From: Bacteroidota bacterium
Lineage (GTDB): Bacteria; Bacteroidota; Rhodothermia; Rhodothermales; JANQRZ01
Assembly (NCBI GenBank): GCA_038746285.1
Contig: JBCDKT010000002.1
Span: 1-64,000 of the forward strand
Direction: 5' to 3'
Length of the DNA stretch: 64,000 nt
Shown here piece by piece: positions 1-64,000 of this stretch; positions within the stretch are counted from its first letter, which is position 1; every line of letters begins with the position of its first letter. A model generated the notes under the pieces. That model did not search any database and was not told the origin of the DNA. It saw only the letters and a list, made by a program, of their open reading frames with translations. The translations under genes were made by a program, and so were the position numbers.

Positions 1-222
1 GCCGTGCGCGCGGCCTCCGACGAGGCGGTCTCGGCCGAGGTCTTCGACGTGATGGGCCGCCGCGTGGCGACGCTGGAGGCAGGGACCTCGGCCGGCGCGG
101 TGGTCGAGCTGGGGTGGACGGGCGCGGACGCGTCGGGCCGCGCGCTGGCGGGCGGGGTCTACGTGGTGCAGGTGCGCCAGGGTGCCGAGCGCCAGGTCGT
201 CAAGCTCACACTGCTACGGTAA
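1..222 (+). CDS. C-terminal end of a T9SS-exported protein (partial)
   Basis: The reading frame is open from the first base and stops at 220-222, so only the last 73 or so residues are present. The segment FDVMGRRVATLEAG followed by GRALAGGVYVVQVRQG and the end KLTLLR is the immunoglobulin-like type A sorting domain that directs proteins through the type IX secretion system of Bacteroidota and relatives. The domain is cleaved or anchored at the cell surface after export. The function of the missing mature part cannot be judged. A strong terminator lies just downstream, so this gene ends a transcription unit. Confidence 0.85.
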   Translation, partial: AVRAASDEAVSAEVFDVMGRRVATLEAGTSAGAVVELGWTGADASGRALAGGVYVVQVRQGAERQVVKLTLLR

Positions 223-243
223 GCAGACTGCCCTACCATGGTC

Positions 244-283
244 GAGGCCCCGCCGGTACACGTCCGGCGGGGCCTCGTTCTTT
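244..283 (+). terminator. Rho-independent terminator after the T9SS gene
   Basis: A perfect 13-bp stem (244-256 paired with 264-276) with a 7-nt loop is followed by GTTCTTT. It lies 22 bases after the stop codon of the plus-strand gene. The T-tract is on the plus strand, so it terminates that transcript; it may also slow minus-strand readthrough from the shell genes. Confidence 0.85.
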
Positions 284-299
284 GGGGCTACGCGGCGCG

Positions 300-758
300 C
301 TACGAGGCACGCAGCAGGGCAACGAGTTCATCCTTCGTGGCGCGGGAGATTTCGCGCCCGCGGAGCGGGAAGTCGTCGAGCTCGCGCGCGAGGATGCGGA
401 GGTCCTTTACGGTTCGCTCGGCGAGGTCGTCGTGCGGCGCGGCAGCCCGCCGCGGCGCGGCCGGCGGCGACTTCAGGGCCACGTTCTCGACGAAGGCGGC
501 GTAGACCTCGTCCGACGGGCGCGGGATGACGTGCGTCGAAACGACCTCGCCGACCCGCTCAGCGGCTCTAGCTCCGGCATCCACCGAGGCCTGCACGGCC
601 GCCGTCTCGCCGACGACCTTGACCGTGATGAGAGCAGCAACGGTCTGCTCTGCGCCGACCAACCGCACCTGCGCGGTCTTCAGCATCGCGTCGCAGGCTT
701 CGACCCCTGCGACCAAGCCTTTCGTCTCGACGAGACCGAGCGCAGGGTTAGCCGGCAT
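300..758 (-). CDS. BMC-domain shell protein with Rho_N/SAP-like C-terminal extension
   Basis: 152 residues. Residues 1-82 form one bacterial microcompartment domain ([20 protein letters not shown] near the start, then [21 protein letters not shown] and VSTHVIPRP), the module whose hexamers tile the protein shell of metabolosomes and carboxysomes. A linker rich in Pro and Ala (about 93-108) leads to a helical tail, [14 protein letters not shown] ... [13 protein letters not shown], which resembles the Rho_N/SAP-like helix-extended-loop-helix found in nucleic-acid-binding proteins. The ATG at 756-758 lies inside the upstream shell gene (11-bp overlap), so the two are translationally coupled. Tailed BMC-H proteins are known (EutK carries a winged helix), but I do not recognise this exact combination. 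No microcompartment enzyme is encoded in the window. Confidence 0.85.
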
Positions 759-1041
759 TCCCGTCGGGGAGGATCATCTCGACGTCCGCATGAGGACGCG
801 GGATGACGTGGACACTCACGAGTTCGCCGACGCGCTCGGCCGCTGCGGCCCCAGCGTCGGTCGCCGCCTTGACGGCCCCAACGTCGCCTCGCACCATCAC
901 TGTCACGAAGCCCCCGCCGATTTTCTCCTTGCCGACGAGTCCAACCCGCGCCGCTTTGACCATCGCGTCGGCGGCCTCGATGGCCCCGACCAGCCCGCGT
1001 GTTTCGACCATGCCGAGGGCCGCTCCTAGTTCGTCTGCCAT
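748..1041 (-). CDS. BMC-H microcompartment shell protein (PduA/EutM-like)
   Basis: 97 residues, the normal length of a single-domain hexameric shell protein. It begins [19 protein letters not shown], continues [38 protein letters not shown] and ends with the HVIPRP segment, all hallmarks of PduA/EutM/CcmK-type subunits whose central pore passes metabolites. It is first in a two-gene leftward unit with a good promoter at 1106-1135. No aldehyde dehydrogenase, signature enzyme or pentameric vertex protein lies nearby, so it is a satellite shell locus whose cargo must be elsewhere, perhaps left of the window. Confidence 0.9.
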
Positions 1042-1105
1042 AGGGATTGCTGTGCTACGTGGTGAGCGAAAGGAAGACGGCGCAGCCTGCTCAGCCGCCG
1101 CTTCG

Positions 1106-1135
1106 AATATAGACGCCGCACGCCGAGCTTGTCAA
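1106..1135 (-). promoter_or_regulatory. Sigma-70-like promoter of the shell genes
   Basis: Read on the minus strand there is a TTGACA box (1130-1135), an 18-bp spacer and a TATATT box (1106-1111), 65 bases upstream of the shell gene ATG. This is close to the classical sigma-70 consensus and unlike the TTTG/TAnnTTTG promoters usual in Bacteroidota. Identified by eye only. Confidence 0.6.
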
Positions 1136-1173
1136 CGGACCGAGGGCGGAGCGTGCTCCCGGTAGCGGCCCCC

Positions 1174-2688
1174 TCACTCTGCGTCGCGCGCGTGCTCCCC
1201 TTCGTGCTCCGGCGTGCGGCCGAGCCGTAGAACATAGTCCCAACCGCTCCGCCATTCGTGCAGCCCGTAGACCCCGCTCAGCACGAGGCCGCCGGCATAG
1301 ACCCCGAGCAGGCCCACCCTCCAGGCCAGCCGCGCCGGCACCGACCACGCGAGCGAGGGCTGCGCTAGAAACCACAGCCCGACTGCGAGCAAGGCCGCGA
1401 CGGCCGGCACATGCCACGGATACGGGATGTGAACGTACCGCCGGGCCGTCCAGTCCGCGTAGAACGCCAGCCCGAGGAACGAGAGCACCGTCGCCAGCGC
1501 CGCCCCGAGCGCGCCGAGCGGCGGAATGAGCAGCAGGTTGAGCAGCCCGTTCCCGACAGCTGCCCCGACGACCCCGGCCGAGACCCGCTTCGTCTCCTCT
1601 ACTGCGTAGAGCACGTTGACGACGATGAAGTACAGCCCGTAGGCCAGGAACCCGAGTGCGATCGGTAGCACGAGGGTGTCGGCCCCGAGGTACGACGCAT
1701 CGCTGGAGAGCCACCGGGTGAGGTCGTAGGTGAAGAGGCCGAGGCCGAGCGCGGCGAAGCCCGCGAAGGCCGCGTAGTGCCGGAAGACCCGGCGGTGGAA
1801 CTGCCCGTCGCCGAGGGTGCCGTCGGGCCGGTAGAGCACCTTCAGACCGACCACCAGGAAGGCCAGTTGCAGGCTCTGCACGAGGAGGACGTTGAGGACG
1901 CCGCCCAGCCGGGCCGCCCAGCCGTAAACCGCCACGGTCTCCGCGTCCATGAGCCAGTCCAGGAGGTAGCGGTCGCCCGCATTGAGGAAGAGCGAGGCGA
2001 GCCCGCCGAGCGCGAGCGGAGCCCCGTACCGAGCAAGCCGGGCGATGAGGCGCGGGGCGAGCCGCCATTGCACGCGCAGGAGCATCGCCCCGACGAGGAC
2101 GGCGGCGCTGGCGGCCGCCGAGAGCGCGTACGCCTGCATCACCCCCAGTAGCCCCAGGCGTTCGACGCCGAGGAAATAGTAGACCCCGCCCACGAGCGCC
2201 GCGATCTCGGCCGCTGCTGCGACGGTGTAGAACCCCGCTCGCTCCTGGGACCGGAGCAGGCTAAACGGCACCATGCCCACCACCTTGAACCCCACGTAGA
2301 CGCCCAGCAGCTTCATCAGCACGGGGGCCGAGTCGGCGCTGAGCACGAGCGGCGTGAGAACCGGAGCTAGTCCCCACAGCGCAGCGCCGACTACGGTGGC
2401 AGCCAGGGCGCTCGCCACGAGGGCCGTGAACGGGAGCGCTCGCTGCATCTCGCGGTAGGCCGGGTCGGCCATGAACCGGAGCAGCCCGCTGCCCAGCCCG
2501 AGCCCGGCAACCTGAATGCCGATCTGCGCGGTGACTTCGAGGATGACCAGGTACCCGTAGCTCTCCTGCGGAAGCAGGGTCGTATCGAGGTACAGCGGAG
2601 CCAGCAGCAGGCCGCCGAGCTTGACGGCCACCCCGGCGAGGGCATACACCCCACTCTGGCGCAGGAGGCGGAGCAGTCCACCGTTCAT
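1174..2688 (-). CDS. Polysaccharide flippase, MOP/Wzx superfamily
   Basis: Taking the ATG at 2686-2688 (MNGGLLRLLRQSGVYALAG) gives 504 residues; the frame stays open upstream but that part is Arg-rich, uncharged-helix-poor shadow sequence. The protein has a long series of hydrophobic segments consistent with about 12-14 transmembrane helices, and the opening RLLRQSGVYALAGVAVKLGG is typical of O-antigen/teichoic-acid flippases that move lipid-linked sugars across the inner membrane. The start lies about 105 bp from the start of the divergent HprK-like gene, so the two may share a regulatory region. The neighbours (two glycosyltransferases and a YfhO-type protein) support a role in surface polysaccharide export; the substrate cannot be told. 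Confidence 0.85.
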   Translation of the reverse strand: MNGGLLRLLRQSGVYALAGVAVKLGGLLLAPLYLDTTLLPQESYGYLVILEVTAQIGIQVAGLGLGSGLLRFMADPAYREMQRALPFTALVASALAATVVGAALWGLAPVLTPLVLSADSAPVLMKLLGVYVGFKVVGMVPFSLLRSQERAGFYTVAAAAEIAALVGGVYYFLGVERLGLLGVMQAYALSAAASAAVLVGAMLLRVQWRLAPRLIARLARYGAPLALGGLASLFLNAGDRYLLDWLMDAETVAVYGWAARLGGVLNVLLVQSLQLAFLVVGLKVLYRPDGTLGDGQFHRRVFRHYAAFAGFAALGLGLFTYDLTRWLSSDASYLGADTLVLPIALGFLAYGLYFIVVNVLYAVEETKRVSAGVVGAAVGNGLLNLLLIPPLGALGAALATVLSFLGLAFYADWTARRYVHIPYPWHVPAVAALLAVGLWFLAQPSLAWSVPARLAWRVGLLGVYAGGLVLSGVYGLHEWRSGWDYVLRLGRTPEHEGEHARDAE

Positions 2689-2793
2689 GAGGTGCGGTGC
2701 GGGAGCGGAAGTGACGGCGCTTTCACGGGAGCGCAGAATATAATTCAGCGCACGCGGGCTACCTTGCCGCTCTCGCCCACCTTGCCTCTCCCG

Positions 2794-3900
2794 ATGCCCC
2801 CCCGTCGCCTCCGCCTGTTTGGCCGCACCGTCGAAGCCTGGGTCGATGGCACCTCGGCGGGACGCACGCTTGCTGAGGAACTCGCCCTGTACCCGGAGGC
2901 CGCGCCGGACGCGGAGCCTGACCTCGTCGTCCGTCTTGGCGACACTGCCCCGGCGCGTCCGCTGGCAACGAATCCGTCCACGCACGCCGAGCACGCGAGC
3001 GGGTTCACGGCGCGCTATACGGTGGCGACCGTGGCCTACCACTTCGAGGAGAGCCGGCTCCGGGAGCTAGGTATCCAGATCAACACGCCGCGCTCGCCGC
3101 TCTGGCGGCAGGCCCAGCGGTTCGCCGACATGCAGTTCTCGACGCGGGACGACCGTGCGGGCATTGTTTTCCACGAACTAGCCCTCGTGCCGGCCGCAGC
3201 GCTCGACCCGGAGCGGGTTCCGGTCCATGCCTCGGCGCTCGAAGCGCCGGACGGCTCGGTTACGCTCTTCGGCGGGACGGGCGGCGTCGGCAAGACCTCG
3301 CTGTGCATCGAACTGTGCCTGCACAGCGGCCACCGATTCGTGGCCGACGACATCGCCGTGCTCGGCCCGGACGGTCACGTCTTCCCGAACCTCGCCTACC
3401 CGAAGATCTACGGCTACAACCTGACCGACAACGACCCGCTGCGCGAGGCGGTCTTCGCCGAGCGCGGTCCGCTCGACCGTGCCCACTGGCACCTCCACCA
3501 ACTGCGCGGCCTCGACAAGGTGCGCCGCCGCGCCGCACCGGACGTGCTCTACGGCAGCTTCAGCCGCGCAGGCGGCCCCGTCCGGCGCTACGTTCTCCTC
3601 GCCCGCGGGCACACGCCCACCCTGCGCCTCGATCCGGTCTCGCCGGCCGAGGCCGCAGCGCTCTCCGTCTCCGTGCTCGAAGCAGAGCTCGGCGATTTCC
3701 TCAACCATCTCCGCTGGCACGCCTACAACCGGCGGCTGCTGGGCATGCCTCCGCTCGCCACCGCTTCCGACGTGGCGAGTCGGTGGCGGTCCGGGTTGGA
3801 GAAGGCATTGGACGGTGCCGAGTGCCTCATCGCCCGTGTCCCCGCCGGGATGGAGCACGGAGCATTCAAGCGGTCGATGCGCGAGGCGCTCGCCGTCTAG
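2794..3900 (+). CDS. HPr-kinase-like P-loop protein (HprK C-terminal fold)
   Basis: 368 residues from the ATG at 2794. A Walker A loop GGTGGVGKTS lies at about residues 160-169, preceded by the pattern VPVHASALEAPDGSVTLFGG and followed by FVADDIAVL, the arrangement seen in the C-terminal domain of HPr kinase/phosphorylase and its paralogues. No HPr or PTS gene is nearby, and the protein sits among polysaccharide genes, divergent from the flippase. Such HprK-like proteins are often found in peptide- or polysaccharide-biosynthesis clusters, so a small-molecule or protein kinase role is a guess. Its stop codon overlaps the stop of the convergent glycosyltransferase gene within one CTAG (3897-3900). 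Confidence 0.75.
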   Translation: MPPRRLRLFGRTVEAWVDGTSAGRTLAEELALYPEAAPDAEPDLVVRLGDTAPARPLATNPSTHAEHASGFTARYTVATVAYHFEESRLRELGIQINTPRSPLWRQAQRFADMQFSTRDDRAGIVFHELALVPAAALDPERVPVHASALEAPDGSVTLFGGTGGVGKTSLCIELCLHSGHRFVADDIAVLGPDGHVFPNLAYPKIYGYNLTDNDPLREAVFAERGPLDRAHWHLHQLRGLDKVRRRAAPDVLYGSFSRAGGPVRRYVLLARGHTPTLRLDPVSPAEAAALSVSVLEAELGDFLNHLRWHAYNRRLLGMPPLATASDVASRWRSGLEKALDGAECLIARVPAGMEHGAFKRSMREALAV

Positions 3901-4985
3901 CGCTTGGCGAGGCCAGCGAGAAGTTGAAAGAATCGCTGGCGCCGGTGCGCGCGGGTGAAGCGCGCGAGGATGTGATCGCGGGCCGCCTGCCGCCCCTCCG
4001 GTGCACGGGCGAAGGCCGTGCGGATGGCGTCGGCGATGCGCACCGGATCGGGCGCTTCGACGATCTCGCCTGCACCGCCAATCGCATCGGGGATGCCACC
4101 CACCCGGCTTCCGACCGGGATGCAGCCGCACAGCATCGCCTCGCAGAGCACGTTCGGCATCCCCTCGGAGCGGGAGAGTTGGGCGTAGACCGAGGCCGAC
4201 CCGTAGGCCTCCGCGAGCCGTTCCCGAGGCTGGGGGTCTAGAAGCTGCACGTTCTGAGGCGGGGTATACTCCGCTCGGAGCCAGGTCTGCTGTTCCGCTG
4301 TCACTCCAAGGACTGTGAACGTCACCTCCGGCATCCGCCGCGCCGTCTCAATCAGCAGATCGATTCCCTTCAGCCGGACCGTGCGGCTGGCTGACACGAA
4401 GCCGACGGTGCACACTGTCTGCCCGCGCTCGGCTGGTCCCATCGACCATGATTCCGCTTCATAGCCGGTCGGCAGCACAGCGTACGGTGTATCCAGGTCT
4501 CCAGCGTGTACCTGAACGCCCTGGGCACGCGCCCGCGGCCACGTCGCAAACCGGTTCTCTGATTCTATGAGCGCGCCTGAGACTGGCAGGAGCAGGTCAG
4601 CACGGCGCAGCACGTAGCGTGCGAGCGGTGCCCGCCATCGGCTCTCGTAGACCCCGTAGTCGAGTTCTGGCAGCCGGTTGCTGTCGAACCCGCCGAGGAT
4701 GACGGCGACGGGAACGCCGAACTGGCGGCCGGCGCGGACGGGGAACACGGCGTGGTAGTCGGCGAACCACGAGAGGATCACGTCGGCTCCGGGCGCTTCG
4801 GCGCGGAGCCAGCGGCGCTGCTCGGCGGCGCGGCGGGCGAGGGCCTGCGCGCGCCCCACGACTCCGCCGCCGCCCTGCACGTCGAACGCAAACGTGCGCA
4901 CGTCGTAGCGTTCGCTCAGCAGGCCGATGTCGTCCCGGACGAACGACGCCAGGCGGGGGTAGGTCAGCAGCAGACGAGGCAGCAT
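3897..4985 (-). CDS. Glycosyltransferase, GT4-like (GT-B fold)
   Basis: 362 residues. The C-terminal half has the nucleotide-sugar-binding signature of GT4 enzymes: RLKGIDLLIETARRMPEVTFTVLG, LLDPQPRERLAEAYGSASVYAQLSRSEGMPNVLCEAMLCGCIPVGSRVGGIPDAIG. The N-terminal acceptor domain is shorter than usual, starting directly at LLLTYPRLASFVRDDI. The retaining mechanism and a lipid-linked or polysaccharide acceptor are expected from the family. It follows the next glycosyltransferase gene by 13 bp on the same strand and is probably co-transcribed with it. Confidence 0.85.
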   Translation of the reverse strand: MLPRLLLTYPRLASFVRDDIGLLSERYDVRTFAFDVQGGGGVVGRAQALARRAAEQRRWLRAEAPGADVILSWFADYHAVFPVRAGRQFGVPVAVILGGFDSNRLPELDYGVYESRWRAPLARYVLRRADLLLPVSGALIESENRFATWPRARAQGVQVHAGDLDTPYAVLPTGYEAESWSMGPAERGQTVCTVGFVSASRTVRLKGIDLLIETARRMPEVTFTVLGVTAEQQTWLRAEYTPPQNVQLLDPQPRERLAEAYGSASVYAQLSRSEGMPNVLCEAMLCGCIPVGSRVGGIPDAIGGAGEIVEAPDPVRIADAIRTAFARAPEGRQAARDHILARFTRAHRRQRFFQLLAGLAKR

Positions 4986-4998
4986 CGGCAGGACCGGG

Positions 4999-6309
4999 CT
5001 AGGCAGCGAGCATCTCAGTGAGCAGCGACGCGATCTCTCCCGTCTGCGCGCGGCGCGAGTATGGCGCGGCGGCCTCGGGACCTGCTCCCTCGGGCATCGC
5101 CCCGCGCTCCCATGCCTCGTAGAGCGAACCCAGATGTTCGGCGAAGCCTTCGGCGTCGGCGCGGTCGATCATCCGTCCGGCTCCGGTCTCGCGCAAGAGG
5201 TCGGCGGCTTCGCCGTCCGGCGGACCGGCACCGAGGACGGGGCGGGCGGCGGCGAGGTATTCGTAGAGCTTGCCCGTCGTCGTACCGTGCTCGTGGCTGT
5301 ACGGCTCGATTGTGAGTAGGAGCGCCGTCGCCCGCTGCATCTCGCGGACGGCCGCGTCGTGCGCCACGTACCCGACGGTCTCCGTGACGGTGTCGAGGCC
5401 GTGGCGGCGGAGCGTCGCCTGCACGTCGTCGCCCACGCGTCCGACGAGCCGGAGCCGGAGCTTGGGAACCTGCCCCTGCGCGCGCAACCTCGCTACCGCC
5501 TGCCACAGCGCCTCGGGGCTGCGCGAGCCGTAAAGGCTGCCGACGTAGGCCAGCACGAACCGGTCGTTGGGAGGCTTCGGCTCCTGGGCAAAGTCCGCCG
5601 GGTCGAACCCGTTCTCGACGACCGCGAAATCGCTTGCCTGCCGCCCAGTCTTGCCGAGCAGGAGCGTGCGTCCCGCCTCGCTGATCGTGACGACGCGCGT
5701 GGCCTGGCTGAGCACGGCACGCTCCAGCCATTCGTCTACGGCACGGGCGGCGGGCGTCCGGGGCAGCTCGTCGTAGTAGCTGATGTCGGTCCACGGGTCG
5801 CGGAAGTCGGCCAGCCACGGAAGGCCGGTGAGGCGGTGGAGCGCCAGTCCCGTGAGGTGGACCGAGTGCGGTGGCCCCGAGGTGAGCACGGCGTCGAACG
5901 GCCGCCCGCGCAGCACGCGCAGCCCTCGGCGGACGGCGGCCGGTACCCACCCGACGCGGGCGTCCGGGATGAACAGGTTGGCCCGCACCCACTGCGCGAC
6001 GTGCTCCTTCCAGTCGGTCCGCTCGGCGACGTGCCCCGAGGTCTCAGCGACGGCCTGCTGCCGCGAGCGGCCCGTCAGCCGGGCGTAGGCCCCGTACGGA
6101 TCGAACGAGGCCGTCCGGTGAACTTCCGTGCCCGGCGGCACCTCGTGCACCAGCGTCTCGTCGTACTTCGGGTATGCCCCGGCCTCGACCGTCAGCACGA
6201 CCGGCTCGACCCCGACCTCGCGGAAGTACTTGATCCACTTCAGCACCCGCTGCACCCCAGCCCCGCCGGACGGCGGAAAGTAGTAGGTGACCACGAGCAG
6301 GCGGATCAT
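4999..6309 (-). CDS. Glycosyltransferase family 4-type protein
   Basis: 436 residues from the ATG at 6307-6309, chosen because MIRLLVVTYYFPPSGGAGVQR is a classic GT4 N-terminus; the longer open frame upstream only reads through a heptad repeat. The body shows PWLADFRDPWTD, the linker VVENGFDPADF, and the donor domain LAYVGSLYGSRSPEALWQAVARL ... TTTGKLYEYLAAARPVLGAGPPDGEAADLL. It is the type found beside sialic-acid/LPS and capsule genes. Together with the downstream glycosyltransferase and the flippase it likely builds a surface glycan. Confidence 0.87.
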   Translation of the reverse strand: MIRLLVVTYYFPPSGGAGVQRVLKWIKYFREVGVEPVVLTVEAGAYPKYDETLVHEVPPGTEVHRTASFDPYGAYARLTGRSRQQAVAETSGHVAERTDWKEHVAQWVRANLFIPDARVGWVPAAVRRGLRVLRGRPFDAVLTSGPPHSVHLTGLALHRLTGLPWLADFRDPWTDISYYDELPRTPAARAVDEWLERAVLSQATRVVTISEAGRTLLLGKTGRQASDFAVVENGFDPADFAQEPKPPNDRFVLAYVGSLYGSRSPEALWQAVARLRAQGQVPKLRLRLVGRVGDDVQATLRRHGLDTVTETVGYVAHDAAVREMQRATALLLTIEPYSHEHGTTTGKLYEYLAAARPVLGAGPPDGEAADLLRETGAGRMIDRADAEGFAEHLGSLYEAWERGAMPEGAGPEAAAPYSRRAQTGEIASLLTEMLAA

Positions 6310-6315
6310 GGACGA

Positions 6316-6343
6316 GAGGACAGAGGACAGAGGACAGAGGACA
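6316..6343. repeat. Heptad tandem repeat, four perfect copies
   Basis: Four uninterrupted copies of GAGGACA lie 7 bases upstream of the start codon of the glycosyltransferase gene, in its presumed leader. It belongs to a family of intergenic 7-bp-period repeats seen elsewhere in the window. Confidence 0.9.
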
Positions 6344-6408
6344 GAAAGGTAGGCGCGGAGCGCGACGGGGTCGGTAAATTTTTGGGCTTTTATCTCCACT
6401 CCCTCCAC

Positions 6409-8988
6409 TCACTCCTTCTCGCCACGTCGGTACCACAGCAGGCCAGCCATCAGGAGCGCGGCGAGGTAGACGAGCGCTGTGGCGAGCTGCGAGATCAGCA
6501 GGCCGAGTTCGTGGCGCGGCGGGTCGAACTGCATCGTGAGGATGTGCTTCCCGGCCGGGACGACGACGCCGCGCAGCAGGTGGTTGGCGCGGATGATCGG
6601 AACCCGCGCGTCGTCGAGCGTGGCGTACCAGCCGGCGGGGTAGTAGACTTCGCTCGCGACGAACAGGCGCGGCCGGTCGGTCTCGACCTGCCACACGATC
6701 TCGCGCGGCCCGAACCGACTCAGCTCCACCGAGGCCGTGCTCGCCGAGTCGATGGGCACGGGGGCGAGGGCCTCCGGCAGCGGCTCGGCCAGGAGCGCCG
6801 TCCGGCGGAGGTCGAGGCTCGGGTCGCGCAGCCGCTCGAAGGTCGCCTCGGGCCCCTCGACCACCTCGGTCTCTTCGACGAAGAAGGCGCGCGGCAGGAC
6901 GTCCGGGTTTTCGAGCACGACGAGGCCCGTCTGCTCGTCGCGGAACGCGACGCCGAGGCCGGGGACCGGCTGCCGGGCGACGACGTAGCGCGTGCTCAAG
7001 AGGTCCAGCCCGTTCTCGTTCAGCGACCCGTCGGGGTTGACAAGCAGGTGGTCCATGTAATCCTGGAAGAGCGCGAGCTTAGCCCCGTGGTAGCCCCCGA
7101 CCGACTCGTAGTGGTACGGCGTCCGCCCGTCGATGAACGGGTTCAGCGCGAGCGGGAGCGTGCGGAAGTTGCCCGGCCCGCCGGCCACGTCGATCCGCGC
7201 CTTGATGAACCGGTCGAACCCGTACTCGGGAATCTGCGCCTCGATGTCGCTCCGCGCCTTGAGCGAGGGTGACTCGGCGTTGTAGTACCGCTGCCCTACC
7301 TGCCACAGGTCGACCGTCACGAGCAGGATCAGTCCTACTTGCAGCGCCCAGGCCGGCACCGTCCGGCGGCGGTGGAGGATGAGCAGTACCGCCGCCAGCA
7401 GCAGGAAGAGCACCGAGCGCAGCGCATCGCTGGCGAAGAGGTCTCGCCGCTCCTCCCGCACCTCACGCAGCACCTGCTGCACGCGGGGATCGCCCGGGGC
7501 GATGTTCTGCTGCTGGGCCATCTGCTCGATCTGCGCCCGCTCCCCCGGCTTCTCGAACGAGAACAGCGCGCCGCCCCCCAGCCACAGCACGGCCAGGAGG
7601 ACCGAGGCCGACCCAAGCGCGACGTACACCGCCTTCGTCTTGCGTGCCTCGCTCTCCGGCGTGGCCTCGCGCCGGGCGAGGTAGTGCACCCCCGCGCCGG
7701 CCAGAAACGCCAGCAGGAGCACTACCACGATCAGCCACGTCTCGGGCACCCGGAACGCGTTGAAGAGCGGAAAGAAGTCAAACATCGGCCGGTTCAGAAG
7801 CGGGAAGTTCTCGCCGAGCGAGAAGAGGACCATCAGCCCCGCAGCGATGCCAGCGGCCCACACGATCCGGCGCCGCACACCCCAAAGCCCCATCCCGGCG
7901 AGCATGACCACTACTGCGCCGACGTAGTGGGGCCCCACCGTGAACGTCTTCGCGCCCCAGTAGGTCTGGCCGCCGCCGCCGTACGCGTTGGGAATGAGGA
8001 GCGTCGCAAGCTCGCCCCACCCCTGGCTCCAGCGCATCGCGTAGTCGTAGGCGAGACCACCGCTCTCCCCGGCCGCGCGGATCGTGAACGCCTTGTACTC
8101 GGCCTGGATGAGGTACGGGTGGGCGACCATCAGGAGCGCGAGGATGCTCCCCAGCGCGAGCGCCCCCGTCGAGGTAACGAACCCGCGCCCGGCCCCCTCC
8201 CGGAAGGCCGCGACGCCTCCCACAATCCAGGCAATGCCGATGGCGAACGCGACATAGTAGGTGATCTGGATATGACCAGCCCGTAGGTTGACTGCGAGGA
8301 CGATGGCAAAGAGCAGACTGCCAAGTAAGGTCTGCATCCACGTCGCGTCCGGCGGACGGCGGACGACGAATGCGTAGGCCAGCACGAGCCACGGCGCGAG
8401 GGCGAGGGCGATGAACTTGGAGGTGTGCCCCGCCACCAAGATGATCGGGATGTACGTCGTCAGGCCGAAGGCTACCGCCCCGAGCGTGGCAGCGAGGGTG
8501 TTGCGGAAGAGGTAGACGATGAGGAGGTACATCCCGGCGAGGAGCGCGAAGAAGTGCGCACCCGGCCACCAGCCGAGCTTGCGCAGCACACCCAGCACGT
8601 TGTCCGCCTGGAGCACCTGAATCGGGTAGGACACCATGAAGCTCGGCATCCCCGCGAACGCGTTCGTCGCCCAGAGTGCGTCTTGGCCGGTCTCCTCGCG
8701 GTGCTCGATCACCGACTCTGCCATCCCGCGCCACTTCACGATATCGCCCCCAACGAGAGTCTGGCCGCCGAACGTCGTCGAGGCGAAGAAGCCGAGCGTG
8801 ACCGCGAGCAGAAAGGCGAGGCAGACTGCGTGGCGCACCCAGGGCGAGAGCCGGTCCCAGGCGGTCCGGTGCAAGACGGTCCCGGACGCCCGCACCTTCG
8901 CTGCGCGCGCCTTGCCGTGCTCCGGCTTCGGGGTGGACGCGTCGCCGGAGGGGCGCTTTCGCTTGCCCCTGACGTTCTTCTTTGCCAT
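6409..8988 (-). CDS. YfhO-family multi-spanning membrane protein
   Basis: 859 residues from the ATG at 8986-8988 (MAKKNVRGKRKRP, a basic cytoplasmic N-terminus); an earlier in-frame start at 9036 only adds 16 residues with no conservation I recognise. About a dozen hydrophobic segments occupy residues 50-560, with the GT-C-like pattern GGDIVKWRGMAESVIEHREETGQDALWATNAFAGMPSFM after the first helix. A soluble region then leads to a beta-rich domain ending in PAGWYATLDDARVPIIRANHLLRGVVVPAGKH, the YfhO signature. In Firmicutes YfhO glycosylates lipoteichoic acid; in Bacteroidota relatives a role in surface glycosylation is inferred. One helix returns at the very C-terminus. Confidence 0.88.
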   Translation of the reverse strand: MAKKNVRGKRKRPSGDASTPKPEHGKARAAKVRASGTVLHRTAWDRLSPWVRHAVCLAFLLAVTLGFFASTTFGGQTLVGGDIVKWRGMAESVIEHREETGQDALWATNAFAGMPSFMVSYPIQVLQADNVLGVLRKLGWWPGAHFFALLAGMYLLIVYLFRNTLAATLGAVAFGLTTYIPIILVAGHTSKFIALALAPWLVLAYAFVVRRPPDATWMQTLLGSLLFAIVLAVNLRAGHIQITYYVAFAIGIAWIVGGVAAFREGAGRGFVTSTGALALGSILALLMVAHPYLIQAEYKAFTIRAAGESGGLAYDYAMRWSQGWGELATLLIPNAYGGGGQTYWGAKTFTVGPHYVGAVVVMLAGMGLWGVRRRIVWAAGIAAGLMVLFSLGENFPLLNRPMFDFFPLFNAFRVPETWLIVVVLLLAFLAGAGVHYLARREATPESEARKTKAVYVALGSASVLLAVLWLGGGALFSFEKPGERAQIEQMAQQQNIAPGDPRVQQVLREVREERRDLFASDALRSVLFLLLAAVLLILHRRRTVPAWALQVGLILLVTVDLWQVGQRYYNAESPSLKARSDIEAQIPEYGFDRFIKARIDVAGGPGNFRTLPLALNPFIDGRTPYHYESVGGYHGAKLALFQDYMDHLLVNPDGSLNENGLDLLSTRYVVARQPVPGLGVAFRDEQTGLVVLENPDVLPRAFFVEETEVVEGPEATFERLRDPSLDLRRTALLAEPLPEALAPVPIDSASTASVELSRFGPREIVWQVETDRPRLFVASEVYYPAGWYATLDDARVPIIRANHLLRGVVVPAGKHILTMQFDPPRHELGLLISQLATALVYLAALLMAGLLWYRRGEKE

Positions 8989-9056
8989 GAAACGGAGATG
9001 GTAAATGGTGCAGAGCAGGCGGTCAGCGTCGGCCACTGGCGCGTGTCTCTGTCCTT

Positions 9057-9905
9057 TTATCTACCCTCCGTCACGCGCGGCTCGGTGGACCGGTTTGCCA
9101 GACCGGAAGATACGCCGTGCGCCCGGTCTAGCTCAGCCTGCATCACCGAGCGCACCTCCTCCATCAGCGTCGACACGTCGGCCCGGCTCTTGCCCTCGGT
9201 CGGGATCGGCTCACCGATGACGAGGTGCGCTGTGCCGCCGCACGCCAGCAAGCGGCGCTCGTCGAGGAGCCGGTAGTTGTCGAGGACGGTGACCGGTACG
9301 AGCGGCACGCCGGCTTCGACAGCGATGACGAAAGCCCCGCGCAAGAACGGCAGCAGGCGCCGCGAGAACGACCGCTCGCCCTCGCAGAAAACCAGCACCG
9401 AGTTGCCCTCCCGGATGCGGGCGGCGGCCTCCTTCATGCTCTGCACCGCCCGGCGCGGGTCGCTCCGGTCCACGAACAGGCATACCGACTCCTCCAGCAC
9501 CGAGCCCAGCACCGGTACCTTGCGCAGCGCCGCTTTCGCCATGAACCCAAAGGGTACCGGGATTCCAGCGAGCACTGTCAGGATATCCAGCTCGTTCTGG
9601 TGGTTGACGACGAAGATCACCGGCTCCTCAGGGTCCAGCTCCGTGCGCATTGTCACGTCCAGCCGGATGCCGACGAGCCCGAGCACGGCCCGCGCCCAGC
9701 GCGTGGACCACCGCTTGAACGGCTCCGCCGGGGAGGCGGTGAAGTGGCCGAGGGCACGCTGGGTCAGGTAGCCCGCGAAGCAGAAGCTCATCACGCCGAA
9801 CGCCCACGGTGCACCCCAGAAAAAGCGCAGTCGCTTGCCGAGCGATACCCTCGGCAGCCCGTGCCGCTCTGGGTGCGCCAGGGTTTCGGCGGGGATGGAT
9901 TGCAT
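9057..9905 (-). CDS. PlsC-like 1-acyl-sn-glycerol-3-phosphate acyltransferase
   Basis: 282 residues from the ATG at 9903-9905; a start at 9992 would add a 29-residue leader without clear homology. The acyltransferase motif NHQNELD (H102 and D107 of the HX4D pair) and the later CEGERS (EGTRS-type phosphate-binding motif) are both present, followed by GVPLVPVTVLDN. The family acylates lysophosphatidic acid at the inner membrane during phospholipid synthesis; a hydrophobic helix at about residues 30-50 would anchor it. It lies between the YfhO-type gene and a TIM-barrel gene, all leftward but with gaps, so an operon is uncertain. Confidence 0.85.
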   Translation of the reverse strand: MQSIPAETLAHPERHGLPRVSLGKRLRFFWGAPWAFGVMSFCFAGYLTQRALGHFTASPAEPFKRWSTRWARAVLGLVGIRLDVTMRTELDPEEPVIFVVNHQNELDILTVLAGIPVPFGFMAKAALRKVPVLGSVLEESVCLFVDRSDPRRAVQSMKEAAARIREGNSVLVFCEGERSFSRRLLPFLRGAFVIAVEAGVPLVPVTVLDNYRLLDERRLLACGGTAHLVIGEPIPTEGKSRADVSTLMEEVRSVMQAELDRAHGVSSGLANRSTEPRVTEGR

Positions 9906-10119
9906 CGGTAGGGGGGCCGGAGCGGGATCGAGGCGAAAGGTACGGGCAGCGTCAGCGCCTAAATGTAGTGCAACAGTTACCGTTTTGGGCACCCGATGAG
10001 GAGATTGCGCCCCCTGGTTTCGGCGCAGGCCGGCGTCTCCTTTAGCGCATCCAGCGTGCCAACTAACCCACGTTGTGCCCTATTCGCCCGCCGTGCCTGT
10101 GGACCGCAAACGATGGACG

Positions 10120-10154
10120 GCAGACCGCCGTGGGTGCCAAAACCGGCGGTCTGC
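10120..10154. other. Intergenic hairpin
   Basis: The roughly 300-bp gap between the PlsC-like gene and the TIM-barrel gene holds an 11-bp inverted repeat (10120-10130 with 10144-10154) with a 13-nt loop. There is no T-tract, so it may be an RNA-processing or weak termination element. Nothing else is recognisable in the gap. Confidence 0.5.
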
Positions 10155-10201
10155 GGCTGCGGTCACAATCCTCCCGGCTTGGTACCACGCGCCTGGGTCA
10201 A

Positions 10202-10939
10202 CTATCGGCGACGGGCCGCACGCGCAGCGTGGATCAGCGCCGTCGCCGCACGAAGCCCGTCGGCCGCAGCCGCGGCCTCGCGGAGTTCAAGGCAGAGCAC
10301 GCCGTCGAACCCGGCAGCGTGGAGGCCGCCCAGCACCTCCGGCCAGGCCCTTTCCGCCCGGTCGCCGTCGCGCATCAGGACCACTTCGATGCGGCCCGCG
10401 AGCGCCGCGAGTCCTTGCGCTGCGGACTCGCCGGCGGCCTCGGCCTCGGCGGGGCTCCAGCAGGCACGCACTGCCGGGTGCTCCACCGCTGCCAGCAGGT
10501 CGGCCAGGGCGCGGCCCGTCGACCGGCCGCCGGCCTCGTTGCAGACGGCGAGAGCGCAGCCTCGCCGGGCTGCCCGGTCGCCCGCACGGCGCAGCACGTC
10601 GGCCGCCTCACCCGTATCGCCCGGCAGCGCTCCGACCAGCACGCGCGGGCAGCCGATGCGCGCGCAGAATGCCGCCGCCTCGCCGAGCAGCGCGAGGTCG
10701 TTCATCCACGCCCCCCGCTCGGCGGCCTCCGCCTCGAACAGCCCAGGCGCAATCGCTACGGCCGGCAGGTCGTGCTCGGCCAGGCGACGCTTCAGCCGGG
10801 CCTCGTTGACGTGCGGCACGCGGTCCGCCGGCCCGCCGACCGTGCGGAGCACGACCCCTTCCAGCCCCCACTGGAGTGTGTAATGCAGGGCGCGGTCGAG
10901 GTTCGGCGTGAACGTGTCGGTGAGCCAGGCAGGCAGCAT
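10202..10939 (-). CDS. Sugar phosphate isomerase/epimerase-like TIM-barrel protein
   Basis: 245 residues. Alternating hydrophobic strands and helices such as LEGVVLRTVGG, LPAVAIAPGLFEAEAAERGAWMNDLALLGEAAAFCARIGCPRVLVGALPG, CALAVCNEAGG and FDGVLCLELREA fit the AP-endonuclease-2/xylose-isomerase-like barrel. The usual metal-binding Glu/His set is only partly visible (N and E in CNEAG, E in CLELRE), so substrate and even catalysis are unclear. The protein is slightly short for the family. It is separated by 29 bp from the lipoprotein gene upstream and is probably co-transcribed with it. Confidence 0.65.
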   Translation of the reverse strand: MLPAWLTDTFTPNLDRALHYTLQWGLEGVVLRTVGGPADRVPHVNEARLKRRLAEHDLPAVAIAPGLFEAEAAERGAWMNDLALLGEAAAFCARIGCPRVLVGALPGDTGEAADVLRRAGDRAARRGCALAVCNEAGGRSTGRALADLLAAVEHPAVRACWSPAEAEAAGESAAQGLAALAGRIEVVLMRDGDRAERAWPEVLGGLHAAGFDGVLCLELREAAAAADGLRAATALIHAARAARRR

Positions 10940-10968
10940 GGGCCGCGTCGAAAGGTTAGGGCGCGAGG

Positions 10969-11712
10969 TCAGTCTGAGGCGGTGGCGGCGCGCGCACGGG
11001 CCAGCACGGCCTCGGTGAGACGCACCGCGCGCAGCGCCTCCGCGTCGCGGACGAGCACGGCTCCGAGGCTGCCAGGCGGTACCGTCACCCGTTCCGAGGC
11101 GACGCCTCTGTCGCTGAGCAGGTCGCGGCTCGCCCGTGCTGCCGCTGTGTCGGCCGCCACCACGAGGACGCGGTGGGTACGCCCCAGCGTCCAGGTCGGC
11201 CGGGCGAGGTAGTCTTCCAGCCCAGCAGCCTCCGGGCGCGACGGGGACCAGAGCGCGACGAGCACGCTCCGCTCGGGCGTCTGCGTGAAGCGCGCCTCCT
11301 CGGTCAGTACCCGCGCCGCCTCAAGGACGGCGCTTCCTTCGGCACTCTCCAGGGATGCCGCCACGAGCACGAGTTCGTCGGCATAGCTCGGGTGCCGCCC
11401 TGCGATGTAGCCCAGCACGTGCGCTTGGCTCGGGTCGGGCACGGGACCGGTGGCTCCCGACGCCCGGAGCAGGAACGAGCCGTCCAGCACTGGCATCATG
11501 CCGATTGCCCGCATCCGACCGGCGGCGTAGCGGGCGCGGTCCGCCACCTCCGCCGAGTCCAGCGGCACGAGCGGTTCGGCGAGTGCGCGGAGGTGAGTGC
11601 GCAGGGCGCTCGTGGAAATCTCCTGGTCCGCCTCGGAGAACGCGCGACCGCCCCCGCAGCCGGTGGCGGCCAGTGCGAGCAGGAGGACGAGGGAGCGGGG
11701 AGCCGGCAGCAC
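10969..11712 (-). CDS. Lipoprotein with degenerate M28-peptidase-like fold
   Basis: 247 residues from a GTG start. A signal peptide with lipobox (LALAATGC, Cys about residue 19) predicts export and lipid anchoring. The body follows the layout of M28 aminopeptidases: an ALRTHLRALAEP entry, YAAGRMRAIGMMPVLDGSF, then HVLGYIAGRHPSYADELVLVAASLES, EGSAVLEAARVLTE and RSVLVALWSPSRPEAAGLEDYL. At the places where active enzymes have the HxD, D and EE metal ligands this one has AAS, EGS and RPEA, so it is probably a non-catalytic relative. The assignment rests on the pattern only. A terminator separates it from the outer-membrane gene upstream. Confidence 0.6.
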   Translation of the reverse strand: MLPAPRSLVLLLALAATGCGGGRAFSEADQEISTSALRTHLRALAEPLVPLDSAEVADRARYAAGRMRAIGMMPVLDGSFLLRASGATGPVPDPSQAHVLGYIAGRHPSYADELVLVAASLESAEGSAVLEAARVLTEEARFTQTPERSVLVALWSPSRPEAAGLEDYLARPTWTLGRTHRVLVVAADTAAARASRDLLSDRGVASERVTVPPGSLGAVLVRDAEALRAVRLTEAVLARARAATASD

Positions 11713-11726
11713 GGTGCGAGGTGGAT

Positions 11727-11773
11727 AGAAAAAGCCGCCCGGAGCAGATCGCGAACGACCGTCCGGGCGGCTT
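11727..11773 (-). terminator. Rho-independent terminator after the outer-membrane protein gene
   Basis: On the minus strand a 12-bp stem (11762-11773 paired with 11732-11743) is followed by TTTTTC. It lies 22 bases after the stop of the barrel gene and before the lipoprotein gene, so the latter probably has its own promoter or relies on readthrough. Confidence 0.85.
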
Positions 11774-11795
11774 GCAGGTCAGCGACCAGCCTAGC

Positions 11796-12824
11796 TTAGA
11801 AGCCGAGCGAGGCCGTCACGGTGAAGCCGGAGCGCGTCACGAAGTCCGAGGCTCCGCCGAGGGAGTAGCCGTAGTCGGCGTACTCGCTCAGCACGGCACC
11901 CTTGACCGAGATCGCGATGGGAAGCGATGGCGGCGAGAGGCGGAGGTACGGAGCAATCGAGCCCTGATGCCCACCGCCGGTTACGTTGAAAGGGCTCTCA
12001 GGGTTCGGGCTCAGAAAGCGGTTGACGGCGAGGTTCGTGCGAAGCAGCGCTGCAGCACCGATCTCGACGAAGGAAATCCGGATACCGGCACCCGCTGTAA
12101 AGACGATGAGCTCGTCGTCCTCGATGGCGCTCTCTGGTGCTGCCGATCCTGGCAGGTCGTCGCGGTTGAAGTAGTCGATGCCGCCGAAGAGGCGGAAACG
12201 CTCTGAGGGGTAGTCGAAGTTGGCCCCGATGAACCACGCGTCTACCTGGTCGGTGCCCGGGCGCTCACCCGAAGCCGCAAGCGTCACAGCGTTCTCGTCG
12301 TCGCCGAGGTCGAAGATGTATCCGCCGTGGAGGCCAAGCGTGCGCCCGCGGATGATGCCGTAGACCTTCGCATTCTGGAGGCCGAAGCCACTGTCGAGCG
12401 AGCCGCCACCCGGAAGGTCCGACTCGTTTTGACCGGTGATGAGTTGGCCACCCGCCCCGACGGAGAAGTTGGTGAAGTTGATCACGTTGATCTGCGCACC
12501 GACGAACGCGCGCTGGGCCCGGGCTTCGGTAAACCCGGTCGCGGAGAGTTCAACCTCATTCCCGTTGGGGTCGTAGATCTCGTCGTCCGTGGCGCGAGAG
12601 TAGCCGACCCAGAACTTGATCGGGATGCGCTCGGTGCGGCCGAGGGCGTAGGTGTCGAGCACGGGGTCTTGTGCGTCGAGGGCTTCCTCTTCGTGGGGCA
12701 CGAGGATGGACTCGATGGGCTGCTGCGCGCCAGCTTTCGCCTTCTTGTCCTTGTCTTTGTCGTCGTCCGGGCTGCCTGCGAGGAGAGAGCCGGCGAGCAG
12801 CGCGGTGAGTGCCAATTGGAGCAT
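11796..12824 (-). CDS. Outer-membrane beta-barrel protein (porin-like), function unknown
   Basis: 342 residues. A short signal peptide (LALTALLAGSLLAG) is followed by a Lys/Asp-rich segment (DDDKDKDKKAKAG) and then by alternating amphipathic strands such as RIPIKFWVGYSRA, FTNFSVGAGGQLITG, TLGLHGGYIFDLG and FRLFGGIDYFNRDD. It ends GFTVTASLGF with the C-terminal aromatic residue used by the BAM complex to recognise barrels. It is a self-contained gene with its own promoter region (about 12963-12995) and terminator. The barrel call is well supported; what it transports or binds is not known. Confidence 0.75.
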   Translation of the reverse strand: MLQLALTALLAGSLLAGSPDDDKDKDKKAKAGAQQPIESILVPHEEEALDAQDPVLDTYALGRTERIPIKFWVGYSRATDDEIYDPNGNEVELSATGFTEARAQRAFVGAQINVINFTNFSVGAGGQLITGQNESDLPGGGSLDSGFGLQNAKVYGIIRGRTLGLHGGYIFDLGDDENAVTLAASGERPGTDQVDAWFIGANFDYPSERFRLFGGIDYFNRDDLPGSAAPESAIEDDELIVFTAGAGIRISFVEIGAAALLRTNLAVNRFLSPNPESPFNVTGGGHQGSIAPYLRLSPPSLPIAISVKGAVLSEYADYGYSLGGASDFVTRSGFTVTASLGF

Positions 12825-12962
12825 GGGGTGTCCTCCGTAAGTGGTAGGTAGAAACGAGCGTCGAGATGAAAAGCGCTAGAGGGGAGAGTGCGAGCGGGTG
12901 GTGCCTGCCTGCATTCGGCCCCACATAGCCGTTTCAGGTGACTTGTGTTCCTGCTGGCAGCG

Positions 12963-12995
12963 CAAAAGTACGGCACGCCGCACCTTACATTCAAT
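12963..12995 (-). promoter_or_regulatory. Bacteroidota-type promoter candidate of the outer-membrane gene
   Basis: On the minus strand ATTG (12992-12995) is followed about 21 bases later by TACTTTTG (12963-12970), matching the TTTG / TAnnTTTG promoter of the Bacteroidota primary sigma factor. It lies 139 bases upstream of the ATG. The 284-bp gap between this gene and the divergent dynamin gene holds no other feature I can support. Confidence 0.4.
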
Positions 12996-13108
12996 CCCCC
13001 TCCGCGCAAACGATAATTTCGCCCGTCGCCGCCGGATTCTTTGCCTGTTAGTACAGAGACCCCTTTCTAAGCGTCACCTCCCCCTGCTCAGTTCCATCCC
13101 CCTGACCC

Positions 13109-14908
13109 ATGCCCTCCGACCTTCCTGCCCCAGACGCCACCCCGCTGCGGGCGGACCGCTCGCTCGTCGACGAGGCGGCGGAGGCCCTGCTGGCGCGCGA
13201 GCGCGCCCTCCTGGAGCGCCTCCACGGCCTCATGGCCGGGGCCGGGACCGACGAAGAGACGCTCAGGCGGCTCGGCGACCTCGCCGCGGGCCTCGGCGAG
13301 TGGTTCCTGGTCGTGGTCGTCGGGGAGTTCAACGCGGGCAAGTCGAGCGTGCTCAACGCGCTCTTCGGGACCGTGCTGATGGAGGAGGGGCCGGTCCCGA
13401 CGACCGACAAGATCACGATCCTCCGCCACGGCGAGGCCGAGCAGCGCCACCGCCGCGGCGACTTCGTCACCGAGCGCCACCACCCGGCCGACCTCCTGCG
13501 CGGCCTCACGCTCGTCGACACGCCGGGCACGAACTCCATCGTCCAGGAGCACCAGGCCATCACCGAGGACTTCATCCCACGCGCCGACCTCGTCTTGTTC
13601 GTCACCTCGTTCGACCGCCCGCTCTCGGAGTCGGAGCGGCAGTTCCTCCACTTTATCCGCGACGCGTGGGGCCGGCAGCTCGCCGTGATCCTCAACAAGG
13701 CGGACCTCGCTCGCACCGAGGCCGACCTCGACCAGGTGAGAGAGCACATCCGCTCGGGGTTCCAGACGCTGATGGGGTTCGAGCCGCGCGTCTTCCCGGT
13801 CAGCGCGCAGCAGGCGTTCGCGGCGAAGCAGTCGGGCGACGGGGCCGCGTGGCGCGAGAGCGGGTTCGCCGCCCTCGAAGCCTTCCTCACCGAGACGCTC
13901 ACCGGCGACGAGCGCCTCGCCCTGAAGCTCACCGCCCCGCTCGACGCCGCCGACCGGCTCCTCGGCCGCCTCGACGAGCGCCTGGCCGAGCGCCGCACAA
14001 TCCTCGACACCGACGCCGGCAGCCTGGACACGCTCCAGGCCCGGATCGGACGGCAGGAGGCCGACCTGCGCGGCGGTCCCGAGCGCCATCTGGCAGAGGT
14101 CGACAACCTCCTCCTCGAAATGGAGCGGCGCGGCGTCCAGTTCCTGGGCGACACGATCCGCGTCTCCAAGCTCGGCCTGCTCAAAGACCGGGACAAGTTC
14201 AAGGAGGAGTTCAACCGGCAGGTCGTCCGCGATGCCGAGCGGCGAATCGAGGAGCAGATGGGGGCAGCCGTGGACGGCCTCCTGCGGCAAGTGCTGGCGC
14301 TCTGGAACCAGGCCTACGCGCACGTCGCCGAGCAGGCGCGGCGGGTGTCCCCGGAGCAGGCGTCGGCCGGGCAGCCGTTCCTCTACAACCGGGAGGAGGT
14401 CTTCCAGGACGTGATGCGCGAGGCGCGGCGCACGATCGACGCCTACGACCTCAACGAGGAAGCGCGGCGGCTGCTGGAGAACGCCCGCAGCATCGCCGCG
14501 CTCTTTGCCGGGACGCAGGCCGCCGCCGTCGGCCTCGGGGCGATTGCGACGGTCGTCGTCGCCGCGACGGCGTTCGACATTACGGGCGGCATCCTGGCGG
14601 CCGGCGCGCTGTCGCTAGCAGGCTTCGTGCTTCTTCCCCGCCAGCGCCGCCGCGCCATCCGCGAGTTCACCGCCCGCGTCGAGGCGCTGCGGACCGACCT
14701 CAAGGCCGCCCTCACCGAGCAGTTCACCGAGGAGACCGACGAGGCCCTGGCCGAGGTCCGCGCCCTGCTCCGCCCGCTCGTGGACCTCGTCGAGACCGAG
14801 CGCACGACCCTAGCTGACCTGGAACAGCAGCGCGAGGCGCTCCGGGCGGAGGCCACCGCGCTCCGCACCGACGCACGCGACCGTTACGGCGAGGCGAAGG
14901 TCGGGTGA
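13109..14908 (+). CDS. Bacterial dynamin-like GTPase
   Basis: 599 residues. The GTPase domain has G1 GEFNAGKSS (72-80), the conserved threonine in PTTDKIT (about 98), G3 DTPG (137-140) and G4 NKAD (196-199). The residues GEFNAGKS and the TNSIVQEHQAITEDF stretch are typical of bacterial dynamin-like proteins rather than of Era or EngA. Long helical regions (about 255-450 and 510-590) form neck and trunk, and two adjacent hydrophobic segments (about 467-505, IAALFAGTQAAAVGLGAIATVVVAATAF and GGILAAGALSLAGFVLL) serve as the membrane paddle. The family remodels or protects membranes. It stands alone between the outer-membrane gene and the pilus locus, convergent with the latter. Confidence 0.88.
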   Translation: MPSDLPAPDATPLRADRSLVDEAAEALLARERALLERLHGLMAGAGTDEETLRRLGDLAAGLGEWFLVVVVGEFNAGKSSVLNALFGTVLMEEGPVPTTDKITILRHGEAEQRHRRGDFVTERHHPADLLRGLTLVDTPGTNSIVQEHQAITEDFIPRADLVLFVTSFDRPLSESERQFLHFIRDAWGRQLAVILNKADLARTEADLDQVREHIRSGFQTLMGFEPRVFPVSAQQAFAAKQSGDGAAWRESGFAALEAFLTETLTGDERLALKLTAPLDAADRLLGRLDERLAERRTILDTDAGSLDTLQARIGRQEADLRGGPERHLAEVDNLLLEMERRGVQFLGDTIRVSKLGLLKDRDKFKEEFNRQVVRDAERRIEEQMGAAVDGLLRQVLALWNQAYAHVAEQARRVSPEQASAGQPFLYNREEVFQDVMREARRTIDAYDLNEEARRLLENARSIAALFAGTQAAAVGLGAIATVVVAATAFDITGGILAAGALSLAGFVLLPRQRRRAIREFTARVEALRTDLKAALTEQFTEETDEALAEVRALLRPLVDLVETERTTLADLEQQREALRAEATALRTDARDRYGEAKVG

Positions 14909-14916
14909 AGCCGGGC

Positions 14917-14957
14917 AAAAAAGTGGGGAGAGGCACCCCGCCAAAGCGCCTCTCCCC
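14917..14957 (-). terminator. Terminator of the type IV pilus locus
   Basis: A perfect 10-bp stem (14948-14957 with 14925-14934, loop 13 nt) is followed on the minus strand by a run of six T. It lies 54 bases after the secretin stop codon and ends the leftward pilus transcript. Confidence 0.8.
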
Positions 14958-15011
14958 GGAAGCGCCGCGCCTTACGGGGCGCGGTGCTATGGGCTCGTAT
15001 GAAGCCCAGAC

Positions 15012-16346
15012 TCAGTCCATGTCGTCCCCGTTGATCAGCCGGAGGTCCTCGCCAGCTCCCGGCTTGAAGCGGTCGAGGCGGCGCTGCACGTCCTGGCGCT
15101 CCTGCTGGTAGAGGTCCGTCGGGAAGGGAAGCTCGGCCCGGGCGCGCAGCGGGTCCATGACGCGCGCCTGGAGCGCGATCAGGAGCTCCTTCTGGTTGGT
15201 CGTCGTCGTGTTGAAGGAGAACAGGTACTTGACGAGCGGGATGTCTTTCAGGATCGGCACCCCCTTGCGCGAGACCGTCTCCTCGGTCGAGAACAGGCCG
15301 CCGATGACGGTCTGCTCGCCGTCGAGCAGGAGCACCTGCGTGTCGGTCGAGTTCTTGTCGATCGTGATGCCGGACTGGGTGACGCGGCCCGCGCTCTTCT
15401 CGACGTTCACGTCGAGGTGGATGAACTCCACCGGGGGCGCGTCCGGGTTGTCGCGCGCGTCCGACGCGTCGGAGATCAGCGTCGGCGTCACGTCGATGAT
15501 GACGCCGGTGGCGATGTACTGCGTGACGGTGTTGCCGGCGAAGTCCTGGAGCGTGACCGGAATGTCGGAGCCGCTCTGGATCTGCCCCTTCTCGCCGCTC
15601 TGGACTGCGACGCTCGGGCTGGCAATCGTCTCGCCGACGTCGATCGACTCGAAGTAGCGGAACAGGGTCACGATCTCCCTGAAGTCGACCTGGTCGGGGC
15701 CGACGAGGAACTCATTGAACGAGTCGAAGAACGAGTCCGTTCTGAGGAAGAACTGCAGGCCGGCCACGTTCCCCTGGGCTGCGGCCCCGCCACCGCCACC
15801 GCCACCCGCGTTCTCACCGAAGATCGTCGCCCAGTTGGTGCCCGTCTCGCGGAGCCGGGTCACGTTGAGCTCGAAGATGTAGGCGTCGATGCGGATCTCG
15901 CGCGAGAGGGCCGTGGCGGGCGGGACCGCGTCGGCACCCGCCGCCCGCGCCGTCGCGCCGTCGGCGACGATCTGCACGAGGTCGTCCTCCAGCGTCTCGA
16001 TGATGAAGTAGTCCTCCGTCTCGCGGAAGCCTAGGCGGTGCCGGTCCAGCACCACCTCGAACGCGTCCACGAAGTGCATCCCCGACAGGCTGACCCCGAT
16101 GGGCATGTTCCGGTCCTCCGGGTCGATGATCTGCTTCCCGGTCACGTTCAAGAAGATCGGGTTGAGCAGCGAGACGAACTCGCCGAACGGGGTCCCCGGC
16201 AGAAACGAGACGATCTGGTCCGGCGGGATGTAGGTCCGAAGCTGACGCTGGTTCGGGACCGGGTCCACGCTCTGGGCGTGCGCCGCTGGGAGGGCGCTCC
16301 AGGTGCAAGCCAGAACCAGCAGAGGGATGAGCGGGTGGCGTTTCAT
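15012..16346 (-). CDS. pilQ: Secretin of the pilus/type II-like system (PilQ/GspD superfamily)
   Basis: 444 residues with signal peptide (LVLACTWSALPAAHAQ). A short periplasmic domain (about 40-125, FVSLLNPIFLNVTGKQIIDPEDRNMPIGVSL) precedes the secretin domain, which shows EIRIDAYIFELNVTRLRETGTNWAT, a poly-Gly loop (GENAGGGGGGGAAAQGN), GETIASPSVAVQSGEKGQIQSGSDIPV, and the end VIGGLFSTEETVSRKGVPILKDIPLVKYLFSFN...KELLIALQARVM. It should form the multimeric outer-membrane gate through which the pilus emerges. It is shorter than most PilQ proteins, with fewer N domains and no AMIN domain. It is the last gene of the pilus locus, followed by a terminator. Confidence 0.85.
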   Translation of the reverse strand: MKRHPLIPLLVLACTWSALPAAHAQSVDPVPNQRQLRTYIPPDQIVSFLPGTPFGEFVSLLNPIFLNVTGKQIIDPEDRNMPIGVSLSGMHFVDAFEVVLDRHRLGFRETEDYFIIETLEDDLVQIVADGATARAAGADAVPPATALSREIRIDAYIFELNVTRLRETGTNWATIFGENAGGGGGGGAAAQGNVAGLQFFLRTDSFFDSFNEFLVGPDQVDFREIVTLFRYFESIDVGETIASPSVAVQSGEKGQIQSGSDIPVTLQDFAGNTVTQYIATGVIIDVTPTLISDASDARDNPDAPPVEFIHLDVNVEKSAGRVTQSGITIDKNSTDTQVLLLDGEQTVIGGLFSTEETVSRKGVPILKDIPLVKYLFSFNTTTTNQKELLIALQARVMDPLRARAELPFPTDLYQQERQDVQRRLDRFKPGAGEDLRLINGDDMD

Positions 16347-16403
16347 AGGGTCGTTGGGCTAGGAATGACAGAGCGAGCGACGCTCGTGCGAGCGGGGCGC
16401 AGG

Positions 16404-17426
16404 TCAGTTAGAGCGCGCGGCCTGGGCGGCGGCACGGCGGGCTTCGGGCGTGCCCGGGGCTGGTGGGGCCACGAGGGGCGGCGCGCCGCTGAGCGGGGCG
16501 AGCCGGGAGTTGCCCAGCGCTTGCCGGTAGCGCTCGCCGGTGGGCAGGTGAACCTCTACCCGCTCGCGGATGCCGCCCTTGTTCAGGTCGGCCACCACGC
16601 GGGCATCGTTGGGGTCCACGCGGGTGATGGAGCCGAGGTACACCCGGTCTCCGACGCGGACCGGGCGCGGCCCGAGCTCGTCGCGGAACACCGCGACCTG
16701 TCCGATGACAGAGATGAGCGAGTCGCCCTCGACGTCGACTAGGTTGTCCGAGTTGGGCGGGAGGTCGTCCAGGATGAGCGGGTAGAACGGGTTCGACGGC
16801 AGCGTCCGGGCCGGGAGTACGTAGTCCGGCACGACGACGACCGAGTCGGGGGCGCTCATCCCTTCCGCGCCAGCGAAGTAGGCGCTGACGCTCATCGAGA
16901 ACTCGACGATGTCCTCGCGCCGGTCGACGCCGGTCTCGAGGTTCTCCTCGCGGACCGTGATGGCTTCCACGTCGAGGTTGCGGACGCGGTAGAGGCCTCG
17001 GCCGTTTTCCAGGTTCCAGATGAAGCCGTAGAGGCTGTCGAAATAGCCCTGTCCCTGGATGTTGTAGGACAGCGTGCTGAACGCGCCGTTGCGCGCGAGC
17101 CCTGCCAGGGTGATGTCGAACACCTTGAAGCCGCCTTCGGAGAGCGAGTTCAGGTAGTTGACGACGGCCGGGGAGGTCAGATTCTCGGGCAGCACCTTGT
17201 ACCGGGAGTTCCAGCGGCGCAGTGCGGTCTCCGCGCGCTCGGCGGAGCCCGCCTTCTCCACGAGGAGCTCCTCCACCTCGGCTTTGCGCAGGCGGAGCGC
17301 GGTCTCTTCCTGCTCGAGGCGCTCCATCCGCTCCGGCTGCTTCTTCTGGGTCACGTAGACTCCGAACCCGACCACGAGGGCGAGGACGACGGAGAGCACG
17401 AGGGTGTTGAGGGCGTCGTTAGACAT
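16404..17426 (-). CDS. PilO-like pilus alignment protein with PilP-like C-terminus
   Basis: 340 residues. One transmembrane helix (about 8-26, TLVLSVVLALVVGFGVYVTQ) is followed by a coiled coil (about 30-65) and a ferredoxin-like region, the layout of PilO. The C-terminal third (GDSLISVIGQVAVFRDELGPRPVRVGDRVYLGSITRVDPNDARVVADLNKGGIRERVEVHLP) resembles the small beta domain of PilP/GspC that docks on the secretin. The Pro/Ala-rich end is probably disordered. No separate PilP gene exists in the locus, so this protein may do both jobs. It lies between the PilM-PilN fusion gene and the secretin gene, with about 55 bp on either side. Confidence 0.65.
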   Translation of the reverse strand: MSNDALNTLVLSVVLALVVGFGVYVTQKKQPERMERLEQEETALRLRKAEVEELLVEKAGSAERAETALRRWNSRYKVLPENLTSPAVVNYLNSLSEGGFKVFDITLAGLARNGAFSTLSYNIQGQGYFDSLYGFIWNLENGRGLYRVRNLDVEAITVREENLETGVDRREDIVEFSMSVSAYFAGAEGMSAPDSVVVVPDYVLPARTLPSNPFYPLILDDLPPNSDNLVDVEGDSLISVIGQVAVFRDELGPRPVRVGDRVYLGSITRVDPNDARVVADLNKGGIRERVEVHLPTGERYRQALGNSRLAPLSGAPPLVAPPAPGTPEARRAAAQAARSN

Positions 17427-17479
17427 AAGGGCTACGGACTAGAGGGGCTGGGGCGCAACCAGGAGCGTTATCGGCCGTG

Positions 17480-19525
17480 CTAGCTGCCGGCCGAAGCGGA
17501 ATCGACATCGTAGTCGCGGAGGGGGTCTCCGCCTTCGGGCTCCAGCGGCTGCTGGTCGGCGTCCGACACCTGGGCCTGCTCGCGGAGGTAGCGCGCCACC
17601 TCCGGCAGTTCCTCCTGGACGATGGTCTCGAGCGCGAAGGTGTAGACCGGGTACTCGCGGATCTGGCTGAAGGCGAGTTCCTCGATGGAGCCTTCCATGC
17701 GCTCGGCGAACTGGACCACCTGGTTCCGGCTCGTGGCGGAGCCGGCGAGCTGTAGACCGAGTGGGCTGGGGGTCGCCGAGGTGACCCACACGCCGCCGCT
17801 CGACGCCGAAGCGCTCGACAGGCGGGCGAGGCCGCGGCTCCACTTGTCACTGCCTACCAGCAGCGAGTCGATGGTGTTGAGCGTGCTGTTGATGCGGAGG
17901 TAAGCGTTCTGGAGACTGTCGATCTGGGCCTGGAGCGCCGGGCCGGAGAGGTCGATCTCGTCCGGGTAGGCGTCCACGCGCGCTTGGACCTCGGCCAGCT
18001 CCCCCTGCTGGCTGAAATAGAGCCCAACAAAGAACAGCACCGAGAAGAAGAGCAGCACGCCAGCGACGAGCGTATGCCAGGCCACCGAGACATTCAGCTT
18101 CCGGCGGCGCTTCCGCAGCCGCTTCGGCAGCATGTTGACCTCGTAGAACGGCGAGTCTTTCTTGCGCTCCATGATCGTGCGCAGCGCCATGCCGATGGCC
18201 GGCACCGTCTGGGCCAGCAGACCCACCTCGGCACCGGGAGGGGCCACGCCGCGCTCGACGAGCCCGCCGCGCAAGGCCCCGACTTGGGCGTCGGGGTAGA
18301 AGGCCCCAAAACCTTGCACCAGCTCGCTCTCGCGCTCGCCGCTGAGCACGACCACGTTGTGCACCGTGCCGACGCCCTGCACGTCCTGCTGCAGCAGCAC
18401 GCGGCTGCAAATCGTGTCCGGCCCGTCGAACGTCGAGACGTTGCGCATGTGCTCGACGTGGTGCAGCGTGTCGCCCTGGAGCAGGATGACGAGCGTGTCC
18501 TCGGTGCCGACGCGGACGATGGCCGTGTTCTCGTGCGGCTCGATGGCGAACGCCCACCGTGTGAGGCCGACGAGGATCGGCACCTCGGCGTCGATGGCGC
18601 GGAAGGGGACGGACCGCATCCCGGTCTGCTCGCGGAGCAGTTCCAGCGACTCGGCGAGCGACTCTTCGGGCGACGGCACGACAGCGAGGAAGCGCTGCAG
18701 CCCGTCGCGCGGCGTCATCGGGAGGAAGGCCGCGCGCTCTTTCTCGAACGGGCTCTCGTACGCCTCCTCGAGCCGGGCCAGCAGCTTGTCGCGCTTGACG
18801 ACGGGAAAGTCAGGTGATGCCGAGGCCGCGGTCTCCTCTTCCTTGGCAGCCGCTTTCTTTTTCTTTCCCTTTTTCTCCTTCTCCGGCTGCTCCTTCTTCT
18901 CCTTAGCAAGGACCAGCTCGACGTACTCGACGTCGGGCTGGCTGAGGCAGAAAGCGGTCGGGGGCCTCTCATGGCCGGACGCTTCGCACTCGTCCAGGAT
19001 GTCCTTCAATTCGAAGACGACCGGGGTAGTCTGCTTCTTCGGGGACTGCGCCTGGAAGTCTGCGTCGGGGGCCTCGATGCCTTTGAGGTCGCTGAACTCG
19101 GAGTCCAGGAAGAGGTCCTGCGGGTCCAGCCCTGCGGAGGCATCGCCGAACTGGACTGTGATGTCGTCGTCGGCGGCACCGGCCTCGCCTTCCGGGGTGA
19201 TGCCTGCCAGGTCGGGTACCTCGCCGTCGAACACGCTGCGCTGCCGCGTGAACGGGCGCAGCACGCCGTAGCGGTCGCCTGCCTCGCGCACGAGGATGCC
19301 GTGCACGGCGTCGGGCGTGACGTAGACACCGAGGACCGGCGCGCTCGCACTGCGGCGGCGGCGCTCCGCCTTCGGCTTGCTCGGGGCTGCCTCCTTCTCG
19401 GTCTCGGCAGGCTCGGGGACGACCGGGGTCGGCTCGACGCCGCTCGGCTCCTCGGGGACGCGCTCCTCGAAGGGGCTAGCGTCAGACCCGAAGTGCGTCT
19501 GCATGGAGTCGGGGAGCTTCTTCAT
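17480..19525 (-). CDS. PilM-PilN fusion protein
   Basis: 681 residues combining two normally separate proteins. After a disordered Pro/Glu-rich N-terminus, residues about 60-470 carry the actin-like PilM fold (ASAPVLGVYVTPDAVHGILV, FAIEPHENTAIVRVGTEDTLVILLQGDTLHHVEHM, GTVHNVVVLSGERESELVQGF), broken by a Lys/Glu-rich insertion (about 208-232). At about 470 the PilN motif NMLPKRLRKRRRKLN begins, followed by a transmembrane helix, a coiled coil (GELAEVQARVDAYPDEIDL) and the ferredoxin-like PilN domain (GGVWVTSATPSPLGLQLAGSATSRNQVVQFAERME). In canonical systems cytoplasmic PilM grips the first residues of PilN; here that contact is built into one chain. The C-terminus is acidic. Confidence 0.8.
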   Translation of the reverse strand: MKKLPDSMQTHFGSDASPFEERVPEEPSGVEPTPVVPEPAETEKEAAPSKPKAERRRRSASAPVLGVYVTPDAVHGILVREAGDRYGVLRPFTRQRSVFDGEVPDLAGITPEGEAGAADDDITVQFGDASAGLDPQDLFLDSEFSDLKGIEAPDADFQAQSPKKQTTPVVFELKDILDECEASGHERPPTAFCLSQPDVEYVELVLAKEKKEQPEKEKKGKKKKAAAKEEETAASASPDFPVVKRDKLLARLEEAYESPFEKERAAFLPMTPRDGLQRFLAVVPSPEESLAESLELLREQTGMRSVPFRAIDAEVPILVGLTRWAFAIEPHENTAIVRVGTEDTLVILLQGDTLHHVEHMRNVSTFDGPDTICSRVLLQQDVQGVGTVHNVVVLSGERESELVQGFGAFYPDAQVGALRGGLVERGVAPPGAEVGLLAQTVPAIGMALRTIMERKKDSPFYEVNMLPKRLRKRRRKLNVSVAWHTLVAGVLLFFSVLFFVGLYFSQQGELAEVQARVDAYPDEIDLSGPALQAQIDSLQNAYLRINSTLNTIDSLLVGSDKWSRGLARLSSASASSGGVWVTSATPSPLGLQLAGSATSRNQVVQFAERMEGSIEELAFSQIREYPVYTFALETIVQEELPEVARYLREQAQVSDADQQPLEPEGGDPLRDYDVDSASAGS

Positions 19526-19603
19526 GGGCTCGGAGCGCGCCAGGAGCAGCGCGGGTCAGGGGTGGGGTAAACCGTCGGACGGGGCGTCGCCGGGTGGTGG
19601 GGC

Positions 19604-20911
19604 TTACTGAATGAGCTGCTGGAGGCGCCGCTTGTTGTTGGCGAAGTTGATCGCAGTTTCGGGCGCGATCTTCCGTTCCTTAAGCAGGCGCACCAAGTCC
19701 TGCTCCAGGGTGACCATCCCGAGGCGCCCGCCCTCCCAGATCATCTGGTAGATCTCGCCGACGTTCTCGTTTTTGATCGCGGCGCGCACCGAGGGTGTGA
19801 TCCAGAGCACCTCTTTGCAGAGCACGCGCCCGCCGCCGACTTTGGGCAGGAGCTTCTGCGAAACCACGCACCGGAGGGTGTCCGCGAGGCGGTTGCGCAC
19901 GCGGTCCTGCTCCTCGTGGGGGTACTCGGCGATCATGCGGTCGAGGCTCTCGATGGCACTCGACGTGTGGAGCGTCGAGAACACCTTGTGGCCGGAGTCG
20001 GCCGCTTCGAGCGCGCTGGAGATGGTCTCCGGGTCGCGCATCTCGCCGACGACGATGATGTCCGGGTCCTGCCGGAGCGACTGCACGATGCCGTCCTTGA
20101 ACGACCCCACGTCCTGTCCCACCTCGCGGTGGCGGACGATGCAGTGCTTCGGGGTATGCATGTACTCGATGGGCTTGGCGATGATGACGATGTGCCCGGA
20201 AAAGCTCTCGTTGTTGGCGTCCACGACCGCGTCGAGCGTAGTGCTCTTGCCCGAGCCCGTGACGCCGGTGACGAGCGTCAGCCCGTCGCGGACGTGCTCG
20301 AACATCAGCCCCCGCTCGATCGCCGGGTGGAAGCCGACGCTCTTGAGCGGCCTCAACTCCTGCGCGATCGCGCGCATGCAGAGCCCGAGGTGCTGGTAGT
20401 CGAAGTACATCGTCGCCCGGAAGCGGAACATGCCCTCGTCGCCTTCGAGCTGGTACGAGAAGTCGATGGCCCCCTGCTCGAACAGCTCATTCTGCTGCAT
20501 CTCTCCCGCCATGTTGAGCAGGAGCACGTCGATCTCGTCGCTGTTGATCGTCCCGGTCTCGTCGTAGGGCCGCTTGTCGCCGTCGACGCGGTACCAGACG
20601 CGGCCGGAGGTGGCGTGCCCGCCCAGGTCCATGTCTGAGGCCCCCAGCGGGTTCATCTTCGCGATAAAGCGGTCCAGGTAGTCCCCCAGCGCGTCGCGCT
20701 GTTCGTCGGTGAAGCGGTTGACGTGCTCCGAGTAGTAGCGGAGCCGGTCTTTGCCGTGGAGAGAGGACGGGGCCGAGCGGGCCAGCGACCGCACGAAGTC
20801 GGGGAGCCCCGGTGTCCGGGGCGTGCCCTTCCGCGGGTCCGGCGTGATGACGTCGGGGTGCTCCAGCGGCGGAGCATGGGCTAGCGAAGGAGTAGAAGGT
20901 GGGGGGTTCAC
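19604..20911 (-). CDS. pilT: PilT-like retraction ATPase
   Basis: 435 residues from a GTG at 20909-20911; the frame is open further upstream but contains no ATG after 21088 and the extra sequence looks non-coding. Walker A is GVTGSGKST (216-224), followed by the Asp-box region IVIIAKPIEYMHTPKHCIVRHREVG, Walker B IIVVGEMRDPET and the His box STLHTSSAIESLDRMI. The end of the core (EEQDRVRNRLADTLRCVVSQKLLPKVGGGRVLCKEVLWITPSVRAAI) matches PilT rather than PilB, with no tetracysteine. It would power pilus retraction. The N-terminal half is longer than in typical PilT. The 259-bp gap upstream contains a terminator. Confidence 0.82.
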   Translation of the reverse strand: MNPPPSTPSLAHAPPLEHPDVITPDPRKGTPRTPGLPDFVRSLARSAPSSLHGKDRLRYYSEHVNRFTDEQRDALGDYLDRFIAKMNPLGASDMDLGGHATSGRVWYRVDGDKRPYDETGTINSDEIDVLLLNMAGEMQQNELFEQGAIDFSYQLEGDEGMFRFRATMYFDYQHLGLCMRAIAQELRPLKSVGFHPAIERGLMFEHVRDGLTLVTGVTGSGKSTTLDAVVDANNESFSGHIVIIAKPIEYMHTPKHCIVRHREVGQDVGSFKDGIVQSLRQDPDIIVVGEMRDPETISSALEAADSGHKVFSTLHTSSAIESLDRMIAEYPHEEQDRVRNRLADTLRCVVSQKLLPKVGGGRVLCKEVLWITPSVRAAIKNENVGEIYQMIWEGGRLGMVTLEQDLVRLLKERKIAPETAINFANNKRRLQQLIQ

Positions 20912-21105
20912 GCCTGAAATTGGGAGGCTTAGGTTGGCACCGAAATGAGCATCTGTGCCTTGCTCAAAAGGTGAGCCAAAGCGCTCAGTGCACCTCAGCC
21001 CTCCGTCTGGACCTGTACCCCCGCCCCTGCCGGGCAATTCATACCGCCCCCGTGCACGAACTGTAACCCGAACCTGTCTCACACACAAACGCCTCCTTAC
21101 CTAAT

Positions 21106-21143
21106 CGAAAAAGCGGGGACGGTAGCCTGTACCGTCCCCGCTT
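21106..21143 (-). terminator. Strong terminator within the pilus locus
   Basis: A 14-bp perfect stem (21130-21143 with 21111-21124, 5-nt loop) is followed by TTTTT on the minus strand, 28 bases after the stop of the large minor-pilin-like gene. It splits the locus, so pilT and the alignment genes need their own promoter, presumably in the 20912-21105 gap, or readthrough. Confidence 0.85.
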
Positions 21144-21170
21144 CTGCACGCTGGCTTCGTGCTGTCTCGG

Positions 21171-22652
21171 CTAGCTGCCGCGGCAGACTTCGTAGGCGTC
21201 GTGGTTGTTCAGGTACCAGTTCACGCGGTCGGGCTTGAGGCAGACGATCCGCCTGCTGCCGTTTTTCTTCGCGCGTGACACGGCAACGGTCTTGTTGGGG
21301 CGGTCTCGGGGGCAGGCGCACTCGGCAGCTTCTTCACTGCCCTCGTCCTCCTCTCCACCTGCCGTCGCCTCACCCTCGTCTTCGCCTTCGTCCTCCTCGT
21401 CTTCGCCTTCTCCGTCGTCGTCTTCGCCCTCTCCGGCACCGCCTTCGTCGTCTTCGGTCTCGATGCCGCACAGCGAGAGGTCGTCCTCTTCGACGAGCTT
21501 GACCTCGATCACCTGGTCGCTGAAGTCAGGGCGGAAGCCCGTCCAACTGTTGCCGCCGGTGCTGCTGCGGTAGTGGTCTTCCAGGGTTCGGTAGCCCCAG
21601 CTGTCCTCGGTCGGCCAGCCCTCGCCGTCGTAGCCGAGGCGCTTGAGCGCCTGGAGGCTGCGCTCCGGGTTGTCGGAGTCCGGGTTGTCCCACTGCGGGT
21701 AGCGCAGGTCCTCGAAGGCGATGCGCCAGCGCTGCACGTCGTCGGGGCCGGTGTTGTTCACCCCGCTCGGGTGCATCTCGGTGAACGCCCACGGCGACTC
21801 GATCATGTCGCCCAAGCTGTTGGCGTTCTCTTCGAGCGCGTAGTGGAGGTGGTCGTACGGTGCCGGGTTGTCCATGTCGCCGTCGAAGATGGGCATGCTT
21901 TCCACCGGCGGGTTGCCGGTCGGGCGCGTGCTGCAGTTCTTGTCGACGGCGATGAAGAAGTTCATCTGCGTTCCGCCGGTCAGATACTTATCGATCGTCA
22001 GCGTGGTGCGGTCGCGGTTCTTGCCGGGGATGAAGAGCATCTCCGGGATCTCCGGCTCGGGGTTGACCACCGTAGAGTCCGGCAGCGTGCGCTCGAGGTA
22101 GATCGCCGAGCAGTAGCCTGCCTCGGACTGGATGAATTCCGTCTCCAGCTTGCTGCACTCGAGCTTGGCCGTCAGCGGGTCGCCGCTCGGCGGCTCGTAC
22201 TCGTAGAGCGGGCTGTCGTCGGCCATCTTGTGGCAGCCGCCGGTGTAGTACTCGCCGGAGAACTCGTCGGGCTCGGCGCACATGCCGGGGCCGGCTCCGT
22301 TGAGGTCCATGAACTCGCCGCCGAAGTAGCCCCGCGACGTGATGCGCACGGTATGGCCGTTTGCGAGCTCGGCGCGGGCGCGGAAGGTGCCACCCTGGTG
22401 CTGGCCCTCCAGGTACTTCCCGCCGCCGTGCTGGTTAACGGCGGCGATGCCCTCGTGGAGGTCGTTGCCGTACTCGCGCATGATGCCCATCGCGATGTTG
22501 AACCCGGAGCGCGCGATCTCGCGTGCGATCACGCTCTCTTCGAAGTTCGCCTGAGTTTTCGTGGTTTGGTGCTCAGATTCCTTCTGGCTGAGCATGCCTT
22601 GCGCGATGAACAGCGACGCGCCGAAGGCTATGAGTAGGGCTGCCTTTCCCAT
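21171..22652 (-). CDS. PilX-like pilus-associated protein with acidic low-complexity region
   Basis: 493 residues. One N-terminal hydrophobic helix (MGKAALLIAFGASLFIAQG) followed by a helical stretch KTQANFEESVIAREIARSGFNIAMGIMREYG looks like the spine of a minor pilin or PilX-type assembly protein. The large exposed part contains several Cys and no enzymatic motif I recognise. Residues about 403-455 are a run of Glu, Asp and Gly, after which a compact Cys/Arg-containing tail (AECACPRDRPNKTVAVSRAKKNGSRR...) ends the protein. There is no canonical prepilin cleavage site. It lies with two other minor-pilin-like genes upstream and is followed by a strong terminator. Confidence 0.6.
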   Translation of the reverse strand: MGKAALLIAFGASLFIAQGMLSQKESEHQTTKTQANFEESVIAREIARSGFNIAMGIMREYGNDLHEGIAAVNQHGGGKYLEGQHQGGTFRARAELANGHTVRITSRGYFGGEFMDLNGAGPGMCAEPDEFSGEYYTGGCHKMADDSPLYEYEPPSGDPLTAKLECSKLETEFIQSEAGYCSAIYLERTLPDSTVVNPEPEIPEMLFIPGKNRDRTTLTIDKYLTGGTQMNFFIAVDKNCSTRPTGNPPVESMPIFDGDMDNPAPYDHLHYALEENANSLGDMIESPWAFTEMHPSGVNNTGPDDVQRWRIAFEDLRYPQWDNPDSDNPERSLQALKRLGYDGEGWPTEDSWGYRTLEDHYRSSTGGNSWTGFRPDFSDQVIEVKLVEEDDLSLCGIETEDDEGGAGEGEDDDGEGEDEEDEGEDEGEATAGGEEDEGSEEAAECACPRDRPNKTVAVSRAKKNGSRRIVCLKPDRVNWYLNNHDAYEVCRGS

Positions 22653-22705
22653 GGTAGGTGGTAGTGAGTGATCAGGATAAATCGTGGCTTGGCGGGGCCT
22701 GGGCG

Positions 22706-23431
22706 CTAGCCCCAGAAGGGCCGCACTTTCAGCGTCGTCGTCCAGTAGAGTTCGCGGAGGTAGTTCTGCCGGAGCTCGAACTCGGGCACCATCGAGAAGT
22801 CTACCCGGACGTAGCTCGCTTGGTCGGGCGCAACCGGGTCGCTGTCAGCAAACAGGTTGCCGTCGTTGTCGAGAAGCTGGATGCGGAACTGGGAGAGCGT
22901 GGAAACACTACGCCCGTCCTCGGTAAAGTCGGCGAGGGTAAAACCGACGAGGTCTGTAACGGGGTCGACGGCCTTCCATATAGACTGCGTCCGCACGAGC
23001 TGGAAGGCGGGGCGGGTGTAGGTCGAGCCGTCGCTCAGCTCTACCTCGATCGAGTCCGGCTGCACGACGACCAAGTAGCGCGTCGCCTGGCGCTGCTTGG
23101 CCGCTCCTACGAACCGGTCGCTGAAGAAGCGCCATTCCTTCGTGTAGGTCATCGTCCGGGTCTGCTTAGCACCGAACTCGTCGATGAACTGGACGGCGAA
23201 CGAGTCCGGCATCGGGTTGCCGAAGCGTGCGCTGTTGTCGACGATGTTCTCGCCGAGGGCGACGATGTCCTGGTCCACCCACTGCCCGAGCGATAGCGCC
23301 TTGCTCTTCGCCGCGTGCGACGAGACCTGCGCCATTCCAGTCTCCTGGACCCGGAACTGCGTAGCCACCATCGAGAAGAACAGCGTGGTGACGATGATCG
23401 TCGTGACGATATGGTCGAGGATGAATGCCAT
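22706..23431 (-). CDS. Minor-pilin-like protein (PilW-like position)
   Basis: 241 residues. An N-terminal hydrophobic segment (ILDHIVTTIIVTTLFFSMVATQ) continues into a helix (FRVQETGMAQVSSHAAKSKALSLGQWVDQDIVALGENI) and then a beta-rich globular part (WRFFSDRFVGAAKQRQATRYLVVVQPDSIEVEL...). This pseudopilin-like shape and the position between two other short-helix proteins suggest a minor pilin, but the Gly-Phe-Thr-Leu-x-Glu motif is missing. It follows the next upstream gene by 57 bp and precedes the 493-residue protein gene by 53 bp, so the three are probably one operon. Confidence 0.55.
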   Translation of the reverse strand: MAFILDHIVTTIIVTTLFFSMVATQFRVQETGMAQVSSHAAKSKALSLGQWVDQDIVALGENIVDNSARFGNPMPDSFAVQFIDEFGAKQTRTMTYTKEWRFFSDRFVGAAKQRQATRYLVVVQPDSIEVELSDGSTYTRPAFQLVRTQSIWKAVDPVTDLVGFTLADFTEDGRSVSTLSQFRIQLLDNDGNLFADSDPVAPDQASYVRVDFSMVPEFELRQNYLRELYWTTTLKVRPFWG

Positions 23432-23488
23432 GAGGTAGGAATAGAGGTCAAGTTCAGCCGGGACCGGCGGAGGGCCTGCGCGGGGTCG

Positions 23489-24112
23489 CTAGCGTAGTGT
23501 GGAGCAGGTGGCGATGATGTCGTCGTCGTTGACCCCGTTGTTGTGGCGGATGCAGTCTGCGGTGGCCTTCTCGGCGTCGTACGCGATGATGCGTTCGAGG
23601 CTAATGAAGGTGCTGTCCCTGGGCAGCAGCGACGTGCGGGCTGCCAGGATGACCCGCTTGGTCGACGTGGGGCCGCCGATCGGCACGTCGGGCGCAGCCC
23701 CGTCGACGTAGTCGACCTGCACCTCGATCTCGAACGGCAGCGAGTATCCGTTGCTCAACTCGACATCGGCAGGCCACCAGTAATCGGGGCGCGAGAAGTC
23801 GTCGAGGTCGTTGCATTCGGACAGGTCGACGTCGAACAGGTCGCAGTTCTCCTCCCCGCCGCCGTACCCAACCGAGCCGAAGTCCGACACGGCCGGCAGG
23901 CCGCCGGAGCCGATGATGCTCCCCGGCGACGACGAGGCGTCGTAGGGCCGCGCGGCCAGGAGCTCCATCGCCTCCATCATCATGCCCGAGGCGGCTACGC
24001 TGAACTCGTTGCGGAGCTGGTTCTCGTAGGACCGCACCGTCACCTGCTGCTGGCTGAAGGTGAGCTGCGCGAGAATGGCGAGGGCGAGGAGGCCGAGAAG
24101 CGTCTGCGGCAT
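23489..24112 (-). CDS. Minor-pilin-like protein (PilV-like position)
   Basis: 207 residues. A hydrophobic N-terminus (TLLGLLALAILAQLTFSQQQ) runs into a helix (RSYENQLRNEFSVAASGMMMEAMELLAARPYD), then a Gly/Ser/Asp-rich exposed domain with three Cys pairs possible (NCDLFDVDLSEC, DCIRHN...ATCSTLR). The phrase AMELLAARPYDASSSPG recalls PilV/GspI-type pilins (ARPYD/T). No canonical prepilin peptidase site is present. It is the first of three similar genes, 236 bp downstream of pilB; that gap includes a TATAAC box but no firm promoter. Confidence 0.55.
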   Translation of the reverse strand: MPQTLLGLLALAILAQLTFSQQQVTVRSYENQLRNEFSVAASGMMMEAMELLAARPYDASSSPGSIIGSGGLPAVSDFGSVGYGGGEENCDLFDVDLSECNDLDDFSRPDYWWPADVELSNGYSLPFEIEVQVDYVDGAAPDVPIGGPTSTKRVILAARTSLLPRDSTFISLERIIAYDAEKATADCIRHNNGVNDDDIIATCSTLR

Positions 24113-24348
24113 GGCACGGTAGGACGGCTGAGAGCGAAGAAGGACCGAACTCTGACCGACTAACGAAACACGTTCCGCACGCCTGGACGCTGTTTCATCC
24201 TAACCCATTGTCACGCTCCATACTTCCGGCGCTGGAGAGAGAACCCCGTCTCACTTCGAAACCGCCCTGCCGCACTCCGAGCACGCAGGTAGATCCGACC
24301 GGGCAGCGTTACGTTATACCACGGTCTGATCTCCTCGGGCGGGGGTCT

Positions 24349-26403
24349 CTACGCCTCGCCCGCTGTCACGCGGAGCATTTCCTCCAGGCTCGTTTCTCCC
24401 ATCCGCACCAGTTCGCGTGCCGAGGCCTGCAGCGTGAGCATGCCCTCCTCCACCGCCTTGTCGCGGATGCCGTCCTCGTCAATCGTCTCGCCCGCGTCGA
24501 CGATCAGTTCGCGGATGCCGGGCGAAAAGTACAGGGCCTCGGCCACGGCGCGGCGCCCCTTGTAGTTTCTCCCTTTGCATGTGGAGCAGCCCTTGTCGTG
24601 GCCCGGACCGTGGAACTCGATGTCCTCGATGTCCTCCTTGCTGAAGCCTAGCTGCTCAGCCAGGAGGGCGTCCACTTCTTCGACCTTTTTGCAGTCCGGG
24701 CAGAGGGTCCGCATCAGGCGCTGCGCCACGACGAGGTTGATCGCGTAGGCGATCAGGAACGGCTCCAGACCCATCTTGTAAAGCCGGCTGACGGCGCTCG
24801 GGGCGTCGTTCGTGTGGAGCGTGGAGAACGTGAGGTGGCCCGTGTTGGCGAGCTTCACACCGAGTTCCGCCGTCGCCTTGTCGCGCATCTCGCCGACCAT
24901 GACGATGTCTGGGTCGTGGCGCAGGATGGCGCGGAGGGCTGCCTCGAGCGAGAGCTTGTGCGAGATCTGGATCTGGCGGACGCCGGGGATCATGTACTCC
25001 ACCGGGTCCTCGACGGTGAGCACGTTCACCTCGGGGCTGACGACCTGGCTGAGCGCGGCCACGAGCGTCGTGGACTTGCCCGAGCCGGTCGGCCCGGTCA
25101 GGATCACCATGCCGTTGGGCTGGCGGATGGCCTTGTTGAACTGCTCCAGCGCGAAGGGCAGCAGGCCGAGCTTGGCGAGGTCGGTGAGCACCTTGCGGTC
25201 GTCGAGCACGCGGATGACGATGCTCTCGGCGCGCACGTCGGGGTTGGCGTTGGCAATCGGGAGGACCGAGACGCGGTAGCGGATGAGCGTGTCGTCCACC
25301 CAGCGCTGGATGAAGCCGTCCTGGGCCGTGTCGCGCTCGAAGCGGTCGACGTTGATGGCGTTGTCCTTGAGGACGGCCAGGAGCGCCTCGGGGTGGCCTT
25401 TCTCCTCGGTGTGCCAGTGCTGGAGCCGCCCGTCGAGCCGGAAGTGGATTTCGGTCTTGCGGTTCGCGTTCGGGTAGATGTGGATGTCCGAGACCCCGAG
25501 CCGGACGGACTCGATGAGGACGGCCTCGACGAGGTTGATTAGCGCGCTGCGGCTGATCTCGGCTTCGAGGGCCTCTTCGTCGAGCAGCGAATTCTCCTTG
25601 TTCCCGAAGCTCGTGCCGAGGTCGAACGCGGAGTCGTCGTCGCTGTCGCGGATGCGTTCGAGGTACTCGTTCTTCCGGGGATAGGCCTCGTCGAGCACCT
25701 TGCGCACCGCCGCGCGCGGCGCGTAGTACAGCTCGAAGCGCTCGAGCTCCATCGCGTGCATGACCCGCAAGAGGTCCGGCCGCATCGGGTCGTCGGTGAC
25801 GAAGACCAGCTTGTGCATCCCTGAGCCCTGGTCCTGGACATACCCGTAGGGCGCAACGCGGAGGGCGAGGAGCTCCTCGCGGGCGCTTTCCTTGAGAGCG
25901 TCCATCACCGTCTTGACAAACTCGACCTCAGGCGGTCGGTCCTCGATCGGCGCGGCGCGGAAGGCGTAGGTGAGCGCTGCCTGCTGGTAGACCAGGTCGC
26001 GGTCCACCTCTGGGCTCTCGGCGAGCACGCGCCACAGGGGCTCCTTGCGCTGATCGCGCTGCTTGACCTCGGTCGCCTCGGCCACGGCCGCCTCGGAGAC
26101 GACGCCCCGGCCCAGCAAGCCCTGCACCACGCGGTCCTGCCCCTGGCCGGTGTACGGCGTCTTCGGTCCGGGGGCCGGCCCTGGCGGGGTCATGCCATCT
26201 CCACCAGGCGAGGCCTCCTCTTGGATCTCGTTGAGGCTGCTCAGCCCGGACCCGGGCACCTCGTCGGGGGGAGCCGGGGAAGGCGAGCCCAGGTTGTTCA
26301 GCGAGACCCAGCCTTCTTCGCCAGCCTCGCTCTCCACCATCGACTGTACGCGGAACCCGTGTGCCCGGAGCGAGCTGTCATCAGGTGGCTTCTGGTCGGG
26401 CAT
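24349..26403 (-). CDS. pilB: PilB/GspE-type pilus assembly ATPase
   Basis: 684 residues from the ATG at 26401-26403 (MPDQKPPDDSS); the frame is open further upstream but the sequence there is not conserved. A disordered Pro-rich N-terminus and an MshEN-like region (about 75-150, VVQGLLGRGVVSEAAVAEA) precede the ATPase. Walker A is GPTGSGKST (437-445), Walker B IVMVGEMRD, His box STLHTNDAPSAVSRLYKMG. The tetracysteine zinc site is CPDC...CSTC (LCPDCKKVEEVDALL ... GCSTCKGRNYKGRRAV), diagnostic of extension ATPases. It powers pilin polymerisation together with PilC. A terminator-like hairpin lies between pilC and this gene. Confidence 0.92.
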   Translation of the reverse strand: MPDQKPPDDSSLRAHGFRVQSMVESEAGEEGWVSLNNLGSPSPAPPDEVPGSGLSSLNEIQEEASPGGDGMTPPGPAPGPKTPYTGQGQDRVVQGLLGRGVVSEAAVAEATEVKQRDQRKEPLWRVLAESPEVDRDLVYQQAALTYAFRAAPIEDRPPEVEFVKTVMDALKESAREELLALRVAPYGYVQDQGSGMHKLVFVTDDPMRPDLLRVMHAMELERFELYYAPRAAVRKVLDEAYPRKNEYLERIRDSDDDSAFDLGTSFGNKENSLLDEEALEAEISRSALINLVEAVLIESVRLGVSDIHIYPNANRKTEIHFRLDGRLQHWHTEEKGHPEALLAVLKDNAINVDRFERDTAQDGFIQRWVDDTLIRYRVSVLPIANANPDVRAESIVIRVLDDRKVLTDLAKLGLLPFALEQFNKAIRQPNGMVILTGPTGSGKSTTLVAALSQVVSPEVNVLTVEDPVEYMIPGVRQIQISHKLSLEAALRAILRHDPDIVMVGEMRDKATAELGVKLANTGHLTFSTLHTNDAPSAVSRLYKMGLEPFLIAYAINLVVAQRLMRTLCPDCKKVEEVDALLAEQLGFSKEDIEDIEFHGPGHDKGCSTCKGRNYKGRRAVAEALYFSPGIRELIVDAGETIDEDGIRDKAVEEGMLTLQASARELVRMGETSLEEMLRVTAGEA

Positions 26404-26523
26404 GAGTGTCGGATGGAGGGGCGGAAGGCGCTGCGGCGAGGCAGCCTTTAGATCGACTGTACTATCGGCAAACCCGCGCCTTCTCTTTACAGGGTCGTCG
26501 CGGTTTCTTGGCGCGTGGGGGAC

Positions 26524-26564
26524 CATAAACGGGGCGCGTGGGTGGCTCAGGCCCACACGCCCCG
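26524..26564 (-). terminator. Terminator-like hairpin between pilC and pilB
   Basis: A 13-bp stem with one mismatch (26552-26564 with 26530-26542) is followed by TTTATGG on the minus strand, 33 bases after the pilC stop. It probably lowers readthrough into pilB. Confidence 0.65.
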
Positions 26565-26596
26565 CTCGCTGCCGTCGGCGGCGTGCCGCCGGTGGG

Positions 26597-27949
26597 TTAC
26601 TGTCCCATGAGGTCGGTGGAGCTGGGCCGGATCAGTGCGGTCTCGGCCGAGAGCACCGTCAGGAGCGCGACGATGATGCCGATGAAGAGCGAGACGGCCG
26701 TCTGGATCGACTGCAGCGCCACTTCGAGCTTCAGCGAGGTCTCTTTCTCGTAGTAGTCCGCCATCTGCTGCGCGCTCTTACGGACGGCCCCGGTCTCGGA
26801 GCCGGTGCGGAAGCGCGCGAGCGCCATCGGCGTGAAGACGTTGGCGGCCTCCATCGCCCGGACGAGGTCGGCCCCTTGCGCCACCATCATCGGGATCGTG
26901 ATGGTCTTGACCTGGTGCTCCATGTACGTGTTGCCACAGGCTTCGGCGGCCACCTTGATGACCTCGATGTTCTGCCCGCTGCCGGAGTAGAGGATGGCGA
27001 AGACGCGGCTGAAGACCTCGATGTTGAGCTTGTGCAGGAGCGAGCCCATGATGGGCATCCGGATCATGTTCTTGTGCGCCCAGAACGTGCCCTTCGGGCT
27101 TCGGAGCCACAGCACGAGCGCGCCAACGACGACGCCGGTAATCAGCAGGAGCCAGATCATGTTCTCGTCGAGCCAGTCGGCCATGAGGATCGAGAACGCC
27201 GTCAGCGGCGGCAGCTCGATGCCGTCGAAGTCGGCGAAGAGTCCGGCGGTGGCCGGGACGATGAACCAGATGTACCAGACGAAGACGCCGAGCGTGGCGA
27301 GGATCGTCACCGAGGGCATGATCATCGAGCTGCGCACGCTCTTTTTGAACTCGTCGCGCCGCTCGAGGAACTTGGCCGTAGCCTCGTAGATCTCGCTCAT
27401 ATTACCGGACTGCGAGGCCACGCCGAGCATGTAAGCCGTGAACTGGCCGAGCTTGTCCTGGTGCTTCATGAAGGCCTGCCGCGCCTCCACCCCGCCCTTC
27501 AGGTCAGAGTTGATGTCCCGGATCGTCTGCTTGAGACTGGCCGAGGAGATATCGGCCACGAGGAGGTTGAGCACCTCGTTGAAGGGCATCTTCTCGTTGA
27601 GCAGGTTGGCCGCGAGCCGGACGAACATGATGACGTCCCCGCTCGGCGGCTTGCGCTGCACGTTGAAGAGCTTCTTCTGGACCGAGAGCACCTCCATCCC
27701 CATGCGCGACAGGGCGGACTCGATCTCCTCGGACGAGAAGGCTTTCTGCTCGCCGGTGACGACCTTGCCGGTCGGGTGCTTGATCTTGTAGCGGAAGAAC
27801 ACCCGCTCGTCGAGGTCGCGCAGGGTGAACTTGTGGCGCTCGGCCAGGTCGGCGACTTTCTTCTGCGCGGTCCGCTTGTTCGGGGCGTAGACGGTGCCCT
27901 GCACCGGCTGGCCGGCGGCACTCAGGCCGTTGAATCTGAACTCTCCCAT
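26597..27949 (-). CDS. pilC: PilC/GspF inner-membrane platform protein
   Basis: 450 residues. Two GspF repeats are visible: the first contains FVRLAANLLNEKMPFNEVLNLLVADISSASLKQTIRDINSDLKGGVEARQAFMKHQDKLGQFTAYMLGVASQSGNMSEIYEA, the second SRVFAILYSGSGQNIEVIKVAAEACGNTYMEHQVKTITIPMMVAQGADLVRAMEAANVFTPMALARFRTGSETGAV. Three hydrophobic segments lie where expected (about 215-240, 270-290 and 415-440). The protein anchors the pilus base and couples PilB rotation to pilin insertion. It is preceded by the pilin-like gene and a GC-rich hairpin, and followed by pilB. Confidence 0.92.
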   Translation of the reverse strand: MGEFRFNGLSAAGQPVQGTVYAPNKRTAQKKVADLAERHKFTLRDLDERVFFRYKIKHPTGKVVTGEQKAFSSEEIESALSRMGMEVLSVQKKLFNVQRKPPSGDVIMFVRLAANLLNEKMPFNEVLNLLVADISSASLKQTIRDINSDLKGGVEARQAFMKHQDKLGQFTAYMLGVASQSGNMSEIYEATAKFLERRDEFKKSVRSSMIMPSVTILATLGVFVWYIWFIVPATAGLFADFDGIELPPLTAFSILMADWLDENMIWLLLITGVVVGALVLWLRSPKGTFWAHKNMIRMPIMGSLLHKLNIEVFSRVFAILYSGSGQNIEVIKVAAEACGNTYMEHQVKTITIPMMVAQGADLVRAMEAANVFTPMALARFRTGSETGAVRKSAQQMADYYEKETSLKLEVALQSIQTAVSLFIGIIVALLTVLSAETALIRPSSTDLMGQ

Positions 27950-27969
27950 AGCGGCGCTTGCGTGGTCAG

Positions 27970-28000
27970 TGGGGGGTCGGCCCTGCAGAGCCGCCCCCCA
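27970..28000 (-). terminator. GC-rich hairpin between pilin-like gene and pilC
   Basis: On the minus strand TGGGGGGCGGC pairs with GCCGACCCCCCA around a short loop, 7 bases after the stop of the 136-residue pilin-like gene. There is no T-tract, so it may stabilise the pilin mRNA 3' end or attenuate rather than end transcription. Confidence 0.45.
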
Positions 28001-28007
28001 GCTGCTG

Positions 28008-28418
28008 TTAGTTCATGGTGATCGAGCTGTCGTAGGCGATGACAGTCCGCTTGATCTCGTACTGGTCGACCATGACGCGCACCCCGATGTCCGGATAGCG
28101 CGAGCTGACGGCCGTGATCTCGACGGAGTCGGGCCACGCTCCGGTAATGTCGAAGGAGCCCCGCACCGTCGCCGTGTCGAGCGCGAGCTGCTCCATGCCG
28201 TTCGAGGCGAGCGCTGCGTACGACTGGTTGCCGCCGGCAAAGGGGTCGTTCTTCGTCTTCCAGTACACGGCCTGCGTGGCGATCGCAAGCGAGCGGTCTA
28301 GGAGGCCGTCGGCCTCATCCTGCCGGGTATACTTCTGCACGGCCGAGATGCCGGCGATCACTGCGAAGCCCACGAGGATGATTCCGATCACGAGAAGAAG
28401 GAGTTGCTGTTGTCCCAT
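28008..28418 (-). CDS. Pilin-like protein with MGQQQLLLLV N-terminus
   Basis: 136 residues. The N-terminus MGQQQLLLLVIGIILVGFAVIAGI is almost the same as that of the 154-residue protein encoded 686 bp upstream, and a helix (SAVQKYTRQDEADGLLDRSLAIATQAVYWKTKN) and small beta domain follow. Shape, size and placement directly before pilC indicate a structural pilin or pseudopilin. The basic leader and Glu at +5 of classical type IV prepilins are absent; cleavage, if any, would have to follow MG. No ribosome-binding site is obvious upstream. The 590-bp leader region is described separately. Confidence 0.65.
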   Translation of the reverse strand: MGQQQLLLLVIGIILVGFAVIAGISAVQKYTRQDEADGLLDRSLAIATQAVYWKTKNDPFAGGNQSYAALASNGMEQLALDTATVRGSFDITGAWPDSVEITAVSSRYPDIGVRVMVDQYEIKRTVIAYDSSITMN

Positions 28419-29009
28419 GCTTGTCTGTCCCGGGGTATCGGCCTGCGGCGGAGAAAATCAACCGAACCGGGTCCCTTTTGTGATTGAGGTCTGCACGTCC
28501 CGCCCTACGCGGTGCCGGCGGGACGATGACACCAGAGGGGCAAGTTCATTGCCATCGCAGGCCACGGGGCCGGGAGGTGCCGCTCTCTGCTTCCGAAGAC
28601 CAAAAAATCGAGACAGATCCGCGGTCTGTACCGCGCGTTTACCACCGAGGTGAAGCCCGCGCGCCCTGTTTGCCGGGGTTAAGCGAAAGCACGGCAGGGG
28701 AGCCCCCCGCCTCCGGCGTTCCCTCTCTCTCAACCCGGCAGTAAATCAACCCGGAGGCAGAACAGTACGCCACGCCATCTCGGAGCGCTGCGTCGCATGC
28801 CCGCCGGCAGGCTGCCCCGGACTGCACTTCGGCAGCGGCCTGCGTTCCGGTACCTCGTGCTGTGGTGCGGTCTCGTGCCGGTCCTTACGCCGCGGGCAGC
28901 CAGCGGCCGGGCTAGTCTTTCCTCGCGCGCAGTTCCAGGTCCGTCGCTGTGCCCCCGGTGACGTCGCCGCCACCGCATCGCTGCCGTGCCCCAGGCTGCG
29001 CGGCGTGCC
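28419..29009 (-). other. Long non-coding leader between the two pilin-like genes
   Basis: No convincing gene lies in these 590 bases on either strand. Read leftward it has many possible stems, for example GCGCGCGGGCTTCACC ... GGTAAACGCGCG near 28631-28664 (the top-strand complements pair within CGCGCG arms), a Gly-tetraloop-like GCGAAAGC at 28682-28689, and, near 28613-28629, a 5-bp ACAGA/TCTGT hairpin followed by six T (28602-28607 as A on the plus strand). This could be a small RNA or an attenuated 5' UTR of the 136-residue pilin-like gene. I could not match it to a known riboswitch class. Confidence 0.35.
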
Positions 29010-29015
29010 CCACAC

Positions 29016-29098
29016 AAAAAGGCGACATCCCCGCCGAGCCGAAGCCCGACAGAGATGCCGCCAAGGTGTGCCGAGCCCGAAGGCTGGCGTCATGTCGC
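29016..29098 (-). terminator. Multibranched terminator of the upstream pilin-like gene
   Basis: Five bases after the stop codon the minus-strand transcript can form an outer stem GCGACAT/ATGTCGC (29092-29098 with 29022-29028) enclosing two small hairpins, each with a UUCG tetraloop (AGCC-UUCG-GGCU and GGGC-UUCG-GCUC), followed by TTTTT. The compact fold would both stop transcription and protect an abundant pilin mRNA. Confidence 0.65.
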
Positions 29099-29103
29099 TA
29101 CGC

Positions 29104-29568
29104 TTAGAGCGTGCACTCCGAGGCGTTCGGGTTGCTCGGGTTGGACGGCTCCGTCGTACCGATGGCCGTCGCGATGCACTCGGGGTCGGTGCCGAAGACG
29201 CCCACCTTCACGAAGTTGCTCAGGCTGCTGCTGTCCTGCGCCGTGATGATGGCCGAGCTGGACGACGCTTCGAGCTGGAACCCACCGTTGAGGTTGGTGT
29301 AGCGCTCGTTGGCACCGGTGCCGTCGGTCTCGTAGCCGAGCTGCGCCAGCGTGAGGCCGGTCATGCCGGAGACGTTGGCACCGCCACCGAAGGCGGCTGG
29401 CTTGAGCTTCCACGCCTGGGTGTCAGAGGCGATGCGGATGGCATCGTTGACGAGGGCGTCGGAGTTAGCCTTTTTCTGGTTCTCGCCGAAAGCCTGGATA
29501 CCGACGACGACGGCGAGGCCGACGATCACGATACCGAGGACGAGGAGGAGAAGTTGCTGCTGACCCAT
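29104..29568 (-). CDS. Pilin-like protein, probable major subunit of the locus
   Basis: 154 residues. MGQQQLLLLVLGIVIVGLAVVVGI is followed by a polar helix (QAFGENQKKANSDALVNDAIRIASDTQAWKLKP) and a Gly/Ser/Thr-rich beta domain ending with two cysteines (ECIATAIG ... ASECTL) that could form the C-terminal disulphide loop seen in pilins. The start is supported by an AGAGAGG ribosome-binding site about 6-8 bases upstream (29574-29580 on the plus strand). It is the first gene of the leftward pilus locus and has its own strong terminator, fitting a highly expressed major subunit. The canonical prepilin motif is lacking. Confidence 0.68.
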   Translation of the reverse strand: MGQQQLLLLVLGIVIVGLAVVVGIQAFGENQKKANSDALVNDAIRIASDTQAWKLKPAAFGGGANVSGMTGLTLAQLGYETDGTGANERYTNLNGGFQLEASSSSAIITAQDSSSLSNFVKVGVFGTDPECIATAIGTTEPSNPSNPNASECTL

Positions 29569-30081
29569 AGGGGGACCTCTCTAAGTTTGTTGGTTTGGTC
29601 TTGCTGGAGCACGCCGCGGGGGGCCTTGCGCTCCTGCGCTTGGATGATGTACGAGGCGCATGGCGGCCGGTGTAGGCGTGCTCCCATTGCGCTCTGGTCC
29701 CGTCTACAGCATGGGCCGTGCCCGAACGACGAGGCTTGCCCGGAGGTTGACCTCTACCATAGAGGCACTCAGAGGAGCACACCACGCCTACATCGCATTC
29801 TGGGCGTTTTTCAGGTCTTTTAGGGGCTTCGTTTACGAATCTCACATCTATTCACCCATACCCGCAGACCCTCTCAGCATGTGGAAAACTCCTCACCCTG
29901 CGGTTCCTTTTCGTAACTCCGGCTCGTGCCGGCGGCGCGCTGCCGACGAGCCCGGCCGAGATTGGCATCCCCGTCCCGGTGGAACCCGTGGAGGGTTTCG
30001 TCCGTGTGCCGTTTACATTCGTTCCCTCCTGAGAGTCTGGCCACGCGCCTAGCCGCCCGACCCACCTCATCCCCTCTCATT
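29569..30081. other. Divergent intergenic region, regulatory
   Basis: This 513-bp gap lies between the leftward pilin-like gene and the rightward DUF4342 gene, so it should carry both promoters. I see no clear sigma-70, sigma-54 or TAnnTTTG match. A stem-like stretch (CGGCTCGTGCCGGCGGCGCG) lies near 29920-29941. No coding sequence is convincing here. Confidence 0.4.
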
Positions 30082-30447
30082 ATGAGCAACCACTCCGTCA
30101 CCGACAAAGCCAAAGCCGCTACCAGCGAAGCGTTTGAAGAGATCAAGCTGGCCGGCAACCAGCTCGTGGACCGCGTCCGGGAGTTAGTCGAAGAAGGAAA
30201 CGTCCGGCACATCCGCATCAAGAAGGAGGAGCGCGTGCTCCTCGAAATCCCACTGACCGTCGGGATTGGCGCAGGAGCGGCGGCGGTACTGCTCTCGCCG
30301 GTCCTGGCGGCCGTCGGTGCCCTCGCGGCGCTGCTGACGGACGTCACGTTGGAGGTGGAGCGCGACCTGGACGAAGCCACGGGCGAGCCCACGGAAACGC
30401 CTGCCTCGAAGCCCACGACGGACACCGAGAAGACCATCGGCAAGTAG
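30082..30447 (+). CDS. DUF4342-type small membrane-associated protein
   Basis: 121 residues from the ATG at 30082. Layout: a helical N-terminus (DKAKAATSEAFEEIKLAGNQLVDRVRELVEEGNVRHIRIKKEERVLLEIPLTVGIG), the signature of DUF4342, then a hydrophobic hairpin (AGAAAVLLSPVLAAVGALAALLTDVTLEVE) and a Thr/Pro/Glu-rich tail. Related proteins are thought to have a UBA-like helix followed by a membrane segment; their function is unknown. A perfect palindrome follows 22 bases after the stop. Confidence 0.75.
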   Translation: MSNHSVTDKAKAATSEAFEEIKLAGNQLVDRVRELVEEGNVRHIRIKKEERVLLEIPLTVGIGAGAAAVLLSPVLAAVGALAALLTDVTLEVERDLDEATGEPTETPASKPTTDTEKTIGK

Positions 30448-30469
30448 GCACTCCGAAAACTAGATCCTG

Positions 30470-30497
30470 GTAGGGGCGACCGGCCGGTCGCCCCTAC
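30470..30497. repeat. Perfect 28-bp palindrome
   Basis: Two 14-base arms, GTAGGGGCGACCGG and its exact reverse complement, abut without a loop between the DUF4342 and TIGR02757 genes. There is no T-tract, and the sequence resembles REP-like palindromes seen in unrelated GC-rich genomes rather than a normal terminator. It lies 8 bases before the next ATG. Confidence 0.85.
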
Positions 30498-30505
30498 GTT
30501 CGTTT

Positions 30506-31309
30506 ATGCCCGACCTGAAAACGTACCTCGACGGCCTCGTCGCCCGCTACGAGCGCCCGCGCTTCATCGCCGACGACCCGATCTCGATCCCACACGGCTT
30601 CGACGACCCCAGAGACCGCGAGGTGATCGGCCTCTACGCCGCGCTTCTGGCCTGGGGCCGCCGCGCCACGATCATGGCGAAGCTGGCCGACCTGTGCGAG
30701 CGGATGCAGTACCGCCCCCACGCGTTCGTCCTCGGCTTTGACGCCGAGCGCGACAGCCCGCGGCTCGGCGGCTTCAAGCACCGCACGTTTCAGCCCGTCG
30801 ACGCGCTCTGGCTCACCCAAGCCCTCTCCGTGTTGCTCCGCACGCACGGATCGCTGGAAGAGGCGTTCGCCCGCCACCTGCGGCCGGACGCGCCGCACGT
30901 CGGGTCAGCGGTCCAGGGATTCAGCGAGTCCGTGATGACGGCGGTGCCCGACACCCCGGCGCGGCTGCGGAAACACCTCGCCCGGCCGTCCACCGGCAGC
31001 GCGTGCAAGCGCCTCGCAATGTACCTCCGCTGGATGGTCCGCCCGGGGCCGGTCGACTTCGGTGCCTGGACCCGCATCGATCCGGCCCAGCTTATGCTCC
31101 CGCTCGACGTGCACAGCGGACGGCAGGCGCGGATGCTCGGCCTGCTCGCGCGAAAGCAGAACGACTGGAAAGCCGCGCTCGAACTCACCGAGCGCTGCTG
31201 CGCGCTCGACCCCGCCGATCCCTGCCGCTACGACTTCGCGCTCTTCGGAGCCGGTGCCTACAGGCACGAGCACCCGGCTTCGCTTGTGAAGATGGAGGAT
31301 GGAAGATAG
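30506..31309 (+). CDS. TIGR02757 family protein (DUF2400)
   Basis: 267 residues, the usual family length. The N-terminus LKTYLDGLVARYERPRFIADDPISIPHGFDDPRDREVIGLYAALLAWGRR and the later KRLAMYLRWMVRPGPVDFGAWTRIDPAQLMLPLDVHSGRQARMLGLL ... DWKAALELTERCCALDPADPCRYDFALFGAG are hallmarks. The fold is related to helix-hairpin-helix DNA glycosylases, but the biological role is not established. It is common in Bacteroidota. Its last codons (KMEDGR) already run into a heptad repeat that continues past the stop. Confidence 0.88.
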   Translation: MPDLKTYLDGLVARYERPRFIADDPISIPHGFDDPRDREVIGLYAALLAWGRRATIMAKLADLCERMQYRPHAFVLGFDAERDSPRLGGFKHRTFQPVDALWLTQALSVLLRTHGSLEEAFARHLRPDAPHVGSAVQGFSESVMTAVPDTPARLRKHLARPSTGSACKRLAMYLRWMVRPGPVDFGAWTRIDPAQLMLPLDVHSGRQARMLGLLARKQNDWKAALELTERCCALDPADPCRYDFALFGAGAYRHEHPASLVKMEDGR

Positions 31310-31359
31310 ACAGCAGGGGTCAAGCCTCTATCTTCCACGCTCTATCCTCCATCCTCCCC
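31291..31359. repeat. Degenerate heptad repeat across two convergent gene ends
   Basis: On the plus strand 31291-31310 reads as CCATC/CTATC-type heptads in complement (GATGGAGGATGGAAGATAGA), and 31327-31358 reads CTCTATC, TTCCACG, CTCTATC, CTCCATC, CTCCCCC. The two arms are partly inverted, so a hairpin between the convergent TIGR02757 and recQ genes is possible. The repeat overlaps the last codons of both. Confidence 0.7.
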
Positions 31360-33522
31360 CGCGAGCAGCGCGAGCAGGTCTGCGCCGTAGCGCTCCAGCT
31401 TCGCCGGGCCGATACCTTTGACGGCAAGCAGGTCCTCATCATTCTGCGGGCGGGCGCGGGCGAGGGCTTCGAGGGTGCGGTCGTTGAAGACGACGTAGGG
31501 CGGGACCTCTTGCTCGCGCGCCTGCTCGGTGCGCCATGACTTGAGATCGACCAAAAGGCCCGCGGCTTCCGCGCCGAGCGGCGCGTCCGGCACGGCGGCG
31601 CTCGACCCCTTAGAGGCGGTGCTGCGCGAGGCGGAGGCGGGCATGTCGAGCGCGATCGCCTCGCGGTGGGCGAGGGCGCGCTTGCCACTCACAGTCAGTT
31701 CGACGACGGGAAACTCGGACCCCACGACCTTCAGGTATCCCGTCGCGATGAGTTGCTTGTAGAGGCTGTCGATGTCGTCCTGCGACAGGTAGCCGAGCCG
31801 GCCGTAGTAGGGCGACTCGGTGTATTCGCGCCGGTCCATCCCTGCCGCCTTCGACCCCGAGAGGATTTTGACGAGCGTCTTGCGTCCGACGCTCCACCGC
31901 AGCCGCCGCACGAGGTCGAGCAGGCCGATGGCAATGCGCGCCGCCATCGGCAGGCTCTCGAAGGCGGGCAGTTCGTCCGGGGCTTCGGCAAGCTCGGCGG
32001 CGACGAGGCAGTTGTCGCAGCAGCGCTCGGCGACGGGCGGCTCCGGGTCCCCGAAGTGGTCGAGGAGGAGTTGGCGGCGGCACGCGTCGGACTCGGCGTA
32101 GGCCGTCATCCGGGCGAGCGACCGGCGCTTGGCGCGCTGCCGCTCGGCCGAGCGTTCGAGCACGCGGCCGGCCCGCTCGGAGTCCCACCCTCGGACGGCG
32201 TACTGCCGGAGCGGGCCGAGGTCTTCGCCGCGCTCCAGCACCCCCATCCGCTCCAGCAGGCTGATCCCGACGCGGGCTCCGACGGGGTGCTGGTCCACGC
32301 GCTCGGCGACGACCTCCTGGTCGACCGTCACCCACTCGCTCTCGGCTTCGCGGACGAGGTGGCGGTGGATGGCCCGGAGGTCGCGCTCGGCGGGGGCGTA
32401 CTGCTCGATGAACCACTCGCGCAGCGAGGCGTCGTGGGTCGCGTAGAACAGCAGCGCCTCGGCCGGCTCGCCGTCGCGCCCGGCACGGCCTGCTTCCTGG
32501 TAGTAGGCTTCGAGCGTCGCAGGAATGCCCCAGTGGACGACGAAGCGCACGTCGGCCCGGTCCACGCCCATCCCGAACGCGTTCGTGGCGACGACGAGGT
32601 CGAGGCCGCCGGTCATGAACTCGTCCTGCACCTCGGTCCGCTCGGCGTCGGGCAGCCCGGCGTGGTAGGCGCGGACGGCGTGGCCGACCTCGTCCTTGAT
32701 GAACCGTGCCACGTCCTCGCACTGCTTCCGCGTACTGACGTAGACCAGCCCGGCCTCGCCCTCGTGTTCGCCGAGGAACGCCCTCAGCGCCCTGCGCTTG
32801 TCGTTGGCCGTCGGGGTCGCCTGGACGTTGAAAAAGAGGTTGGGCCGGTTGAAGCCGGTGACGACACGCGCGGCCTGGTCGATGCCGAGCGTGGCGAGGA
32901 TGTCGTCCTGGACGCGCGGCGTGGCGGTCGCGGTCAGGGCGACGGTCGTCGGGTTGCCCATGCGCTGGCGGGCGCGGGCGATCTGGAGGTAGTCCGGCCG
33001 GAAGTCGTGCCCCCACTGGCTGACGCAGTGCGCCTCGTCGACGGCGAGGAGCGCGACCGAGGCCTCGGCGAGGGCCCCGAGGAAGGCGCGGTTGCGAAGC
33101 CGCTCCGGGGCGACGTAGACCAGCCGGACATCGCCGCTGCGGAGCGCCTGCAGGCCCTCGCGCCGCTCGTCTTCTCCCTGAGACGAGTTGAGCGCGACGG
33201 CCGGGATGCCCCGCCGGTGGAGCGCGTCGACCTGGTCCTTCATCAGCGCGATCAGCGGCGAGATCACGACCGTCACCCCGTCCGAGAGGCACGCCGAGAG
33301 TTGGTAGACGAGCGACTTGCCCGCGCCCGTCGGCATCACCACGAGCGTGTCGGACCCGCCGAGCACGGAGGCCACGGCCTCGCGCTGCCCGCGCCGGAGC
33401 GCGTCGAAGCCGAAGTGCTCGCGGAGCGCGGCGTCGATGGCGGCGTCGGAAACAGCAGCTTCGGACGCAGCAGGGGCGGCGGGCATCGGCACGGTGGGCG
33501 GCGGGAGGGTAAGGATAGACAC
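31342..33522 (-). CDS. recQ: ATP-dependent DNA helicase RecQ
   Basis: 726 residues from a GTG. Superfamily 2 motifs in order: FGFDALRRGQREAV (motif 0), VVMPTGAGKSLVYQL (I), VVISPLIALMKDQV, VDEAHCVSQWGHDFRPDY (II, DEAH), ALTATATPRV (III), then VATNAFGMGVDRADVRFVVHWGIP and YYQEAGRAGRDG (V, VI). The RQC zinc site is C...C...C..C (SDACRRQLLLDHFGD ... RCCDNC), and an HRDC domain (VFNDRTLEALARARPQNDEDLLAVKGIGPAKLERYG) closes the protein. RecQ acts in recombination repair and restart of replication forks with SSB and topoisomerases. Complete, with nothing odd in it. Confidence 0.96.
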   Translation of the reverse strand: MSILTLPPPTVPMPAAPAASEAAVSDAAIDAALREHFGFDALRRGQREAVASVLGGSDTLVVMPTGAGKSLVYQLSACLSDGVTVVISPLIALMKDQVDALHRRGIPAVALNSSQGEDERREGLQALRSGDVRLVYVAPERLRNRAFLGALAEASVALLAVDEAHCVSQWGHDFRPDYLQIARARQRMGNPTTVALTATATPRVQDDILATLGIDQAARVVTGFNRPNLFFNVQATPTANDKRRALRAFLGEHEGEAGLVYVSTRKQCEDVARFIKDEVGHAVRAYHAGLPDAERTEVQDEFMTGGLDLVVATNAFGMGVDRADVRFVVHWGIPATLEAYYQEAGRAGRDGEPAEALLFYATHDASLREWFIEQYAPAERDLRAIHRHLVREAESEWVTVDQEVVAERVDQHPVGARVGISLLERMGVLERGEDLGPLRQYAVRGWDSERAGRVLERSAERQRAKRRSLARMTAYAESDACRRQLLLDHFGDPEPPVAERCCDNCLVAAELAEAPDELPAFESLPMAARIAIGLLDLVRRLRWSVGRKTLVKILSGSKAAGMDRREYTESPYYGRLGYLSQDDIDSLYKQLIATGYLKVVGSEFPVVELTVSGKRALAHREAIALDMPASASRSTASKGSSAAVPDAPLGAEAAGLLVDLKSWRTEQAREQEVPPYVVFNDRTLEALARARPQNDEDLLAVKGIGPAKLERYGADLLALLAGEDGG

Positions 33523-33672
33523 GGCGGGAGCGGGAATGTAACCAGAGCACGTTCAGTTTGGCAGATACAACACCAGGCTGACACCGCCCCGTCACACTGC
33601 ACCGGCAACCCTCTCGCCCGGCGACACGTTGGACAGAAATCCCTATCTTGACTGACTCGCACCCTTGCTGAC

Positions 33673-34275
33673 ATGGAAACGACAGATGCTGCTGCCGTGC
33701 TCGCCCTCGCCCCGTTCGAGCGCCTGTTCACGCGCGAGGAGTATCATACCCTGGCCTGTGCCGGCGTCCTCACCGAGGACGACCGGGTCGAACTGATCAG
33801 AGGACGCATTGTCACTATGTCTCCTGTTGGACCGCCCCACTTTCACACGGTCAATCGTCTCGAGCGGTTGCTTGCTCAGCGGGCGTACGCATCTACGCCT
33901 CCGCTGGCACACCTGAGCGTGCAGAACCCGGTGGACCTCGGCGAGCACAACGAACCGGAGCCGGACCTCGCACTGCTCCGGCCTGACATGCCTGAGGACC
34001 GCATCCCCATTCCGGACGACCTTCTGCTCGTCATTGAGGTCTCTGACGCGACGCTAAACCAAGACCGACTCGTCAAGCGGCGGCTCTACGCGGCGGTGGG
34101 CGTGCCGGAGCTGTGGATCGTGGCCCTCCCGCTCGGCCTCGTCGAGGTCTACCGCTCGCCCGAGGGCGGGGACTACGCCGACCCACTCCGCCTCATGCCC
34201 GGGAGCGATCTCACCGTCGAGGCGCTGCCGGACCTCCCTCCCATCCCCGTTGCCGACGTGCTTGGCAAAAAATAG
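33673..34275 (+). CDS. Uma2 family (DUF820) endonuclease-like protein
   Basis: 200 residues. The PD-(D/E)xK-type core is visible: LTEDDRVELIRGRIVTMSPVGPPHFHTVNRLERLL, then NEPEPDLALLRPD, LLLVIEVSDATLNQDRLVKRRLYAAVGVPELWIVALPLGLVEVYRSPEGG. The PEPDLAL aspartate and the IEVSDAT glutamate are the probable metal ligands. Uma2 genes are strongly expanded in cyanobacteria and also common in Bacteroidota, usually with no known target; a mobile or toxin-like origin has been suggested. It lies 6 bp upstream of proC and is probably co-transcribed with it. Confidence 0.9.
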   Translation: METTDAAAVLALAPFERLFTREEYHTLACAGVLTEDDRVELIRGRIVTMSPVGPPHFHTVNRLERLLAQRAYASTPPLAHLSVQNPVDLGEHNEPEPDLALLRPDMPEDRIPIPDDLLLVIEVSDATLNQDRLVKRRLYAAVGVPELWIVALPLGLVEVYRSPEGGDYADPLRLMPGSDLTVEALPDLPPIPVADVLGKK

Positions 34276-34281
34276 AGTCGC

Positions 34282-35103
34282 GTGCTGCAAGACCAGACCG
34301 TCGCCATCCTCGGAACGGGCAACATCGGGCGGGCGCTCCTCGGCGGGCTGCGCCAGGGCGACGACGTGCCCGCAGGCCGCATCCGCGTCACGCGCCGCAC
34401 ACCCTCGGCGCTCGACGCCCTCGCAGAGCAGTTTCCCGGGATCTGGACCGGCACTGACAACCTCGCAGCCGTGGACGGGGCAAGCGTCGTCATTCTCGCC
34501 GTCAAGCCGCAGCACATCGGCGGGCTGCTCGGCGAGATCCGGGGGCATGTGGCACCAGGTGCCGTTGTCCTTTCGGTCCTCGCCGGGATCACGACCGATG
34601 CCATTGGCGAGGCCCTCGGCGGCGAGATCGCCGTCGTCCGTTCGATGCCGAACACGCCGGCACTGGTGGGCGAGGGTGCGACGGCGATTGCCGCCGGAAC
34701 GCATGCCACCGACGAGCACCTCGCGCTCGCCGAAGCCGTCTTCGCCTCGGTCGGCACCGTGGAGGTCGTGCCCGAGACCCTCATGGACGCGGTGACTGGC
34801 CTGTCCGGCAGCGGCCCGGCCTACGTCTACATGGTCATCGAGGCACTCACCGACGGCGGGGTGAAGCAGGGCCTCCCGCGCCCGACCGCGCTTCGCCTCG
34901 CCGCGCAGACTGTCCTCGGTGCGGCCAAGCTTGCGGTCGAAACCGGCAAGCACCCCGCGATCCTGCGCGACGAGGTCACCACTCCCGGCGGCACCGCGAT
35001 TGCGGCCGTCGCCGACCTCGAGTCGCACGGACTGCGGACGATGCTCATCAACGCCGTCGCCACGGCCACCCAGCGCTCGCAGGAGTTGTCGGCCGCCGAC
35101 TAG
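34282..35103 (+). CDS. proC: Pyrroline-5-carboxylate reductase
   Basis: 273 residues from a GTG at 34282. The NADPH-binding loop ILGTGNIGRALLGGL opens the protein, MPNTPALVGEGATAIAAG follows the middle, and the C-terminal dimerisation/active-site signature AVTGLSGSGPAYVYMVIEALTDGGVKQGLPRPTALRLAAQTVLGAAKL ... HPAILRDEVTTPGGTAIAAVADLE is complete. It makes proline from pyrroline-5-carboxylate in the cytoplasm, the last step of proline synthesis. The next gene (HisA-like) begins 61 bp later on the same strand. Confidence 0.96.
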   Translation: MLQDQTVAILGTGNIGRALLGGLRQGDDVPAGRIRVTRRTPSALDALAEQFPGIWTGTDNLAAVDGASVVILAVKPQHIGGLLGEIRGHVAPGAVVLSVLAGITTDAIGEALGGEIAVVRSMPNTPALVGEGATAIAAGTHATDEHLALAEAVFASVGTVEVVPETLMDAVTGLSGSGPAYVYMVIEALTDGGVKQGLPRPTALRLAAQTVLGAAKLAVETGKHPAILRDEVTTPGGTAIAAVADLESHGLRTMLINAVATATQRSQELSAAD

Positions 35104-35164
35104 CGGGACCGACCAGACGTTTGGCGCGTTTATAGACGTTGTGCTTTCCCGCACGTAGCGCACC

Positions 35165-35902
35165 ATGTTCCTCATCATCCCAGCCATCGACCTCCGAGAC
35201 GGGCACTGCGTCCGCCGACAGGATGAGCAGTACGGTGCCGACGCGGACTACTTCGACGACCCCGTCCAGATGGCGAAGCTGTGGCGCGTCCAGAACGCCC
35301 GCGTGCTCCACCTCACCGACCACGACGCCGAGGCAAGCGCCGAGGGCCGGACGACCAACCACGACACGATCCGTGCCATCGCGGAAGCGCTCGATATTCC
35401 GGTCGAGGTAAAGGGCGGCGTTCGGACGGTGGACGACGTGGACGCCCTGCTCGACGCCGGAGCCTACCGTGTCGTGCTCGACCCGGCTGCGGACCCGGAC
35501 GCAGCCGAGGCCGCCGTGGCGAAGCATTCGTGCAGCCGCGTCGTCGCAGCCCTGGACGCGCACCCGGGCGACGTGGACGCGGCGCTCGACCTGGAGCGCC
35601 GCGGCGTCCGGCGCATCCTCTATACCGCCGCCACGCCCGAAGGGATCGACATCGAAGCGTTCCGCACACTCGGCGCGGCGCTCGGACGGACCCGCCTCAC
35701 GGCCGCCGGTGGCGTGACGGACTACGGCGACCTGCTCCGTCTCCAGGAGCTGCGGCCGTTCGGCGTGGACTCCGCCATCATCGGGCGGGCGCTCTACGAG
35801 AACCGCTTCCCCTGCCAGCAGCTCTGGTGCTGGCATGACAAGGACGACGTGGACCTCGACCACTTCTCCTCCGCCCGCCTCGCCGACGATGGCTGCGACT
35901 GA
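35165..35902 (+). CDS. HisA-like TIM-barrel protein with altered active-site loop
   Basis: 245 residues. IPAIDLRDGHCVR with the first catalytic Asp, VEVKGGVRTVDDVDALLDAGAYRVVLD, VAALDAHPG with the second Asp, and LTAAGGVTDYGDLLRLQEL ... SAIIGRALYENRFPC match HisA, the isomerase ProFAR to PRFAR of histidine synthesis. At the place of the conserved TDIxxDGT segment this protein has YTAATPEGID, and the LIHVVDLD motif is LHLTDHD, so it is either a divergent HisA or a paralogue with another substrate. No other his gene is in the window. It overlaps the next gene by 14 bp, indicating coupling. Confidence 0.7.
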   Translation: MFLIIPAIDLRDGHCVRRQDEQYGADADYFDDPVQMAKLWRVQNARVLHLTDHDAEASAEGRTTNHDTIRAIAEALDIPVEVKGGVRTVDDVDALLDAGAYRVVLDPAADPDAAEAAVAKHSCSRVVAALDAHPGDVDAALDLERRGVRRILYTAATPEGIDIEAFRTLGAALGRTRLTAAGGVTDYGDLLRLQELRPFGVDSAIIGRALYENRFPCQQLWCWHDKDDVDLDHFSSARLADDGCD

Positions 35903-36248
35903 CGACCAGCCGGACGATCCGCAGGCGGGCGACCCGGCCCGCATCCTCCGGTTGCTCCGCATCGCCGCTGCTCTCGTCGTCGTCTTCGGCCTCGGGCTGA
36001 CGGTGTGGCTGGTCGACAAGGCCGTGCTGAACCCAGACGTGCGGGCCAAGCGCCCGAGCTGGGTCGAGGGTGTCTTCGACATGCCGTTCTGGCTCCCCCT
36101 CGTCGCGACCGTCGTAGGCGGCTCGGCGGCAGTGATCTACGTCTACGTCAAGGCGGCCCGGCGCCTCAAGTCGGGCGAGGACATCTACGGCAACAGCTTC
36201 CGCGAGCGCGCACGGGACGGGAAGCTCCGCGACGACGAACGCCGCTGA
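35889..36248 (+). CDS. Small membrane protein, two transmembrane helices, unknown
   Basis: 119 residues from the ATG at 35889, which lies within the end of the HisA-like gene. After an acidic N-terminus two hydrophobic helices follow: LLRIAAALVVVFGLGLTVWLV (about 22-42) and FWLPLVATVVGGSAAVIYVYV (about 67-87), then a charged tail RRLKSGEDIYGNSFRERARDGKLRDDERR. I do not recognise the family. Close coupling to the preceding gene suggests a shared transcript. Confidence 0.6.
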   Translation: MAATDDQPDDPQAGDPARILRLLRIAAALVVVFGLGLTVWLVDKAVLNPDVRAKRPSWVEGVFDMPFWLPLVATVVGGSAAVIYVYVKAARRLKSGEDIYGNSFRERARDGKLRDDERR

Positions 36249-36336
36249 CGAGGAGCGAGGTCAGCGGAAGCAACGTTCGCCGGCTTCGCGTGTCCCGGCA
36301 ATGGAGCCTCTTCTTCCAAACCCACCCTCCCCTGCC

Positions 36337-36405
36337 ATGCATCGCTTCTCAATCGCCCTGCTCGTTGCCTTCGTTCTTCCCGCCAAGCAGATCGAGGGTC
36401 GCTAA
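36337..36405 (+). CDS. Possible 22-residue peptide or truncated signal-peptide gene
   Basis: ATG at 36337 opens a 22-codon frame MHRFSIALLVAFVLPAKQIEGR ending at TAA 36403-36405. It starts like a signal peptide (basic, then hydrophobic), then breaks off. It overlaps the 3' end of the convergent SLOG gene by 4 bases. Could be a remnant of an exported protein's 5' end or chance. Confidence 0.25.
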   Translation: MHRFSIALLVAFVLPAKQIEGR

Positions 36406-36869
36406 CCGGCTGTGGCGCGGAGCAGTCGCTCGACGAAGCCACGCGCCTCGGCGTAGATGCCGGGCGTCGTGCTCGCGCGCGGCCCCGCCACGTTCAGCAC
36501 GCGGATACCCTCGTCCCGGAGCCAGTCGGCCACGGGCTGCGCGTCGTCCGTCTCGGCCAGATCGACGACGCGCAGCGGCTTGCCGAGGGCGCGGGCGGCG
36601 TTGGCGGTGGCGGCGGTGCCGCCGGTAGGTTCGCCGCGCGTGAGGATGAGCGTCGCGTCGGCGTCGCGGACGTTCCAGCGCGTGCGCTCGACGTAATACG
36701 TGCTCGGCGTCTCGCGCAGCACGTAGCGCGAGGCAATCGGACCGTCCTCGGAGCGCCGCCCCTGCGGGCACCACCCGCCGACCGGCACGCCGAGCGCGAG
36801 GGCCGCATCCAGCGCAGCGCGGTCGACGCCGGTCTGCCCGCCGGAGTGGATGGTAAGCGAAAATTCCAT
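36402..36869 (-). CDS. SLOG-domain protein, putative molybdenum carrier family (YpsA-like)
   Basis: 155 residues. It opens SLTIHSGGQTGVDRAALDAALALGVPVGGWCPQGRRSEDGPI, contains ADATLILTRGEPTGGTAATANAARALGKPLRVVDL, and ends with LNVAGPRASTTPGIYAEARGFVERLL, the order of conserved blocks in the family annotated as putative molybdenum carrier (PF12694), a Rossmann-like SLOG fold. The GGQTGVD and GGT loops would bind a nucleotide or its derivative; carrier function has been shown only for one relative and should not be assumed here. Transcribed alone, convergent with the small peptide frame. Confidence 0.85.
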   Translation of the reverse strand: MEFSLTIHSGGQTGVDRAALDAALALGVPVGGWCPQGRRSEDGPIASRYVLRETPSTYYVERTRWNVRDADATLILTRGEPTGGTAATANAARALGKPLRVVDLAETDDAQPVADWLRDEGIRVLNVAGPRASTTPGIYAEARGFVERLLRATAG

Positions 36870-36978
36870 CGGAACGGTTGAATCGCGGCGCGTACTGCGG
36901 CGTACCGTCGCGCGTTGTTTCTAGCAGGGCACGCCCTTTGCCCGCTGTAACCTCGCCGCTCATCTCCCAGTTTCGACT

Positions 36979-37620
36979 ATGTCTCTCCCTCGCTTCCTGC
37001 GCACATCGCTCGCTTTCGCTGCCGTTCTCGCCGTGACCGTCCTGCCTGCCCTCCAGGCACAGGCGCAGGACAGCGACGAACTCCTCGACCGCCTGCGGAT
37101 GCGGTACGAGACCACCGACGCGCTCCGGGCGCAGTTCACGCAGTCCTTCGGCGAGATGACGATGCAGGGGACGCTCGTGCTCCGCGGCGACGCCTACCGG
37201 ATCGAGACCCCGGACCAGATGCTCGTCACCGACGGCACCACCTCGTGGGTCTACTCGAAGGCCGACGGCCAGGTGCTCGTCAACGACGCCATCGCCGATG
37301 AGACGACGTTCTCGCCTGCCGACTTCTTCACCAACTACCCGGAGCGCTTCAACGTCGAAGTCGGCCCGAGCGAGACCGTCGACGGCGTCGGCCACGACGT
37401 GCTCCTGCTGACCCCCAAAAGCAGCGACACGTTTCTGCGCGAGGTGACGCTCTGGGTGCGCCGCTCGGACACCCTCCCCCGCCGCGTGCAGGTCGTCGAC
37501 GGCAACGGGCTGCGCATGGTGTTCGACCTCCGCGACGTAGAGGTCAACCCGCCACTCCGGGGCGACGTATTCCGCTTCACGCCGCCGCCGGGGGCTGAGG
37601 TCGTGGACCTCCGCTCCTGA
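36979..37620 (+). CDS. lolA: Outer-membrane lipoprotein carrier protein LolA
   Basis: 213 residues with signal peptide (FLRTSLAFAAVLAVTVLPALQAQAQ). The mature part has ELLDRLRMRYETTDALRAQFTQSFGEMTMQGTLVLRGDAYRIETPDQMLVTDGTTSWVYSKADGQVLVND and FFTNYPERFNV, followed by VTLWVRRSDTLPRRVQVVDGNGLRMVFDLRDVEVNPPLRGDVFRFTPPPG, matching LolA throughout. It ferries lipoproteins through the periplasm from LolCDE to the outer membrane. The window encodes several lipoproteins it could serve. A flippase-like gene follows 77 bp later. Confidence 0.92.
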   Translation: MSLPRFLRTSLAFAAVLAVTVLPALQAQAQDSDELLDRLRMRYETTDALRAQFTQSFGEMTMQGTLVLRGDAYRIETPDQMLVTDGTTSWVYSKADGQVLVNDAIADETTFSPADFFTNYPERFNVEVGPSETVDGVGHDVLLLTPKSSDTFLREVTLWVRRSDTLPRRVQVVDGNGLRMVFDLRDVEVNPPLRGDVFRFTPPPGAEVVDLRS

Positions 37621-37697
37621 GGGCGTATCCGCAACGCGCTCCCGGCGCGTACGCGACGGCTTTGCCGTAGCTTAGGGGTCCATTCGCCCCCCCGACC

Positions 37698-38750
37698 GTG
37701 CCGCAGCGCGCTAAAACCATCCTGGTCCAGGCCGGCTCCTTCCTGCTGGGCGGCGGCCTGCTCTACCTCGCGCTGCGGAACGTGGACTTCGCCGCGCTCG
37801 GCGAGGCGCTGGCAAGCGCGAACTACTGGTACCTCGTCCCCCTTGTGGCTTTGACGCTGGGCTCCCATGTGTTCCGGGCCTGGCGCTGGCAGATGCTCCT
37901 GGAGACCCTGCCGGCCACCGACGATGCGCAGCGCCCAGTCGGCTTCAAGGTGGCCTTCTTCTCGCTCATGATCGGGTACATGGTGAACTACGCCGCGCCG
38001 CGCCTCGGCGAGGTAGCGCGCACGGCGAACGTCGCCACGCGCTCGCGCCTGCCGTTCTCGGGCGTCTTCGGCACGGTCATCGTCGAGCGGATCGTGGACG
38101 TGCTGACGCTCGCGGTGGGCATCCTGGCAGCGGTTCTTCTGATGACCGAGGAGATGGCAACGCTGGCTCCCCTCTTCGAGCCCGCGGCAGCCCTCCTGCG
38201 CGAGCCGCCGGTGGCGTGGTCGATCATCATCACCTCCGGCCTCTTCGTCACGCTCGGCCTCGCGGCGCTCTTGCTGGCGGTCCTGCGCCGGAGCGCCCGC
38301 TCCGAAGGCCTCGCCGCCCGCGTGTCGGCGACCCTGCACTCGTTCACAAGCGGCCTGGCCTCGATTTTCCGAGCCCCGCGCCGCGTGGGCATCGTCCTCA
38401 CAACGGTCGCCATCTGGGTGTGCTACCTCTTCATGGCCTACCTCCCGCTCCCGATGCTCGGCATCACTAGCATCGACCTCAGCGGCGCGTGGGTACTGCT
38501 CATCGTCGGGGCCGTGGGGATGTCGGTGCCGTCGCCGGGCGGCATCGGGTCGTACCACTACGTCACGATCCGCACGCTCGAGGGTCTGTTCGCCGTCGCC
38601 ACGCCGCTGGCGACGGCCTACGCGGTGCTCTCCCACGCCGCGCAGCTCGTGCTCTATGCCGTCGCCGGGTTCGTCTGCCTCGTCTTGCAAGGCTCCGGCT
38701 TCAGCGACCTGCGCGCGGAGATCAGGCAGCGCGACGAGGCGTACCCGTAG
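37698..38750 (+). CDS. UPF0104 / lysylphosphatidylglycerol-synthase-TM-like membrane protein
   Basis: 350 residues from a GTG at 37698. About eight hydrophobic helices start at ILVQAGSFLLGGGLLYLALRNVDFAALGEAL; the stretch HVFRAWRWQMLLETL ... FFSLMIGYMVNYAAPRLGEVARTANVATRSRLPFSGVFGTVIVERIVDVLTLA is the family signature, and SVPSPGGIGSYHYVTIRTLEG the second one. Relatives include the flippase half of MprF and AglD-type proteins; transport of a lipid-linked molecule is inferred. It lies between lolA and a lipoprotein gene on the same strand. Confidence 0.88.
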   Translation: MPQRAKTILVQAGSFLLGGGLLYLALRNVDFAALGEALASANYWYLVPLVALTLGSHVFRAWRWQMLLETLPATDDAQRPVGFKVAFFSLMIGYMVNYAAPRLGEVARTANVATRSRLPFSGVFGTVIVERIVDVLTLAVGILAAVLLMTEEMATLAPLFEPAAALLREPPVAWSIIITSGLFVTLGLAALLLAVLRRSARSEGLAARVSATLHSFTSGLASIFRAPRRVGIVLTTVAIWVCYLFMAYLPLPMLGITSIDLSGAWVLLIVGAVGMSVPSPGGIGSYHYVTIRTLEGLFAVATPLATAYAVLSHAAQLVLYAVAGFVCLVLQGSGFSDLRAEIRQRDEAYP

Positions 38751-38814
38751 CGTACCCGTAGCCTATCTTAGCGGTCCCCTCCGAGCTGTCCCTTCTAACC
38801 AACCTGCCCCTCCG

Positions 38815-39249
38815 ATGCCTGTCCGCACGCTCGCCCTCGCGTTGTTCGCCGCCTTCCTCATCGCCGGATGCACGACGCCGCGCGACTCCGCCGACACGGA
38901 CGGCGCGACGTCCCCCGCCGGTGGTCCCCCCAACGTGTCCACCTACGTCTACGGCACCTGGGACTACACGATGACGGCGCTCGCAGGCGGCGACACCGTG
39001 ACGGGGATGCTGACGATCCCCGAGGAAGGGTCCGGTCGCTTCACGATGTCCGACGGCACCGACGCCGCGCTCGACGCGCCGGCACTGAGTGTCACCGCGC
39101 CGAACTTCGTCCTCGACGGGCGGGTGCTGGCCGACGAGCCGTTCGGCCTCTCGCTCGCGGGATCCGTAGCCGGCGACAACATGGAGGCCGAAGCCAACCT
39201 CGACGGCATGGGAGCCTACCGTCTCACCGCGACGCGCGTGCAAGAGTAG
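38815..39249 (+). CDS. Small lipoprotein, unknown function
   Basis: 144 residues from the ATG at 38815. Signal peptide with lipobox LIAGC (Cys about 19), a Ser/Asp/Pro-rich linker, then a beta-rich domain (STYVYGTWDYTMTALAGGDTVTGMLTIPEEGSGRFTMSDG ... GAYRLTATRVQE) that looks like a small lipocalin-type or immunoglobulin-like sheet. I do not recognise the family. It follows the UPF0104-type gene by 64 bp. Confidence 0.65.
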   Translation: MPVRTLALALFAAFLIAGCTTPRDSADTDGATSPAGGPPNVSTYVYGTWDYTMTALAGGDTVTGMLTIPEEGSGRFTMSDGTDAALDAPALSVTAPNFVLDGRVLADEPFGLSLAGSVAGDNMEAEANLDGMGAYRLTATRVQE

Positions 39250-39438
39250 GAAGTTGTTCGGGTTTTCGGCGTAGGAGGCGAGAGCAAGCGAGGAGCCGGT
39301 CCGGCACGAAGCGCAGACCAGCCGTGAGGTTCGGCGATACAGGGCGACGCAGCCGGTCGGTTCCGCAGCCGGTCGCAGCCCGCGATCACAAATCCGAGCA
39401 GCTTCTAAATGCAGCAGCAGGCTCAGGTTGACAGGTAT

Positions 39439-39527
39439 GTCATCCCGAACGTGGTTCGGACCGCGCAGCAGCGGCGCAGCCCATCTACGGGCCACGCCCC
39501 AGATCCCGGATCGGGGTCCGGGATGAC
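39439..39527. repeat. Dispersed palindromic repeat, copy 1
   Basis: The 332-bp gap after the lipoprotein gene contains an 89-bp element with terminal inverted GTCATCCCG ... CGGGATGAC. Its inner part includes GGACCGCGCAGCAGCGG (39458-39474) followed by GCAGCCCAT, which recurs near 58031-58058. The rest of the gap (39250-39438 and 39528-39581) shows nothing I can name. Confidence 0.75.
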
Positions 39528-39581
39528 AAAGAAGAAAGCCTGTCCGTCTCAACGTGCCAGAGGACTGAGCTCCGCGCCTGC

Positions 39582-39893
39582 CTAGCGGTGCACGTTCTTC
39601 GACGTGTCGCGGACGCCGTCTTTGTACCGGAGCACCTGGCGCCGAAGCTGGCGCACGCAGCCGTTGACGGCTTCCTGGTAGGTCGGGGCGGCCTCCTGCG
39701 CCGTCAGCGTCCGGCGCGACACGTTGACCTTGACCTCGGCCCGCGTCGAGCCGCCGGCCTCCTGGCCCTCCAGCACCACATGGGCGTCGTGGATACCGTC
39801 GTAGTAGCGTTCGAGCCGGGCCACAGCGGCCTCGATGAGCGGGCGGGCACCTGCGGGGAGATTGGTGTGCCGGGCGGTGATGCGCGTCTGCAT
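39582..39893 (-). CDS. hpf: Ribosome hibernation-promoting factor (HPF/RaiA family)
   Basis: 103 residues from the ATG at 39891-39893 (MQTRITARHTNLPAGARPLIEAAVARLERYYDGI). The beta-alpha-beta-beta-beta-alpha order with HDAHVVLEGQ, RAEVKVNVSRRTLTAQ and YQEAVNGCVRQLRRQVLRYKD is that of short HPF/YfiA proteins, without the C-terminal dimerisation domain of long HPF. It binds the 30S decoding site in stationary phase and silences ribosomes. An earlier in-frame ATG would add 27 residues with no match to the family. Confidence 0.88.
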   Translation of the reverse strand: MQTRITARHTNLPAGARPLIEAAVARLERYYDGIHDAHVVLEGQEAGGSTRAEVKVNVSRRTLTAQEAAPTYQEAVNGCVRQLRRQVLRYKDGVRDTSKNVHR

Positions 39894-40013
39894 GGATACC
39901 TCCAGATGGAATGAGGTGGGAAAGAGGTACCTTCCTGAATACGAGTGTGCCACACTCTTTGTCAAGTGCATCACCAGATAACCCTGGAAATGCAGCGCCT
40001 CCCCTGGGAGCGC

Positions 40014-41873
40014 TCAGGCCTGTTCGAGGGCGCGGGTCTCGCGGCAGACGGGGAAGCTGGAGCATCCGTAAAACGGACCATGCGGCCCGTCGCGGCGCAC
40101 CATTGGCTTCCCGCAGCGGTCACACGCCGGCGCGCTCCCGGTCCTTCCCGGCACGGGCTCAGCGATGCGGCCGGAGACGGCCGGAGGCTGGAGCGCGGGC
40201 ACGAGGCTGCCGTGGTAAAACTCTTGCAGGACAGGCCGGTACGCAACCTGCCCTGCCGCGACCGCGTCGAGCGTCGCCTCCATACGCACCGTGAAGCGGA
40301 GGTCGAAGAGTCTGGGGAAGCGCTGGACGAGGAACGAGCAGGCGCGCAGGCCGAGGTCGGTCGGGTGCAGCCGGCCGTCGCGGATCGTCGCGTAGCCTCG
40401 CTCGGCGAGGGTCGAGAGCGTGGCCGCGTACGTGCTCGGCCGGCCCAGCCGGTGCGCCTCCATCGCCCCGACGAGCGCGGCTTCGGTGTAGCGCTCTGGC
40501 GGTGCGGCCGGCTGCCTGCCGTGCGTCACTGTCCCGAGTTCGACCGCCGCGCGCTCGCTCAGGCTGGCAGGGAGCGGCGCGTCCGCCGGCACGGTCTGTT
40601 CGAATTGAAGGAAGCCCCGCGTGCGGAACCGCCTCCCCTCGGCCCGGAAGATGAACTGACCGGCGGCGTCGGCGAGGTCGACCGTCGTGCGCTCGCGCAC
40701 GGCCGCCGCCGTCTGGCTGGCGACAGCCCGGCGGTAGACCAGTTCGTAGACCCGGTACTGCTCCGGCGACAGGTACTTGCGGACCCGCTTCGGGGCACGG
40801 TCGAAGTCCGAGGGGCGGAGTGCCTCGTGGGCCTCCTGGGCACCGCGCGCCGCCGCTTGCTTATGCCGGTGCGGACGCGGCGGGAGATAGTCGGGCCCGA
40901 AGTCGCGCGCCACGAGGTCGCGGGCGGCCGCGACGGCTGCCTTCGCCATGTGGACACTGTCCGTACGCGGGTAGGTCAGCAGCCCGGCCCGCTCGTCGTT
41001 CTCTAGCTCGACCCCTTCGTAGAGCTGCTGCGCCACGCGCATCGCCCGGGCCGGGGCGAGGCCGAGGTGCCTGGACGCAGCCCGCAGGAACGCGGCCGTC
41101 GTGAACGGCGGAGGCGGCAGCGTGGGCTCCGTCGCCTGCCGGACGGTGCGGACGGTAAACGCCATCGCCTGCACCGTCTCCGCGAGGTGCCACGCAGCCC
41201 CCTCGTCGATGGTGTCGGCCGCGACGGCCGCGCCGTAAGCCTGGCGGAGCCGTGCGGTGAACGCTTCGCCCGCAGCCGTCCGAAACGTCGCCTCGACGTG
41301 CCAATGGTCGGCCGGGACGAAGTCGGCGAGGGCCTGCTCGCGCTCGCAGAGCAGGCGGAGCGCGGCCGTCTGCACCCGGCCTGCCGAGAGCGAGCGCGGG
41401 ATGGCGACAGCGCGCTGGAGGACCGGGCTGACGGCGTAGCCCACGAGGCGGTCCACGACGCGGCGCGCCTGCTGCGCCGCCACGAGGTCGTGGTTCACGC
41501 GGCGCGGCTTCCTGAGCGCTGCCCGTACGGCCGGTGCCGTGATCTCTGCGAGCGCAACGCGCGCTGTGGCGACGCCGGTGCGGGCGAGCGCGTCGGCGAG
41601 GTGCTGCGCGATGGCCTCGCCCTCGCGGTCGGGGTCGGTGGCGAGGAGGATGCGGTCGCAGCCCTCGGCGTCGCGCCGGAGGCCGGCGAGGACGCCCCGC
41701 TTGCCCTTCGCCGTTTTCCAGGTTGGCTCGAAGGTCTCCTCGGTGTCCACGCCGAGGTCGCCGTCCGGCAGGTCCACGATGTGCCCCTCGGTGGCGCGGA
41801 CGCGGTAGCCGTCCCCGAGGAGGTGCGCGAGCGTCGCGGCTTTCGTGGGCGACTCTACGATCAGAAGCTGCAC
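40014..41873 (-). CDS. topA: Type IA DNA topoisomerase I, short form
   Basis: 619 residues from a GTG. The TOPRIM domain begins LLIVESPTKAATLAHLLG and includes ATDPDREGEAIAQHL; the active-site tyrosine lies in GLLTYPRTDS (about residue 304); later blocks AQEAHEALRPSDF and HRLGRPSTYAATLSTLAERGY are present. A single four-Cys zinc finger (CDRCGKPMVRRDGPHGPFYGCSSFPVC) closes the protein. The enzyme relaxes negative supercoils. At 619 residues it is clearly shorter than the 780-870 residues usual for TopA, with fewer C-terminal modules, so it may be a compact housekeeping form or a second topoisomerase. Confidence 0.9.
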   Translation of the reverse strand: MQLLIVESPTKAATLAHLLGDGYRVRATEGHIVDLPDGDLGVDTEETFEPTWKTAKGKRGVLAGLRRDAEGCDRILLATDPDREGEAIAQHLADALARTGVATARVALAEITAPAVRAALRKPRRVNHDLVAAQQARRVVDRLVGYAVSPVLQRAVAIPRSLSAGRVQTAALRLLCEREQALADFVPADHWHVEATFRTAAGEAFTARLRQAYGAAVAADTIDEGAAWHLAETVQAMAFTVRTVRQATEPTLPPPPFTTAAFLRAASRHLGLAPARAMRVAQQLYEGVELENDERAGLLTYPRTDSVHMAKAAVAAARDLVARDFGPDYLPPRPHRHKQAAARGAQEAHEALRPSDFDRAPKRVRKYLSPEQYRVYELVYRRAVASQTAAAVRERTTVDLADAAGQFIFRAEGRRFRTRGFLQFEQTVPADAPLPASLSERAAVELGTVTHGRQPAAPPERYTEAALVGAMEAHRLGRPSTYAATLSTLAERGYATIRDGRLHPTDLGLRACSFLVQRFPRLFDLRFTVRMEATLDAVAAGQVAYRPVLQEFYHGSLVPALQPPAVSGRIAEPVPGRTGSAPACDRCGKPMVRRDGPHGPFYGCSSFPVCRETRALEQA

Positions 41874-41881
41874 GTTCAGGC

Positions 41882-41905
41882 GGGGAAGCGGGGAAGCGGG
41901 GAAGC
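41882..41905. repeat. Tandem octamer repeat
   Basis: Three perfect copies of GGGGAAGC lie 8 bases upstream of the topA start. A related CTTCCGCT-type run follows at 41943-41968, crossing the end of the ybeY gene, so the two runs are roughly inverted. Confidence 0.85.
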
Positions 41906-41926
41906 AAGGTAAACCTGCCCGAACCG

Positions 41927-42400
41927 CTATTCCTCCTCCACTCTTCCCTTCTTCCGCTCTTCCGCTCCCAGATACCGGTCTTCAAGCCTCCGCATCGCCG
42001 CTCGCTCGGCGTCCGCCGCATCGTCGTAGCCCATCAGGTGGAGGACGCCGTGGAGTACGTAGCGCTGCGCCTCCTCCTCGGCAGTCACGCCAAACTCCGG
42101 CGCGCGCTCGGCCGCCATGTCGAGGTCCACGTAGACCTCCCCGTCGAGGATGCCCTCGGCCGCGGCGTCTTCGTCGAGCGAGAACGAGAGCACGTCGGTC
42201 GGGTAGTCGTGGTCCAGGAACTCGCGGTTGAGGCGGTGGACCGTCGCCCGGTCGGCGAGGACGATGCCGAGCGAGCGCACCACGAACCCCTCGGCCTGGG
42301 CCGTGCGCCGGACGAGGGCTTCGAGCGCCCCGGCGTCGAGGTGCCGCGACGCGTGGGCTTGCGTGATGTCGACGGAGGTCTCTTCGGGCACGGTCTGCAA
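41927..42400 (-). CDS. ybeY: Endoribonuclease YbeY (rRNA maturation)
   Basis: 157 residues from a TTG at 42398-42400; a GTG at 42389-42391 is an alternative start and gives 154. The metal site is HGVLHLMGYDDAADAERAAM: the first two His are kept and the third ligand is Asp instead of the His of E. coli YbeY, which is usual for Bacteroidota. LNREFLDHDYPTDVLSFSLDE is the other conserved block. YbeY takes part in 16S rRNA 3' maturation and ribosome quality control. A terminal Lys/Arg/Glu-rich tail overlaps a repeat. The gene lies 53 bp upstream of topA on the same strand. Confidence 0.92.
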   Translation of the reverse strand: MQTVPEETSVDITQAHASRHLDAGALEALVRRTAQAEGFVVRSLGIVLADRATVHRLNREFLDHDYPTDVLSFSLDEDAAAEGILDGEVYVDLDMAAERAPEFGVTAEEEAQRYVLHGVLHLMGYDDAADAERAAMRRLEDRYLGAEERKKGRVEEE

Positions 42401-42472
42401 CGGGATGCGTGCAGCGTGGTTCTATTTCGACGGATCTGCTTGCCCCTCACGCATCACGCGCTCACGCATCAC

Positions 42473-42931
42473 TCACGGCAGGTCTCCGAAGAGGGTCTCG
42501 CTCATCGACAGGGCGACGGAGCTCATCATGATCTCCGACGGAAGCTGCGTGAAGTCGGTCTGGAGCAGCCGGTCGTCGACGTTGGCGTAGAGCGAGCACC
42601 CCGCGCCGCGCTCCACGACGAGGCCGTTGGTGACGCCGCCCTGGCGGGCGAAGAAGATCGCCTCGCCGAGTTCTTCCGAGGTGAGGTAGCCGGTGCAGCC
42701 CTGAAGCTGGAGGAAGGCGTTCATGCCGTAGACCGAGACGAGGCCGGTCGGCGCGTCGTCCTCGGCGAGGCCGTCCGGGAGCCCGACCGCCGGCTGCACC
42801 TCCAGCACGAGCCGGCGCCCGCTCTCGGCGTCCTCCATCTCAAACCGGACGAGCGCCCCGTCGCGCACCGCCTCAGTGCCGAGGGACGCCGCGAGGCGCT
42901 CGAAGTCAGCGTCGGAAAAAGTGAAAGGCAT
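42473..42931 (-). CDS. Conserved-looking soluble protein, unknown function
   Basis: 152 residues from the ATG at 42929-42931 (MPFTFSDADFERLAASLGTEAV). Balanced composition, good codon use and alternating strands and helices (VRFEMEDAESGRRLVLEVQP, AFLQLQGCTGYLTSEELGEAIFFARQGGVTNGLVVERGAGCSLYANVDDRLL) mark a real gene. A loose similarity to YbjN- or chaperone-like folds is possible but I cannot assign it. It lies between the DUF2723 gene and ybeY on the same strand, separated from the former by a heptad-repeat spacer. Confidence 0.65.
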   Translation of the reverse strand: MPFTFSDADFERLAASLGTEAVRDGALVRFEMEDAESGRRLVLEVQPAVGLPDGLAEDDAPTGLVSVYGMNAFLQLQGCTGYLTSEELGEAIFFARQGGVTNGLVVERGAGCSLYANVDDRLLQTDFTQLPSEIMMSSVALSMSETLFGDLP

Positions 42932-42943
42932 GGCGAGACGTTC

Positions 42944-43017
42944 GTTTCTAGTTTCTAGTTTGGCACGCCCGGTCGGCACTTGCTTGAACCAGAAACTACG
43001 AACCAGAAACTGGAAAC
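42944..43017. repeat. Heptad repeat in inverted halves
   Basis: In the 91-bp gap between two leftward genes, 42945-42958 holds two TTTCTAG heptads and 42990-43017 holds heptads ending in GAA/AAA (CCAGAAA, CTACGAA, CCAGAAA, CTGGAAA). The halves are imperfect inverted copies and could form a hairpin. Confidence 0.75.
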
Positions 43018-43022
43018 CTTCA

Positions 43023-45911
43023 TCACCCCTGCTCGGCCGGTTGGGACTCGTCCGCCGAAGGCGGCTCCGGCGGGCGGCGGGGGGCCTCGTAGAGCTCCTC
43101 AAGCTCCTCGGCCGACTGGCGGAAGGCGTCGTCGCCGAGACGCTCGGCGACGAGTCCACTGAAGGCGGCGGCTTCGCCGAACGCGCCGTTTTCGAGGTAG
43201 ATCGACTGGACGGTCCGGTAGTACTGCACGGCGATGTTGATGCCCTGCTGCGACGTGGCCGTCTCGAGCTGCTGCAGCGCGACCGGTTCGGCCTCCGTCA
43301 TCAACTCCACCACCCGGCTGCGGTCGCCGAGCGCGGTGTAGGCTTCGGCGAGGACGTAGAGCGAGACGAAGTCGGCGGGCACGGTCTCGAGCGGCATCTC
43401 CGTCTCGATGCGCCCCAGGAGCGCCCGCGCCTCCTCCGTCCGGCCCTGGCGCGCGAGCGCCTCGGCGGCGGGCCCAAAGACCGACGAGCGGTAGTTGTCG
43501 GTCATGTTGCGGACGTTCTCGTCGAAGTAGGCGTCGGGGTCGTCGAGGTTCGTCAGGCGGAACTTCGAGAGGCGGTCGAGGAGGACCTCGGGGACCACCC
43601 GCCCGCCAGGCTCGTCGTTCTGGATCGGGACGACGCGCATTGCCAGGCCCTCGGCTTGCATGTAGTCGCCGAGGTCGACCTGGCTGTCCTGCGCGGCCGT
43701 CGTAGCGAAGTAGACCGGGCGCGGCCAGCCCTGGCGCGCGTTCTCGATCACGATGTCGAGCACGACCCGGTCGTTGACGTAGACCACGTTCCGGCCCTGT
43801 CCGAAGGGCCGCCCCTGGACCGTCCACCGCATCGACGCCGGCAGCGAGGTCGGGTTGCCCCACTGCTGGCGCGTCTCGGCCGAGACGTTCTCGACCGGGA
43901 TCTCGAGGTCGCGCGGCTCCCAGAGCGACGGCTGGAGCGCGTCGATCTCGGCGTCGGTGAACGAGATCGGGAGCGGGGCAGAGTCCCGCGACCACTGGTT
44001 CTTGAGCTGTTTGATGTACCAGGGCGTCTGGAGCAGCGAGAGGTTCGCCACGCGCACGTCGCGCCGGATGCCCTCGACCTCCTGGAGGTACCACAGCGGG
44101 AAGGTGTCGTTGTCGCCGTTGGTGAAGATGATCGCGTTCGGGGCGAGGCTCTGGAGCATGTTGTATGCGAAGTCCGGGGCCACGTAGCGTCCCGAGCGGT
44201 CGTGGTCGTCGTAGTTCTGGACGGTCATCCAGCCCGGCACGGCCACGAACAGCAGCGCCGCCATCGCCCCGGCGAGGCCGAGCCGCAGGCTCCGCCCCTT
44301 CTCGCGGAGCGCCTCCGCCGTGAGCGCAATCAGGCCCGTCGCCCCGATCCCGACCCAGAGGCTGTAGGCGAAGAAGCTCGCCACGTACGAGTAGTCCCGC
44401 TCGCGCGGCTGCATCGGGTTCTGGTTGAGGTAGACGATGATCCCGATCCCGGTGATGAAGAACAGGACGGCGACCGCGAAGGCCCTCCGCCAGTCCCGCA
44501 CGAAGTGGAACGCGAGGCCGATCAACCCCAGCAGGAGCGGGAGCCCGAAGTAGACGTTGTAGCCCGCGCGCTCGCTCGGCGTTCGGGCCTCGGCGGCGGT
44601 GTCCGCCGTCTGGACCAGCCCCGAGGCCCAGTTCGCGTTCTGCGTGTCTGCCGCCTTGCCGACGAAGTTCCAGAGGAAGTAGCGCATGTACATGTGCCCG
44701 ACCTGGTACTTCCAGAAGAACTCGAAGTCGGAGTCGTACTGCGCGTAGACCTGGGCGTGCTGCGGCGCGGGCGACCAGCGGCGCGGGAAGAGCTTTTCCT
44801 CGCGCGTGAAGGCCCCCGTCGCGTTGTCGAACGTCGCGCCCTTAAGCAGCGGCGTGTTGCCGTACTGCTCGCGCTTGAGGTAGGAGACAATCGCCTCGGT
44901 CGTCTCCGGGTCGTTCTCGTCGATCGGCGGGTCGGCGGCGGAGCGGATGAAGATGAGGGCGTACGTCGAGTACCCGATCAAGAGCATCAGGACGGAGAGT
45001 GCGACGAGGTTGCCGACGGGCTTGCGCCGCGTCTGGGTCCACCACACCGCTCCCACGACGGCTCCGAACACGACCACGAGCGTGAGCGCGAGGCCGAACG
45101 CCTCGGCCATCGTCGGCAGCTTCTGCACGAGGCCGGGGTAGATCGTCACGAAGACCACCGACGCTGCGGCACCGGCTGCCACGATCCCGAGCCAGCGCTT
45201 GCCCGTCGCCCACTCCTCGCGGTCGAACTCCGCGAAGTAGACCACGAGCGCGATGAAGAACAGCGTCAGCACGTTCAGCAGGTGGACGCCGATGGCGAGG
45301 CCGAAGAGGTAGGCGATCAGGACGAGGTAGCGGTCCGACTTCAGCCCGAAGAGGTGCTCGCCCTGCGCCCGTAGCGCAGCCTCTTCTTCGAGCTTCTCCT
45401 CGCGCCACCGCAGGATGAGCCACACCACGATCGCCGTGAAGAACATCGACAGCGCGTAGACCTCGGACTCGACGGCGTTGAACCAGAACGAGTCGGTCAC
45501 GGCAAAGGTCATCGCGCCGACGACGCCGCCGCCGAGGGCCGCGAGGCGGTCGGCCCCGCTCCACACGTCCGGCGTGCCCTGCCAGATGCGGACGAGGCGG
45601 ACGACTACGAGGTGCGTCAGCAGGATCGTCAGCGCGCTCGCCAGCACGCTCACGAGGTTGATGGCGACCGCCGTGTAGCCCGACGCCATGAAGAGGCCGA
45701 GGACCGGCCCGAAAACCATCGAGAAGAGCCGCCCGACGAGCATGTAGAACGGCGCACCCGGCGGGTGCGAGACCTGGAGCCCGTCGGCGATCGCGATGAA
45801 CTCGCCCGAGTCCCAGAACGAGGCCGTCGGCGCGACGGTCATCAGGTAGAGCACGAGCGAGGAGGCGAAGACACCGGCGGCGACCAGCCGGTCGATCAGG
45901 GTCCCTTTCAT
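43023..45911 (-). CDS. DUF2723 membrane glycosyltransferase (GT117/TMTC-like)
   Basis: 962 residues. The N-terminus LVAAGVFASSLVLYLMTVAPTASFWDSGEFIAIADGLQVSHPPGAPFYMLVGRLFS carries the DSGE motif and the HPPGAP loop of this GT-C family; eleven or more helices follow up to about residue 560. The remaining soluble part ends with tetratricopeptide-like helices (ALARQGRTEEARALLGRIETEMP, VLAEAYTALGDRSRVVELMTEAEP). The family is abundant in Bacteroidota and is thought to transfer sugars from lipid carriers, possibly for protein O-glycosylation. It lies immediately downstream of the decayed hppA 3' end, which may mark its former neighbour. Confidence 0.9.
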   Translation of the reverse strand: MKGTLIDRLVAAGVFASSLVLYLMTVAPTASFWDSGEFIAIADGLQVSHPPGAPFYMLVGRLFSMVFGPVLGLFMASGYTAVAINLVSVLASALTILLTHLVVVRLVRIWQGTPDVWSGADRLAALGGGVVGAMTFAVTDSFWFNAVESEVYALSMFFTAIVVWLILRWREEKLEEEAALRAQGEHLFGLKSDRYLVLIAYLFGLAIGVHLLNVLTLFFIALVVYFAEFDREEWATGKRWLGIVAAGAAASVVFVTIYPGLVQKLPTMAEAFGLALTLVVVFGAVVGAVWWTQTRRKPVGNLVALSVLMLLIGYSTYALIFIRSAADPPIDENDPETTEAIVSYLKREQYGNTPLLKGATFDNATGAFTREEKLFPRRWSPAPQHAQVYAQYDSDFEFFWKYQVGHMYMRYFLWNFVGKAADTQNANWASGLVQTADTAAEARTPSERAGYNVYFGLPLLLGLIGLAFHFVRDWRRAFAVAVLFFITGIGIIVYLNQNPMQPRERDYSYVASFFAYSLWVGIGATGLIALTAEALREKGRSLRLGLAGAMAALLFVAVPGWMTVQNYDDHDRSGRYVAPDFAYNMLQSLAPNAIIFTNGDNDTFPLWYLQEVEGIRRDVRVANLSLLQTPWYIKQLKNQWSRDSAPLPISFTDAEIDALQPSLWEPRDLEIPVENVSAETRQQWGNPTSLPASMRWTVQGRPFGQGRNVVYVNDRVVLDIVIENARQGWPRPVYFATTAAQDSQVDLGDYMQAEGLAMRVVPIQNDEPGGRVVPEVLLDRLSKFRLTNLDDPDAYFDENVRNMTDNYRSSVFGPAAEALARQGRTEEARALLGRIETEMPLETVPADFVSLYVLAEAYTALGDRSRVVELMTEAEPVALQQLETATSQQGINIAVQYYRTVQSIYLENGAFGEAAAFSGLVAERLGDDAFRQSAEELEELYEAPRRPPEPPSADESQPAEQG

Positions 45912-46080
45912 GGGAGTCGGGCGTGTCCGAAGAGGGCGGGGAAACAGTGGGCCAAGATACGCCCGCTAGAACGCCTCGTCCCGCCGCGCCATTGCCCGCG
46001 GTGCGGTGAGACGGTGGACGGTGAGACGGCAGACAGAGGGCAGCGGAGGAGGACCCTAAACCGTCCTCGCCCCCCGCCTT
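45912..46080. other. Intergenic spacer with GAC-heptads
   Basis: Between the DUF2723 gene and the hppA remnant. It has a heptad-like run at 46005-46041 in which GAC recurs every 7 bases with one 8-base step. Otherwise I see nothing. Confidence 0.5.
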
Positions 46081-46172
46081 CAGGCGATCAGCGGCGCGAT
46101 GACGAGCGCGACGACGGCGATCAGCCCACGCGAGGATGTTCAGGCTCGGACCCGACGCGTCCTTGAGCGGGT
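46081..46172 (-). pseudogene. Remnant of the 3' end of hppA
   Basis: These 92 bases align with the last 91 bases of intact hppA (50921-51011) in the same orientation, with roughly nine in ten positions identical. Read leftward it encodes [14 protein letters not shown], then a one-base insertion shifts the frame, and in the shifted frame [14 protein letters not shown] plus TGA follow, exactly the hppA C-terminus. The last codons are the GC-rich synonyms CTG ATC GCC, against CTA ATT GCT in intact hppA. No upstream hppA sequence is left. It marks the left edge of the segment ending at the intact gene. Confidence 0.9.
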
Positions 46173-46245
46173 CCGCTGACGGGGTTGGAACCCTCGGACT
46201 ACCCCCTCGTTCTGGTCGCTATCAAATCGATAGCATTCCGCCAGC

Positions 46246-46482
46246 ATGGCCCAACTCCTCATTCGCAACCTCAGCGCCGATACGGTCGAGCGCCTCAAGG
46301 TTCGGGCGCAAGCGCGCAACCGCTCTCTGGAGGCCGAGACGCGCCGCATCCTTGAGCAGGCTGCCGCCGTCGACGCCGAGGACTTCTGGGCACGGGCTGA
46401 TGCATTTCGCCACCGGCTTTCGGCCGACGGCGGTCTGGGTACGGACAGCGCAGCCGACATCCGGGAGGGCCGGGACCGGTGA
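46246..46482 (+). CDS. vapB: VapB-type antitoxin (FitA-like ribbon-helix-helix)
   Basis: 78 residues. The N-terminal MAQLLIRNLSADTVERLKVRAQARNRSLEAETRRILEQA is the FitA-like Arc/MetJ fold that binds operator DNA as a dimer. The C-terminal part (DFWARADAFRHRLSADGGLGTDSAADIREGRDR) would wrap the toxin. Its stop overlaps the toxin start (GTGA), the usual arrangement. It is the first gene inside the segment bounded by the hppA duplication, rightward against the other genes of that segment. Confidence 0.9.
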   Translation: MAQLLIRNLSADTVERLKVRAQARNRSLEAETRRILEQAAAVDAEDFWARADAFRHRLSADGGLGTDSAADIREGRDR

Positions 46483-46904
46483 GCCTGGTCGTCGTGGACG
46501 CGAGCGTAGCTGCGAAGTGGCTCTTCGAGGAGGAGCACAGCGAGGCGGCTGCCCGGCTCCGCGCGCCCGGCTTCGACCTTCACGCTCCCGACTTCGTGCA
46601 GGTCGAACTGGTGAACCTCGTCGCCAAGAACGAGCGGCGGGGCATCCTCACCCATGCGGAGGCCCACGACGCTGCCCGGCTCGTCCACGCCCTCCCGCTT
46701 CAGTCCTACGCGTGGCAGGACCTGCTCGGCCCGGCCTTCGAGCTGGCGATAGAGACAAAGCGTAGCGTCTACGACTGTCTCTACCTCGCCCTCGCGGATG
46801 CGCTCGGCGGCGCCCTCGTGACCGCCGACCGGAAGTTCTACGACGCGCTCCAAGCTACTTCGCGCGCCGCGCGCCTCCTCTGGGTCGAGGACATTCCAGC
46901 CTGA
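46479..46904 (+). CDS. vapC: VapC-type PIN-domain toxin
   Basis: 141 residues from a GTG overlapping the antitoxin stop. PIN acidic residues are visible: VVVDASVAAKWLFEEEH (first Asp), DFVQVELVNLVAKN (Glu), SVYDCLYLALADALGGALVTADRKF (Asp pairs). VapC toxins are Mg-dependent ribonucleases, typically cleaving tRNA or rRNA, held in check by VapB. A terminator follows at 46911-46948. Such modules often stabilise mobile DNA, in keeping with the insertion proposed for this region. Confidence 0.9.
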   Translation: MSLVVVDASVAAKWLFEEEHSEAAARLRAPGFDLHAPDFVQVELVNLVAKNERRGILTHAEAHDAARLVHALPLQSYAWQDLLGPAFELAIETKRSVYDCLYLALADALGGALVTADRKFYDALQATSRAARLLWVEDIPA

Positions 46905-46910
46905 CGCACA

Positions 46911-46948
46911 AAGCCCGGCCCTGCGCGCAGCAGAACCGGGCTTCTTCC
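46911..46948 (+). terminator. Terminator of the VapBC pair
   Basis: An 8-bp stem (46911-46918 with 46936-46943) around a 17-nt loop follows the toxin stop and is trailed by CTTCC. It also faces the end of the convergent T9SS gene. Confidence 0.6.
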
Positions 46949-46997
46949 GGTGAGACGGTGGGCGGCGAGACCCTTTCCGGCTTGCTATTCCGACGTT

Positions 46998-49724
46998 CTA
47001 GCGCAACAACGTCACGCGCGAAGTCTCGGCGAAGCGCTCGGCCGCTCCCGTCGCCGTCAGGCGCACAACGTAAACACCTGCGGGCAGCCCACGCCCATCG
47101 AGGCGTGCAGCGTGGTGTCCGGCCTCGTACGGTCCCTTAGCCAGGTCGGTGACTGCACGTCCGAGGAGGTCGTAGAGCGTTAGGCGAACCTCGGCCGCCT
47201 CGGGCAACGCGAACGAGACCACTGCTTCGCCCCTCGACGGGTTCGGGGTGACGCCCGAGAGCGCGTAGGCCTCGGGCGGCGACGCCCCCGCTCCTGCCTC
47301 AACCTCGACCTCGGACTCACTCGGGCGGCTGTGGCTGTAGAAGAGTTGGTTCGTGGTAGATTTCCGTGTACCGTCGCTATCTCTGGCGCTCAAGCGCAGG
47401 CGTAGTCCGGTGACCGAAGAATGGTCGTTGACGGTGAAGTTGCTGAGCGAGGAGGTAGTGCTAGCCTGCACCCAGGCGTTGCACGTCGGGGCGCTCGGGC
47501 CGAAGGGGACACCGCCACCATCCTGCTCCACTGCGAGGTTTGCGTCGGAACCAGTTCCTTTGCTGAAGCAGACTGGGCGGGTGCCACCGCAGCCAGGAGG
47601 TGGGGTGTTGCAGGTATAGAAATACTCCCACTCGTAGCTGTAGGGGGGTCTGCCCCCGCTGACGCCGGCGGTCCAGACATAGGTCTGTCCGCCCTGCACA
47701 ATATCGGGGCCATTGATCCTCACGTTCAAACGTCGCACGTTGCGGCTCGGTGGGTTGGCCGATTCTCCTGCCTCATTGAATGCCGTAATGGAGTACGTCC
47801 CGTCGGCTCCGTTGAAAGTGTGAGAGGTTGTTTGGGGAGAAACAGTAGCGACTGGTGTACTGCCCCGATAAATCCTGTACCCGGCAGGTCCATTCGCATA
47901 GAAGGGGCTCGACGCGTACGTCTGCGGTTCCCACCTCAGTGTTATCGAACCAGACGACGACGAGCCTCTGAGGTTTTTGACCTGCGGAGCAAGCATCTTC
48001 AATGGAGCCGGCGGAGGATCCCCGAAATCACATTCTATGATCGGGAAGCCTGGGCATAGCATAGAGTTATATACCTGTCCGACAGAATTTTGGACATCCG
48101 CATCTAGCCCATTGTTGAACTCATTCATAAGGTCGAGAGCACCAACAGTGTCAAAGATTGACGCTCCGGTTGTGCGGACGGTCTCGAAGAGGCGGAGTTG
48201 ATATCCGCTCACATCGTCATTATCACCAGAATCATATCGGAAAGATTCGAAGGCTCCTCCGTTGTAGCCATCGTAGAGATTCCACAGAAGGCAAGCCGTC
48301 GCGGAGTTCTCCGGCTCGGTCGTCCGGTAGCTGATCCCGAGGAAGCGCGGCGAATCGAAGGGTCCCCTTTCCAGATTAGAATCGAATACGTTGAGGTCAT
48401 CTCCGTACTGATCGTTGGCATAGTTCCGCGTGGCAAAGGAGTAGAAAATGGCCCACCCTTCGCGGACATAGCTCTCCCGCAGCCCGTACCGTACAGCATC
48501 ACGTCCCCACATGTTGTAGCTCGCATAATGACCATACTCGTGTGCGATCGTGTCGAAGGTGACGCCGTTATCTGGATTGATTTGGATTAGCGCGGTAGGC
48601 AGCGGATTGTAGAGCAAAAACCTGCCAGGTGCACTCAGGCCTGGTTCCAGATTTACTCGGACTGGAGGAAGCGAAAAAGGCGGGGTGCCTCCGTAGCGCG
48701 TAATGGCAAAGTCACGGGCCAATGCCATGTAGCGAAGGATCGCACCGTAGTTCATGTTTACCGTCGCGTCGTCATACCCGCTGACCGTCGTACTGCTGGC
48801 GTCAATTGGGAAGGTCGCGCTCTCGGCTAGCGAGAACGTCGCGCGGACGAGTGTGCCGTTGATGTTATAGAGGGCGAGACCACCCGGCGGGGGCACCATG
48901 TCGGCGGCGTAGCTGAACGAAGAGGGGACGACGACGATCTGGTCGAACGCGCTGAGATCTCCGTTGAGCGTAAAGTTGAACGAGAAGCGCCCCTCGTCGT
49001 CGAGGTCGTCGTACGTCTTATGCCGCACGTCAGGGCCGGCGGGTTTGTAGAGGTAGCTGTAGCTGAAGGGGTCCGACGAGTCACGGAAATAGAGCCGAAC
49101 GGTAGCATTGTAGAGACCCCGTACTCCAAACTCAGGATCAGGTGTCGGGGTGAGAATTTTCCCGCTAAGGGAGATGGTGTAGGTCGTGCGCCCGCTGCTT
49201 TCATCCACGACGTGCTCTTGGTCTAGCGTAGTCCGCTTCTCTTCAGTACCGGGCGCATCCCATGTGTACACCCGAGCCTCTGACGCCTCGCTTTCGACGC
49301 TGAGATAGCGCGACGCGCTTGGATGCACCTCAGGCGAAACATCCAGGGCGGCAACGGAGACGGAGACGAGCGAACCGCCAACTCCTTCGACTCTCATGGT
49401 ACGACGCACTGTTCGGGTCTGTCCTGCGACGAGTTGGACTGGCTGCCGCAAGACCCTCTCGCTGCCCTGATACCCGACGGGGGTGATGGAACCTGGGAAG
49501 CGGAGTGTGACCTCGCCGTTCCCACTTACGTGCGCGTGATAGCGAAGCTCAAGCTCGACCGTACTTCCCGCCGTCGGCTCGCCCACGAGGCCGAGGTGCT
49601 CGATCTCGACGGCGAGTTCTTCGGTGGGCAACGTGCATCCAGTGGAATCGGCCTCCTGAGCGTAGACCGGGCCAGCACCGGCAGTGCAGAGAAGCAGAAA
49701 GGCAAAGGTATAACGAGGTATCAT
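46998..49724 (-). CDS. T9SS-exported metallopeptidase-like protein
   Basis: 908 residues. Signal peptide (FAFLLLCTAGAGPVYAQ), then beta-rich regions up to about residue 330. HEYGH at 395-399 with REGWA (Glu422) about 23 residues later is the HExxH...E zinc site of gluzincin-type peptidases. A fibronectin-type III-like stretch (RWEPQTYASSPFYANGPAGYRIYRGSTPV...HTFNGADGTYSITAFNEAGESA) follows, and the C-terminal domain (LSGVTPNPSRGEAVVSFALPEAAEVRLTLYDLLGRAVTDL ... GRGLPAGVYVVRLTA ... VTLLR) targets type IX secretion. Base composition is visibly more A+T-rich than the surrounding genome, a sign of transfer. It likely acts outside the cell; the substrate is unknown. Confidence 0.8.
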   Translation of the reverse strand: MIPRYTFAFLLLCTAGAGPVYAQEADSTGCTLPTEELAVEIEHLGLVGEPTAGSTVELELRYHAHVSGNGEVTLRFPGSITPVGYQGSERVLRQPVQLVAGQTRTVRRTMRVEGVGGSLVSVSVAALDVSPEVHPSASRYLSVESEASEARVYTWDAPGTEEKRTTLDQEHVVDESSGRTTYTISLSGKILTPTPDPEFGVRGLYNATVRLYFRDSSDPFSYSYLYKPAGPDVRHKTYDDLDDEGRFSFNFTLNGDLSAFDQIVVVPSSFSYAADMVPPPGGLALYNINGTLVRATFSLAESATFPIDASSTTVSGYDDATVNMNYGAILRYMALARDFAITRYGGTPPFSLPPVRVNLEPGLSAPGRFLLYNPLPTALIQINPDNGVTFDTIAHEYGHYASYNMWGRDAVRYGLRESYVREGWAIFYSFATRNYANDQYGDDLNVFDSNLERGPFDSPRFLGISYRTTEPENSATACLLWNLYDGYNGGAFESFRYDSGDNDDVSGYQLRLFETVRTTGASIFDTVGALDLMNEFNNGLDADVQNSVGQVYNSMLCPGFPIIECDFGDPPPAPLKMLAPQVKNLRGSSSSGSITLRWEPQTYASSPFYANGPAGYRIYRGSTPVATVSPQTTSHTFNGADGTYSITAFNEAGESANPPSRNVRRLNVRINGPDIVQGGQTYVWTAGVSGGRPPYSYEWEYFYTCNTPPPGCGGTRPVCFSKGTGSDANLAVEQDGGGVPFGPSAPTCNAWVQASTTSSLSNFTVNDHSSVTGLRLRLSARDSDGTRKSTTNQLFYSHSRPSESEVEVEAGAGASPPEAYALSGVTPNPSRGEAVVSFALPEAAEVRLTLYDLLGRAVTDLAKGPYEAGHHAARLDGRGLPAGVYVVRLTATGAAERFAETSRVTLLR

Positions 49725-49750
49725 CAGTTGCTGTGTTTTCGGTTGTCGGT

Positions 49751-50833
49751 TCAGTTGACGTCTTTGAGGACGTAGACGGAGTAGGCTCCGCTCACCCCGC
49801 TGCCGGGGAGGTCTACGACCGCGCTACTATAGGCGATGTGTCGACCGTCCGGGCTCCAGTCCGCCGTGAGTTGCACCGAGTGCCCCCCCGCCTCCGTGTT
49901 CACATCGAGCACGCGCTTCTGCCACGTCTGCGCGTCCAACACCCCCACCTCCGAGACATCGTTAGCTGCTCCGGCCGCTCGCCATGCCCCGTAAGGGAAG
50001 TGGACGTAGAGTACGCGGTCTCCGTTCGGACTGTATCGCAACCACAATCCGTTGACCCGCTGCTCCGACGGATCGAACGCCACGCCGAGCGTATCCACCC
50101 GCGCTGCTGCCCCCCCCGCGAGATCGTAGCGCCCGATTATCGGCGGTAGCCTCTCGACGAATCCTTCGCGTTGTCGCTCGCGCGAGATCGGAAAGAGCAA
50201 CGTTCGCCCGTCCGGGCTGAGGTCGAAGCCGTTGACGGTCTCCGACGGACCAAGTGGCGTGGTGTGCCGGAGCACGAGGCTGTCGCGGCCCGTCGCTGGG
50301 TCGAGGAGATAGTAACCCGGTACTTGCTCGGGATCGCCGCCAGTCTGAGAATAGTGGCCGTACGCGTAATAGACTAGTCTCCCTGCGCCGCCGAGCGGAC
50401 CAGCAGGGAGGTAGACGGCGCTGGAGACGTTGCGCGTAGAGTCAACGAGGAGGCGCGAGGTACCGGCGGCTGTGTCGAACTCGTGGAGCGCACCCGCAGA
50501 GCCGTCGGCCCAGTTCGAGCGGACGTACAAAACGCTTTCCCCAGACTCAGCCGCGTGAGCATAGAAACCCCGAGAAGGGCTGGTCAGGCTATTATCCTCC
50601 ACAACGCGGAAGCTTTCATCAAGCACGAGACGACGAAGCGGGTTCATCGCGAAAAGCCCATCGCGACTCCACGAGACGTAAGCATAGTACCCTCGATCAA
50701 ACAGATCGTGCTGCGGACAGCATTGGCGCACCTCAACGATGTTTGAGTTGATCTCGGAGTCTTCGTCGAAGACATCGCAGCCTGCGAGTCCGAGACCTAG
50801 CAAAGCCAGCAGCAGGAAGTCTATTCGTCCCAT
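49751..50833 (-). CDS. Beta-propeller (TolB/WD40-like) lipoprotein
   Basis: 360 residues. A signal peptide with lipobox LGLAGC (about residue 19) is followed by about six blade-like repeats: YYAYVSWSRDGLFAMNPLRRLVL, GESVLYVRSNWADGSAGALHEFD, GRLVYYAYGH, VNGFDLSPDGRTLLFPISRE, VNGLWLRYSPNGDRVLYVHFPYG, VQLTADWSPDGRHIAYSSAVVD. The SPDGR motif recurs as in TolB-like propellers. It lies 26 bp upstream of the T9SS metallopeptidase-like gene and is probably co-transcribed, so the two may work together at the cell surface. It also has the more A+T-rich composition of this segment. Confidence 0.75.
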   Translation of the reverse strand: MGRIDFLLLALLGLGLAGCDVFDEDSEINSNIVEVRQCCPQHDLFDRGYYAYVSWSRDGLFAMNPLRRLVLDESFRVVEDNSLTSPSRGFYAHAAESGESVLYVRSNWADGSAGALHEFDTAAGTSRLLVDSTRNVSSAVYLPAGPLGGAGRLVYYAYGHYSQTGGDPEQVPGYYLLDPATGRDSLVLRHTTPLGPSETVNGFDLSPDGRTLLFPISRERQREGFVERLPPIIGRYDLAGGAAARVDTLGVAFDPSEQRVNGLWLRYSPNGDRVLYVHFPYGAWRAAGAANDVSEVGVLDAQTWQKRVLDVNTEAGGHSVQLTADWSPDGRHIAYSSAVVDLPGSGVSGAYSVYVLKDVN

Positions 50834-50870
50834 GGAGAGGAGCGCGGTTGTAGTTGGTGAGTCGAGACCG

Positions 50871-50907
50871 TAAACGGTGGGACAGTCAAACCTCTACTGT
50901 CCCACCG
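50871..50907 (-). terminator. Terminator of hppA
   Basis: A perfect 12-bp stem (50896-50907 with 50875-50886, 9-nt loop) is followed by TTTACGG on the minus strand, 12 bases after the hppA stop codon. Confidence 0.75.
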
Positions 50908-50919
50908 CCTTCACCGAAC

Positions 50920-53043
50920 TCAAGCAATTAGCGGCGCGATGACGAGCGCGACGACCGCGATCAGCTTGACGAGGATGTTCAGGCTCGGGCCCGACGTGTC
51001 CTTGAGCGGGTCGCCCACGGTGTCACCCACGACAGCGGCCTTGTGGACCTCGGTGCCCTTGCCGTAGGTCGTGCCGTCGAAGCTGACGCCGCCCTCGATG
51101 CGCTTCTTGGCGTTGTCCCACGCGCCGCCGGCGTTCGACTGGAAGATCGCCATGAGCACGCCCGAGACCGTCACGCCGACAAGCAAGCCGCCGAGCATGT
51201 TCTTGTCGATGAACCCGATGATGACAGGAACCGTCACGGCAAGGAGACCTGGCAGGACCATCTCGCGGATCGCAGCCGCGGTCGAGATGTCGACGCAGCG
51301 CTTGTGGTCGGCTTTGGCCGTGCCTTCGCGGAGGCCCTGGATCTCGGCGAACTGGCGACCGACCTCCTTGATCATGTCGCCGGCCGCGCGGCCGACGGCA
51401 CCCATCGCCATCGCCGAGAACACGAACGGCAGCATCGCGCCAAGGAGGACGCCGGAGAGGATGATCGGGTTGGCGACGTTGATCGCCTCGATCCCGGCCT
51501 GCTGCATGAAGGCCGCGAAGAGCGCGAGCGCTGTCAGCGCCGCCGAGCCAATCGCGAAGCCCTTGCCGATGGCGGCGGTCGTGTTGCCGACGGCGTCGAG
51601 CGTGTCGGTGCGGTCGCGGACCTCGGGCGGGAGCTCGGCCATCTCGGCGATACCACCGGCGTTGTCCGAGATCGGTCCGTAGGCGTCGACGGCGAGCTGG
51701 ATCCCGGTCACGCTCAGCATCCCGAGCGCGGCAATCGCGATCCCGTAGAGCCCGGCGAAGGAGTACGCCCCGATGATGGCGAGGACGAGGACGAGCGTCG
51801 GGCCGCCGGTCGAGTACATCCCGACCCCGAGGCCGGCGATGATGTTGGTCGCCGAGCCGGTGATGCTCTGCTTGGCGATGCCGGTGACGGGCTTGGTGTG
51901 GGTCGCGGTGTAGTACTCCGTGATGAGGCCAATCGCCGTGCCCGAGGCGAGGCCGATCACGACGGCGAAGAAGATCTTGAGCGAGGTGTACTCGAACGCG
52001 CCGACGATGGGGGTCTCGGCGCTGAACTGGGCCGGGAGCATGAACCCGATGATGAAGAACGACAGGACGGCCATGATAGCTGCCGCGCCGAACTCGCCGA
52101 TGTTGAGCCCGCGCTGCGGGTTGCCGCCCTCCTTCACCTTGACGAAGAACGAGCCGACGATCGAGACCACGATCCCGACGGCGGCGAGGACGAGCGGGAG
52201 GAGCACCGCGCCGAGCGGCATCGCGCCCTCGGCGGCGAGCGTCGGGATGAAGGCCGCGCCGAGCACCATCGTCCCGATGATCGAGCCGACGTAGCTCTCG
52301 AAGAGGTCGGCCCCCATGCCGGCCACGTCGCCCACGTTATCGCCCACGTTGTCGGCGATCGTCGCCGGGTTGCGGGGATCGTCTTCGGGGATGCCTTCAT
52401 AGACCTTGCCCGCGAGGTCGGCCCCGACGTCGGCGGCCTTGGTGTAGATGCCGCCGCCGACGCGCGCGAAGAGGGCGATGGACGAGGCACCGAGCGAGAA
52501 GCCGGCGAGGACGTTGATGACCGTCCCGATGCTCTCGGCGAGCATGGCGGTGCTGGAGGTGTCGAGGAACAGGCCCTGGTACACGATGAAGAGCACGCCG
52601 AGGCCGAGGATACCGAGGCCGACGACGGAGAGCCCCATCACGAGACCGCCCGCGAAGGCGACGTTGAGCGCCGGGCCGAGGCCGGTCCGCGCGGCGTTCG
52701 TGGTGCGGACGTTGGCCTTCGTGGCGACGCGCATCCCGACGAAGCCGGCGAGGGCCGAGCAGAACGCCCCGACGATGAACGAGAGCGCGATCAGCGGCGA
52801 GGAGTCGGCGCGGCCCATGTTGGCGAAGGCCAGGAGCGCCGCCACGGCGATGACGAAGATGGAGAGCACGCGGTACTCGCGGCGCAGGAACGCCTGCGCG
52901 CCCTCGGCGATGTCGTTGGCGATCTCCGCCATGCGCTCGGTCCCGACGTCCTGCTTGCCGACCCACTGCGCCCGGATGAAGGCGTAGCCAATGGCCAGGG
53001 CACCGGCAATCGGGATGAGGAAGGTGAGTAGTTGCTCGTCCAT
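50920..53043 (-). CDS. hppA: Membrane-bound pyrophosphatase, K+-dependent type (ion pump)
   Basis: 707 residues from the ATG at 53041-53043 ([22 protein letters not shown]). Sixteen or so helices; the catalytic region [48 protein letters not shown] and the second acidic site [43 protein letters not shown] are complete. The sequence [10 protein letters not shown] has Ala where K+-independent H+-PPases have Lys, which by established rules means a K+-stimulated enzyme, Na+- or H+-pumping. It couples pyrophosphate hydrolysis to ion export. The last about 30 codons are duplicated 4.8 kb away at 46081-46172, and the final codons are A/T-rich for this genome. Confidence 0.93.
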
Positions 53044-53097
53044 GTGTAGAGTGGTTCTGGGTGAGGGAAAGGGGTTGGATGACGCGTTGTAACGGGC

Positions 53098-53143
53098 GAT
53101 GCGTGAGGTTAGGCGTCGCCGAGGACGCCCGACCTCACGCATC
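53098..53143 (-). terminator. Long hairpin between pth and hppA
   Basis: A 12-bp outer stem (53098-53109 with 53132-53143) encloses a second 6-bp stem GGCGTC/GACGCC. It overlaps the pth stop codon by two bases. There is no T-tract, so its effect may be processing or partial termination. Confidence 0.5.
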
Positions 53144-53717
53144 ACTTCCGGTTGTACCGGTTCATGGCCGCCGTCAGGCCCTCGCGAACGAACGCGAGCG
53201 CCGCTTCGGTCGCGGTCGCTACGGCGTCCTCGATCACGGGCTGCTCGTCGCGGCCGAAGGGCGCGAGCACGTAGTCGACCTGCCGGCCGCGCGAGAAGCT
53301 AGACCCTATGCCGACGCGCAGACGGGGGAAATTCGACGAATTGAGCCGGTCGATGATGTCCTGCACGCCGTTGTGCCCGCCCGCCGAGCCGCCGGGCCGG
53401 AGCCGGACGCGGCCGAGGTCGAGCGCGAGGTCGTCGTAGACCACGAGGAGGTCCTCGACCTCGACGCGGGCGAGGGCGACGAGCTTCCGGGCCGCCGTCC
53501 CGCTGCGGTTCATGAAGTCGAGCGGCTTGGCGACGCCGAGCGGCGTCCCGCGGTAGCTCCCCCACGCGCTCGCGAACGGTCCGCCGCCGATCTCGAACGC
53601 GAGCCCGGCCTTGCGCGCGACGGCGTCGGCGACCATGAACCCGGCGTTGTGGCGGGTGCCCTCGTAGTCCGGCCCGGGGTTGCCGAGCCCGATGATGATT
53701 CGCTTCGCCCGAGGCAT
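53142..53717 (-). CDS. pth: Peptidyl-tRNA hydrolase
   Basis: 191 residues. [28 protein letters not shown] carries the catalytic His (about 23), then [59 protein letters not shown]. All active-site residues of bacterial Pth (N13, H23, N70, D95, N116 equivalents) can be found. It frees peptides from prematurely released peptidyl-tRNA. It forms a leftward group with rplY and prs upstream, the usual prs-rplY-pth order. Confidence 0.95.
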
Positions 53718-53728
53718 TGTCCAAGCGT

Positions 53729-53796
53729 CGAATGACGAACGACGAGCGACGAACCAGAGAAAGGCTCGTCACTCGCCGCTCGTCGTTCGGACCTCG
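53729..53796. repeat. Heptad repeat, inverted halves, between pth and rplY
   Basis: Left half 53729-53752: CGA recurs exactly every 7 bases (four times). Right half 53762-53796: five heptads all ending in TCG (AGGCTCG, TCACTCG, CCGCTCG, TCGTTCG, GACCTCG). The halves are imperfect inverted copies, able to form a hairpin in the 81-bp spacer. Confidence 0.85.
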
Positions 53797-53798
53797 AA

Positions 53799-54467
53799 TC
53801 AGTTGTCTTCGGACTCGCCTTCGGCCCCGGCGTCGGCAGCGGCCTCGGCCTGCTCGCCGTCGGCAGCCTCGGCACCGTCCTCGCCTTCGAGCAGGAGGCC
53901 GTCTTCCTCCTCCGGCTCCTCTTCGGCGCGCGGCGCGGTGATGCTGACGACCGTCCGGGCCTCGTCGGTCAGAACTTCGACGTTCTCGACCTCGAGCACG
54001 GCGACGTGGACCGAGTCGCCGATCTCGAGGTCGGTGACGTCGACCTCGACCTGGCCGGGGATGTCGCGCGGGAGGCAGCGGATCTCGAGCTCGTTGAGCG
54101 GCTGCGAGAGGATGCCGCCCGCCTTGACGCCGGCCGCGATGCCGACGGTGACGACCGGGACCGTCATGTCGAGCGTCTCGCCCGCCGTCAGCGCGAGGAA
54201 GTCCATGTGGATCGGCACATCGGTGACCGGGTGGAAGTCGATGTTCTTGACGATCGCGTCGTGCGACTCGCCGTCGACCGTGACCGAGACGACGTGGGTC
54301 TCGGCGGTGTAGATCAGCGAGCGCAGGCCGAGGATCGGCACGCGGAAGTGGACCGGGTCGGTGTGCTGCCCGTAGAGCACGCAGGGCACCTCTTCGGCGC
54401 GGCGAATGGCTTTGGTGGCGCGTTTGCCGGTGTCGCGCGGCTGCGCGTCGAGCGTGATGGCGTCCAT
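53799..54467 (-). CDS. rplY: 50S ribosomal protein L25, long Ctc form
   Basis: 222 residues. The 5S-rRNA-binding N-terminal domain (ITLDAQPRDTGKRATKAIRRAEEVPCVLYGQHTDPVHFRVPILGLRSLIYTAETHVVSVTVDG) is followed by the TL5/Ctc C-terminal beta domain (DVPIHMDFLALTAGETLDMTVPV...GGILSQPLNELEIRCLPRDIPGQVEVDVTDLEIGDSVHVA). It ends with about 45 very acidic residues (EEEPEEEDGLLLEGEDGAEAADG...), a common addition in this branch. It sits between prs and pth. Confidence 0.95.
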   Translation of the reverse strand: MDAITLDAQPRDTGKRATKAIRRAEEVPCVLYGQHTDPVHFRVPILGLRSLIYTAETHVVSVTVDGESHDAIVKNIDFHPVTDVPIHMDFLALTAGETLDMTVPVVTVGIAAGVKAGGILSQPLNELEIRCLPRDIPGQVEVDVTDLEIGDSVHVAVLEVENVEVLTDEARTVVSITAPRAEEEPEEEDGLLLEGEDGAEAADGEQAEAAADAGAEGESEDN

Positions 54468-54494
54468 GATGGGTGGCTTCGTAGGCCGGGTTCG

Positions 54495-55436
54495 TTACGG
54501 AATGAACAGCGTGGAGACGGACTCGTCGGCGTAGATCCGGTGGATGGCGTCGGCGAAGTGGTCGGCGACGGAGATCACCTCGATCTTGTCCGAGGTCCGG
54601 TGGAGCGGGACGGTGTCGGTGACGAGCAGGCGGCGGATCGGCGAGGCCTCGATGCGCTCGTAGGCCGGGCCGGAGAGGAGCGCGTGGGTCGCCGCCGCCT
54701 CGATCGAGAGCGCGCCCGCGTCGAGGAGCGCTTCGGCGGCCGAGACGAGCGTGCCGGCGGTGTCGACCATGTCGTCGAGGAGGAGGACGTTCTTGCCCTC
54801 CACCTCGCCGATGATGCGCATCACCTCGGCGACGTTCTGGCGCGGCCGGCGCTTGTCGATGAGGGCGAGGTCGGAGCCGAGGCGTTTGGCGTAGGCCCGC
54901 GCCAGCTTGAGCGAGCCCACGTCCGGGGCGACGACGACGAGGTTCTCCGCCGTCCGGTCGCGCAGGTGCTCGATCAGCACCGCCGAGCCGTAGAGGTGAT
55001 CGACGGGGATGTCGAAGAAGCCCTGGAGCTGCGAGGCGTGGAGGTCCATCGTCAGCACCCGGTCCACGCCGACGGTCGTGAGGACGTTAGCGAGCGCCTT
55101 CGAGGCAATCGAGACGCGGGGCTGGTCCTTGCGGTCCTGCCGGGCGTAGCCGAAGTATGGCATCACCGCCGTGACGCGCGCCGCGCTCGCCCGCTTCGCG
55201 GCGTCGATCAAGAAGAGGAGCTCCAGCCAGTTGTCCGCCGGCGGCGGCGTCGTCTGGATGATGAAGAGGTCGGTCCCGCGAATCGACTCGTCGTAGCGGA
55301 CGTAGATCTCACCGTCGGAGAAGTCCTTGATCGTGACGCCGCCGAGTTCCTGGCCGTAGGCGCGGGCGATGGCCTCGGCGAGCGCCGGGTGGGAGCGCCC
55401 GGCGAAGAGCGAGATCGGGAGGTCGTTGGGGAACAC
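54495..55436 (-). CDS. prs: Ribose-phosphate pyrophosphokinase (PRPP synthetase)
   Basis: 313 residues from a GTG at 55434-55436. The N-terminus LPISLFAGRSHPALAEAIARAYGQELG, the regulatory flexible loop region ARQDRKDQPRVSIASKALANVL, DLHASQLQGFFDIPVDHL, and the PRPP-binding VLLLDDMVDTAGTLVSAAEALLDAGA are conserved. It makes PRPP from ribose 5-phosphate and ATP for nucleotide, His and Trp synthesis. It is followed by rplY and pth and preceded by the tRNA-Gln gene on the same strand. Confidence 0.96.
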   Translation of the reverse strand: MFPNDLPISLFAGRSHPALAEAIARAYGQELGGVTIKDFSDGEIYVRYDESIRGTDLFIIQTTPPPADNWLELLFLIDAAKRASAARVTAVMPYFGYARQDRKDQPRVSIASKALANVLTTVGVDRVLTMDLHASQLQGFFDIPVDHLYGSAVLIEHLRDRTAENLVVVAPDVGSLKLARAYAKRLGSDLALIDKRRPRQNVAEVMRIIGEVEGKNVLLLDDMVDTAGTLVSAAEALLDAGALSIEAAATHALLSGPAYERIEASPIRRLLVTDTVPLHRTSDKIEVISVADHFADAIHRIYADESVSTLFIP

Positions 55437-55491
55437 GAGGTGGGTGCGGGTGGAAACAAAAAAGCCCGCCGGCGAGGACGGAGCGGAGCGG

Positions 55492-55562
55492 TTGCCCGGG
55501 GAGGACTCGAACCCCCACTAACAGGACCAAAACCTGCTGTGCTGCCATTACACCACCGGGCA
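55492..55562 (-). tRNA. tRNA-Gln (UUG)
   Basis: 71 nucleotides fold into a full cloverleaf: acceptor stem TGCCCGG/CCGGGCA with discriminator A, anticodon stem GCAGG/CCTGT around loop TTTTGGT (anticodon TTG), and T arm GGGGGTTCGAGTCCTCC. The anticodon reads CAA, so glutamine. CCA is not encoded. It lies 55 bases upstream of prs on the same strand. Confidence 0.95.
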
Positions 55563-55827
55563 GGAAGCCGGCGAGCGCGAGCGCCCCGCCTCCATAGACC
55601 TCTAAAAATAGCGATCCGCGCCGCCCGCTGTCAACGTCGCTGCGGCCCCCGAATGCCTCTCCGGCGGACCTGGGCTGCGGCATCCGCCCGCTGTACCCTA
55701 GTTTGCAGGGCTCGCCCCACCCGCCGCGCCGCCACCCCGTCCCAATTCCTCCGGTCCTCGCCTCGATTTCGCGTCGCCTTCACGCGCTTCCGTCACCGGC
55801 CCACCGCTTTCCTCTCCCCGCTCTCCG

Positions 55828-56625
55828 ATGGACGAACGCAACGCCATCGGCGTCGTCGGCGGCCTCGGCCCCTACGCCGGCCTCGACCTCGTCAAGAAAG
55901 TCTTCGACAACACCGACGCCTCGACCGACCAGGAGCACCTGCCGGTGGTACTGGTCTCGTACCCCGGCCACTTCCCCGACCGCTCGGCCTTCGTCGCCGA
56001 CCCGTCGCAACCGAGCCCGGTCCCGGCGCTCCTCAACGTGCTCCGGCGGCTGGACGACGCCGGCTGCGCGATTGCCGGGATGCCATGCAACACCGCTCAC
56101 TCGCCCGTCATCTACGACCCGCTCCTGGAGACGATGGAGCGTGAGGGCCGGGCGATCCGGCTCGTCAGCATCATCGAAGCCTGCGCCGAGGCCGCGCTGC
56201 GGCGCGACGCCGACATCCGGCGCGTGGGCGTGCTCGCCACGAACTCGTCGCTGCAGGGGCGGCTGCACTCGCTGGCCCTAGAGGCGGTCGGGCTGGAGGG
56301 CGTGCAACCGGAATGGACCTACCAGGACGAGTACCTGAACCCGGTGATCTTCGACGAGACGTGGGGCCTCAAGGCGCAGAGCGACCCGCCGACCGACGAG
56401 GCCCGGAGCCGCCTCCTCGACGGCATCCGCCACCTCCACGCGCGCGGGGCCGACGCCGTCGTCCTCGGCTGCACCGAGCTACCCCTCGCCGTCCCCGAGC
56501 CGGCGTTCGAGGGTATCCCGATCATCGACTCGACGAACGCCCTCGCCCGGGCGCTCATCCGGGCCACGCACCCACACAAGCTCAAGCCGCTGCCCGAGGC
56601 GCTCGCGGAGAAAGCCGAGGGGTGA
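55828..56625 (+). CDS. Aspartate/glutamate racemase family protein
   Basis: 265 residues. It opens IGVVGGLGPYAGLDLVKKVFDNT, has the first catalytic Cys in GMPCNTAHS (about 90-98) and the second in VLGCTELPLAV (about 212), with KxD-type loops and the end IPIIDSTNALARALIRA. This is the RacD/YgeA-type cofactor-independent racemase; the amino acid racemised cannot be told from sequence. It is longer than YgeA by an insertion around YQDEYLNPVIFDETWGLKAQSD. It stands alone, rightward. Two copies of GGTTCGGCGTGGAGAG follow directly. Confidence 0.88.
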   Translation: MDERNAIGVVGGLGPYAGLDLVKKVFDNTDASTDQEHLPVVLVSYPGHFPDRSAFVADPSQPSPVPALLNVLRRLDDAGCAIAGMPCNTAHSPVIYDPLLETMEREGRAIRLVSIIEACAEAALRRDADIRRVGVLATNSSLQGRLHSLALEAVGLEGVQPEWTYQDEYLNPVIFDETWGLKAQSDPPTDEARSRLLDGIRHLHARGADAVVLGCTELPLAVPEPAFEGIPIIDSTNALARALIRATHPHKLKPLPEALAEKAEG

Positions 56626-56628
56626 ATA

Positions 56629-56671
56629 GGTTCGGCGTGGAGAGCGAGAAAGGTTGGTTCGGCGTGGAGAG
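56629..56671. repeat. Direct repeat after the racemase gene
   Basis: The 16-mer GGTTCGGCGTGGAGAG occurs at 56629-56644 and again at 56656-56671, 27 bases apart, within the 126-bp gap before the LRR-like gene. Probably another short tandem array of the intergenic type. Confidence 0.85.
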
Positions 56672-56751
56672 GACAGGGGGCCGTCCGTGCCCGGCGCGTC
56701 GCACTTTCGGCCGCTCGCTTTCTTCGCTGATACTCTCGACGACTACTGTTC

Positions 56752-57804
56752 ATGACGCGATTCCTCGGCTTTCTCCTTGCCCTCCTCGCCTGCACTGCTG
56801 ATCCTGTCGCCGCGCAGGTGTGCAACGGCGACATCACGCTCGAAACGCAGGCTGAGGTCGACGCTTTCGACTGCGCTGAGGTGACCGGCAACCTATTTAT
56901 CGCTGGCTTCTTGGATAATACGAGCATCACAGATCTGTCTCCACTCTCCAACCTCGCCTCCGTCGGTGGAGACATCAACATCTCCGAAAACGACGCGCTC
57001 GCCTCGCTCGACGGACTCGACGGCATCGCCTCCGTCGACGGAAACCTCCGCATCTCTCTTAACGACGCGCTCGCTTCGCTCGATGGGCTCGACAACATCA
57101 CCTCCGTCGGCGGAGGCTTACTCATTGATATCAACGACGCGCTCGCCACGCTCGACGGACTCAGCAACCTCTCTTCCCTCGACGAAGACCTCATAATCAT
57201 TGGCAACGCCTCGCTTACATCGCTAGACGCACTCGGCAACCTCTCTTCCCTCGGCGAAGACCTCGACATCAGAGGCAACGCCGCGCTCACTTCGCTCGAC
57301 GGACTCGACAACCTCGACTCCATCGGCCGCAACCTACTCATCGAGTTCAACGCCGCGCTGCGCCAGTGCTCGTGTGGCCTCGCTGGCCTCATCTCCGGCG
57401 ATCCGCCTACCTTCTCCGGCATCGATGACAACATTACCATCGCGGAGAATGACCCCGATGGACAGTGCAACAGCCCGCAGCAGGTCCTCGATGACATCTG
57501 CCCCACCACGGACGCCGAACCGACAGACAACACACTCCCCGAGGCGTTCGTGCTGGAGGCGGTCTACCCGAACCCGTTCGCAGGCGTCGCCACCGTCGGC
57601 TTCTCGCTGCCCGAGGCCGCGGCCGTCCGGGTCGTGGTCTACGACGCTGCCGGGCGCGAGGTGGCCGTGCTCGTCGACGGGCCGCTGCCAGCGGGTCGGC
57701 ACACGGCGTCGTTCGAGGCGGCCGGGCGGGCGAGCGGGACGTACCTCGTGCGCCTGGAAGCCGGTGGGTACCGCGCGACGCAGCCGCTGACGCTCGTGCG
57801 GTAG
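56752..57804 (+). CDS. T9SS-exported leucine-rich-repeat-like protein
   Basis: 350 residues. Signal peptide (FLGFLLALLACTADPVAAQ), then a Cys-capped N-terminus (VCNGDITLETQAEVDAFDC). Residues about 58-205 contain six 24-residue repeats of the form SLDGLDNI-SVGGNLxIxxNDAL, a receptor-L/LRR-like solenoid; a capping segment with four Cys (QCSC, QC, IC) follows. The C-terminal domain (AVYPNPFAGVATVGFSLPEAAAVRVVVYDAAGREVAVLVDG ... RASGTYLVRLEAGG) directs type IX secretion. The repeats are similar at the DNA level too (72-bp period), so they may have expanded recently. A surface-adhesion role is plausible but not shown. Confidence 0.8.
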   Translation: MTRFLGFLLALLACTADPVAAQVCNGDITLETQAEVDAFDCAEVTGNLFIAGFLDNTSITDLSPLSNLASVGGDINISENDALASLDGLDGIASVDGNLRISLNDALASLDGLDNITSVGGGLLIDINDALATLDGLSNLSSLDEDLIIIGNASLTSLDALGNLSSLGEDLDIRGNAALTSLDGLDNLDSIGRNLLIEFNAALRQCSCGLAGLISGDPPTFSGIDDNITIAENDPDGQCNSPQQVLDDICPTTDAEPTDNTLPEAFVLEAVYPNPFAGVATVGFSLPEAAAVRVVVYDAAGREVAVLVDGPLPAGRHTASFEAAGRASGTYLVRLEAGGYRATQPLTLVR

Positions 57805-57895
57805 CGCCTCGCAACGGTGCGCAGCCCTTTCGGACCCCCGTTTGACAGGAGGAGCCGCTACATTTACCTATTTTCCCGAGCCATAGCTCTCCCCC

Positions 57896-58124
57896 GTCAT
57901 CCCTGCGCAGGCGCTGCCAGGGCTGGGGTGTTCACAGAAGGAAACGATTCTACACCCCCAACCCCGATATGCGTCATTCCCGCGAAGGCGGGAATCTATA
58001 CCCACCGTTGCTTGGATTCCCACCTTCGTGGGACCGCGCAGCAGCGGAGTAAGCCCATGACGTTGTTGTTGGGGGCGAAGTAGTTTGTGCAAACCTATCC
58101 CCACCAGCGCGCAGGCGGGGATCC
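57896..58124. repeat. Left-hand cluster of palindromic repeats beside the GIY-YIG gene
   Basis: The 320-bp gap before the GIY-YIG gene is filled with repeats. 57896-57911 has GTCATCCCTGCGCAGG. 57973-57996 is a dRS3-like palindrome (GTCATTCCCGC GAAG GCGGGAATC). 58014-58060 has the paired copy GGATTCCCACCTTCGTGGGA, then the GGACCGCGCAGCAGCGG block also found at 39458-39474, then CCATGAC. 58097-58122 has ATCCCC ... GGGGAT around GCGCGCAGGC, ending 2 bases before the gene's ATG. Bases 57805-57895 contain nothing I can name. Confidence 0.8.
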
Positions 58125-58505
58125 ATGCTACGCCCCACCGTGCCACGCCCCGGCTTCGTCTACCTCCTCGCCAGCCGCCCCAACGGCACGCTCTACATCG
58201 GCGTGACGAGCCACCTCGCCCGCCGCGTCTGGGAGCACCGGAACGATCTCGCCGAGGGGTTCACCCGTCGCTACGGCGTCCACCGCCTCGTTTACTTCGA
58301 GCGCTACGACAACATCCGCGACGCCATCGAGCGCGAGAAGCGCCTGAAAAAGTGGCGGCGAGCGTGGAAGCTCCGACTGGTCCGCGAGGCGAACCCGGCG
58401 TGGGAGGACCTCTACGCGGCGGTGGTCGATTCTGCGGTCCCACCGGAGGGGATGCCGGGCCGGGAGGTGATTATGGGTTCCCGCCTGCGCGGGAATGACA
58501 GATAG
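58125..58505 (+). CDS. GIY-YIG endonuclease-like protein (UPF0213-type)
   Basis: 126 residues; the GTG at 58140 is an alternative start. GFVYLLASRPNGTLYIGVTSHLARRVWEHR carries the GIY-YIG pair as VYLL...YIG with the conserved Arg, and RYGVHRLVYFERYDNIRDAIEREKRLKKWRRAWKLRLVREANPAWEDLY adds the His, Glu and the KKWRR tail of the UvrC/URI-like small single-domain nucleases. The last residues MGSRLRGNDR are encoded by a dRS3-like palindrome that also leads into the stop codon, and the ATG abuts the left repeat. Such proteins are widespread singletons with unknown targets. No partner gene is seen. Confidence 0.88.
   Translation: MLRPTVPRPGFVYLLASRPNGTLYIGVTSHLARRVWEHRNDLAEGFTRRYGVHRLVYFERYDNIRDAIEREKRLKKWRRAWKLRLVREANPAWEDLYAAVVDSAVPPEGMPGREVIMGSRLRGNDR
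58478..58499. repeat. Right-hand palindrome at the end of the GIY-YIG gene
   Basis: TTCCCGC CTGC GCGGGAATGAC lies inside the coding end of the gene and is the inverse of the repeats to its left. From here to the next gene (58506-58786) I see a TTGACA at 58549 and a TATATT at 58685, but they are too far apart to be one promoter. Confidence 0.85.
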
Positions 58506-58786
58506 GCAAAGAAGGCCATAGTCCTGGAAGGCGACGGTCTTGCTCTTGACAAGGGAGACAGCCGCGTGCAGCCTCCTGCGAAGGGATACGTCCCGGAGCA
58601 GGTGCAAGCGCGGCGGGGGGTCAGCCTTCCCCGCTCTCCACGCCCCTTTCTCCACCGATTCCCTCCCCTTCCCCGCGGTGGTGCTATATTCCCGCATCAT
58701 TTTTCCGCGCCCGTCCCCCTCTCCCCTCAGCGCTGCCTATGCAGAGATTGGCTACCGAACGCTTCTAAGTCTCTCCGACCTGTACG

Positions 58787-60181
58787 ATGCTCAAAGAGCG
58801 TAGCCGCCTGCTGCAACGCCTCCTGTTCGCCGCCGACCTCGTCCTGATCGCCCTGGCGTGGACGCTGGCGTGGGTGCTCCGGTTCGAACTGCTGACCCCG
58901 CCGGAGTGGATCCCGCTGGAGCGCTACCTCGGCTACGTGCCGGCCGTCCTCGTGATTTGGGGCGCGGTCTTTCTGCTGTCCGGGCTCTACCAGACCCGCC
59001 GGGCGCAGCGCCTCCCCCTCGTCGTCTTCGCCGTGGCGCGGGCGGTGACACTCGGCCTCTTCGCCTCGGTGGCGGCGGTGTTCTTCTACCGCGAGTTCTC
59101 GTTCTCGCGCCTGCACATGCTGGCCTTCGGGGTGCTGACCTCGGCCTTTCTGATCCTGCTGCGGCTCTCGATCTACGCCGCCCTGCGCCGGGCGCGGCTC
59201 CGGGGCCACAACCTCCGCCGCGTCCTCGTGGTCGGGGCCGGGCGGGCCGGGGAGCGGCTGGCGAACGCGTTCCGGCAGTACCCCTGGATGGGCTTCGAGG
59301 TCGTCGGCTTTCTCGACGACGAGAAGGCCGGCACGCCGGGCGTGCTCGGGACGGTGGACGACTTCGTCGCGGTGATGGACGACCTCAAGGACCGGGGTCA
59401 GACCGTCGACCTCGTCTACGTCTGCCTCCCGTCGTGGGCGGCGGGCAAGGTCGAGCGCCTGATCGACGACGCGGCGACGCGCCTCGCGCACGTCTGCCTC
59501 GTCCCCGACCTCTTCCAGTTCGAGATGATCCTCAACAGCCGGGTCTCGGACATCGACGGGCTGCCGGTGATCCACCTGATCGACGAGACGCCGTTCGACT
59601 TCCGGCGCGTGGTCAAGCGCGGGGCCGACATCGCGTTCTCGCTCGCGGTGCTCACGCTCCTCGCGCCGGTCTTCCTCGTGATCGCCGCCGCCGTCAAGCT
59701 GTCGTCGCCGGGGCCGGTGTTCTACCGGCAGGAGCGGATGGGCCTCAACGGACGCTGCTTCGAGATGCTGAAGTTCCGCTCGATGCCCGTCAACGCGGAG
59801 GCCGCGAGCGGCGCGGTGTGGGCGAAGTCCGGCGAGAGCCGGGCGACGCCGGTCGGCGCGTTCCTCCGCCGGACGAGCCTGGACGAGCTGCCGCAGTTCC
59901 TCAACGTGCTCCTCGGCCACATGTCGGTCGTCGGGCCGCGCCCGGAGCGGCCGGTCTTCATCGACGAGTTTAAGGACCGCGTGCCGCACTACATGCTCCG
60001 CCACAAGGTCAAGGCCGGGATTACGGGCTGGGCGCAGGTCAACGGCTGGCGCGGCGACACGTCGATCGAGAAGCGGATCGAGTGCGACCTCTACTACATC
60101 CAGCACTGGTCGCTCTGGCTCGACATCAAGATCGTCTTCCTGACGCTGTTCAAGGGCTTCGTCCACGAGAACGCGTACTGA
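58787..60181 (+). CDS. Polyprenyl glycosylphosphotransferase (WbaP/WcaJ-like)
   Basis: 464 residues. Four N-terminal helices (about 10-115) and a Rossmann-like CoA-binding domain (NLRRVLVVGAGRAGERLANAFRQYPWMGFEVVGFLDD, about 145-265) precede the catalytic domain, which starts with a membrane re-entrant helix (FDFRRVVKRGADIAFSLAVLTLLAPVFLVIAAAVKLSSPGPVFYRQERMGLNGRCFEMLKFRSM). It ends LRRTSLDELPQFLNVLLGHMSVVGPRPERP and GITGWAQVNGWRGDTSIEKRIECDLYYIQHWSLWLDIKI. The KFRSM and DELPQ...GPRP motifs are intact. The enzyme transfers a sugar phosphate to undecaprenyl phosphate, the first step of exopolysaccharide or O-antigen synthesis; it could feed the flippase at 1.2 kb. A GT2 gene follows at 31 bp. 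Confidence 0.93.
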   Translation: MLKERSRLLQRLLFAADLVLIALAWTLAWVLRFELLTPPEWIPLERYLGYVPAVLVIWGAVFLLSGLYQTRRAQRLPLVVFAVARAVTLGLFASVAAVFFYREFSFSRLHMLAFGVLTSAFLILLRLSIYAALRRARLRGHNLRRVLVVGAGRAGERLANAFRQYPWMGFEVVGFLDDEKAGTPGVLGTVDDFVAVMDDLKDRGQTVDLVYVCLPSWAAGKVERLIDDAATRLAHVCLVPDLFQFEMILNSRVSDIDGLPVIHLIDETPFDFRRVVKRGADIAFSLAVLTLLAPVFLVIAAAVKLSSPGPVFYRQERMGLNGRCFEMLKFRSMPVNAEAASGAVWAKSGESRATPVGAFLRRTSLDELPQFLNVLLGHMSVVGPRPERPVFIDEFKDRVPHYMLRHKVKAGITGWAQVNGWRGDTSIEKRIECDLYYIQHWSLWLDIKIVFLTLFKGFVHENAY

Positions 60182-60212
60182 GCCGGGCACCGGGTAGCTC
60201 CAGACACGCTGT

Positions 60213-60938
60213 ATGACCGATTCGGCCACGCCCCCTGCGTCCGCACCCGATCCGGCCGGTCTCAACAGGGTCGGCGCGGTCGTCGTCAACTACGGAACGC
60301 CGGACCTGACGCGGGCGGCGGTGTGGTCGCTGCGGAGTCACTACCCGGCCCTCCGCATCGCGGTCGTGGAGAACGCCTCGCCGGACGACTCGGCCGAGCA
60401 GCTTCGCCGCCTCGCCGCCGAGGCTCCGCCCGTCGACCTCCTCGAACCGGGTGAGAACCTCCACCACGGCCCCGGCCTCGACGCCGGCATCCGTCACCTC
60501 GGCACGCCCTGGGCGCTCGTCTTCGACTCCGACTGCATCGCCTACCGGGGCGGCTTTCTGGAGGCCATGCTCGCGGAGGCGGAGGCGCACGACGCCTACA
60601 TGGTCGGGCAGGTCCACCGCGTGAGCGAAGGCGGCTTCGACCTCGCCGAGACCTCCTCCGAGCGGGCGTACACCTACGTGCACCCGAAGTGCGCGCTCGT
60701 CCGCACCGCCCCGTACCTTACCCTCCCGCCCTTTGCGAAGCACGGCGCGCCCTGCCTCGCCAACGAGATCGCCGCCGCCGAGCGCGGTCTGGGGCTGCAC
60801 CCGTTTCCGGTCAACGACTACGTCTTCCACCTCGGCGAGGGCACCGTCTCGCGCTACGGCTACGGCCTCGGCGCGCGCAGCGTCCTCGGCCGGCTCCGCC
60901 ACCTTGCTGCTCGCCTTCGGGTCGGCCTCTCCCGCTGA
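60213..60938 (+). CDS. Family 2-type glycosyltransferase
   Basis: 241 residues. VGAVVVNYGTPDLTRAAVWSLRSHYPALRIAVVENASPDDSAEQLRRLA is the nucleotide-binding start of GT-A enzymes, and VFDSDCIAYRGGFLEAML contains the DxD metal site. The rest (YVHPKCALVRTAPYLTLPPFAKHGAPCLANEIAAAERGLGLHPFPVNDYVFHLGEGTVSRYG) is typical of short GT2 proteins with a conserved HLG near the end. Acceptor and donor are unknown. It probably follows the initiating transferase in one operon. Confidence 0.82.
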   Translation: MTDSATPPASAPDPAGLNRVGAVVVNYGTPDLTRAAVWSLRSHYPALRIAVVENASPDDSAEQLRRLAAEAPPVDLLEPGENLHHGPGLDAGIRHLGTPWALVFDSDCIAYRGGFLEAMLAEAEAHDAYMVGQVHRVSEGGFDLAETSSERAYTYVHPKCALVRTAPYLTLPPFAKHGAPCLANEIAAAERGLGLHPFPVNDYVFHLGEGTVSRYGYGLGARSVLGRLRHLAARLRVGLSR

Positions 60939-60965
60939 AGACCTCACCCGGTCCGCAGTTACTCC

Positions 60966-61000
60966 TCATTCGTCGTTCGACACTCGTAGCTCGCCACTCG
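60966..61000. repeat. Heptad repeat just before the ABC-F gene
   Basis: Five heptads in a row each end in TCG: TCATTCG, TCGTTCG, ACACTCG, TAGCTCG, CCACTCG. The array ends 2 bases before the ATG of the ABC-F gene and so occupies its ribosome-binding region. It resembles the array between pth and rplY. Confidence 0.9.
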
Positions 61001-61002
61001 AC

Positions 61003-63048
61003 ATGATCTACCTCACGAACGTCTCGGTCGCCTTCGGCGGGCAGGTCGTGCTCGACGGGCTGACGTGGGCCGTCCGGCCGGGCGTCCGCACGGGCCTTGT
61101 CGGGCCGAACGGGGCGGGGAAGTCGACGCTCCTCCGGGCGATCGCGGGGTCGCAGCCGGTGGACGGGGGCGAGGTCTCGTTCGAGGGCGGGACGACGGTG
61201 GGCTACCTCACGCAGGACGTGCAGGAGATGCCGGGCGAGACGACCGTCCTCGACGCCGCGCTGGGCGCGTTCTCGGACGTGCTCGACGCCGAGCGGGCCG
61301 TCGAGGACCTGACGCGGGAACTGGAGGCGATGAACACCGACGGCGCAGACCACGCCTCCGACGCCTACATGAAGCGCGTCGAGCGCCTCACGCGCGCGCA
61401 GGCCGACCTCGACCGGATGGAGGGCCACCTGATCCGGCCCAAGACCGAGTCGGTCCTCTCCGGGCTGGGCTTCGAGGCCGACGACATGGAGCGCCCGCTG
61501 CGGACGTTCTCCGGCGGCTGGCGGATGCGCGTCGCGCTTGCCCGGCTCCTCCTCCAGAACCCGTCGGTCCTCCTCCTGGACGAGCCGACCAACCACCTCG
61601 ACATCGAGTCCATCGACTGGCTCGAAGGCTACCTCAAGAGCTACCCCGGGGCCGTCGTCCTCGTCTCGCACGACCGCTACTTCCTCGACCGAATGGTGAC
61701 GAGCATCGCCGAGCTCTACGCGGGCAAGGCGACGGAGTACGCGGGCAACTATGCTTTCTATCTAGAAGAGCGGAAGGAGCGGCGGGCGCTCCAGCAGGCG
61801 GCCTACGACAACCAGCAGCGCGAGATCGCCCAGATGGAGCGGTTCGTCGAGCGTTTTCGGGCGAAGGCCACGAAGGCTTCGCAGGCGCAGAGCCGGATCA
61901 AGATGCTGGAGAAGATGGAGCGCATCGCCCCGCCGCCGAGCGAGGAGGCCGCGATCCACTTCCGCTTCCCCGAGCCGCCGCGCTCCGGCCGGTCCGTCCT
62001 CGACGTGTCCTCGTTCTCGAAGACCTACCCCAACCCCGAGGGCGGCACGATCGAGGTCTTCGATGACGCCGGCCCGCTGCTCGTCGAGCGCGGCGACAAG
62101 ATCGCCCTCATCGGGAAGAACGGCGCGGGCAAGTCGACGCTCGCCAGAATTCTCGACGGGCAGGAGCCGTTCGAGGGGACCCGCGAGGTCGGCTACCAGG
62201 TCCAGCCCGCGTTCTTCGCCCAGCACCAGGCCGACACCATCAGCCACACCCTGACGGCACTCGACGCCCTGCGGGAAGTCTCGCGCGGGCAGACCGAGAC
62301 CGAGCTTCGGTCGCTCCTCGGCGCGTTCCTGTTCCAGGGCGACGACGTGTTCAAGACGGTCGGCGTGCTCTCCGGCGGCGAGCGCTCCCGCCTCGCCCTC
62401 GCCCGGACGCTCCTCTCCCCCGCCAACTTCCTCATCCTCGACGAGCCGACGAACCACCTCGACATGGCGAGCAAAGCCGTCCTCGTCGAGGCGCTCCGGC
62501 AGTACGCCGGGACATTCGTCGTCGTCAGCCACGACCGCCACTTCCTCGACCAGATCGTGACGAGTGTGTGGTGGGTCGACCACCGCGGGCTGCGGGTCTA
62601 CGACGGCAGCTACTCCGACTTCGTCTGGCAGCGCGAGAAGCAGGGGCAACCGACCAGCGCTTCAGGCGATGGGCAGGCCAGCGCGCCGCCACGGCCCGCC
62701 GCCTCGAAGCCGAAGCCGTCGGGCGGCAAGAAAACGAAGGAGCAGAAGCGCCGCGAGGCCGAGGAGCGCAACCGGCTCTACCAGGCGATGCAGAACGGCA
62801 AGAAGCCGGGCACGATTGAGGACCCGAAGCTGCTCGCTCGCCTCGTCGAGAAGCTGGAGAACGAGGTCGCGGCGAAGGAGGAGGAGAAAGACGCGCTCGA
62901 AGCCAAGCTCGCCGACCCGGCGTTCTACCAGCAGGCCGAGGCCTTCCAGGAGACCATGCGCGCCTTCGGCGAGGTCGAGGCCGAGCTAAAGGACCTGATG
63001 AAGCGCTGGGAAGACGCCGCCGCCAAGCTCGAAGCCGCGAGCGCCTGA
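61003..63048 (+). CDS. ABC-F ATPase (Uup/EttA-like)
   Basis: 681 residues from the ATG at 61003. Two ABC domains without membrane segments: Walker A GPNGAGKST (34-42) and GKNGAGKST (371-379), signature FSGGWRMRVALARLLL and LSGGERSRLALARTLL, Walker B LLLDEPTNHLDIESIDWLEGYL and LILDEPTNHLDMASKAVLVEAL. The ABC-F linker (ERKERRALQQAAYDNQQREIAQMERFVERFRAKATKASQAQSRIKML) lies between them. The C-terminal part (about 560-681) is a Lys/Glu-rich coiled coil (KKTKEQKRREAEERNRL ... ARLVEKLENEVAAKEEEKDALEAKLADP), as in Uup. The family acts on ribosomes. A heptad array takes the place of a ribosome-binding site. Confidence 0.94.
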   Translation: MIYLTNVSVAFGGQVVLDGLTWAVRPGVRTGLVGPNGAGKSTLLRAIAGSQPVDGGEVSFEGGTTVGYLTQDVQEMPGETTVLDAALGAFSDVLDAERAVEDLTRELEAMNTDGADHASDAYMKRVERLTRAQADLDRMEGHLIRPKTESVLSGLGFEADDMERPLRTFSGGWRMRVALARLLLQNPSVLLLDEPTNHLDIESIDWLEGYLKSYPGAVVLVSHDRYFLDRMVTSIAELYAGKATEYAGNYAFYLEERKERRALQQAAYDNQQREIAQMERFVERFRAKATKASQAQSRIKMLEKMERIAPPPSEEAAIHFRFPEPPRSGRSVLDVSSFSKTYPNPEGGTIEVFDDAGPLLVERGDKIALIGKNGAGKSTLARILDGQEPFEGTREVGYQVQPAFFAQHQADTISHTLTALDALREVSRGQTETELRSLLGAFLFQGDDVFKTVGVLSGGERSRLALARTLLSPANFLILDEPTNHLDMASKAVLVEALRQYAGTFVVVSHDRHFLDQIVTSVWWVDHRGLRVYDGSYSDFVWQREKQGQPTSASGDGQASAPPRPAASKPKPSGGKKTKEQKRREAEERNRLYQAMQNGKKPGTIEDPKLLARLVEKLENEVAAKEEEKDALEAKLADPAFYQQAEAFQETMRAFGEVEAELKDLMKRWEDAAAKLEAASA

Positions 63049-63050
63049 CC

Positions 63051-63452
63051 TCAGCCACGTACTGCTTCCCAGAACGCGCGGGGGGTCAGGATGCGCAGAG
63101 CATCCACCTCGTCCTGCACGTCCAGCAAGTCCTTGTCTCCCGTGACGAGCACCTCGGCTTCCGCTGCCAGCGCCGAGGCCAGCACCCAAGCGTCGTCTAT
63201 GTCCCGCACTTCGATCCCGGTCGGCTCTGTCGGCCTTGGTTCGACCGGGTACCGTCGGAGTAAGACTTCGATTTCGCCAACTCGCCTTGCGGGAAGACCG
63301 AATTTGTCAAGCAGCACGCGCCGAAGCTCGGTCAGCACGACTTCGGCCAGAACCAGATCGTGCTCGGCCATGACATGCCGGACAACATCCGCGCTCAGCC
63401 CTCGCGTGGCGAAACCGCTCACGAGCACGTTCGTGTCGAGGAAGACCCTCAC
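63051..63452 (-). CDS. PIN-domain toxin-like protein
   Basis: 133 residues from a GTG at 63450-63452 that overlaps the antitoxin stop. VFLDTNVLVSGFATRGLSADVVRHVMAEHDLVLAEVVLTELRRVL carries the first Asp and the Glu; DIDDAWVLASALAAEAEVLVTGDKDLLDV the two further Asp. This is the COG1569-type PIN protein regarded as the ribonuclease half of a toxin-antitoxin pair. The gene is convergent with the ABC-F gene, 2 bp from its stop. Confidence 0.85.
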   Translation of the reverse strand: MRVFLDTNVLVSGFATRGLSADVVRHVMAEHDLVLAEVVLTELRRVLLDKFGLPARRVGEIEVLLRRYPVEPRPTEPTGIEVRDIDDAWVLASALAAEAEVLVTGDKDLLDVQDEVDALRILTPRAFWEAVRG

Positions 63453-63667
63453 GAGACATCGCGAAAGACATCCTCGTCGGTCAGGTAGCCGCGCGCCTCG
63501 GCGAACGGCATCACCTGCTCGCGCAGTCCCTCGAACGCCAGGAGCGCAAGCTGCCGCCGGAGGGCGTCGCGGACCACTTCGCTCCGGCTCCGCCCCGAAC
63601 GCCGGGTGACATCGTCGAGAAGTTGTTCGAGGTCCTGGTCGAGGCGGACGGTGACGGCTGAAGTCAT
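63449..63667 (-). CDS. Ribbon-helix-helix antitoxin-like protein
   Basis: 72 residues. MTSAVTVRLDQDLEQLLDDVTRRSGRSRSEVVRDALRRQLALLAFEG is a CopG/Arc-type ribbon-helix-helix DNA-binding domain; the remaining residues (LREQVMPFAEARGYLTDEDVFRDVS) would bind and block the PIN toxin. The stop codon overlaps the toxin start. The upstream AT-rich palindrome (63680-63712) is a likely self-regulation site. Confidence 0.88.
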   Translation of the reverse strand: MTSAVTVRLDQDLEQLLDDVTRRSGRSRSEVVRDALRRQLALLAFEGLREQVMPFAEARGYLTDEDVFRDVS

Positions 63668-63679
63668 GGCACCACGGAG

Positions 63680-63712
63680 TTGTATACAGAGCTGTATGAC
63701 GGTGTATTACAG
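63680..63712. promoter_or_regulatory. Candidate operator/promoter of the RHH-PIN pair
   Basis: Three TGTAT-type words in 33 bases (TTGTATAC, CTGTATGA, GTGTATTA), with ATACA-gagc-TGTAT forming an inverted repeat, stand out in GC-rich surroundings 13 bases upstream of the antitoxin start. RHH proteins bind such repeats; binding here is inferred. Confidence 0.5.
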
Positions 63713-63830
63713 ATAGCACGGGCGGGCGTTCTCGTGGTTCCACTCGTCCTCCAAGCCGCGAGTATCTGAGCGCGCCTTCGGAACGCGGCCCCGCGCTGCT
63801 CGTTGCTCTGAGACACGCTCCCCCAAACCG

Positions 63831-64000
63831 ATGGCCGACTCGATGAAAGGGCTCGGCGGGCGCAACCTGCCCCCCTACTGGGACCGCTTCGACCGACTCC
63901 AGCGCACGGCGGGCCAGCTCCTCGGCGCGCGCGCTGCCCCTCGGGGCGTCTTCCGGTTCGCCACCCACGCCGAGGCTGACGCATGGAACCAGACCCACCG
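63831..64000 (+). CDS. Start of an unidentified gene (cut by the window end)
   Basis: ATG at 63831 opens a frame with no stop up to the window end: MADSMKGLGGRNLPPYWDRF, then DRLQRTAGQLLGARAAPRGVFRFATHAEADAWNQTH. The phrase FRFATHAEADAWNQTH resembles short proteins encoded in front of nucleotidyltransferase-type toxins, but that is only an impression. Divergent from the RHH-PIN pair, with 163 bp between. Confidence 0.5.
   Translation, partial: MADSMKGLGGRNLPPYWDRFDRLQRTAGQLLGARAAPRGVFRFATHAEADAWNQTH

Follow-up and report, generated by a model that had tools for sequence, protein, structure and literature searches.

Clipping of a leader peptide is, in textbooks, a universal step in the making of type IV pili. 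Canonical prepilins carry a basic leader that gives the subunit its N-in topology and is removed before assembly, and the subunits dock by a bridge from Glu5 to the amine (PMC10191384, PMC4471445); reviews place both the prepilin peptidase and the class III leader in the conserved core of type IV filaments (PMC4471445, PMC10191384). The question raised by the pilus locus described here, within a window of 64,000 nucleotides (the whole stretch of DNA that was analysed), is how a filament could be built from subunits that have no such leader. A sequence-only reading had proposed pilin-like subunits without a prepilin site in a genome possibly lacking PilD, a proposal that searches of the genome and of the phylum have upheld.

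The two proteins in question are encoded on the (-) strand, both from an ATG and both beginning MGQQQLLLLV, as the earlier reading had reported. The first, a leaderless major-pilin candidate (pilin 1), lies at 29104..29568 (154 residues, MGQQQLLLLVLGIVIVGLAVVVGIQAF, with two Cys near the C-terminus), and the second leaderless pilin (pilin 2) at 28008..28418 (136 residues, MGQQQLLLLVIGIILVGFAV). Their first 24 residues had been called almost the same, which slightly overstates the likeness: residues 1-10 are identical and only 18 of the 24 match. Many synonymous codon differences fall within the stretch common to both, which shows that it is kept at the protein level. The nearest in-frame stop lies 4 sense codons upstream of the start at 29104-29568 and 13 upstream of that at 28008-28418, and no ATG, GTG, TTG, CTG or ATT occurs between stop and start in either case. 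A hidden classical leader, read from an upstream in-frame start, is thereby excluded, and the claim that these proteins have neither basic leader nor prepilin site stands. Neither they nor their relatives have a class III signal peptide (a hydrophilic leader with Gly or Ala at -1). Glu at position 5, a usual if not universal pilin trait, is missing as well, and Leu occupies that position in the registers given by weak alignments. Residues 1-27 are uncharged in 106 of 116 homologous ORFs. No Rfam element was found around the two genes, and neither product matches a Pfam or NCBIfam family at curated cut-offs. The body region of the alignment holds a possible common signature, roughly KP...GGG..(S)F.GLT....NG.(F/Y).I, which could define the family in databases.

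The two MGQQQ proteins stand at the head of a T4aP-type locus in which PilC, PilB, three minor-pilin-like proteins, PilT, a PilM/N-like fusion, a PilO-like protein and PilQ follow downstream on the same (-) strand. The PilC/GspF platform protein (26597..27949; T2SSF E=1.7e-29, GspF/PilC 1e-45) also occurs together with the pilins in relatives, and is followed by the PilB assembly ATPase (24349..26556; T2SSE 2.8e-94, TIGR02538 PilB 4.8e-114). Beyond the minor-pilin-like genes lie a PilT-family retraction ATPase (19604..21088), whose 324.1 bits against TIGR01420 exceed the curated cut-off of 319.1, and a protein at 17480..19525 in which PilM and PilN seem to be fused; a profile of 7 homologues of the latter matches PilN (3jc8) at 1.2e-9, and position and length point to its PilM part. 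The PilO-like protein with a C-terminal extension (16404..17426) is assigned from synteny and from a weak match of its ortholog in locus L052 to Pfam PilO (E=0.027), and the PilQ secretin (15012..16346) from Secretin (5.2e-30) and TIGR02515 PilQ (1.3e-26). T4aP machinery is thus represented by an assembly ATPase, a platform protein, a secretin, PilM/N/O and PilT, with the PilO and PilM parts weak. At 340 residues the PilO-like protein is long, and the resemblance of its C-terminal half (VGDRVYLGSITRVD...) to a PilP/GspC-type domain suggests a PilO-PilP fusion. A second leaderless pilus locus is found on another contig of the window's genome (L055, G000:C59:1-20000), with an MGQQQLILLVLATVIVG pilin at 8432-8914 and with PilC, PilT, PilMN and minor-pilin-like proteins that include MGQYAVILTISAI; locus L057 is its counterpart in the same-genus relative G001.

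The minor-pilin-like proteins A (23489..24112, MPQTLLGLLALAILAQLTF), B (22706..23431, MAFILDHIVTTII) and C (21171..22652, MGKAALLIAFGASLFIAQG, with a large Cys-containing body), all on the (-) strand, had likewise been described as leaderless. This is borne out by their starts at 24112, 23431 and 22652, each within a few residues of the hydrophobic helix, and comparison with relatives shows all three to be leaderless across the group. Protein A has [QED] immediately ahead of the hydrophobic run, and protein C mostly begins MG[KR] in relatives. In protein B residue 6 is acidic (+5 counted without Met), and it is an Asp in many genomes. In the classical pattern the tip subunit is the one without Glu5; an acid at +5 (Met gone) in minor pilin B and none in the major pilins is the reverse arrangement.

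The fold predicted for the MGQQQ proteins is that of a pilin. An AlphaFold2 model of pilin 1 (88-sequence alignment, pLDDT 91.7) has a continuous helix at residues 3-55 followed by 5 strands. Foldseek returned no pilin among the PDB matches of this model, and for that reason pilin 2 was modelled too (50-sequence alignment, pLDDT 92.7), giving a continuous helix at 2-61 and then beta strands. Its best PDB match is the Thermus thermophilus pilin PilA4 (6xxd; prob 0.99, E 6e-3, TM 0.48/0.51, 126 columns), with Neisseria PilV lower in the match list. Both models show the N-terminal helix of some 53 residues, hydrophobic in its first half, and the antiparallel beta-sheet head expected of the fold, the Foldseek pilin match being that of pilin 2 only. 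Pilin profiles used as queries matched the PDB type IV pilins PilE1 and PilA5 weakly, and two homologues matched Pfam ComP_DUS. From the modelled helix and beta-sheet, together with the PilA4 match of the shorter protein, the MGQQQ proteins can very probably be counted as type IV pilins. The PDB alignments and a profile comparison with the canonical pilins of relatives, each of them weak, share a register in which residue 9 is mature +6, with Gln3 at -1, Gln4 at +1 and Leu8 at Glu5. The number of Cys residues is even in 37 of the 44 Cys-containing pilins among the 116 ORFs, consistent with an oxidising, extracytoplasmic head.

The MGQQQ start is no peculiarity of this genome. It occurs in 42 of 60 genomes of the same order, nearly all matches being aligned from residue 1, and in 128 of 395 genomes sampled across the phylum, and is therefore not a product of chance. 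Scanning 84,980 species with the motif as seed confirmed at least 435 loci, and the best 80 include records named Rhodothermales, Balneola, Fodinibius, Gracilimonas, Salinivenus, Roseithermus, candidate division KSB1 and Ignavibacteria; the range of the motif thus takes in Rhodothermales, Balneolales, Ignavibacteria and the candidate phylum KSB1. The earlier reading had called for a search for the motif next to PilC, and PilC was found in 78 of 98 loci, many of which are cut by contig ends. Among 116 homologous ORFs taken from the motif scan, an in-frame start further upstream is lacking in 112, and in 95 the frame ahead of the start stays open for at most 10 codons. The shared N-terminus is not an artefact of scanning for a motif, since an HMM search of 18 sampled genomes with no motif fixed gave 35 matches, every one of which has G[QST]QQ immediately behind the start residue (M in 33, V in one and L in one, the V and L standing for alternative start codons if these were translated literally). 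Several MGQQQ paralogues per genome are present in many carriers. In one two-contig genome a tandem pair lies on the second contig (G014:C2:9991-10997), possibly a plasmid.

The absence of a PilD-type peptidase, first remarked for the window, extends to the whole genome (96.6% complete): PF01478 found no match there, nor did PF07963 reveal a canonical N_methyl prepilin, control genomes being positive in both searches. The peptidase search rests on the A24 profile, and a peptidase unrelated to A24 lies outside its reach. Among the 60 same-order genomes PilD scores above the cut-off in only 6, one of which (G041) has no MGQQQ pilin; those of the sub-cut-off PF01478 matches in relatives that were read are other membrane proteins, such as permeases. 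Where their context was read, the PilD genes of relatives belong to classical loci of their own that encode canonical GF(S/T)LxEL-type prepilins; the one in G001 likewise lies in a separate locus, beside GFTLPELL prepilins.

A dedicated A24 prepilin peptidase is undetected in 113 of the 128 carriers in the phylum sample and present in 15. N_methyl prepilins accompany PilD in 15/15 of the PilD-bearing carriers versus 2/113 of the PilD-less ones (Fisher p=1e-17). PilC proteins that are at least 53% identical track the MGQQQ pilin, and distant PilCs (21-25%) are confined to PilD-bearing genomes. In the closed, single-chromosome genome of Roseithermus sacchariphilus two MGQQQ loci are present and PilD and N_methyl are both absent; the named genomes of two Salinivenus and of three Fodinibius likewise have neither. 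In KSB1 genomes a PilD is often present as well, so that outside the phylum the peptidase is not always missing. The two PilD-less carriers with canonical N_methyl prepilins (G220:C4:443400-443818 and G130:C6:31832-31903) may hold classical systems in decay, or their peptidase may have been missed. About 30 genomes of family f27 in the same sample have an A24 peptidase, with no N_methyl prepilin or MGQQQ pilin detected.

Taken together, these observations make it likely that the two proteins are type IV pilins born in near-mature form, with no leader and no need of a prepilin peptidase, and that an ordinary T4aP-type machine assembles them with the three leaderless minor pilins. With no leader present, no cleavage would be required. 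The fresh N-terminus would only be deformylated and then, as Gly2 suits methionine aminopeptidase, trimmed of its Met. As a rule for the whole subunit set, such trimming is weakened by the bulky residues (Ile, Trp, Gln or Phe) at position 2 of minor pilin B in many genomes. The orienting role of the basic leader could be taken over by the alpha-amine, the sole charge ahead of the helix, facing a mostly acidic segment after it, and the subunit would insert N-in/C-out. The C-minus-N flank charge, taken over the 15 residues after the helix, is zero or negative in all 116 ORFs and negative in 109, which fits N-in insertion by the positive-inside rule. Docking would then rely on the conserved Gln-Gln-Gln at the start of the helix, a buried polar contact in place of Glu5 (replaced by Leu) and the amine of residue 1. 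Being polar, and leading a helix that is apolar in the rest of its length, the triad is the obvious candidate.

The sequence-only reading had left a choice between such an uncleaved N-terminus with another docking contact and a leader consisting of MG alone, which some other peptidase would remove after Gly2 to yield an otherwise classical pilin beginning QQQLLLL. Every pilin read does have Gly2, the 35 from the motif-free search among them, and canonical leaders end in Gly (PMC4471445). Yet published leaders have 6-26 residues (PMC4471445), and the MG start is lacking in minor pilins A and B. The lack of an A24 enzyme in so many carriers, and alignments that are weak and concordant in putting Gln3 rather than Gly2 at -1, favour the uncleaved N-terminus, and the MG leader is accordingly judged unlikely. 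Less probable still is a classical system with odd substrates whose peptidase, a highly divergent A24 or other intramembrane enzyme, was missed by the profile. Divergent members can escape such searches and metagenome-assembled genomes can be incomplete, but the same profile detects PilD in 12 of 14 controls and in some relatives, the Roseithermus genome is closed, and without a leader there is nothing to cut; this explanation has very little probability.

A further explanation, itself quite improbable, makes the MGQQQ proteins membrane-anchored accessories of the pilus machine, the true pilin then being the product of a gene elsewhere. It draws on the failure of Foldseek to match pilin 1 with a pilin and on the fact that the system is known from sequence, no filament having been seen. 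A canonical prepilin is absent, however, from 111 of the 113 PilD-less carriers, which leaves no other pilin candidate; the predicted fold of pilin 2 matches PilA4, and paralogues are multiple in many genomes, as major and minor pilins are. A PilD-independent branch of type IV filaments, as judged from sequences and predicted folds, remains the best reading of the system.

MSHA pilins have leaders. In this they differ from the MGQQQ pilins, as do their host genomes, which always carry a peptidase with another system, although MSHA loci resemble the MGQQQ loci in lacking the gene (Denise et al., PMC6668835, where the prepilin peptidase is a core component). The MGQQQ system is like T4aP in its PilB, PilC, PilT, PilM/N, PilO-like protein and PilQ secretin, in the predicted pilin fold and in having several minor pilins per locus; it differs in that its subunits all lack a class III signal peptide, its major pilins lack Glu5 and the genome lacks a prepilin peptidase, and in its conserved GQQQLLL start. 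The T2SS/T4aP-like system of Cytophaga hutchinsonii, from the same phylum-level group and with a similarly divergent T4aP-like core, encodes the Peptidase_A24 prepilin peptidase CHU_3197 in its locus (PMC5553014), unlike the MGQQQ system; neither a linked Peptidase_A24 nor classical pseudopilins of that type were found in the window or its genome. Archaeal pilins with class III signal peptides often lack Glu5 (PMC4471445), as the MGQQQ pilins do, but have leaders that are cut by archaeal A24 enzymes. No published account of the MGQQQ system, of leaderless pilins, or of Rhodothermus or Salinibacter pili bearing on it was found in the open literature (subscription journals and preprints being outside this scope). 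What would be new is a type IV filament without prepilin processing, the machinery itself being known.

Many bacteria of the Bacteroidota group thus appear to build type IV pili from leaderless subunits, most of their genomes lacking the clipping enzyme. It is fairly likely, if held with somewhat less confidence than the account of the two window proteins, that a widespread branch of type IV filaments dispenses with prepilin processing altogether, its (M)GQQQ subunits inserting and polymerising without leader, Glu5 or the N-methylation made by PilD. If so, neither leader removal nor the salt bridge between Glu5 and the amine would be universal for type IV assembly, and the failure of signature-based annotation to recognise these pilins would be explained. 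A clade that has the full machine but neither peptidase nor leader, in well over a hundred species, would then show which assembly steps are truly essential, and the role of leader cleavage and of Glu5 would become directly testable in natural "mutants".
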